30,820 nucleotides of DNA, from IMG/VR virus record IMGVR_UViG_3300008107_001532, positions 1 through 30,820 of that record; one strand, 5' to 3'. The notes under the pieces are model-generated. The model searched no databases. It saw only the letters and a program-made list of their open reading frames with translations, and was not told the origin of the DNA. Each line of letters starts with the position of its first letter. The stretch's first letter is position 1. Positions 1 to 30,820 of the stretch are shown piece by piece. This DNA comes from a virus. Position numbers and translations under genes: made by a program.

Positions 1-3000
1 CAGCATCAATATCTGTTGCAAGTACGTTACCTGCCTGTAAAACAGTTCTATCATCAATACCAACAATATTTGTTGTGGGTTCAGTGGCATTGTTAACCAA
101 GTTTTGAATAGCAAACATAGATAACTTCTGCAAATCAATCACTGGACTTACGTTAGGGTTAGATGTTATCATCTTAGCAATAGCTGTAACCGATGGTTTC
201 TTAACAACTACATCACCGCTGTTTGAAAGAATTTCTTCGTTCTCGTAGGATCTGATAATCTTTCTAGCACCGAATGAGAAGTCTGTGTTCTGAGACAATG
301 GTTGATAACCAGTTAAAGAACCATCTTGAGACATTGCCTGAATACTCCAATCAACTTTTGTGTCAGTTGGACAAATAGCATCTGCCTTTAAATATAAAGC
401 ATCAACAAATAATTGACGAGAAGCACGGACACCACTTCCACCGTAGTTACCTTTAATTAGTAGTGCAAGACCAGCAGCCACAGAAGCAGCTGGTAGACCA
501 TCAGCCCCAGTAATTAATATGTTTGGACTAGATAATCCATTTTCATCGATGTACTCATCTTGAGTTTGTATTCTAATACAGAAAGAATCTAAGTCAATAC
601 CATCTGCAAGAACTTCATGATCACCATTCAACAAATCGGCTGGGATACCATATGAGCTGCTACCAGTGCCGTAGTACTTTAACTCTTGCGTATCTACGTT
701 TGTGAACATTTGCACATTCTCGATTAGGACGATATCGCCAGCAGTAAATCCATGACGTCTGTGGTGTACACGAATTATATCATTACCTGGACTAATCTCG
801 AATGGATTGTCTAACAGCGTCACCGACTTTGGAGGTTGAGTCTTAAATTGAACCTGTGCCACAGTGTCAGTCACAAAGTCTGCTTTATACAAGCGGAACT
901 TTAAGTCCAACAATGGGTTAATTTCAAATTCTTTACTGTTCTGTGATAGGTATAGAGAGCCAGTTAGTGGTTGCGCAGTAACCGAGTTTCCAGTAACTAC
1001 GTCATCTTTACCGATTTCAGAAACAAAGATTTGGCATCCTGGTTCGTCAGTCTTAACGACCAACGCATATGACTCATTATCTTGTAAATAGATTGGAGCT
1101 TGAAAAGTAAAACGTGTTGCAACAGATCCATCAACAGATGTCAAAATCTGACTAGGCAACTTTGTTATAACGGAGAATGGAACAATCTTCGTTGAAGGGA
1201 CATCCAAGTTTGTGTTTCTAATTTCAACAGTAACTGGACGACTACCAGCCTCAGAGAAGTACAAGTCAACATGAGTTACAAACGCACCACCCAATGCACT
1301 AATAGTGAAGGTTTGAGCAATTGGGTCATGTCCACGACGTGGTGGTCTTGGTGTTCTATCGATCTGATAAAGAACACGTGTAGAAGTAGAAACACGACGA
1401 GCAGGAATTGCTTCGTACACACGGTCACGAACAAAGTTAGCTGTACGACTATTAACAATAGTACGTTCTTTAGAAAGAGTTACGCCAGTGGAGAAATATG
1501 TAATAGTTCCCTGAGAGTCAAAGTCTGCATCAGAGTTACTAAGGTTATCTGTCAACTTAAAATCTTTCTCACCAGTTCTAAACTTCATGGTATCAGTGTT
1601 TGGTAGATAGAATACACCAAACGCATTACCAGCCTCATCAGATCTAATTCCAGCACCAAGAGTTGTCATAACTGGAAGAGTTCCAGTCGTTGTATTACCA
1701 TTAATACCTGTGATCGTCGCACGATTTCTAGTAGAACCAGTAAAGGAAACATTTCCAGTAACCGATTCACCGATAGAGAAACCATTCTTAATGTTAACGA
1801 CATGCATGTCTTGCACTAAAGGATCAACACCATTAGTGTCAAAACTATCAACTAAGCCATCGGCAATAACAACACCAGATGCACGTAGTCGGAATAACTT
1901 ACCACCATCAGTACCTCTGTATGCTAGCTTATTGTATGCATCGAACGGAGCAATTGTTTTACCATCTAAACTAACCAAAGTTACTGTAGTTCCACTAATT
2001 GCAGAGATCTTAAATACTCTGTTATTCAATTGCTTTGATGTCAATAGTGAACGATTAATAACTGTAAACTGTTGTCTGGTTCTTGGATCGTAAGTGACGA
2101 TGTTACTTAAAGCACCCGCACCCATGTTATAAATCTGAACATGATGCCCAACACCAAGACCAGTTACACTATTCAATGTTAGCGAGAAAGATGGTAAACC
2201 TAGTGGGTTTACTGCGGCATCAATATGAGTTAATGTTTGAATTGTTGCAGGAGTATGTACACTGTTTGTGATAACGTCACCAATCTGAAACGCTGGCTCA
2301 GCCTGAGATCGATATGTTCTTGCAGAGTCTGTTGCAACAACAAGATTTCTAACAGATTCTAAATCGAATTTCATAAAAGTTGCACCAGAAGCACGTGTCA
2401 ACTTAAATACATCTGCCTGTTGACAAACAGAAGTTACTGCCTCGTCATCAAAGAATGCATAAAACTTAGTCATTGGCTTTAAGTTTTGTGCCAAGAAAGT
2501 TACTGGACGTGCTCTCATGAACTCGGCAAACGAGATGTCTACAACTCTATCACCATAGTCGATTCGGTTAACGCTACTCTGTAGAGAAGTCTGTATACCA
2601 GTACGAGAAGTTACGCCAGTATCAACTGTCGTTGTTGTTTGGTATCCAGTTGTTACCCAACCAGATGTACTTTCCGAGTTTGAAGTGCTAGTTGAAGAAC
2701 CTGTCCATTGAGTTTGCCATGCGCCCCATTGAGTACCAGTAACACCCAATGTGTCTGCCATAAACTTAATAGCATCGAAGTTGTTATCGTCTGTTACAAC
2801 TAAGTCTGGACGACGATCAGTATCTTTCCAGTTATCACCTTCTGGGACTAAAGTAATTTCACCTTTAAACGCTGCAACCTTATATGGGTTAACGTCAATA
2901 GTACGTGTGCCATATGGGTTGAATACAGTTAGCGAAGTTGTGTATGGGACAGTAATAATGTCGCCAGTCTTTTGATAACTCTTAGAAAAACGTTCGTCAG

Positions 3001-6000
3001 ATGATGTAACGTCTTCAACAATATCTAAGTTATCGGTAAAGTGCATCGGGCGCAACTCACCCTTAGCTGAGTCGACAGCAATACGGTAGTCAATGTTTTT
3101 AACATCACCTACACCATGTCCAGTAAATTGATCAACGATAAAACCATTCTTGAAACGGTCAAGACCTGTGACGCCATCCTTAATTGCTAGAGTGCTAGTT
3201 TCTTGCTCTAACAATGTTAGAGAAACGTAGTACTCAAGATTAGAAATACGCTTTTCCAAACCACCGATATCACGCATGGTGTAACGGCGATTGTCTCTTC
3301 CAAAGATACGAATCTCTCTAAATGATTTTGTGAACGCTGGGATGGCGATAGTTGCAAGAACCATACCCTCTTTAGGGTCTTGTGGGTCTTTAGGTTGCGC
3401 TGCAGGAATACCTTGGATAACAACGAAACGACCAGTAGAGTCGATAACCAATTTGTCAATACGTGGCAAATAGTAAGCGATACTGGTGTTAAAATCTTCA
3501 CCGATCTTTGGTAGCTCTGGAGTGAAAGTATTCGTTCCGCTAATAACTGGGCGATAGTCTAAAACGTCATGTAAATAAATTGTAGTTGTCTTGCCGTCAG
3601 TACCACGAACTGGGAATGAAGGAATGCTACCGTAAGTAAAGTTATTATTAGCGTTGGCTATTGCACCAGCATATGAATCTACAGAGAAGTAGTTACCTGA
3701 GCCAGTATGCTCAAAGTAGTCATATGTAATTTGAATAGCACCAGAAGGTGGAGATACGTTAGGTAACAATGAAATAGAAGCAGCTTGATAATGGCTTACA
3801 CGTTGTCCATCATCAAAGACATATTTGTCTAAAATACTTACGGAATTAGCAGCGATGTAAGCGTCATAGTTACCTGGATTCACACGAATGTCAACGATAC
3901 GTAGAACGTCAGCATGAGGTAATGTCACGATTGCTTCATTGACAACCTTTCTTCCTGTGAATGTTGCTGCTTCATTTAATTGCAGCGACTTAGTCTTTTC
4001 TCCAGCTGGAACACCACGTTGTAAAATACTTGTAATAAGAGTATATTGGGTGTTATTAGATAGAGAAGCAGAAATAGTTACAGTTTGATCATTACCATCA
4101 GCATCTTGCCCACGCAATGTCTTTAATGTTTTAAATGCAGACGGGAACACTAGAGAATCATAACGTGCGTCTTGAATAGGTGCACGGAATATTGATAGAA
4201 CACCAGTTCTAGTTGTACCAACATAGTTAGCAGCCATCACCAACGCAATATTTGATGGAACGCCAGTTGCCAGAGTTGGATGCACTACACCCACTTGAGT
4301 GCCGTCCACATAAAGCACATCACCTTCTTTAACTTGTTCAGTGAATAGTGTACCAATACCAGCAACGTTAGGGCTACCACTTGTTACAGTACCAGCACCA
4401 AGTAGTTGATATCGTTCGCCCACGATGTCGCAGGTAAATACATCAGTTCCTGTAGTTGCGCCAGCAATGGACTTAACATATTTGGAAAAGTCATATCTAT
4501 TACCGCTAGTTGGTTCGATATCCATCTGAATATCAAACAAACCTAATTTGAATTGTGTAGCATCTGAGGCATAAGAGCCAGAGCTAAGTTGGAATGCTTT
4601 AACACGAGCAGTACCGACCTTGTCACCAATTGCTGGTGGAGTACCGTCAACGTAAGTAGTACTTGACGCAGTACCATTAAATGTTTTACGTGGAACGTCG
4701 TAGAGGTATACAGTTTGGAAAGTAGAAATGTCTGGGTAACCGTGTACATTGTTTACAGTTACAAAGTTACCGATTGGTGTTGCAACTGGATAGTCTTCTT
4801 CACGAATAATGTGACCACCCTCATCACCAGTGATAGTGTTTTCTCTGGCTTTGTTGAATGGGATAAATTGTGTAGCTGTTACTTCAACTTCAAAACCTTG
4901 GATATATGCTTTACCTGGATCTACAGCAACAACAAATTTATCCTCGTCGCCATAAATTTGATCAGCAACAATTACAGAATCAGTTGGAGTAGGTGGGTAA
5001 ACACCATCACCATTGGTATTCAAATGTTCACGAGCATTTAGCTTGAACTTGTTTACTTCATAATCACCAGACTGGTCGTATGTACGACGAGCCAAAGTTT
5101 TTTCTAGTTCAGCATAAGATGCTTTTTCAATCTTGTTCTGAACACGACCCTGAACAACACGCAACAATTCGATGAAACGAATGTCATCGGTAGAATCTAG
5201 TGGTAACTTAACTAAAGATACAGAGATCTTGTAACGGTGTGCACCTGGAGCAGCGTAGTTAGTTGAACCCTGTGAGTTATCTGCTAGCGTTGGTTCTTCT
5301 TCTGGAGTTATAATAGATTCTGTAACTTGGAAACCAACACGGAACGATGGAGTTGTAGTGAAGCGTCCAACGTATAAGTGCATCTCTTGGTTCTTAACGA
5401 AATAACCATCGATGTAATAAACACCAGCTTCAACCTCAACGGCAAAAGCGTAACCAAGTACATCAGATACTGAGTTATTTGCGTAAGTTGTAGCAGAAAC
5501 ACCGTTGTCACCAAAAGACTTAACATTAACGAAAAGATCTGAAGTTTGATCAGTCACAAGACGATAGTTGTTGGCAACAGTATTATCAGCTGCATAAGCA
5601 ACGATAGTTTCACCTGGGATAAAACGCTTTACAGTACCTTCGTCACCACCTGGAGTTTCAACTTTAAAGTAAAGCGTTGGGATATCAATATTATCAACAA
5701 CGCATTCACACTCAGAGGTATCAATAACAAGAGCTTTGACGCCAGACTCAACACCAGTAACAATTTTATTAACAAATTGTGGTAGGTAGTTTCTTACAGT
5801 CTGTGTCAAATAAACATTATCCAACTTAGCAAAGTGAACACGGTTATCTACGTTAACAGAACCTGGGACAACCAACGAACCATTCTTAAATATGTGGTCG
5901 CCGAAACGACTCACTTGTTTTTGTAGAATAGTTTGTAGTTGTGTCAGTTCACGTGCTTGTACAGCGTATCCAGGTCTGAACAAGATACGAAGATAATCGT

Positions 6001-6052
6001 TATCTTCATTAAAATCATCATAATACGGTGCAACGTTAAAATTGATAGCCAT
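1..6052 (-). CDS. Giant virion structural protein with DUF4815-type N-terminus (C-terminus off the left edge)
   Basis: The frame stays open from the ATG at 6052-6050 to the left edge, giving at least 2017 residues with no stop. The N-terminus reads MAINFNVAPYYDDFNEDNDY and is followed by RILFRPGYAVQARELTQLQ, which I recognise as the start of DUF4815-type phage structural proteins. Two further segments typical of these proteins follow: RVVDISFAEFMRARPVTF near residue 1165, and a DPIAQTF...VDLYFSEAG segment near residues 1565-1590. It lies directly downstream of gp8, where T4 keeps gp9-gp12, so a peripheral baseplate or fibre-attachment role is inferred. The start follows an AAGAGA tract and an AATAAATA element (6086-6093). 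All marked minus-strand reading frames inside it are out-of-frame shadows. The exact function is unknown and the true length cannot be given. Confidence 0.85.
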   Translation of the reverse strand, partial: MAINFNVAPYYDDFNEDNDYLRILFRPGYAVQARELTQLQTILQKQVSRFGDHIFKNGSLVVPGSVNVDNRVHFAKLDNVYLTQTVRNYLPQFVNKIVTGVESGVKALVIDTSECECVVDNIDIPTLYFKVETPGGDEGTVKRFIPGETIVAYAADNTVANNYRLVTDQTSDLFVNVKSFGDNGVSATTYANNSVSDVLGYAFAVEVEAGVYYIDGYFVKNQEMHLYVGRFTTTPSFRVGFQVTESIITPEEEPTLADNSQGSTNYAAPGAHRYKISVSLVKLPLDSTDDIRFIELLRVVQGRVQNKIEKASYAELEKTLARRTYDQSGDYEVNKFKLNAREHLNTNGDGVYPPTPTDSVIVADQIYGDEDKFVVAVDPGKAYIQGFEVEVTATQFIPFNKARENTITGDEGGHIIREEDYPVATPIGNFVTVNNVHGYPDISTFQTVYLYDVPRKTFNGTASSTTYVDGTPPAIGDKVGTARVKAFQLSSGSYASDATQFKLGLFDIQMDIEPTSGNRYDFSKYVKSIAGATTGTDVFTCDIVGERYQLLGAGTVTSGSPNVAGIGTLFTEQVKEGDVLYVDGTQVGVVHPTLATGVPSNIALVMAANYVGTTRTGVLSIFRAPIQDARYDSLVFPSAFKTLKTLRGQDADGNDQTVTISASLSNNTQYTLITSILQRGVPAGEKTKSLQLNEAATFTGRKVVNEAIVTLPHADVLRIVDIRVNPGNYDAYIAANSVSILDKYVFDDGQRVSHYQAASISLLPNVSPPSGAIQITYDYFEHTGSGNYFSVDSYAGAIANANNNFTYGSIPSFPVRGTDGKTTTIYLHDVLDYRPVISGTNTFTPELPKIGEDFNTSIAYYLPRIDKLVIDSTGRFVVIQGIPAAQPKDPQDPKEGMVLATIAIPAFTKSFREIRIFGRDNRRYTMRDIGGLEKRISNLEYYVSLTLLEQETSTLAIKDGVTGLDRFKNGFIVDQFTGHGVGDVKNIDYRIAVDSAKGELRPMHFTDNLDIVEDVTSSDERFSKSYQKTGDIITVPYTTSLTVFNPYGTRTIDVNPYKVAAFKGEITLVPEGDNWKDTDRRPDLVVTDDNNFDAIKFMADTLGVTGTQWGAWQTQWTGSSTSTSNSESTSGWVTTGYQTTTTVDTGVTSRTGIQTSLQSSVNRIDYGDRVVDISFAEFMRARPVTFLAQNLKPMTKFYAFFDDEAVTSVCQQADVFKLTRASGATFMKFDLESVRNLVVATDSARTYRSQAEPAFQIGDVITNSVHTPATIQTLTHIDAAVNPLGLPSFSLTLNSVTGLGVGHHVQIYNMGAGALSNIVTYDPRTRQQFTVINRSLLTSKQLNNRVFKISAISGTTVTLVSLDGKTIAPFDAYNKLAYRGTDGGKLFRLRASGVVIADGLVDSFDTNGVDPLVQDMHVVNIKNGFSIGESVTGNVSFTGSTRNRATITGINGNTTTGTLPVMTTLGAGIRSDEAGNAFGVFYLPNTDTMKFRTGEKDFKLTDNLSNSDADFDSQGTITYFSTGVTLSKERTIVNSRTANFVRDRVYEAIPARRVSTSTRVLYQIDRTPRPPRRGHDPIAQTFTISALGGAFVTHVDLYFSEAGSRPVTVEIRNTNLDVPSTKIVPFSVITKLPSQILTSVDGSVATRFTFQAPIYLQDNESYALVVKTDEPGCQIFVSEIGKDDVVTGNSVTAQPLTGSLYLSQNSKEFEINPLLDLKFRLYKADFVTDTVAQVQFKTQPPKSVTLLDNPFEISPGNDIIRVHHRRHGFTAGDIVLIENVQMFTNVDTQELKYYGTGSSSYGIPADLLNGDHEVLADGIDLDSFCIRIQTQDEYIDENGLSSPNILITGADGLPAASVAAGLALLIKGNYGGSGVRASRQLFVDALYLKADAICPTDTKVDWSIQAMSQDGSLTGYQPLSQNTDFSFGARKIIRSYENEEILSNSGDVVVKKPSVTAIAKMITSNPNVSPVIDLQKLSMFAIQNLVNNATEPTTNIVGIDDRTVLQAGNVLATDIDA

Positions 6053-6085
6053 TCTGTTTTCTCTTAGTTATTGATCTACTGACAA

Positions 6086-6093
6086 TATTTATT
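6086..6093 (-). promoter_or_regulatory. Late-promoter-like octamer AATAAATA before the DUF4815 gene
   Basis: Read on the minus strand this is AATAAATA, one base from the T4 late promoter element TATAAATA. It lies in the 41-base gap after gp8 and leaves 33 bases before the ATG at 6052. The same octamer stands in front of gp48, gp25 and the gp2-like gene. Promoter function is inferred. Confidence 0.4.
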
Positions 6094-7521
6094 TTACATT
6101 TCAACAATGATCTTGATGTCTTCGATCTGGTCACCAGCACGGTTAATAGGACGACGGTTTTCAACGTAGATAATATCACCACTGTCAGCAACCACATCTG
6201 GATCAGCGATAGCAGTAATAGTACCTGTTGCTCCGCTAACAGAACCAGTTATAGTTTCGGCAACTTGGAACAAACGACCAGTAGTTGTAGAATTTGCGTC
6301 ACTCTTAGTTTGGATATAACGTAGGGTTTTCGGTGTAGAACCAGTGTTCAATGAAACGATACGACCTTTAGCACCAGTAGTTCCACCAGAAATTTCTTCA
6401 TCAATAGAAAACGTTCCACTTGTTGCAGTGTAACTAGCAGTTCTATTTGAAAGCAAAGTTTGTGAAGAAGATACAACGGTAGTACCAAAGTTAAATGGAT
6501 CACGAATCAAACAGATACGACGGTAGTCGTTATCGATAGGGAAGTCGCCAGCGCCATCATCATATTCTAAACGAACGTTCATCATAACGTAGAATCCACC
6601 TAGTTCTTCAACAGCGTCTTTACCATGCCCACCTTTTGGAGAGATAATAGCCTCTGCGGTAGCATTATTGCTACCAGTAGCTGGTGGTCCAATTGTGATG
6701 CGTGCCCATGTGTAACCAGTGCCCTTTTCGCCAATGTTGACACGAACGATACGGTTATTGGAGTCTCTAGTTACAGTTGCTGTGGCACCAGTGCCGTCAC
6801 CACTAATAGTAACGTTGACAGGACCTTGCTCAGCTGTGTAATTATTACCAAAGTTAGTGACGACAATATTTTCAATAGAACCATCAACAGCAGCTTGCTC
6901 AATCAAGAACTGATTGTAATATGCATCGGTAGATCCTGGACTGGTACCCAATGTTTTAATTGGAACAAAGTCTGTAGACACGAACTTCAAAACGTCAGCT
7001 GGAGCAACAGTGTACATATACTTCCAAACGTAACCGTCAGAAGTTGTAATAACAGCAGTAGATGTACCAGTTGGTTTTGCCGTAGAAGGAATTACCAAAC
7101 CAGTGGCTGGGTTAATGTTACGAATACATTTGTAAATGTTGTATTCGTCAGTAATAACGTAGAAGTTAGCATCAAACAAAGATGCAGGTGCAGTCGCTGC
7201 GCCAGAGTCCAAGTTTACGCCAGTTGTGATACCATTATAGTCATGACGATAGATGTCATAGAATTTACCAGAAACCCAGTTACGACGAACAACAGCTAGT
7301 GAAACATCTGTAGACTGAATGCGTTTTAAAGCAAGCATATCGTCCCAGTTGTAATACTCATCGCCTACTGTGTCGTAAGGTGTATCTGGTGAGTTTTCAT
7401 TCGCCCATGATTGTGGTCTTCCGATGCCCAGATAAATCTTAGTATCTGCGCCTTCTGAGAACCCTTCTTTGAACGACTGCGCATTATGAATGCGGAATTT
7501 ATTTGTAATAATTGCAGCCAC
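6094..7521 (-). CDS. 8: Baseplate wedge subunit gp8
   Basis: Homologue of T4 gp8, a structural subunit of the baseplate wedge. Shared landmarks are an N-terminal ITNKFR segment, GRPQSW at residues 34-39 (T4 has GRSEPW), SDGYVWKYMYTVAPADV from residue 161 (T4 GDGYVWEYLFEIPPDV), and a C-terminus YVENRRPINRAGDQIEDIKI at 452-471 (T4 YMENRPPIIMAMDQTEEINI). At 475 residues it is well over the 334 of T4. The extra length lies between about 210 and 445 and is Gly/Thr rich, with GTGY-type turns and repeated 'GTTGAKGRI/GSVSGATGTI' strands. The start is GTG at 7521, chosen because GGAG sits 6 bases upstream. It lies between gp7-like and DUF4815 genes, as gp8 follows gp7 in T4. Confidence 0.88.
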   Translation of the reverse strand: MAAIITNKFRIHNAQSFKEGFSEGADTKIYLGIGRPQSWANENSPDTPYDTVGDEYYNWDDMLALKRIQSTDVSLAVVRRNWVSGKFYDIYRHDYNGITTGVNLDSGAATAPASLFDANFYVITDEYNIYKCIRNINPATGLVIPSTAKPTGTSTAVITTSDGYVWKYMYTVAPADVLKFVSTDFVPIKTLGTSPGSTDAYYNQFLIEQAAVDGSIENIVVTNFGNNYTAEQGPVNVTISGDGTGATATVTRDSNNRIVRVNIGEKGTGYTWARITIGPPATGSNNATAEAIISPKGGHGKDAVEELGGFYVMMNVRLEYDDGAGDFPIDNDYRRICLIRDPFNFGTTVVSSSQTLLSNRTASYTATSGTFSIDEEISGGTTGAKGRIVSLNTGSTPKTLRYIQTKSDANSTTTGRLFQVAETITGSVSGATGTITAIADPDVVADSGDIIYVENRRPINRAGDQIEDIKIIVEM

Positions 7522-7547
7522 TTGTGTCTCCTATTTCTTTTCTTGGT

Positions 7548-10500
7548 TTATGCAGCAGATTTCAGGATTTCTATGTATGAACCCACTGCGAAATTAGTTT
7601 TCTTATTCTTTCTATTTATGATGTCATAAATGGTAACATGGGCAAAATCTTTGATTTGCGTGTCGCCAGAAGATTCCATAAATTCTAACAGATGAGCATC
7701 ATTGCTCTCATTCAACAACGAATCGCCACTTTCTAGTAACAAGCCTTCGTTGTTCCAGTACGCCCTGTTAGGATTAGGGTACTGGTCATCCCATGCGCCT
7801 GTAAAGCCAGATGGGTATTGTTTATTTAGTTTCGCTGGTCCAATGTATTGTAATTCTGCAGTACCATTTACCAAAGAACCTGTGGTATGGGTCGGGGCAA
7901 CTACACCCGTGGTGCCAGCAACGACAACCTCATATGCCTTACCTGCATTGTTTAGAACCTGCTTTGTCAAAACTTCAGTAGAAGATTCCCAAGATACGCC
8001 AATATAGGTATTACCTGGAACTAAAGATATAGATCCCTTAGTGCCATAAACATATGGAGCAAAGCCGAATTTTCTTTGCTCTAGGAACGACATACTTGTT
8101 CCATTCGGTTTAAATCCAGCTCTTGACTGGACACGAACTTCCATCTTTTCTGTGGTTTGTTCTCCAGTGATAGGATTTACGCTGACCATTGGCATTATCG
8201 ATGATGAGAAGTTTGATCTATACAAGAACTGAGACTGATGATCGGTTTGTATCTTGTAATTCGGCAGACGGAATTCTAAACTAACAAAGTCTGTAGTAGC
8301 ACGAGTTTGCGGTAGTGGAGAATCTAACTCGATAGTAAAGGTTACTGGGTCTAAATTAAAGTCTACAGCAGTAACTACGCCAGTTCCAAAGCCATACAAC
8401 TGCGTGAACGTAAACTGAATACCTTCTTTAATAACCATACCAGTAGTTAACTCATTGGTCCACTGCGCTCTAGGTGCACTTCCAGTAATTGTTCTAGTAC
8501 CAGCCAAAGCAGAATTGATAGTAGTGTTAATATTTACACCAGCCTTGTATCTGTCTTCCACTAAAAAGAACTCACCATTCTCAAGCAGTAGATTGTCTAA
8601 TTCAACGTTACCTGGAACCACCTCAACAACTATGTTGGCAACTGATTTGTCGTTAGGAATATTTGGATAAGACTGTCTGTCACTGATACTGCTACCATCT
8701 TCATATAGAAGTTTTCCGCTGTCGTCTTCAAGAAGAAGATCGCCATCAGAATACCCCATATTCACTTTAGAATGTAAACCAAACACAATCTCTTTAAATA
8801 ATGATGGTGACATCTCCAGTAAGTGAATTGTGTTTAATGGCAATTCTGGTATAATAACTGGAGGCAGCATTTCAGACTGCAATATACGCATACTTGGTGC
8901 AGGCTTGGATAGTTGCTGTTGCTTCAAGAAGCGACCACCATCTTCCAATAGCAAGTTATTATCTTCTCCGATTGGAATACCATCACCATCTTCTAATGCA
9001 TCTTCAAGTTTAAGAACATCGGCATCAACAAACGAAGGAACAAAATCTTCTAGACTAATGATCCACTGCTCTTTTCTTACATCTGGATTTCTACTCTTAG
9101 CATGAGTGTCATCATTTTCCATACGGAAAAATCCGTAGGTTTCGCTTAGTATGTGTTCAGGGAAAAATATTGATTGTTGATCTTCAGCAACAAACTTATA
9201 TCCAGTTTCAGTTAATAGACTTCTACCTTCTTCTCCGCTTTGCTCTGTTACAAAAATTGACCCATCTTCAAATAACAGATTATTGTTATCTTCAAGAGTT
9301 ATGGCAACTCTAATACCACCTTCTAGTTCTATCGTAGCTAGTTTATCAGAGTTCTCGATCAATAATCTATTAGATGGATATTGCCAATTACCAATGGCTA
9401 ATGTCTGAACATTTAAGTTCAAATTAATAATATTAGAAAGAATAGCCTTTTCTTGATTCATCAGACGCATCAATGCCTGAACCTGATTCGTCAAACTAAC
9501 TTCACCGAATAATGCAACACCAACTGGGTGTAATAATTTCTTAACCGCATCACGATAATTCTTAACAGACTGACCGATACGAATAACGTATGAGTAATCT
9601 TGGTAATAGAAACTATCCTGCAGTTTCTTAGACCCATCTGATATCTTACCGTCTGAGTTTGTAAAGTTACCTGTGTTAACACCGACAGCACCAATTCTGG
9701 CAACTACACCAGCCACGCCACTGTCTACAATTCTTGCAGTTGCATTGCTAGTGTTACCAATTAGAACGCTATTCTTAGTGAATACACCAGAACGTTCTCC
9801 GACTAATGTATTGCGTGCAGAACTAAGCGCACCACTAACAACCATTAGCTTCAATCCACCATTGGTTTCAATTCCACGAATATGCGTAGGTGCAACGTTA
9901 CCTGTAGTTCCTAGTGTTATAACTTCATAAACAACACCGTTGTAATTAACTATATCGCCGATTTTCTTTTCTGTTAGTGGTGTCCATGCGCTACCAACAG
10001 TGAAACTAGAGAATTCTTCAGTCAATAAATTACCGCTACCATCTTCCATTAAGATAGCTTGTCTTGCGCTTGCGGGGAAAAGTTTTACTAGATTCGTAGC
10101 AGCTGTATAAGAAGAGAAGGTGCCAGATGCACTTGACTGGGATTCGATAAGAAATTTATCACCATTCTCCAATAAAAGTTCATTGCCATACAGTTCGGTG
10201 GCTAAAGATTGAGGTGCTAGAGAAACAGTTTCCCCGACAACAAAAGAACCATTTATGTTATCTACAAGTAAAGGTGCAGTTGCAGAAAGTTTCGCAGTAT
10301 CATAATAGTAGCCGAAGTTGTTAATGATAGCTTTGGATACTGCACCAATTTCATTACTTGTTGCAATAAGTTTTACTGTACCCTGTTTACGCTGGGCACC
10401 TACGTTTATAGATTTATCTGCATATAAAGTTTGTTTCTTATTCGGTGCAGCAAGAGTTCCAACAATACCAAACACCTGAGAAGAACGATATGTAAACGTA

Positions 10501-11891
10501 TAACTATTTACGATGGAGTTGACGTTGAATGTTCCGTCAACGATTCTATTTACAGATCCGTTGATAATAATCTGTTGACCTTCTATCAACTCATGTGTGA
10601 ATTCAGTTGTAACTGTAACGATATTACTGTTGGCTTGTGAAAAGATCGATGTGATAAAGTCCGTCATGACAAAAACTTGTGGTAAGCTGTTGTAGTGCTT
10701 ACCCTTGTTTATCATTCGAACTGCTTTGATTGATCCGTAAAGATTATTGGTTACAGGTGGTGTCGAAAAATTATAATTATCATTAGCATCAGTTCTGTAA
10801 ATACGGAATTGTTCTAATGATGTTTTAGTACCATTTTCATTTGTTAAATTGGAAGATGGTTTACCAACATACTTAAGAAATGCAGTTCCGTTTCCATATG
10901 TTCCATACGTATGAACTGGACCAGTACTACCAAGAGTGCCATTAGCTGTTACACGATATTGTCTACCTTTAAACGCTAACTCTTGCCCAGTAGTAACAAA
11001 GGCTAATGGAGTAAAACGAACTGCAGACTCTAAGAGTATAGACCCATAGTCAACCTCTGAGACTTCAGCGATAGCGCTATCAACAGAAGAAGTTCCACCG
11101 AAACCAGCATTGTTATTATTAAATAGAATAGGCTGTCCAACATAGTGGCCATCTCCACCATCTACCACATGTATATGATCTACGCTACCAGTAGAGACTG
11201 TACTAATCTCGCCAGCAAAGTCAACACCACTTCCTTCGTCAACGTTAATAGGAAACCCAGTATCGTAATACTTACCTTTATTTGTAACAGTAATATTGTT
11301 AACAATAGGAATTAATAATACCGAAACCTGAGTACCATCAACTGTACTAGTTCCTCTAACGATTTGATTACTTTGGAACTCACCGATGATACTTGGTGCG
11401 CTTAATGTAATCTCTGTTACTAACCTAGTACCTACGTTATATTTGATGACTGATTCTACACGTGCCTGAGCACCGACATCTCCGAATCCAGTAGAATCCT
11501 GAAACACCAATTGCCCAACAATGTTAAAGGAATCTCCAAGTACATCATAACCACGCATGATTGTACTTTGATCCCACTTACCATCAGAAGCTCTCAACAT
11601 GTCTACCTTTGGATAGTAGATTTGTTGAGGTACTTCGTTAAACATTAATCTGAACAAAAGTTCATATGATTTCGGAGTACCTTTGGCTAAGTAAAGTTCC
11701 TTAGCATGTTGTAGCATAAGTCTGCGATCGCCTAACGTGGTCTTTGGCATCAATGCCATAAACTGGTTAGCAAAATACTCTACATACTCATCTAACGTTG
11801 AATCTGCGCTGGCTAGGTTTTCTAAATCTCTAAGTCTGTAATTAGTTTCCAACCACTCATAGTATGCTTCTAAGAAGTTAACCTTAGCCAT
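7548..11891 (-). CDS. 7: Baseplate wedge protein gp7-like, large, with LLLE(D/N)G repeats
   Basis: A 1447-residue protein in the gp6-gp7-gp8 slot of T4 order. Its first 95 residues (NFLEAYYEWLE ... AKELYLAKGTPKSYELLFRLMFNEV) match the T4 gp7 segment FCEAYIQYLS ... FFESRSYDFYSTKGIEASYKFLFKVLYNEE, and KKLLHPVGVALFGE near residue 785 matches the later T4 segment RFVHPVGFGFIAI. T4 gp7 has about 1032 residues and a long region before this homology; here the homology begins at the N-terminus and extra domains are added after it. At least nine dispersed repeats of the type LLLE(D/N)G...L.E lie between residues 570 and 1412, and three copies of a GTxGxxxPxH module occur near 316, 662 and 1325. It should bridge wedge subunits in the periphery. 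RBS AGGTAA precedes the ATG. The assignment is sure by position and N-terminus; the functions of the inserts are unknown. Confidence 0.8.
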   Translation of the reverse strand: MAKVNFLEAYYEWLETNYRLRDLENLASADSTLDEYVEYFANQFMALMPKTTLGDRRLMLQHAKELYLAKGTPKSYELLFRLMFNEVPQQIYYPKVDMLRASDGKWDQSTIMRGYDVLGDSFNIVGQLVFQDSTGFGDVGAQARVESVIKYNVGTRLVTEITLSAPSIIGEFQSNQIVRGTSTVDGTQVSVLLIPIVNNITVTNKGKYYDTGFPINVDEGSGVDFAGEISTVSTGSVDHIHVVDGGDGHYVGQPILFNNNNAGFGGTSSVDSAIAEVSEVDYGSILLESAVRFTPLAFVTTGQELAFKGRQYRVTANGTLGSTGPVHTYGTYGNGTAFLKYVGKPSSNLTNENGTKTSLEQFRIYRTDANDNYNFSTPPVTNNLYGSIKAVRMINKGKHYNSLPQVFVMTDFITSIFSQANSNIVTVTTEFTHELIEGQQIIINGSVNRIVDGTFNVNSIVNSYTFTYRSSQVFGIVGTLAAPNKKQTLYADKSINVGAQRKQGTVKLIATSNEIGAVSKAIINNFGYYYDTAKLSATAPLLVDNINGSFVVGETVSLAPQSLATELYGNELLLENGDKFLIESQSSASGTFSSYTAATNLVKLFPASARQAILMEDGSGNLLTEEFSSFTVGSAWTPLTEKKIGDIVNYNGVVYEVITLGTTGNVAPTHIRGIETNGGLKLMVVSGALSSARNTLVGERSGVFTKNSVLIGNTSNATARIVDSGVAGVVARIGAVGVNTGNFTNSDGKISDGSKKLQDSFYYQDYSYVIRIGQSVKNYRDAVKKLLHPVGVALFGEVSLTNQVQALMRLMNQEKAILSNIINLNLNVQTLAIGNWQYPSNRLLIENSDKLATIELEGGIRVAITLEDNNNLLFEDGSIFVTEQSGEEGRSLLTETGYKFVAEDQQSIFFPEHILSETYGFFRMENDDTHAKSRNPDVRKEQWIISLEDFVPSFVDADVLKLEDALEDGDGIPIGEDNNLLLEDGGRFLKQQQLSKPAPSMRILQSEMLPPVIIPELPLNTIHLLEMSPSLFKEIVFGLHSKVNMGYSDGDLLLEDDSGKLLYEDGSSISDRQSYPNIPNDKSVANIVVEVVPGNVELDNLLLENGEFFLVEDRYKAGVNINTTINSALAGTRTITGSAPRAQWTNELTTGMVIKEGIQFTFTQLYGFGTGVVTAVDFNLDPVTFTIELDSPLPQTRATTDFVSLEFRLPNYKIQTDHQSQFLYRSNFSSSIMPMVSVNPITGEQTTEKMEVRVQSRAGFKPNGTSMSFLEQRKFGFAPYVYGTKGSISLVPGNTYIGVSWESSTEVLTKQVLNNAGKAYEVVVAGTTGVVAPTHTTGSLVNGTAELQYIGPAKLNKQYPSGFTGAWDDQYPNPNRAYWNNEGLLLESGDSLLNESNDAHLLEFMESSGDTQIKDFAHVTIYDIINRKNKKTNFAVGSYIEILKSAA

Positions 11892-11896
11892 TTATA

Positions 11897-13747
11897 TTAC
11901 CTGTTAGCTGTAAAGATGTAGTTACTTCCGCTAACAAATTCACCAGAGGAAATTTTGTCAACGATTGGGTATACTATCAGCTTATCTTCAGCAATAGTTA
12001 TTAATTGATTTCGTACAGAGATGACGTCATAAGAGGAAGGTTCAATAACGAAAGTGATTATGTTGTTTACCGCTGCAGCAATATTGATACTGCCAACAAT
12101 AATTTTACCGTTTACATAGTCAATAGTTCCTGCATTATTGTTAGTGTATATTTTTGTACCAGATGATGACAGATAATACATTCGCAGTTTACCTTGTGTG
12201 TCATCATCGAAGAAGAAAGTGTTTGTATTTCCTGCTACAGTAAACCCAGTGGAGTTTACGTTACTACCTGCTGTACTTCCTGGCTCATTATAGATCGGGT
12301 TATGTAGATTAATAACATAAGAAGATTCAAAGTTATAATTAGGTTCTAAGTCATAACTTAATTTAACTTTAACCACGCTATTAGTAATAGCTTGTTCTGA
12401 TGTGTCAATCAATCGTTGTAACTTAGACAATCTGAATACAGAGTCAAAGTTTTTAATATCTGTATCGTTATAGTCTGCAATAACCTGACGCACCAAAGAT
12501 GTTAAACCATCAGCAGAGTAACGTGTTTTTAATGGATTGTAATAGAAAGAAACATCCAGAAGAATGTTTAGATATCTTGGATCTACAATAGTAGGTGTAA
12601 TAGAAACCACATTGCGGGACGATAGTAATTCATCTGTTACATAATTTTTAGCAGCCTGTGATAAAACTGCTCCACTTAGTGGCTTAATGCAAATAAAGAC
12701 TTTACCGTAGATAGGTGGATCATTTTCTTCACCACCCCATACAGAAATAGTTTCTGTATTAGGATACAATCTAGGGATTAATGTTTTATAATCTTCTGCG
12801 GTAACAGTTCTATTTTGAGCAGCATATTGTTTTGGTGCATTAAAACGAATGCTATCATTTGTCTCTGGATCTGATCCATTACCAGCTGGCTGAACAGTTA
12901 GCACTGAAGTTGTTCCACCAGCAGTAAACCCTTGGTAATTAAATATTCTGGCACCGTTTGCGCTGTTACCTTTAGAGATAAAGTAGTCAAAGTTTACAAC
13001 ATTACCATTAGATGGTTTGTGTGAAACGATGCCATCGCCAAAATATACTTCATACAACCCCTCTTCAATTTCTTTGGTGTAATAAACTCTACTTGCTGCA
13101 ACTGAATCAACGACGGAGGTATTTAAATTATATGAAGTGAATGTACCCACTTCAGCTGACTCTTGTACACGAACCACAAGAGTGGACATATCGACATCAG
13201 CATTAGGAATAATGTAACGAACATTATCTGCAACGACATACCTATATGTCATTGGTTTACCTTCTGTGATCGCAATATTCTTAAACACATATGTGTTAAT
13301 AGAAGATCTTGCTGCAGTATAACTACTTCTTGTATAGAACACAACACCAGTTGCTGCTCCCGTCGCATCAATCACGCTGGCTTGAAATGGTTGATTCGAT
13401 GGTAAAGTTACTGTGGCAGGATTGCCTGGAACGTTTGATAAGGTTAAATCAATAATAGCTGCAGATGACGTAATAGACTTTGGCGTATAACCCATTAGTG
13501 CAGAAATAGAAGCAAGACTACTACGCTTAGAAGCGGAGTCTAAGAACATTTCGTTAATGGCTAAGTTTGTATACAAAGCGTTGTAGTGAGTATTGTATGC
13601 CAGAACATCCAACAGAATACTCATACCTGCGCCATCAAAATCATAATCAGAGAATTGATTCTGCCCTCTTAGGTAGTTCTTTAAGTTAGACTTAATGTTA
13701 TCAAAGTCTAACTCGTTTACCTTAATTCGATTGTTATCTATTGCCAT
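11897..13747 (-). CDS. 6: Baseplate wedge subunit gp6
   Basis: Homologue of T4 gp6, the baseplate wedge protein that forms the inner-ring dimers joining wedges round the hub (J-like in other contractile tails). At 616 residues it is close to the 660 of T4. The N-terminal stretch NLKNYLRGQNQFSDYDFDGA (residues 21-40) then LLDVLAYNTHYNALYTNLAI aligns with T4 NLIEWLNGQNEFLDYDFEGS and LCDLLAYNTLYIQQFGNAAV. The central RTVTAEDYKTLIPRLYPNTE matches T4 RCVTATDYDTFVSERFGSII. The start ATG overlaps the gp25 stop by one base (TAATG), so the two are translationally coupled, as expected for partners in the wedge core. Confidence 0.93.
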   Translation of the reverse strand: MAIDNNRIKVNELDFDNIKSNLKNYLRGQNQFSDYDFDGAGMSILLDVLAYNTHYNALYTNLAINEMFLDSASKRSSLASISALMGYTPKSITSSAAIIDLTLSNVPGNPATVTLPSNQPFQASVIDATGAATGVVFYTRSSYTAARSSINTYVFKNIAITEGKPMTYRYVVADNVRYIIPNADVDMSTLVVRVQESAEVGTFTSYNLNTSVVDSVAASRVYYTKEIEEGLYEVYFGDGIVSHKPSNGNVVNFDYFISKGNSANGARIFNYQGFTAGGTTSVLTVQPAGNGSDPETNDSIRFNAPKQYAAQNRTVTAEDYKTLIPRLYPNTETISVWGGEENDPPIYGKVFICIKPLSGAVLSQAAKNYVTDELLSSRNVVSITPTIVDPRYLNILLDVSFYYNPLKTRYSADGLTSLVRQVIADYNDTDIKNFDSVFRLSKLQRLIDTSEQAITNSVVKVKLSYDLEPNYNFESSYVINLHNPIYNEPGSTAGSNVNSTGFTVAGNTNTFFFDDDTQGKLRMYYLSSSGTKIYTNNNAGTIDYVNGKIIVGSINIAAAVNNIITFVIEPSSYDVISVRNQLITIAEDKLIVYPIVDKISSGEFVSGSNYIFTANR

Positions 13748-14139
13748 TATCGGGTTCTCTCTAGGGTTACTTCTACCGTCTGCTGGGTAGAAGTGTTGAC
13801 TATTTTATATTCTATTCTAACGTAGACTTCATAGGTATCATGTGAATAAGTTACTTGAACTTGAGTAAGCACTACTCTTGGTTCATATGTGTTTATCAAA
13901 TCTGTAATTGTTTTCTCAATCATAGACTTGGTAAGAGGAGAAGGTAACTCAAACAACATTCTTCTCAATGGGGCACCAATATCGCTATGAAATGGTCGCT
14001 CGTAGTTGTTTGTTAGAACCAGATTGCGCACAGATGCTTTGATTGCGCTATCATTCACCCTCTTGACGATATCGCCAGTTAGAGGATGGGGTCTGAAGTT
14101 TAGGTCTATGTCTGTAAAGACTCTTGTGTTTATCGCCAT
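13747..14139 (-). CDS. 25: Baseplate wedge subunit gp25
   Basis: Small wedge protein of the gp25/GpW-lysozyme-like family that starts sheath polymerisation and packs on gp6. At 130 residues it is almost the T4 length (132). It keeps the pattern FTDIDLNFRPHPLTGDIVKR for T4 YSDIDPEMKMDWNKDVSR, the RPFHSDIGAPLRRMLFE segment (T4 RPFDPEFGCDLSDQLFE), and the family signature INTYEPRVVLTQVQV near residues 88-102 (T4 VRNYEPRIDKLAVNV), in which YEPR is near invariant. Its stop overlaps the gp6 start. An AATAAATA octamer lies just upstream, and there is no strong Shine-Dalgarno tract next to the ATG. Confidence 0.93.
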   Translation of the reverse strand: MAINTRVFTDIDLNFRPHPLTGDIVKRVNDSAIKASVRNLVLTNNYERPFHSDIGAPLRRMLFELPSPLTKSMIEKTITDLINTYEPRVVLTQVQVTYSHDTYEVYVRIEYKIVNTSTQQTVEVTLERTR

Positions 14140-14146
14140 GATTGTT

Positions 14147-14154
14147 TATTTATT
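14147..14154 (-). promoter_or_regulatory. AATAAATA octamer just before gp25
   Basis: Minus-strand AATAAATA in the 20-base gap between the PAAR gene and gp25, leaving only 7 bases to the gp25 ATG. If used as a late promoter the RNA would start almost at the ATG. It could equally be an unstructured AU-rich initiation region. Confidence 0.25.
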
Positions 14155-14159
14155 CTCTT

Positions 14160-14456
14160 TTATGCAAAGAAAGTCTTAGAAGCACCTTTAGCAACCATAT
14201 CTCCACAAGCAATTGGATCACCAATTCTAGCCACAGGAGCACCGTCCACAAAGTTTTTTCTGGAACCAGAAACCACTGGACCGCATGCATGGACAGATTT
14301 ACCGCAGTTATGGATTGGACCATAGTTGGTTATACCAACCAATTGAACTAGACGTCCTTCTACAGAAGTTTTAGTTGAGTATCCTCCGATGGGCGATACT
14401 GGAGGAAAGCATCCATGCCCTGAAGATTTTCCACCTGCCAATGCTACTGCTGCCAT
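14160..14456 (-). CDS. 5.4: PAAR-domain spike tip protein (gp5.4-like)
   Basis: A 98-residue PAAR-repeat protein. The family forms a sharp zinc-stabilised cone on the end of the gp5 or VgrG needle. Visible are the SGHGCFPP segment at residues 12-19, which is nearly identical in T4 gp5.4, the IHNCG and VHACGP histidine/cysteine pairs, and the PAAR-type NFVDGAPVARIGDPIACGD followed by GASKTFF. Histidines and cysteines at these places would supply the 3-His/1-Cys zinc site. The RBS AAGGAAA is well placed before the ATG. It sits two genes downstream of gp5, in the baseplate operon, which supports the role of tip. Confidence 0.9.
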   Translation of the reverse strand: MAAVALAGGKSSGHGCFPPVSPIGGYSTKTSVEGRLVQLVGITNYGPIHNCGKSVHACGPVVSGSRKNFVDGAPVARIGDPIACGDMVAKGASKTFFA

Positions 14457-14465
14457 ATCGTTTCC

Positions 14466-15119
14466 TTATGAATTTGCTATTGTGTTAAACTTATCGGCAT
14501 CCGTTTGTTCTTTGCGTTTTGGGTTATCTCTAAGTTGAAGAAGTCTTCTTCTGTTTGCGTCCCAATTATTCAGAACAGTTTGTTTACGCTCGAATTTTGT
14601 AGTAACCTTACCTCCAGACGGCACTCCTGCAATAACTGGGGTACTTTCTACGTTTACACTAAAAGTTGACTCTAGGTAAACTCTTGTGTCAGGAATAAAA
14701 TTGATTGGACCATAGTAGTTGTCCCCAATTATAGTAACGTCTCCATCAAGCAGAAGCGTCTCATCATTCATTCTAAAGTCAAACTGTCTTTGTTCGAATC
14801 TTTTAGTCCATGTACCCTTAAACGTAATCTTACCTTGTATTGCTGTGTTATCTACAATAGCTTGTATAGAAGTTGATGGTGGATCGATAGACCAAGATAA
14901 CACTTTAGTTGGGCTTGTTAATGACTTGGTTGGAGGTGCGCCCATTGCACCGCCTTCTTCTTCAAAAAATGTAACAGTAACTTCCCAGTTTTCATCAAGC
15001 AATTCATACACAGAAAGAAAACGTTCTTCAGCAGCACCTTCACCGCCACCAATAATAAGCGGTACTGCATACTCAGGATTAGACTGAGGATAGTTGTAGT
15101 AAGAAACTTCGTATATCAA
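14466..15119 (-). CDS. Unknown 217-aa protein between spike gp5 and PAAR tip
   Basis: I do not recognise this protein. It has no signal peptide or membrane segment and looks like a soluble beta-rich protein: residues 75-190 alternate hydrophobic and polar residues with YYGPINF and TRVYLESTF strands. The C-terminal 35 residues are highly charged (RRRLLQLRDNPKRKEQTDAD) and helical in character. The start is taken as TTG at 15119 because its bases overlap the gp5 stop (TTGA) and a GAGGGG tract lies 5 bases upstream; the next frame-compatible ATG would cut deep into the protein. The coupling to gp5 and the PAAR gene downstream suggest a spike- or baseplate-associated part or assembly factor, but this is inference from position only. 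Confidence 0.75.
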   Translation of the reverse strand: MIYEVSYYNYPQSNPEYAVPLIIGGGEGAAEERFLSVYELLDENWEVTVTFFEEEGGAMGAPPTKSLTSPTKVLSWSIDPPSTSIQAIVDNTAIQGKITFKGTWTKRFEQRQFDFRMNDETLLLDGDVTIIGDNYYGPINFIPDTRVYLESTFSVNVESTPVIAGVPSGGKVTTKFERKQTVLNNWDANRRRLLQLRDNPKRKEQTDADKFNTIANS

Positions 15120-17656
15120 GATTGCCCCTCAGCCAAATAAAGGAATTCACCTATGTTACCTTTACGTTTATGGTGATACATTGTAAAGTGTTGTTTTCTG
15201 TTTCCACTATACTTAAACGAACAGTGTATCCAAACTGTACTGGAACCATCATACTCAAGAATCAACTGATCATATGGAACCAATTGTTGGATCTGCTGAA
15301 TAGCTTCGTAGTGTTTCTTACGATTAAATCCTGAGATAACAATATCAACAGCTTCTCCAGTATAGTGTTGTGAAGTAGCGCTTGACGCACCAACATCACC
15401 TGGACGACGATAACCACTAGTAATAGTCATTGATGGATATGCCTTCTTAATTGGCTCAAGCACTTGCTCGCACAACCCCTTTAAGTTACATGCAATTTCT
15501 TTTGCAGACAATCCTTTAGTGTCGCTAATAGGGCGAGTACCGCCCTTAGTCAATGCTCCAACTGTAAAGTTAGGTGATAGCTTCATGTTATTAGGGTATG
15601 ATGTCATACCATAGATTTCGTCACACTTAGCGCCAGCTGGTTGTTTATCATTATTCTTTGGTTTTGCAGTATCTTCTGCTGCCTGATCTGGAGTTTGATC
15701 AGTTGGATCAATAGAACCATTTGCCGTAGCATTCTTTGTAAACTCAGTCGAATCGCCATCGTCTTCAGTCTCATACTCGGCAGCTGCTCTATCTTTTCTA
15801 GAGTTAACCTTTAGTGCTTCATGCTCTGGAGCACCTTCGCCTTTAGTTGCAGCTGGACCAGCATTGGCACTAGATGCACCTCCTGCTGAACTCGCACCTT
15901 GTCCGAAATTACCACGACTATAATCCATATTCATAGTACCGCCAGCTTTAATGTTCATCGAACCACCAGCTGACATTGCTAAAGCACCGCCACCTTTAAG
16001 ATTCATTGCAGCGCTAGATTCTATATTTAATCCTGCGCCAGCTTTGAGGTTAACTGCACCCTCAGATTCAATGTTAACAGTTTTACCTTTAATATCAAGA
16101 GCACCAGTAGAGTTTATTTTACAATCACCAGCAACTGAGATTTGCGCATTACCACCAACGTATAGATTCATTCCGCTTTGGAAAAGAACATTACCGTTAC
16201 CAGCTGCAGTTAAATTGTAATTACCATTAACAAAGATGTAACCATTACGCTCATAGATTTCATAACCATCACCAACAATACGGTTAACACGTGTACCGTT
16301 ATGATCTATCTCAGTATATGTACCTGCTTTATGGTAAAGGTGCACACGTTCAGCATTTGGAGTATCATCAAACTCCATAACATGCCCAGACTCAGATTCA
16401 TACACATGGTTAAATGGATAGTCGGCATTAAACGGATTATCTGATTGAGTCCATGCTTTACCTCCAGCAACAGGCACACCTTTAATTAAGGCTGCTTCTT
16501 TCTTTATAACAATAGTCTTGTCTATCTGTTCGTGCCGAGCCAATCTATTTGTATCTGGTTCGGCAATATATTTTGGATACTTCTTGTTTGGATCTTTAAA
16601 TCCAACTTGGTCTTCTCCACCTTTACCATCTGATGTAGACCCGTCTGAGTTAGGCGATCCAACAGGTGCTGTTTGTGTAGGATCTTCTTCTGCTGGTGGT
16701 GTGACACTTTTACCTTCTCCTGGGATTCCGTCTTTAAGAAATAATTCTGATTCTGCTTTTCTACGCTTAACGAGACCAGCAAGAACCCTACCTCCAGCAG
16801 TAACTCGGCTATCGAGAAATGCTGTTGCTGCTTCTTTATATTTACCTTGATTGATAAATGCCAACATCGGAGACGAACCAAAACCACCGCCACCTGCATT
16901 GTAAGTGTAAGATACGCACGCATCAATCATTGATTGTGTAACCACAGAACGAATACGCTTAGTTACTTGTGGTAGAAACGTCTTCTTTAACTGCTGCGCA
17001 AATAGTTCTTCAGCTTTAGCGATAGAGATGATGTCACCTTGTTTAACCTTGATGCCTTTGTCGATATCTAAGTACGTAGTACCATATCCGATAGTCCATG
17101 GTTCAGCGCCAGTGCCTGGATCTGGATATGCTTGAACTTGGTTGTTACCAATCTTTTTAGCAAGACCTTCATACTGATGTAGTAAATCAATACAGCGTTG
17201 AGAAACAGTAGTGTACTGATTAGCTGGCTCAACTTTCTTAGGGGGTGGGGTGGTGTCACCGTCTCTGACAATATCGCCATTAGAATCAACTTTAGCTGAA
17301 CTATCGGATGGACCATCATCACCATCACGTGTTAGTTTTAATGTTCCTTCATCTTCTTCTACGGTACCATCTTTCTGAGGGATACCACCTAGAGAACCCA
17401 TCATAATTGGGAACTGTAAATCCATATCGTTGAAAAATACAATAACCCATGTACCTTCAACTGGACCCATTGGTGTGTGACCAACACCACTGACGCCAGC
17501 AGATGTTAATGGTTGCATAGGCATCGCCCATGGTAAATCAGAAGTTGGGAGAACTGACTTTACATGCGTATGCACACCAACAACTCGAACTTTACAGCGT
17601 CCGATCTTCAGTGGATCCATTCGATCCTCAACTACTCCAGTAAAAAATTTAGACAT
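15116..17656 (-). CDS. 5: Baseplate central spike gp5: OB domain, tail lysozyme, beta-helix and C-terminal M15 peptidase
   Basis: An 846-residue cell-puncturing spike protein; T4 gp5 has 575. Residues 1-95 form the gp5/VgrG-type OB domain (FFTGVVEDRMDPLKIGRCKV ... GTWVIVFFNDMD ... PIMMGSLGG). Residues about 150-308 are a GH24 lysozyme: candidate catalytic residues are E163 (HQYEGL), D179 (YPDP) and T188 (WTIGYGTT), followed by TYNAGGGGF and the AGLVKRRKAE C-terminal signature. Residues about 370-585 make the triple-stranded beta-helix, seen as short strands such as INSTGALDIKGKTVNIES. A Gly/Ala/acidic linker (590-675) leads to a Peptidase_M15_3-like domain (about 690-830) with TSGYRR, zinc ligands H764 and D771 in SQHYTGEAVDIV, YDQLILE, and H811 in WIHCSF. 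GGAGG precedes the ATG by 9 bases. The gp27-like gene lies directly upstream, as expected for the gp27-gp5 hub. Confidence 0.93.
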   Translation of the reverse strand: MSKFFTGVVEDRMDPLKIGRCKVRVVGVHTHVKSVLPTSDLPWAMPMQPLTSAGVSGVGHTPMGPVEGTWVIVFFNDMDLQFPIMMGSLGGIPQKDGTVEEDEGTLKLTRDGDDGPSDSSAKVDSNGDIVRDGDTTPPPKKVEPANQYTTVSQRCIDLLHQYEGLAKKIGNNQVQAYPDPGTGAEPWTIGYGTTYLDIDKGIKVKQGDIISIAKAEELFAQQLKKTFLPQVTKRIRSVVTQSMIDACVSYTYNAGGGGFGSSPMLAFINQGKYKEAATAFLDSRVTAGGRVLAGLVKRRKAESELFLKDGIPGEGKSVTPPAEEDPTQTAPVGSPNSDGSTSDGKGGEDQVGFKDPNKKYPKYIAEPDTNRLARHEQIDKTIVIKKEAALIKGVPVAGGKAWTQSDNPFNADYPFNHVYESESGHVMEFDDTPNAERVHLYHKAGTYTEIDHNGTRVNRIVGDGYEIYERNGYIFVNGNYNLTAAGNGNVLFQSGMNLYVGGNAQISVAGDCKINSTGALDIKGKTVNIESEGAVNLKAGAGLNIESSAAMNLKGGGALAMSAGGSMNIKAGGTMNMDYSRGNFGQGASSAGGASSANAGPAATKGEGAPEHEALKVNSRKDRAAAEYETEDDGDSTEFTKNATANGSIDPTDQTPDQAAEDTAKPKNNDKQPAGAKCDEIYGMTSYPNNMKLSPNFTVGALTKGGTRPISDTKGLSAKEIACNLKGLCEQVLEPIKKAYPSMTITSGYRRPGDVGASSATSQHYTGEAVDIVISGFNRKKHYEAIQQIQQLVPYDQLILEYDGSSTVWIHCSFKYSGNRKQHFTMYHHKRKGNIGEFLYLAEGQS

Positions 17657-17661
17657 TATTA

Positions 17662-18981
17662 TTAGCCTCCGTTCAAATCAAAAATAAGAGAGTCTTTTAC
17701 AAGCTCCATATAACATTCATGTTTATCTGGTTTAATGTTATGGTTAATCGCACATATAATATATGTACCAGAGAACATCTTGTCCTCAATGCTTTGAGCA
17801 CTATCTGTCTCATTTGCTGGTTCAATAGAAGGTAACTGTACTGTCACTTTCATACCAACAGTATAATCAGTTCTACCGCTAACTTTAATCTGCAATTTAA
17901 ATCCCTCGAACTGTTTCATCATTGATATACGGGAAAGATTGTTCTTGGTGTTTGTAATATCTCCAAACCCATTATAGATGCCGTAATGTTTTGGCTCTAC
18001 AATCTGAACTGCAGAAGTAGATGTTGCTAGATTTTTACTCCATATAGGATACTTGTTTAGGTGTGGATGTTTTTCCCAATCAGTTGGAGCATAGTAAACT
18101 GTACTAGAGTATTTCTTGGTAACCAAATCATGCGTAGTCATACGTGAACCATACATACCGTTGGCAACTCTATCAATAAAGTTGAAACCAACTGGTAATT
18201 TGTAATCATGAATACGAGTATAGTCGTAGTTCAAATCTTTAGTTGAAGAACCACTAGTTTCTATATTACGGTCTTTGGCTGAATATGTAAAATTTTGAGC
18301 AACAGGTTGTAAATTGTACAAATAGTTTGGTGTAGAAAATACGAAACCATCTCTGTTCTCGAAAAATAAATAATTGGAACGCATATCATTTTGTGCTGCT
18401 TTGGTGACAAACAATAGACAACGTGATGGGTTCCAATTAGATGCAATAAATTTAATCTTGTTAGTAGTAGGTTCTTTAATAACAATTTTCTTGGCGGATC
18501 TCATACCGTCATCACTACTGACTAATTTATCAACCAAGTCAGATGGTGACCCCTCAAATGCTCTTGAAAATCTTATGTTCATATCTACCAATGCCTCGAT
18601 ACTGATAAAGTGTAGAGTATAGTATACTGCCTTTTCTTTATGCTTATATCGATCAGTCATTTTGTAGATGTAAAACTTGCCAGTAATTTTCTTTCCGTCC
18701 TCACTAAAGGTTGGTGTTCTTAAGTCTAACTCAAGATATTCTTCACCAATAAATGGGAAGAAGTTAATTAGGTCAAGAGAATCATCAAGAACGATGTTAC
18801 CAGAAGTAAATGTCTGAAACATGTCCTCATAAATTTGAATCTGCATCATTTGATTCACTACATCAAGTTTCACACCTTTACTTGATGTGATGACAATTTT
18901 CTCAACAGTTATATCCCCAGCACTTCTAAGAATGTTGGGGTCACGTAAAATTTTGTTATTTTTATTTTCAGATTCTGCCAT
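17662..18981 (-). CDS. 27: Baseplate hub subunit, gp27-like
   Basis: A 439-residue protein directly upstream of gp5, the place expected for the hub ring (gp27) that carries the gp5 spike; T4 gp27 has 391 residues. After a charged N-terminal 30 residues it shows the pattern IQIYEDMFQTFTSGNIVLDD, then FFPFIGEEYLELDLRTP and KFYIYKMTDRYKHK, which fits the two tube-like barrels of hub proteins (gpD/VgrG-N/gp27 type). The C-terminal GMKVTVQLP...DKMFSGTYIICAINHNI matches the usual end of this family. Similarity to T4 gp27 is weak at the residue level, so the call depends on pattern plus neighbours. A 2-base gap separates it from gp53 upstream. Confidence 0.75.
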   Translation of the reverse strand: MAESENKNNKILRDPNILRSAGDITVEKIVITSSKGVKLDVVNQMMQIQIYEDMFQTFTSGNIVLDDSLDLINFFPFIGEEYLELDLRTPTFSEDGKKITGKFYIYKMTDRYKHKEKAVYYTLHFISIEALVDMNIRFSRAFEGSPSDLVDKLVSSDDGMRSAKKIVIKEPTTNKIKFIASNWNPSRCLLFVTKAAQNDMRSNYLFFENRDGFVFSTPNYLYNLQPVAQNFTYSAKDRNIETSGSSTKDLNYDYTRIHDYKLPVGFNFIDRVANGMYGSRMTTHDLVTKKYSSTVYYAPTDWEKHPHLNKYPIWSKNLATSTSAVQIVEPKHYGIYNGFGDITNTKNNLSRISMMKQFEGFKLQIKVSGRTDYTVGMKVTVQLPSIEPANETDSAQSIEDKMFSGTYIICAINHNIKPDKHECYMELVKDSLIFDLNGG

Positions 18982-18983
18982 AA

Positions 18984-19511
18984 TTATGCAACCTTAGGAA
19001 TTAATCCTTGGGTAAAAGCTCCATCATATTCTCTTAAAATTTGTTGTAGTAAAGAAGGCTTGATAAGTTTAATTCTAGCCTTACGTTCATTGCGTGCATA
19101 TTCATAGTCTGCATTACTTACAGAGGTTGCCCCAGGATAATCAGAGTTAACTATTAAGCCATCATATACGTAATGGCGTACAGCATTTCTGTTGGCACCA
19201 TACAACTTATCGATGTGAACTTCCAAAGCTGCTGCGCTTAAAGGAAAGTCATCAATATAATCAAACCTTTCATTGCTCATCATAATAACCCAATGATAAA
19301 GAGGGCTACCGTAAACTTTCTCAGAAATGATTTCTGGAGTTTCACCGTCTTGAATATGATAGTAGTCATATAGAACAACGTTGGATAGAACTTCTTTTCT
19401 AATGCGAACGTTGTGCGTAATATCTCTAATAACCATCAAAGTAGATGGATCATTTACTCCACCAACTTTGAAGTCGTAATAGATCTGAGGAAATTTTGTA
19501 AAGTATGTCAT
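18984..19511 (-). CDS. 53: Baseplate wedge subunit gp53
   Basis: Homologue of T4 gp53 (196 residues; 175 here), a wedge protein with a LysM-like fold that clamps the gp6-gp25-gp7 core round the hub. The diagnostic segment is YYHIQDGETPEIISEKVYGSP followed by LYHWVIMMSNERFDYIDDFPL near residues 50-90, matching T4 YYIKGSPRPEELANAIYGNP and QLYWVLLMCNDNYDP. The C-terminal LIKPSLLQQILREYDGAF resembles the last helix of gp53. The start overlaps the gp48 stop (TAATG) with AAGGG 8 bases upstream, so its translation is coupled to gp48. Confidence 0.92.
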   Translation of the reverse strand: MTYFTKFPQIYYDFKVGGVNDPSTLMVIRDITHNVRIRKEVLSNVVLYDYYHIQDGETPEIISEKVYGSPLYHWVIMMSNERFDYIDDFPLSAAALEVHIDKLYGANRNAVRHYVYDGLIVNSDYPGATSVSNADYEYARNERKARIKLIKPSLLQQILREYDGAFTQGLIPKVA

Positions 19512-20563
19512 TACATGCCCTTGTCGATAGAATCTTTTGTCAATAGAGCCAACTCTAAGAACGTCATGTCTACGTTAATTTGCATTGGAGTACCATCTGA
19601 AAAGGCATTGAACTGCCCTTGTGGTGTGTAGTTTACGTTCATCTCTTTTAAAACGCAAGACGTGTGCTTATGTAAATTGGTGTTCTCGCTACCACCGTTG
19701 TAGTAGATAATATCAAATTCTGAAGGGTAAGTATACAAAAAACCTTTATCGTCTTTAAACTCTGGATGCATGTGGTACTTAAACGCATGAATAATTTCCA
19801 TAACCTTATTAGCTTCAGTGCTACTCTTAGGATAGAACTGATAGTTAAATTGAAAGGAACGATAGTCAACACCTTTAAACACTTGTTCTTTTCTTGGGTT
19901 AGCAGCAACACCACCGCCACGAGCAATGGCACCTGCGCCTGGAGTTCCAGCGCTGATAGCTAAGTTAGCAGCAATACTTCTAACTGTATTTGATGCTTTA
20001 GATAGATCTCCTGTGACAGCATTCTTTAATGCCTCACCACCTTCCATCATTGCAATTAAGTTACCCATACTTTCTTCTTCCCACTGCATACCGTAACGAA
20101 TACCAACTTGGTTCGGCATGTAAAGCGCAATGGCTGTCTCAAGTCTTTTAGTTGCACGTGTTAACGTACCGTTTGTTGGGATGGCTGCTGCGCCAGCTGC
20201 AGAAATACCACCTGCTACTAGTCCGCTCGTCCCTGCAACGTTACCAGCAACCAAACCCATAATACCAGCGCCAGTGACAGCTTCTCCCTTAGTATAATCT
20301 TTTCCATGTAACTCACCAGCTTCTCTTGGAGGGACGTCTGCTGCTGAAATAGTTTTGGCACCAGATTGATCCAGCTTACCACCTTCGGCAACGTTGATGA
20401 AGAAAATAACATAGTTTCCGCCATACGCAGTTCGATTAGACAACAAATCCGATGGATAGGTGTGTTGATCCTTGTTATATTTGTCATTACTACGGCTCTC
20501 TTGCTTGCGAACTGCAGCTCTAGTGCCTGTAGCTGGATCTTTTGGAGTTGTCTGTTCTGCCAT
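19511..20563 (-). CDS. 48: Baseplate tail tube cap gp48
   Basis: A 350-residue protein of the gp48/gp54 tube-initiation family. The C-terminal HTSCVLKEMNVNYTPQGQFN and GTPMQINVDMTFLELALLTKD align with T4 gp48 GPCQIQSIRFDKTPNGNFNG and PSTFTLEITMREIITLN. Residues about 235-275 (YRSFQFNYQFYPKSSTEANK ... IIHAFKYHMHPEF) form the tube-domain core common to tube and baseplate-tube proteins. A Gly/Ala-rich middle (95-135 and 190-222) is typical of the flexible insert. The second family member, gp54, is on the other strand at 21661-22440, so this copy is the gp48 equivalent. It is the first gene of the leftward baseplate operon, behind an AATAAATA element. Confidence 0.85.
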   Translation of the reverse strand: MAEQTTPKDPATGTRAAVRKQESRSNDKYNKDQHTYPSDLLSNRTAYGGNYVIFFINVAEGGKLDQSGAKTISAADVPPREAGELHGKDYTKGEAVTGAGIMGLVAGNVAGTSGLVAGGISAAGAAAIPTNGTLTRATKRLETAIALYMPNQVGIRYGMQWEEESMGNLIAMMEGGEALKNAVTGDLSKASNTVRSIAANLAISAGTPGAGAIARGGGVAANPRKEQVFKGVDYRSFQFNYQFYPKSSTEANKVMEIIHAFKYHMHPEFKDDKGFLYTYPSEFDIIYYNGGSENTNLHKHTSCVLKEMNVNYTPQGQFNAFSDGTPMQINVDMTFLELALLTKDSIDKGM

Positions 20564-20572
20564 GTTTCTGGA

Positions 20573-20601
20573 TCTCTAAATAGAAAAAGTTGTTATTTAT
20601 T
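20573..20601. promoter_or_regulatory. Divergent late-promoter-like elements between gp48 and gp4
   Basis: The 52-base gap between the two divergent structural operons holds two elements. AATAAATA on the minus strand (20594-20601) leaves 30 bases to the gp48 ATG. TCTAAATA on the plus strand (20573-20580), one base from T4 TATAAATA, leaves 35 bases to the gp4 ATG. No sigma70 -35 box stands in front of either, which is normal for late promoters read with gp55/gp33-type factors. The geometry supports a face-to-face late promoter pair; function is inferred. Confidence 0.45.
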
Positions 20602-20615
20602 CGATAGAGTTATTT

Positions 20616-21053
20616 ATGTATCATAAAAGAAGATATGTTCCAATACACCCTGAAAAGTATAAAGGTGACCCAACAAATATAGTTATGAGGTCGAGTTGGG
20701 AGACTAAATTCGCAATTTGGTGTGATCACAATCCAAATATTCTCTCTTGGTCTTCTGAGGAAACTATTGTTCCGTACCGATGTCCAATGAGAAAGACTAT
20801 CCATCGTTATTTTATAGATTTCAGAATCCAAGTGAAAAACCGTCAGGGATTATTGGCTACCTATCTTGTAGAGATAAAACCACTAAAGCAAACCCAGCCA
20901 CCAGCATTCCCTGGACGTCAAACTCAAAGGTATCTGAAAGAGTCTGCTACTTTTATGCTAAATCAGGCTAAATGGGCAGCAGCAAAGACATGGGCAACTG
21001 ACAGAGGTTGGAAGTTTATCATCATTACTGAAAAAGAACTCGGATTGAAGTAA
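20616..21053 (+). CDS. 4: Head completion protein gp4 (nuclease-like)
   Basis: Homologue of T4 gp4 (also gp50/65), needed to finish DNA-filled heads before tail joining. The 145 residues align from end to end: YVPIHPEKYKGDP (T4 WVPKNISKYRGDP), RSSWETKFAIWCDHNPNILSW (T4 RSNWEKFFFEWLDKNPEIIAW), HRYFIDFRIQ, VEIKPLKQTQPP (T4 IEIKPKKETQPP), and AKWAAAKTWATDRGWKFIIIT. E29, D68 and E86-x-K88 form an E...D...ExK arrangement of the PD-(D/E)XK/TnsA type, so a nuclease fold is likely. The chosen ATG gives the same N-terminal length as T4. First gene of the rightward operon. Confidence 0.93.
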   Translation: MYHKRRYVPIHPEKYKGDPTNIVMRSSWETKFAIWCDHNPNILSWSSEETIVPYRCPMRKTIHRYFIDFRIQVKNRQGLLATYLVEIKPLKQTQPPAFPGRQTQRYLKESATFMLNQAKWAAAKTWATDRGWKFIIITEKELGLK

Positions 21054-21059
21054 TAAATA
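21052..21059 (+). promoter_or_regulatory. AATAAATA octamer before the gp2-like gene
   Basis: Plus-strand AATAAATA begins over the gp4 stop codon and ends 5 bases before the next ATG (21065). It is identical to the octamers before gp48, gp25 and the DUF4815 gene. If it is a promoter, the transcript would be almost leaderless; otherwise it is an AU-rich initiation region. Confidence 0.25.
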
Positions 21060-21064
21060 TATTT

Positions 21065-21664
21065 ATGGCAAATACTAGAAAATCATTTAAAGATGTCTTT
21101 GATAAATACAAATACGACCGTACAGCTGTTACGAAGTCGAGAAGTTGGTTTCAAGGACAAATTGCTCTTCTCCGAACCGAGAAGGTAACTCCCGCACAAC
21201 TGTTGAGGGCAGATAAAACTGCTCTTCGACCAAGAGTTATGCCTGGTTTTTTATACATGTTTGTATACGATCCAAAGACCAAGGCAACTCTACCTTACTA
21301 TGATACCTTTCCGCTAGTGTTTCCTTTTGCAAAAACACCAAACGGATTTCTTGGTTTGAATATGCACTACTTGCCGTACCCACTTCGTATCATGTTGTTG
21401 GATAGACTTATGCTTTATGCAAACAATAAGAACCTAGATGAAGTCACAAGACTAAAGTTAAGTTGGCAGCTATTGGCTAACACATCAAGACTGGCGCTGG
21501 CTCAGCCTTGCGTTAAAGAATACCTAGTTGATCATGTTAGATCGCAGTTCAGAAAAATAGAAGCTGAAGATTGGATGACAGCAATGATGCTACCAGTCGA
21601 ACAGTTCAAGAAAGCCACTACCACCAAAGTGTGGGCAGATAGCAGGAAGAAACTTACCAAATGA
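21065..21664 (+). CDS. Conserved T4-like structural protein, possible DNA end protector (gp2-like)
   Basis: A 199-residue protein with the family pattern PGFLYMFVYDPKTKATLPYYD (residues 60-80), FPLVFPF, then GFLGLNMHYLPYPLRIMLLD, and a C-terminal HVRSQFRKIEAEDWMTAMMLP ... VWADSRKK. I recognise this pattern from T4-like phages, where it lies by gp4 and is often listed as a virion or DNA-end-protector protein. In T4, gene 2 also lies next to gene 4. The gp2 assignment therefore rests on position and on recalled annotation, not on a clear match to T4 gp2, which is longer (274). It is basic at both ends. Its last four bases overlap the gp54 start (ATGA). Confidence 0.5.
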   Translation: MANTRKSFKDVFDKYKYDRTAVTKSRSWFQGQIALLRTEKVTPAQLLRADKTALRPRVMPGFLYMFVYDPKTKATLPYYDTFPLVFPFAKTPNGFLGLNMHYLPYPLRIMLLDRLMLYANNKNLDEVTRLKLSWQLLANTSRLALAQPCVKEYLVDHVRSQFRKIEAEDWMTAMMLPVEQFKKATTTKVWADSRKKLTK

Positions 21665-22440
21665 GCCAAGCACCATTACTCCAAGACTTTGTAGCTGAGA
21701 TGCAAAAAGGGGTTGCTAGAAGTAATCGTTACTTCGTAGTAATGCCGAACCGAAACAATTCTAGCAGCTACACCAGCGGAAACAAGCTTCTTGGTTTATA
21801 CTGCGAGAACACACAAATACCTGGATCAACAATACTAACATCACCTTCAAAAATATTTGGCGAAACTAGAGAAGTGCCCTACGAGAGATCGTATGAACCA
21901 ATCAATATGTCGTTCTATGTTGACTCTGATTTTAAAGTGAAAGAATACTTTGATGATTGGCACAATAGTATTTTTGACCCATACACAAGAGCAGGTAACT
22001 ATTACGAAGAGTATGTTAGCAATATTGAATTGTGGGTACACAACGTAGAAGATAAAAGAACTTATGCTCTTACATTATTTGAGTGCTACCCAAAAGCAAT
22101 TAGCCCAATCCAGTTAGATTATGGTTCCAAAGAACTTATGAAACTTCAAGTGACTATGCAGTACAAATATTGGAGAGCAGTTGCTGGTGAGGCAGCAGCA
22201 TCTGAATCAGCATTGGCAAATATTGACAACCCACCAGTACTGGCAGATGGTGATGTGTTTGCTGCTCTCGATATGGATAATATTCTTGGTAACCTTGTTA
22301 CTAACTATTTTCAAGATAGTGGAATGTCTAGTTACGTTAATCAGTTTAATTCTTTTCAAGACAGTTTTAACTCTTTCGCCAAAGACCCAGTAGGTTCATA
22401 CCTCGGTGGATCTTTAGGTGGTGGATTCTCTTTCGGATAA
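21661..22440 (+). CDS. 54: Baseplate tail tube initiator gp54
   Basis: A 259-residue tube-domain protein. Compared with T4 gp54 (320 residues) it keeps an N-terminal ARSNRYFVVMP (T4 QRNNMFSCVF), GETREVPYERSYEPINMSFYV (T4 ITGRELDPLVISFRM), the helix YFDDWHNSIFDPYTR (T4 MQDWVNSVQDPVTG), and YPKAISPIQLDYGSKELMKL with VTMQYKYWR (T4 IPISVSAPELSYDGDNQITTF with VTFAYRVMQ). A Gly/Ser C-terminal tail is also shared. The same fold occurs in the tail tube gp19 (163 residues), but the long C-terminal extension after the tube domain favours gp54. gp54 sits on gp48 and nucleates tube assembly. It is coupled to the upstream gene by a 4-base overlap. Confidence 0.8.
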   Translation: MSQAPLLQDFVAEMQKGVARSNRYFVVMPNRNNSSSYTSGNKLLGLYCENTQIPGSTILTSPSKIFGETREVPYERSYEPINMSFYVDSDFKVKEYFDDWHNSIFDPYTRAGNYYEEYVSNIELWVHNVEDKRTYALTLFECYPKAISPIQLDYGSKELMKLQVTMQYKYWRAVAGEAAASESALANIDNPPVLADGDVFAALDMDNILGNLVTNYFQDSGMSSYVNQFNSFQDSFNSFAKDPVGSYLGGSLGGGFSFG

Positions 22441-22465
22441 TAATAAAAACAAAATGGAGAGTAAG

Positions 22466-22912
22466 ATGGCAGAAGAAATTAAAAGCGAAAGCGAAACGAA
22501 AAAAGAAGATTGGATGAACTCTAAGTGGCGTCCAATGATGGGTTGGATGTACATGGTAGTGTGTATGATGGACATGGTGGTATTTCCAGTATTGTGGAGT
22601 TTGCTACAGGCAACTACCCATGGTTCAGTTAATACACAATGGAACCCACTAACGCTACAAGGTGCTGGTTTATTCCACATCGCCATGGGTGCAGTACTAG
22701 GTATCGCAGCATTCGGTCGTACGCAAGAAAAGATGGCAGGAGCAAACAATGGTGGTATGCAACCTGTGGCACAAAGCGTCATTACAACATATGGAACACC
22801 CCAAGTAGCACCTGCCCCAATCGCTCCACCAACAGTCAGACCAGTACCAAGACAACCAGTACTGGAGTTGGAACCAGACGATCCACCAACAAGAAACACT
22901 AGGAACGATTAA
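22466..22912 (+). CDS. Putative holin-like membrane protein
   Basis: A 148-residue protein with a charged N-terminus (EIKSESETKKEDW), two hydrophobic segments (about residues 24-47, MGWMYMVVCMMDMVVFPVLW, and 62-84, LTLQGAGLFHIAMGAVLGIA) and a cytoplasmic-type proline-rich tail that ends in acidic and Arg residues. The SKWRPMMGW opening and GAVLGIAAFGRTQEK after the last helix fit the small holins of the GTA/3TM holin type in phages of this group. The start is ATG 22466 (GGAGAG 5 to 10 bases upstream) and not the frame-open ATG at 22418, which lies inside gp54. The stop overlaps the gp16 start (TAATG). The holin role is inferred from topology; another membrane role is possible. Confidence 0.55.
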   Translation: MAEEIKSESETKKEDWMNSKWRPMMGWMYMVVCMMDMVVFPVLWSLLQATTHGSVNTQWNPLTLQGAGLFHIAMGAVLGIAAFGRTQEKMAGANNGGMQPVAQSVITTYGTPQVAPAPIAPPTVRPVPRQPVLELEPDDPPTRNTRND

Positions 22913-23337
22913 TGAAAATTAATGATACATTATCCGATGTCTTTGACGTACCAGTTATGCAAGAGACCTCACGTGAATTGATAGATGCAACAACTGGAGA
23001 AGTCATCACAACTGTATCTAACGATATTGTGGGTGATGACTTTAACCACACAAGAGAGAACTTAAGAGCACTTCTGGTAACAGGACAGAAAGCTCTAGAG
23101 CATGCCCTTGAAGTAGCTCAATCATCTGAGCACCCAAGAGCATTTGAAGTAGTAGGTAACTTGATGAAGCAAATGGCTGACGTAAACCAACAACTGTTGG
23201 ACTTACACAACCAGAAGCAGAAAATCGAAGCTCCATCGAAGAAGGACTCTGGTCTTTCTAAGACTGTTAACAACAATCTATTCGTTGGAACGACCGCTGA
23301 CTTGAATAAACTAATTAAAGACATGACTAAAGGATAA
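22912..23337 (+). CDS. 16: Small terminase subunit gp16
   Basis: A 141-residue homologue of T4 gp16 (164), the ring-forming DNA recognition partner of the gp17 packaging motor. Aligned features are DFNHTRENLRALLVTGQKAL (T4 [20 protein letters not shown]), then SSEHPRAFEVVGNLMKQMADVNQQ (T4 [24 protein letters not shown]), and the C-terminal NNLFVGTTADLNKLI (T4 NATVFMGSPTELMDEI). The middle is helical, as expected for the coiled-coil oligomerisation core. It is translationally coupled to the holin-like gene. gp17 does not follow here, unlike in T4. Confidence 0.9.
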   Translation: MKINDTLSDVFDVPVMQETSRELIDATTGEVITTVSNDIVGDDFNHTRENLRALLVTGQKALEHALEVAQSSEHPRAFEVVGNLMKQMADVNQQLLDLHNQKQKIEAPSKKDSGLSKTVNNNLFVGTTADLNKLIKDMTKG

Positions 23338-23343
23338 AATAAA

Positions 23344-24057
23344 ATGGCACTACCGATTCAGAAAACCGCAATATACACACTTACCATTCCTTCTACCAAG
23401 AAGACTGTTAAGTACCGACCGTTCTTAGTTAAAGAACAAAAGTCTTTGTTGATTGCGCAACAAAGCGAAGATACAACCATTATGTTAGATACACTAAAGT
23501 CTCTAATCACAAGTTGTGTTCTTGACAAGATTGAAATAGATGACCTTGCAATGTTTGACATTGAGTACATCTTTTCCCAGATTCGAGCTAAGTCTGTGGG
23601 AGAAACTGTAGATCTTATCTTACGCTGTGACACCTGCGAAGATGAGAAAGCTAAAGTAAAGATTAGTATAGACTTAACTAAGTTAGTTGTAGAGACACCA
23701 GAAGGGCATGATAGAAACATCAAGTTGTTTGATGACGTTGGCGTAATTATGAAGTATCCTTCTCTTGACTTAGTTAAACGACTAGAAAACCTTAGCACAG
23801 AAGATGTTGAAGCAGTGTTTGAAGTTGTTGTCCACTCAATTGACACCATCTACGCTGGCGAAGAAGTTCACTATGCCAAAGATTACACGAAAGATGAGAT
23901 GAATGCGTTTCTTGATAGTCTTACGCAAGATCAGTTCAAGAAGATTCAAGGATTCTTTGAGACAATGCCGTCTCTAGAGAAACGATTAGATTATAAATGT
24001 CCAATGTGTTCCAAAGAACAGTCAGTCTTAGTAAAGGGACTTGACAGTTTTTTTTAA
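23344..24057 (+). CDS. 26: Baseplate hub assembly protein gp26 (T4_baseplate family), 0-frame product
   Basis: A 237-residue member of the T4 base plate gp26 family, needed for assembly of the central hub. Features are an N-terminal beta segment (TAIYTLTIPSTKKTVKYRPF), a helix with KEQKSLLIAQQSED, and two CxxC pairs, C95/C98 (RCDTCEDE) and C219/C222 (KCPMCSKE), that could hold a metal. AAGGAT lies upstream of the ATG inside the gp16 end. Its last codons AGT TTT TTT TAA lie in a run of eight T at 24048-24055. A -1 slip there enters the gp51 frame. In lambda-like and P2-like phages the gene before the tape measure makes two products in exactly this manner, so gp26 may be a tail assembly chaperone equivalent. 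Confidence 0.85.
   Translation: MALPIQKTAIYTLTIPSTKKTVKYRPFLVKEQKSLLIAQQSEDTTIMLDTLKSLITSCVLDKIEIDDLAMFDIEYIFSQIRAKSVGETVDLILRCDTCEDEKAKVKISIDLTKLVVETPEGHDRNIKLFDDVGVIMKYPSLDLVKRLENLSTEDVEAVFEVVVHSIDTIYAGEEVHYAKDYTKDEMNAFLDSLTQDQFKKIQGFFETMPSLEKRLDYKCPMCSKEQSVLVKGLDSFF
24033..24055 (+). promoter_or_regulatory. Candidate -1 programmed frameshift site (gp26 to gp51)
   Basis: The slippery heptamer T TTT TTT (24048-24054) is in register with the gp26 codons and followed at once by the stop TAA. The SD-like tract AAAGGG (24033-24038) ends 9 bases before it, a spacing like that of the dnaX frameshift enhancer. Slippage by -1 reads TTA ATT AAC and continues for 62 codons into gp51. I see no strong stimulatory hairpin downstream. 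Function is inferred. Confidence 0.6.
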
Positions 24058-24242
24058 TTAACCTTTGTCATGAGGATTTGTCCAATTACTATAAGATGAA
24101 CTTCGCCATGATTCAATATCACAAATATGCGCTTAGTGATATTGAAGATATGATTCCGTTTGAGAGAGACGTTTATGTAGCGCTGTTAATCCAGTATCTA
24201 GAAGAAGAAAAACAAAGACAAAAAGAACAGGCTAACCGATGA
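24054..24242 (+). CDS. 51: gp51-like hub assembly catalyst domain, probably expressed as gp26-gp51 frameshift fusion
   Basis: This frame follows gp26 and encodes CHEDLSNYYKMNFAMIQYHK, then ALSDIEDMIPFERDVYVALL and a charged tail LEEEKQRQKEQANR, which I recognise as the gp51 region of distant T4-like phages (gp51 is next to gp26 in T4 too). The conserved part begins upstream of the first ATG (24096), which has no Shine-Dalgarno tract at useful distance and would yield only 48 residues. With -1 slippage in the T run the product is a 299-residue gp26-gp51 fusion (237 + 62). The stop overlaps the start of the next gene (ATGA at 24239-24242), so readers of this frame would feed ribosomes directly into the tape-measure gene. 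Coordinates here are those of the shifted frame. Confidence 0.65.
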   Translation, partial: LINLCHEDLSNYYKMNFAMIQYHKYALSDIEDMIPFERDVYVALLIQYLEEEKQRQKEQANR

Positions 24243-26542
24243 CAAAGGCAGCAATTACCAAATTATCCGACTACAAAGCCAAGATGGGTGGAATGCCAAT
24301 CACGGCACAAGCACATAATGAAGGTGTAGCGGATAAACTTGCAAAAGACTCAGTGGAAGTTGAGAAGAAAAATCTTAGCGCCACTGAGATTCTTAACATG
24401 ACGCTTAAGAATTTAACTAGTACTATTAAGGAACAGATTAAATCTCAAGGTGGTGTTCAAGGTGCAGTTGGAGATAAAGCAGACAAAGTTAAATCATACA
24501 AAGGCGCAGGTGGTGCAGTTAAAGAACGTGTCGATGACTTCAAGAAGTTATTCACACTACGTGGCTTCTTAGATAAGACTGGTATCGTCAAGAAGGGTAG
24601 TACTGGTTTCATTAGTGGTATCGCTGATGCTGCTCTTGAGAAACGTGAAGCCAGACAAGAATATGTTAAAGACCGTCTAAACGTAGACAAGAATTACGTC
24701 AAAGGTATTGGTGGAGGTGAGGCTAAGGCTTCTAAAACTTTCGCAAGTCAGTTTGACAAGGGTAATGATGCACTTATAAAAGTGCAAGAGAATAACAAAG
24801 CCATGGCTGGTTTAGCTGATCGTGGCTTTACTGGTGCACAGGTTGGTAGATCGACAGAAGCTGGTAATCAAGCTGGTCTTGAAGCAAATCTAGCCAAGGC
24901 AGACAGTAGATTCCGTGAAGGTGTTGCAAGAACCCCAAGCGGTCAACCGCAAGTTCAGAAAGCACCTTCTGGTAAAACTAGCGATAACGTAATTCCTCTC
25001 TTTAAGAAACAAGATAAAGAAGAATCGAGTGGTGTATCTGATGCATTTTCCACCAGCGAAGAAGAGATGGAAAATGCAAGGCTCATGGCTTTGCAAACAG
25101 ACACTTTAATTAAGATTGAAGAGAACACTCGTATTGGTGGTAAAGTTTCTGCTGGCGATGACGACAAGAAAAAAGAATCTGGTGGTTTGCTTGGGAATTT
25201 GCTTGGTGGTCCAAAGAAGTTCTTGTCTGGGTTAATATCAAGTTTAATGGGTGTGCTATCCAGCGTTGGTAGCATGTTAATGACTGGTCTAACTGCAGCA
25301 TTAAAATTCTTATTCAATCCTAAGATGCTGATGAAGTTATTCAGTAAAGTACTACTACCATTAGCAATCGTTGGTTCGATAGTCAACGGTCTGATGGATG
25401 GCTTCAAGGTATTCATGGACGGTGGATCTATCGGAGATGCACTTATCGCTGGTCTTGGTGGTATGTTAGAATTCTTAACCTTTGGTTTGATCGATGCCAA
25501 GGTTATTGGTAACGTAGTAGAATGGTTAACTGGTTTCGTTGATGAGTGGATTATTGAACCGATAACCAACTTCTTTAACTTCTTAGGTGAAGCATTTAAT
25601 ACATACATCGCTGAACCTATTAGTGCAGCATTTGAAATGGTTGGTAACCTGTTCACAGAATATATCTTGAATCCATTGAAAGAAATCTTTGCACCGATTG
25701 CAAATTTCTTCAAGAAGATTAAAGATCAAGTATTTGGTTTCCTTGAAGACTTTGGTATACCTGAAATTGGTTTTACCATTCCTATTATCAATAAGAAAGT
25801 TTCTGTTGGACCATTCTATCCGTTCCGACCAGATAAAGGTGAGAACCGTGTAGGCGGTTCATCAAGTTCTTCGATGTCTGAGAGTTCAAAAGGTGAATCC
25901 TCTGAATTTAAACAAAGTGTTGTTACTAGCGGTGGTACTGAGTCTTCAGCTGATCGTACTAACGAAACAGCAGCCCAGAAACGAAGACGAGATGAATGGG
26001 CGAAGGACAAAACCAATGTTCTGGACACTCGTGAGAAAGTTGTTGATGGTAAAGCTACATATAGTCAAAATTTAGCAACCTTCGATCCAGCTACTGGTAA
26101 GTCAACTCTATCTGGAGACGCAGCTGGACAAGAAGGTGAACGTGAGATTAGTAAACGTGCATTTAGTAATATCAAATCAAACGCTTTAAAGGGTAATAAA
26201 CAAGAAGTTGCTGAGATTGTAAAAGAGGATGATGCTTATCAGAAACTTAGCTGGTTCGATAAACGTAAAGTTGACGTTGGTTACGCTAAGGCAGTAGACT
26301 TAGCTCCAGCAGATAAAGGTGCGATACAAGGCGATATGCCTAAGGCTGCGAATAAAGTTTCTACTGATTCTAAAGCAGTTGAAGCAGGTAAGGCTACTCC
26401 AGCGCCAGCAGTTACTACAACTGTTGTTAACAACAGCAAGGTATCAAACCAGAAAGCTACTACTGCAGTTTCTGCACCTCAGCCAAGAAACTATGACAAT
26501 AGATCTTACTACGGTCAGGGTGTGAACAGCGACACTTGGTAA
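24239..26542 (+). CDS. 29: Probable tape-measure / baseplate hub protein (gp29-like)
   Basis: A 767-residue protein directly after gp26-gp51, the place of a tape-measure gene. The N-terminal third (1-300) is charged, helical and Gly/Lys rich; residues about 315-510 form a long hydrophobic and amphipathic region (LLGNLLGGPKKFLSGLISSL ... FLFNPKMLMKLFSKVLLPL ... FGLIDAKVIGNVVEWLTGF), as in tape-measure proteins that insert in the host envelope; the C-terminal third is Ser/Lys/Asp rich and ends with a TTVVNNSKVSNQ stretch and PQPRNYDNRSYYGQG. T4 gp29 has 590 residues; I could not align it directly, so the call is by position and architecture. It is coupled to gp51 by ATGA and ends 18 bases before a strong terminator. 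Confidence 0.6.
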   Translation: MTKAAITKLSDYKAKMGGMPITAQAHNEGVADKLAKDSVEVEKKNLSATEILNMTLKNLTSTIKEQIKSQGGVQGAVGDKADKVKSYKGAGGAVKERVDDFKKLFTLRGFLDKTGIVKKGSTGFISGIADAALEKREARQEYVKDRLNVDKNYVKGIGGGEAKASKTFASQFDKGNDALIKVQENNKAMAGLADRGFTGAQVGRSTEAGNQAGLEANLAKADSRFREGVARTPSGQPQVQKAPSGKTSDNVIPLFKKQDKEESSGVSDAFSTSEEEMENARLMALQTDTLIKIEENTRIGGKVSAGDDDKKKESGGLLGNLLGGPKKFLSGLISSLMGVLSSVGSMLMTGLTAALKFLFNPKMLMKLFSKVLLPLAIVGSIVNGLMDGFKVFMDGGSIGDALIAGLGGMLEFLTFGLIDAKVIGNVVEWLTGFVDEWIIEPITNFFNFLGEAFNTYIAEPISAAFEMVGNLFTEYILNPLKEIFAPIANFFKKIKDQVFGFLEDFGIPEIGFTIPIINKKVSVGPFYPFRPDKGENRVGGSSSSSMSESSKGESSEFKQSVVTSGGTESSADRTNETAAQKRRRDEWAKDKTNVLDTREKVVDGKATYSQNLATFDPATGKSTLSGDAAGQEGEREISKRAFSNIKSNALKGNKQEVAEIVKEDDAYQKLSWFDKRKVDVGYAKAVDLAPADKGAIQGDMPKAANKVSTDSKAVEAGKATPAPAVTTTVVNNSKVSNQKATTAVSAPQPRNYDNRSYYGQGVNSDTW

Positions 26543-26560
26543 GTCGTTTCTACAAATGAA

Positions 26561-26589
26561 AAAGGGAGACCGAAGTCTCCCTTTTTTTT
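26561..26589. terminator. Bidirectional rho-independent terminator between convergent operons
   Basis: A perfect 10-bp stem (AAAGGGAGAC / GTCTCCCTTT) closes on a 4-base loop. On the plus strand the loop is CGAA and the stem runs into eight T, which ends the gp29-like transcript. On the minus strand the loop is TTCG closed by C-G, the very stable UUCG tetraloop, followed by TTTTTC, which ends the gp32 transcript. Confidence 0.9.
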
Positions 26590-26601
26590 ACACCGAGTAT
26601 T

Positions 26602-26703
26602 TTACTTCTCGTTTGCGATCTTCTGGAAATATCCCATCATATCGTCATCTTCATCAGCGCTTGCTGCTGGCGCAGGTGCTGCCTTCTCTACCAACTTAGT
26701 CTT
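26602..26703 (-). pseudogene. 32: Out-of-frame acidic C-terminal tail of gp32
   Basis: Directly after the gp32 stop (26696-26698), the frame shifted by +1 stays open and encodes TKLVEKAAPAPAASADEDDD then MMGYFQKIANEK and a stop at 26602-26604. An Ala/Pro linker followed by an acidic stretch and a final aromatic-containing helix is what gp32 C-terminal domains look like, where they bind replication partners. Joining it to gp32 gives 300 residues, against 301 in T4. It has no start codon or RBS of its own except internal ATGs near its end. So either the assembly lost or gained a base, the phage has a real C-terminal truncation, or ribosomes shift frame. Confidence 0.7.
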
Positions 26704-27502
26704 CCATATCGTCAGCCATCTTAGCAGCAGAAGCACGTGGTGCTGAAGCAGTCTCGCTCAACACATCGTTTAACTTCTTAGCCAAGTCATCATAAGATTT
26801 GAAGTTCTTGCGATCAACAAACTCAGACAGCTTGTGCTGCTTAGACACAACGTCTAGCAACTTGTCTTCATCACCACCAAACAACTCAGCTGGCTCAGAG
26901 AACATAGACTGGTCATAGTTAGAGTAACCGTCAACTTTGCGCATACGCAATTTGAAGTCAGCACCTTCCCACAAGTCAAATACGTTGACTGGCTTTTCAT
27001 CCTCGAAGGTTGGCTTGGCTTTATCCATAATCTTATCAAAGATTTTCTTACCAAACTTAAACAAGCGAACCTGTCCTTCGTTTTCTGGATGCTTAGGGTC
27101 GGAGATGATCAATACGTTTGCGATGTAAGTCAGCTTGCGCTTTTGCTTACGAGCAATTTCTTTGTTGGCTTCTGAGCCACTGTTCCACAAACGTGAATTC
27201 AGTTCGCCCACTGGATCGTTCTCACCTAAAGTTGTTAGGGAGTTTTCGATATACCACTTGCCTGTTGGACCTTGGAAGGAATGATTAAAGACACGAACCC
27301 AAGGAAGTTCATCACCTTCTGATCGAGGAAGGAAGCGAATAACGGCAGTAGCGTTACCAGCTTTATCTGGTTCTAGTTTCCAGACACGGTCGTCTTTATA
27401 AGATTTGCCACCAGCTGAATCTGGGTTGGCGATTTTATCAAACTCTCCAGCGATTTTGCTGAAGTCTTGATTGCGCATTTTGCGAAGTGCTTGAATGTCC
27501 AT
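26696..27502 (-). CDS. 32: Single-stranded DNA-binding protein gp32
   Basis: The cooperative ssDNA-binding protein of T4-type replication, recombination and repair. The basic N-terminal domain (MDIQALRKMRNQ) is for cooperativity. The OB core matches T4: TAVIRFLPRSEGDELPWVRV, HSFQGPTGKWYIENSLTT, KLTYIANVLIISDPKHPENE, GQVRLFKFGKKIFDKI, FDLWEGADFKLRMRKVDGYS (T4 CPWEGANFVLKVKQVSGFS). There is no cysteine at all in the protein: the T4 zinc ligands C77, C87 and C90 fall in ENSLTTLGENDPVGELNS here. At 268 residues it stops early, after KMADDMED; the acidic tail continues in another frame. AAAGGA lies 7-8 bases before the ATG. It is the last gene of the operon with gp33 and gp59. Confidence 0.93.
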   Translation of the reverse strand: MDIQALRKMRNQDFSKIAGEFDKIANPDSAGGKSYKDDRVWKLEPDKAGNATAVIRFLPRSEGDELPWVRVFNHSFQGPTGKWYIENSLTTLGENDPVGELNSRLWNSGSEANKEIARKQKRKLTYIANVLIISDPKHPENEGQVRLFKFGKKIFDKIMDKAKPTFEDEKPVNVFDLWEGADFKLRMRKVDGYSNYDQSMFSEPAELFGGDEDKLLDVVSKQHKLSEFVDRKNFKSYDDLAKKLNDVLSETASAPRASAAKMADDMED

Positions 27503-27513
27503 TTGTATGTCCT

Positions 27514-27714
27514 TTATTTCGTATGTTTGGATGTATGTTTAGTATGATTTTCGTCTTGGTTAAAGTCTGTGTATTCGACTTCTTCTTCGACAAAGTTATT
27601 TAGTACTTTCATACCAGAGGTACTAAAACTTTTATTACTTTTTTTCTGGCTGTAACCACGTTGCTTGCGGTTATCATCTTCCCAAGAATTATCTTTCCTG
27701 TACGTGCGTCCCAT
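27514..27714 (-). CDS. Small hydrophilic protein of unknown function between gp59 and gp32
   Basis: A 66-residue protein, very polar, with a basic N-terminal half (MGRTYRKDNSWEDDNRKQRG ... KKSNKS), a short acidic part (FVEEEVEYTDF) and a His/Thr/Lys tail. It overlaps the gp59 end by 26 bases and ends 11 bases before gp32, in a tight operon. I do not recognise it; the MGRTYR...RK opening resembles small disordered proteins of marine T4-like phages. Start and frame are supported by the operon packing only. Confidence 0.6.
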   Translation of the reverse strand: MGRTYRKDNSWEDDNRKQRGYSQKKSNKSFSTSGMKVLNNFVEEEVEYTDFNQDENHTKHTSKHTK

Positions 27715-28321
27715 TTGTTAACTCGCTTAAATCTACTAAAAACTTCGCATATACTGGAGTCAATTTAGACTCATCGTATTTAACGAAACCCTTTACCTTT
27801 TCTATTCTACGGCATTCTTCGTCCCAAATCAAGTTTGCATTTCGCCTCCAAGATAGTAAATATGGTTGGAAGTGATTGAGAATCGAAAGGGATTCAATTG
27901 TAACATAGTGACCAAGATATAATTTAAATAGTTCTGGAAAATTGTTATCATCAAAGGTGAACAACTCAGTCTTACCTTTCTTCTCTTTCTCAAGATGGAG
28001 AATAATTGCAGACAGGTCGTTCTCAAAGATTCGAGTGATAGACTGTTTACGTTTAGTCCATACAGTTAGGTTTGTGTCAGACTCGCTATCGTGATAAGCG
28101 ACGGCATCATTGCCGTAAGCGAAGTTTGCCACATAGTACTGTATAAGATCGTGGTCACTTGTAAACTTTCGTGCAAGTTTCTCAAATACATATCTGTCGT
28201 TTCGGTTAAAGAAGGCATCTCTCGATCCTTTCACATTTGGGTTTTCAAATACATTGAACTTATCATTGGTAAAATGTAGCTTAGTTGCAATGTAGTACTT
28301 GTAAGCTCTAAAGCCATCCAT
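27689..28321 (-). CDS. 59: DNA helicase loader gp59
   Basis: A 210-residue homologue of T4 gp59 (217), which loads the gp41 helicase onto gp32-coated forked DNA. Matching features are the opening FRAYKYYIATKLHFTNDKFN (T4 KSVYKLYLMIKQHMNGKYDV), SRDAFFNRNDRYVFEKLARK (T4 SDAAYQKRRDKYFFQKLSEK), LIQYYVANFAYGNDAV (T4 ALIFISNLVANQDAW), a central FENDLSAIILHLEK, and VTIESLSILNHFQPYL (T4 ISFETFILLDSFLNII). The chosen ATG follows the gp33 stop by one base. Partner gene gp32 lies two genes downstream, so loader and its ssDNA-binding partner are made from the same mRNA. Confidence 0.9.
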   Translation of the reverse strand: MDGFRAYKYYIATKLHFTNDKFNVFENPNVKGSRDAFFNRNDRYVFEKLARKFTSDHDLIQYYVANFAYGNDAVAYHDSESDTNLTVWTKRKQSITRIFENDLSAIILHLEKEKKGKTELFTFDDNNFPELFKLYLGHYVTIESLSILNHFQPYLLSWRRNANLIWDEECRRIEKVKGFVKYDESKLTPVYAKFLVDLSELTNGTHVQER

Positions 28322-28322
28322 G

Positions 28323-28556
28323 TCATATATCTAGTGTTGCAGTCTTGGGAAGGTAGCCATCATTCTGGAAGTCGATTCGCATCTTTTCCTTCAGTGACTT
28401 ATTGATTAGGCTCTTGACTTCAGCAGGGTCGATGAAATTGACACGACAGTATTCAAGTACAGCCTCGAGGTGGGTCAAACCCTTCTTCTGCCTAACAGCA
28501 TTTTCGATGTAGGTAGAAAAAGAGTTTGAGTCTTTAAACAGAAGTGGTTGCGACAT
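28323..28556 (-). CDS. 33: Late promoter transcription accessory protein gp33
   Basis: A short homologue of T4 gp33 (112 residues; 77 here), which links the sliding clamp to RNA polymerase at late promoters. YIENAVRQKKGLTHLEAVLEYC aligns with T4 IIEKMVEEFGMSYLEATTAFLEE, followed by the IDPAEVKSLINKSLKEKMR helix and a C-terminal GYLPKTATLDI that corresponds to T4 VVRCEKTNTLDFLL. The N-terminal part of T4 gp33 is missing, as are the last hydrophobic residues of the clamp-binding tail. The ATG at 28556 is preferred to the upstream GTG (28568) because GAGA lies at suitable distance. It overlaps the upstream gene by 23 bases. Confidence 0.8.
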   Translation of the reverse strand: MSQPLLFKDSNSFSTYIENAVRQKKGLTHLEAVLEYCRVNFIDPAEVKSLINKSLKEKMRIDFQNDGYLPKTATLDI

Positions 28557-28824
28557 TATATTTCTCACGGAAGTAGTTTACGCTCTTGATAGATGCCTGA
28601 AGGTCTTCGTACTCAGTGAACTTACTGTTATACAATTTCCACACAGGGCTATCAGGCTCTGAAGATTTCATTTGCTTGTCAACAGCGTCCAAGTACTTGT
28701 CAAACCATACGTCCATTTTCTTGCGCTGCTTTAGCAAGTCAGAAAGTAGATTATTTAGTCCAGCGACATCACGTTGAATGGTGAGGTCAAGCATTTTTGA
28801 TTCGATTGAGTGACGATTAAACAT
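28534..28824 (-). CDS. Helical protein of unknown function upstream of gp33
   Basis: A 96-residue protein that begins MFNRHSIESKMLDLTIQRDV. The ATG at 28824 is chosen since TAAGGAG lies 6-7 bases before it; the longer open frame up to 28914 runs into the upstream gene and has no RBS. The sequence is charged and heptad-like (LNNLLSDLLKQRKKMDVWFD, YEDLQASIKSVNYFREKYN), so it is mainly alpha-helical or coiled coil. It has no membrane segment. It lies in the gp33-gp59-gp32 operon and overlaps gp33. I do not recognise a family. Confidence 0.7.
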   Translation of the reverse strand: MFNRHSIESKMLDLTIQRDVAGLNNLLSDLLKQRKKMDVWFDKYLDAVDKQMKSSEPDSPVWKLYNSKFTEYEDLQASIKSVNYFREKYNVATTSV

Positions 28825-28834
28825 TTGTTTCTCC

Positions 28835-29185
28835 TTAACGACGCATTGATGAAATTTCGGTAGCCTCTTGGCTTGAAAACACAGGAACAGAATTGCTTTT
28901 ATGCATGGTAGCAATACCTAGCATAGATGTACCAGTGTAAACCTTTGGTGCTTGCTTTGTAGCTGAGCCAGTACCAGTGTCACGGGATGGATATTGTCGG
29001 GTGCTACGCTCAGCAGGAACGGCTAACTTGTAACCAGAGTCGCTGAGATTTGTAGACTTGCTGACAACAGCCTTCGTTGGTGCATACTTGGTGAGTAGCT
29101 TTTCCCAGCTTGCATCCAACTCACGTTGTTTAGCAGTGGGTTTACGCTTCTTACTTTTTTGCAGAGTAGTATGTATAAGTGCCAT
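28835..29185 (-). CDS. Widespread small phage protein with C-terminal 'GIATMHKSN.VPVF...MRR' motif
   Basis: A 116-residue basic protein. The start is the ATG at 29185, placed 6 bases after a perfect TATAAT, and not the longer open frame to 29278, which would run through the promoter and the upstream gene. It has a Lys-rich N-terminus (LQKSKKRKPTAKQRELDASW), a low-complexity middle, and a C-terminus YTGTSMLGIATMHKSNSVPV then FSSQEATEISSMRR. From memory this last motif occurs in small proteins of many unrelated tailed phages; no function is known to me. No Shine-Dalgarno tract is present. It is the first gene of the operon that leads to gp33, gp59 and gp32. Confidence 0.75.
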   Translation of the reverse strand: MALIHTTLQKSKKRKPTAKQRELDASWEKLLTKYAPTKAVVSKSTNLSDSGYKLAVPAERSTRQYPSRDTGTGSATKQAPKVYTGTSMLGIATMHKSNSVPVFSSQEATEISSMRR

Positions 29186-29191
29186 ACAGTT

Positions 29192-29220
29192 ATTATACCT
29201 TAAAGTTGAATAAATGTCAA
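29192..29220 (-). promoter_or_regulatory. Perfect consensus sigma70 promoter (leaderless transcript predicted)
   Basis: On the minus strand TTGACA (29215-29220), 17 bases, TATAAT (29192-29197): both hexamers and the spacing are exact consensus. Six bases separate the -10 box from the ATG at 29185, so the expected +1 falls on the A of the start codon. The -35 box overlaps the stop codon of the upstream gene. It should be a strong host-polymerase (early or middle) promoter for the gp33-gp59-gp32 operon. Confidence 0.9.
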
Positions 29221-29447
29221 GCAATAAGTTGCTGGATAGCAAACTTTGCTTCAGAAACAGACTTGCACTTGTCGCCATTGACAGTGATGTTACGGTTTGT
29301 AATAATTTTTACGTTGATCCAATCTGCCTTCAACAACACAAATTTTGGATCTCGTTCTTTGGAAGGAACCTGACCAGTTGCAAAGAACATGGTATCCCGC
29401 AACTCATCAGATGCCAGCTTACGGAGGAAGTGGACGTTAGCAACCAT
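29217..29447 (-). CDS. Small protein of unknown function
   Basis: A 76-residue protein (MVANVHFLRKLASDELRDTM ... ITVNGDKCKSVSEAKFAIQQ) with mixed alpha/beta character and one cysteine. Its ATG overlaps the stop of the preceding gene (TAATG) with AAAGG 7-8 bases upstream; its TGA stop forms part of the -35 box of the next promoter. I do not recognise it. Last gene of a four-gene operon that begins at 30202. Confidence 0.65.
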   Translation of the reverse strand: MVANVHFLRKLASDELRDTMFFATGQVPSKERDPKFVLLKADWINVKIITNRNITVNGDKCKSVSEAKFAIQQLIA

Positions 29448-29632
29448 TATGCTGCCTTTTCAGTTGCAATATCCAACAGTTCTTCATAGGCTTCTTCAAT
29501 GGTGTCAAATCCACACACATCGTAGGATCCATCGTAGAGTCGGACATAGAAAGGACCGTTCCCTGGACTGGCTTCTGTGTCCAGTCCTGCTTCACCTACG
29601 CTGGGGATAATTTTGAGTGCAAAGTCCATCAT
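29447..29632 (-). CDS. Small acidic protein of unknown function
   Basis: A 61-residue acidic protein (MMDFALKIIPSVGEAGLDTE ... YVRLYDGSYDVCGFDTIEEA) that ends in an acidic helix DIATEKAA. Coupled at both ends: its ATG overlaps the upstream TGA (ATGATG), and its stop overlaps the next ATG. The AAAGGCAGCAT tract before its start is repeated before the next gene. The FDTIEEAYEEL segment is like the helix of small 'DTIEEA' beta-alpha proteins; no function is known to me. Confidence 0.6.
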   Translation of the reverse strand: MMDFALKIIPSVGEAGLDTEASPGNGPFYVRLYDGSYDVCGFDTIEEAYEELLDIATEKAA

Positions 29633-29991
29633 GCTGCCTTTCTGAAATAACCGTAGGGCAAACCTTGCGTGAAACAGAAATACTCGAAGTCGCCATTGGC
29701 ACCTTCAGCATCCATCAGCCACGCAATGACACGTTCACGATTCGTGCCAGTATGCATAAGGTTGAGAACCCGATCTTCAAAGGCAACGATCGCTTGCGCT
29801 TCGGCTTCCTTGCGTGCGATCTCTTCACGTTCGATCACCTTAGCCAAATCTTTGAATTCAGCTTCGAAGTCTTCAAGAGACCAAAGGGTTGTGTCGATAC
29901 CACGAGGACGGACGCCATACGCATCCTTGTACATATCCCAATACATACATTGGGCTTGCTCAAGAGGTGACATTTCTTCCCAGCTCATCAT
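29629..29991 (-). CDS. Conserved phage protein with 'YGVRPRG' and 'GLPYGYF' motifs
   Basis: A 120-residue protein from ATG 29991, chosen because AAGGA lies 7 bases upstream and because the longer frame to 30030 overlaps the preceding gene. It begins MMSWEEMSPLEQAQCMYWDM, then YKDAYGVRPRG, has a long charged helix (LAKVIEREEIARKEAEAQAI), and ends with RVIAWLMDAEGANGDFEYFC then FTQGLPYGYFRKAA. I recall similar small proteins in many tailed phages without a known function. The arrangement suggests a soluble helical protein. Coupled to the next gene by ATGA. Confidence 0.75.
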   Translation of the reverse strand: MMSWEEMSPLEQAQCMYWDMYKDAYGVRPRGIDTTLWSLEDFEAEFKDLAKVIEREEIARKEAEAQAIVAFEDRVLNLMHTGTNRERVIAWLMDAEGANGDFEYFCFTQGLPYGYFRKAA

Positions 29992-30001
29992 AATATTTTC
30001 C

Positions 30002-30202
30002 TTAAACAAAGTCAAAAGCAGTTTCATCACCGATGCGGCTAAGAACGATACCGCATTGAAATTTCTTCAACAAGGCAGTTTCGATTTTCACAGCTTCAGC
30101 AACAGAACACTCAACAAACAAAGTACCGCAAGTGAACGACGCAGCGCTATCAGACTTGAGAACCTTGGCAACCTCATTCAGAACCACTTTTTCAAAACCC
30201 AT
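30002..30202 (-). CDS. Small protein of unknown function, first gene of operon
   Basis: A 66-residue protein (MGFEKVVLNEVAKVLKSDSA, ECSVAEAVKIETALLKKFQC) with alternating helix and strand, like a small beta-alpha-beta fold. It has a clear RBS (AAGGAG, 8-9 bases before ATG) and lies about 25 bases behind the predicted start of transcription of the promoter at 30235-30263. I do not recognise a family. Confidence 0.7.
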   Translation of the reverse strand: MGFEKVVLNEVAKVLKSDSAASFTCGTLFVECSVAEAVKIETALLKKFQCGIVLSRIGDETAFDFV

Positions 30203-30234
30203 TTTCAGACTCCTTTTTCGACTAACTTAGAGTT

Positions 30235-30263
30235 ATTATACAGGAAGTCTGATTATTTGTAAA
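30235..30263 (-). promoter_or_regulatory. Near-consensus sigma70 promoter for the small-gene operon
   Basis: On the minus strand TTTACA (30258-30263), 17 bases, TATAAT (30235-30240). Only one base of the -35 box differs from consensus. The expected start of RNA is near 30228, giving a leader of about 25 bases with AAGGAG before the ATG at 30202. It drives the four small genes down to 29217. Confidence 0.8.
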
Positions 30264-30278
30264 GCATTATTTTTAATA

Positions 30279-30297
30279 ACCCTACGGTTTGTAGGGG
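30279..30297. repeat. Hairpin CCCTAC/GTAGGG between terminator and promoter
   Basis: Inverted repeat CCCTAC (30280-30285) and GTAGGG (30291-30296) with a 5-base loop. On the plus strand it is followed by GCTTTT, on the minus strand by an AT-rich but not T-only tract. It may be a second, weaker terminator or a transcript-end structure. Confidence 0.45.
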
Positions 30298-30309
30298 CTT
30301 TTCCAAAGC

Positions 30310-30336
30310 AAAAAACCCTCTACTGGAGAGGGTTTT
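30310..30336 (-). terminator. Rho-independent terminator after the small membrane protein gene
   Basis: Stem AAAACCCTCT (30312-30321) pairs with AGAGGGTTTT (30327-30336) round a 5-base loop. On the minus strand the stem is followed by more T (six A at 30310-30315 on the plus strand). It lies 20 bases after the stop of the gene at 30356 and insulates it from the promoter downstream. Confidence 0.88.
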
Positions 30337-30355
30337 GGGGTGTAAGTCTAAAGGT

Positions 30356-30604
30356 TTACTTTTTAGACAGGGTTGGGGCGTCTGGACGGTGAGTCCCAGA
30401 GGCATAAACTACGCAAATCGTATCGGTAGGTTTAGAATAAGAACAGCGAGCAGCCATCGGGTCAACACCCTTTACAATGGCAGACTCAATGTTACGAGAC
30501 ATAAGCTCATCACGTTTAACTTCGTAGTAAGCAACACAACCAACTAGAGTTGTAAAAGCAATAGTACCGCAAACGATAGCTAAGTGTTTAACATCAATAT
30601 TCAT
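30356..30604 (-). CDS. Small membrane-anchored protein of unknown function
   Basis: An 82-residue protein with one hydrophobic N-terminal segment (residues about 8-27, LAIVCGTIAFTTLVGCVAYY) after a short polar start, then a soluble tail with IVKGVDPMAARCSY and ICVVYASGT. The segment contains LVGC, but the cysteine is not followed by the usual small residue pattern of a strong lipobox, so a plain membrane anchor is favoured. Two later cysteines could pair outside the membrane. RBS AAGGAAAA lies before the ATG. Similar 'GVDPxxARC' small membrane proteins occur in other phages, as far as I recall, with unknown role. A terminator follows. Confidence 0.7.
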   Translation of the reverse strand: MNIDVKHLAIVCGTIAFTTLVGCVAYYEVKRDELMSRNIESAIVKGVDPMAARCSYSKPTDTICVVYASGTHRPDAPTLSKK

Positions 30605-30615
30605 TTTTGTTTTCC

Positions 30616-30820
30616 TTATTTTAGATCTTTGACTGTATCACAAATCCCCAACTCCATTGCTTCTTCTGGCGACAACCAGATGTCTTGCGGTGGAAGTAAG
30701 AACTTGCGAATCGTTTCTTCTTTTAAGCCAGTACATTTCTTGTAGTGAGAAATCATTCGATGCGTGGTTAAGTCATATTCTTTGACTTGAGCCATCAACT
30801 CATGTTCCTTACCAAATGAA
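30616..30820 (-). CDS. ClpP-like serine protease, C-terminal part (N-terminus off the right edge)
   Basis: The frame is open to the right edge, so the gene starts outside the window. The visible part reads SFGKEHELMAQVKEYDLTTH, RMISHYKKCTG, and LPPQDIWLSPEEAMELGICD followed by TVKDLK. This is the C-terminal pattern of ClpP (family S14): E. coli has [20 protein letters not shown] and PEAVEYGLVDSI. The aspartate in PPQDIW (codon 30682-30684) matches the catalytic Asp171 of E. coli ClpP. The Ser and His are outside the window and cannot be checked. Phage ClpP-like proteins act as host-interacting peptidases or as capsid maturation proteases; which applies here is open. It ends 11 bases before the membrane protein gene. 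Confidence 0.7.
   Translation of the reverse strand, partial: SFGKEHELMAQVKEYDLTTHRMISHYKKCTGLKEETIRKFLLPPQDIWLSPEEAMELGICDTVKDLK

Follow-up and report, generated by a model that had tools for sequence, protein, structure and literature searches.

A probable programmed -1 frameshift joining gp26 to gp51, ahead of the putative tape-measure gene, in T4-like phages

The gp26-gp51 junction

The window, i.e. the whole stretch of DNA analysed here, is a 30,820-base record of an uncultivated virus (an assembled virus fragment). It carries a gp26-like gene which is followed, in the -1 frame, by a gp51 domain and then by a putative tape-measure gene. The features of the locus are as follows.

23344..24057, + strand: gp26-like gene, the short form (G-like), 237 aa; PF12322 / phrog_150 (Pfam E 1.1e-61, PHROG E 1.9e-65)
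24033..24038, + strand: AAAGGG, an internal Shine-Dalgarno-like (SD-like) block 9 nt 5' of the heptamer; read directly, with a similar block in 71/78 relatives
24045..24239, + strand: open stretch of the -1 frame, bounded on its 5' side by the -1 frame TGA at 24042-24044
24048..24054, + strand: candidate slippery heptamer T TTT TTT in the gp26 register; read directly, with T TTT TTN in 143/145 non-redundant relatives
24055..24057, + strand: gp26 stop codon TAA, abutting the heptamer; read from the sequence
24054..24242, + strand: gp51 domain in the -1 frame, 62 aa plus stop codon TGA (24240-24242), the predicted C-terminal part of the long form (GT-like); phrog_634 (E 2.5e-27), C-terminus of phrog_150 (E 2.1e-5), and alignment
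24239..26542, + strand: putative tape-measure gene, 767 aa, whose ATG overlaps the gp51 stop; phrog_4200 (E 2.5e-4, weak), position and size

The Pfam match of the gp26 part is PF12322 (T4_baseplate). Read directly, the gene ends AGT TTT TTT TAA, and its zero frame therefore presents an X XXY YYZ heptamer in the proper register at 24048-24054. An earlier note on this DNA had described this gene end, the in-register T TTT TTT, the AAAGGG 9 bases 5' of it and the open -1 frame with its gp51 domain, and all of these details hold. Because the -1 frame is closed by TGA at 24042-24044, any shift is confined to the last three or so gp26 codons. The phrog_634 family matched by the -1 frame is labelled "baseplate hub assembly catalyst", while the longer phrog_150 profile already covers the fused form, its C-terminus matching the -1 frame. 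The long form is predicted to have 299 aa, the 237-residue gp26 plus 62 residues from the -1 frame.

The run of eight T at the end of gp26 (24048-24055) is one of only two on the + strand of the window. The second, at 26582-26589, lies 40 nt 3' of the tape-measure stop, and a terminator scan found no stem ahead of it. Elsewhere within the structural cluster, between the tail-tube and small terminase genes, positions 22463-22909 encode a holin-like protein (GTA_holin_3TM, 3.3e-7; phrog_3427).

Conservation of the frame and of the heptamer

A first scan with the window protein as query yielded 80 viral contigs, and every one that continues past gp26 has the gp51 domain in the -1 frame. With further seeds (S-PM2, KVP40-type, Sinorhizobium, Ackermannviridae, T4 and Stenotrophomonas) and the addition of annotated phages, a total of 269 loci was analysed. 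A recognisable gp51 domain follows gp26 in 235 of them, and in all 235 it lies in the -1 frame. Two representative sets were drawn, one of 145 loci at 90% identity, the other of 78 at 70% identity. T TTT TTN is in register in 143 of the 145, as 87 TTC, 52 TTT, 3 TTG and 1 TTA; this count includes one locus (L226) whose heptamer lies further 5' of its stop and was spotted by inspection. The junction alignment that the earlier note had called for thus came out as it foresaw, and the contrary case that it had named, a gp51 in an arbitrary frame behind a good ribosome-binding site (RBS), is found at none of the loci analysed. The site also occurs in Kyanoviridae, phage phiM12, Pootjesviridae (T TTT TTG), KVP40-type Vibrio phages, Menderavirus and a Variovorax phage.

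Elsewhere in the gp26 genes, 67% of the Phe codons are TTT. Given the amino acids and the codon usage of each gene, a T at every third position has a joint probability of 10^-37 for the 78 representatives or 10^-67 for 142. On this comparison, chance as the cause of the heptamer and -1 frame arrangement in the window is out of the question. Nor does a homopolymer error in sequencing or assembly, which would turn a single fused reading frame into two, appear credible to us in any degree worth weighing. Such errors are common in homopolymers, and the window comes from an assembly, but the same -1 relation recurs in 235 independent loci, including the isolates S-PM2 and P-SSM2 whose runs have six T. 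These comparative data already refute such an error.

The two representatives that lack T TTT TTN are L253, of the Ackermannviridae, and L265, with a T4-type gp51 in a broken frame. The latter is a T4-type phage record in which the gp51 frame is broken inside the gene, the remainder being in the -1 frame; the break is probably a sequence error or a mutation. More broadly, the Ackermannviridae (L090, L242-L256) and Vibrio phage D531 (L091) have a gp51-like domain at -1, but their junctions, which read GAG ATT TTC ATT TAA or CTT TTC AAG TAA, contain no X XXY YYZ heptamer. Since the Ackermannviridae domain is not preceded by a start codon, a non-canonical recoding site is possible there.

Start codons for a free gp51

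In the window, the first start codon of the -1 frame is TTG 24078, with GAGG 2 nt upstream, which is too close. The first ATG, at 24096, has no SD sequence and is located 39 nt 3' of the gp26 stop, inside the conserved gp51 domain; later ATGs are at 24108 and 24150. In an alignment of the gp51 domain the residues upstream of 24096 are conserved, bearing out the earlier observation that part of the domain precedes an ATG devoid of an RBS. Among window-type relatives, divergence over the 13 codons between the stop and this ATG is 0.29, 0.22 and 0.50 at -1 frame positions 1, 2 and 3, which indicates that these codons are translated in the -1 frame. Among the 145 representatives, 86 have no ATG ahead of the gp51 domain core and 50 have no ATG, GTG or TTG. 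The downstream coding frame thus lies at -1 in all 235 loci, is conserved as protein and, in these 50 representatives, has no start codon of its own.

These data bear on the alternative that gp51 is a separate small protein, made by translational coupling or reinitiation past the gp26 stop, the -1 frame being a mere tight overlap. Many cyanophage gp51 sequences are annotated as genes of their own in the databases, and in phiM12, phiM9, RHph_I9, ValKK3, K566 and BUCT608 the gp26 stop shares bases with a -1 frame ATG (TGATG or TAATG). In phages of this kind (phiM12, phiM9, ValKK3, BUCT608) a free gp51 could also be made by reinitiation. However, a separate gp51 leaves the conserved in-register heptamer unexplained, and it fits poorly with the startless representatives and with the position of the first ATG in the window. 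We regard it as very improbable. As for annotation, the records of S-WAM1 (L083), S-SSM4 (L082), ACG-2014d and ORM_20 (L095) leave the gp51 frame unannotated, so that an empty stretch seems to separate gp26 from the gene that follows.

Stimulatory elements

Of the 78 representatives, 71 have an SD-like purine block 5-20 nt 5' of the heptamer, versus 9% of control windows. A conserved Glu-Gly accounts for part of this signal. Within the block, Glu, Lys and Arg codons ending in G number 35, against 19.7 expected (z 4.4); this excess among synonymous choices points to selection on the RNA.

The length of the T run and the purine block also bear on transcriptional slippage, which would generate a mixed pool of mRNA, some copies fusing the two frames. 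The window has eight T, as do 45 of the 143 relatives. On the other hand, 91 of the 143 have exactly six, a length below that of known cases of efficient slippage, and eight is the maximum; moreover, an SD-like block acts on ribosomes rather than on RNA polymerase. Slippage during transcription thus seems more remote still than a separately translated gp51.

Downstream of the site, the window has no supported RNA structure (z -0.3). A downstream hairpin for the window group was considered and dropped, the mean z being -0.49 versus -0.41 for controls. A hairpin is supported in the phages with T TTT TTC (mean z -1.33 versus -0.46 for controls). S-PM2 (L093, after 2711), L122, L119 and P-SSM2 (L096) carry perfect or near-perfect hairpins of about 10-16 bp, some 9 nt past T TTT TTC. 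The stem sequences vary among these four, as expected for a frameshift-stimulating structure. An Rfam search returned no matches. The candidate stimulatory element of the window group is the SD-like block; a hairpin is confined to some of the cyanophages with T TTT TTC. The arrangement resembles that of E. coli dnaX in its upstream SD-like block and slippery heptamer, to which some cyanophages add the downstream hairpin. It differs in having a U-run heptamer instead of an A-run and, in the window, in the lack of a supported hairpin.

T4 gp26 and gp51

T4 gp26 consists of PF12322 alone over its whole length and corresponds to the short form. T4 gp51 carries PF12322 over residues 1-201, with the gp51 domain C-terminal to it, as seen from profile matches, hhalign (2.4e-5) and alignment. 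It is thus a relative of the long form, with both domains fused. T4 genes 26 and 51 are separate and divergently transcribed, and T4 itself has no frameshift here. Despite this difference, T4 obtains from two genes the same two products, short and long, that a frameshift would give in the window phage. T4 gp51 is reported to be required for assembly but missing from the particle (PMC3004832). In a tree, each T4 type forms a strongly supported group apart from the frameshift set; the root is a midpoint root, so the tree leaves undecided which of the frameshift and two-gene states came first.

A pair of tail assembly chaperones

A second chaperone form made by frameshifting is common to most long-tailed phages. 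As in lambda G/GT and P2 E/E', the candidate shift in the window falls close to the 3' end of its short gene, directly before the presumed tape-measure gene, and would add a C-terminal domain. The P2 heptamer, T TTT TTG, recurs in Pootjesviridae (for the sites of P2 and lambda, PMC5009743). The window differs from both systems in the small size of the added domain (62 residues) and in a shift site located exactly at the stop. The 24239-26542 reading frame is a putative tape-measure gene on the strength of weak profile matches, size and position; its equivalent in ValKK3 matches the tape-measure family phrog_58 (1.6e-6).

Unlike the layout, the sequences offer no detectable link with lambda. 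Lambda gpG does not match gp26 (hhalign probability 0.1), a search of solved structures by sequence gave no PDB match at E 0.001, and Foldseek against the PDB with a model of T4-type gp51 (pLDDT 91) gave none. A BFVD search with a model of the window gp26 (pLDDT 88) returned mostly proteins of the same family, which carry the annotation baseplate hub. Likeness in sequence or fold to lambda gpG or other known chaperones was thus not found. Distant chaperone families often have no detectable sequence likeness, and the missing gpG match therefore weakens the case for common descent only. The G/GT comparison drawn in the earlier note stands for gene order and for the short and long forms of T4, but fails for likeness to gpG or to solved structures; it concerns function and layout, not shared descent. 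The T4 short/long pair and the place of the genes before the putative tape-measure gene support a tail assembly chaperone of the G/GT type. In the window the two forms, with a common N-terminal domain, are deduced by frameshift; in T4 they are two genes. The earlier proposal that gp26 and gp51 are the tail-chaperone pair of T4-like phages is supported by this pair together with heptamer conservation and gene order.

Taken as a whole, these sequence data make it very probable that the gp26 junction is a programmed -1 frameshift yielding short and long tail assembly chaperones in the manner of lambda G/GT. Ribosomes translating gp26 would reach T TTT TTT right at the stop, and the internal AAAGGG about nine bases 5' would pair with 16S rRNA and strain the ribosome. 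A minority of ribosomes would then slip back by one base and escape the TAA; their product, extended by the 62 residues of the gp51 domain, would be the 299-residue long form, made alongside the 237-residue short one. The two forms would be tail assembly chaperones, functional equivalents of lambda gpG and gpGT. The part that they share may coat the tape-measure protein encoded by the next gene, and the extra part of the long form may recruit tail-tube subunits. The heptamer, the frame and the purine block are conserved, usable starts are lacking, and T4 has its short and long paralogues; from these we infer the slippage itself, its rate and the chaperone role.

Earlier reports and significance

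Vladimirov et al. (2022) identified tail chaperone genes of T4-like phages which, judging by the title of that paper, belong to the same gene family and have the same role. Two later texts cite it. In the relevant passage of PMC10885494, some T4-like phages are said to encode the short form and a long fusion in two separate genes, and that of PMC12846349 (2025) refers to poly-T sequences as -1 frameshift signals in the TAC-N genes of T4-like phages. Our keyword searches of the literature found no open paper that directly describes the gp26/gp51 frameshift. It appears, then, that frameshifting in the T4-like group has already been reported. The statement in the earlier note that no such report was known is overtaken by these citations, and a claim of novelty is probably not valid. 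What is new here is the scale, the selection at the level of the SD-like block, the cyanophage hairpins and the exceptions.

One may speculate further that the -1 shift is widespread, perhaps ancestral, outside the T4 subgroup, that T4 relatives replaced it by two genes, that the Ackermannviridae retain the -1 frame, using a non-canonical site, that the cyanophage sites are three-part signals like that of dnaX, and that all of this is absent from the 2022 paper. We hold this full picture to be rather unlikely, though well short of negligible, and judge with similar reserve that important parts of the frameshift system have so far gone undocumented.

A 2016 review singled out T4 ("except T4") when describing the conservation of the G-T frameshift among long-tailed phages (PMC5009743). 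In contrast, most of the T4-like phages sampled here, the abundant marine ones especially, have the signal, and T4 keeps both chaperone products as separate genes. A practical consequence is that gp51 has been missed or mis-started in many genomes. The hub-assembly genes 26 and 51 of T4, puzzling so far, would gain a concrete and testable role.
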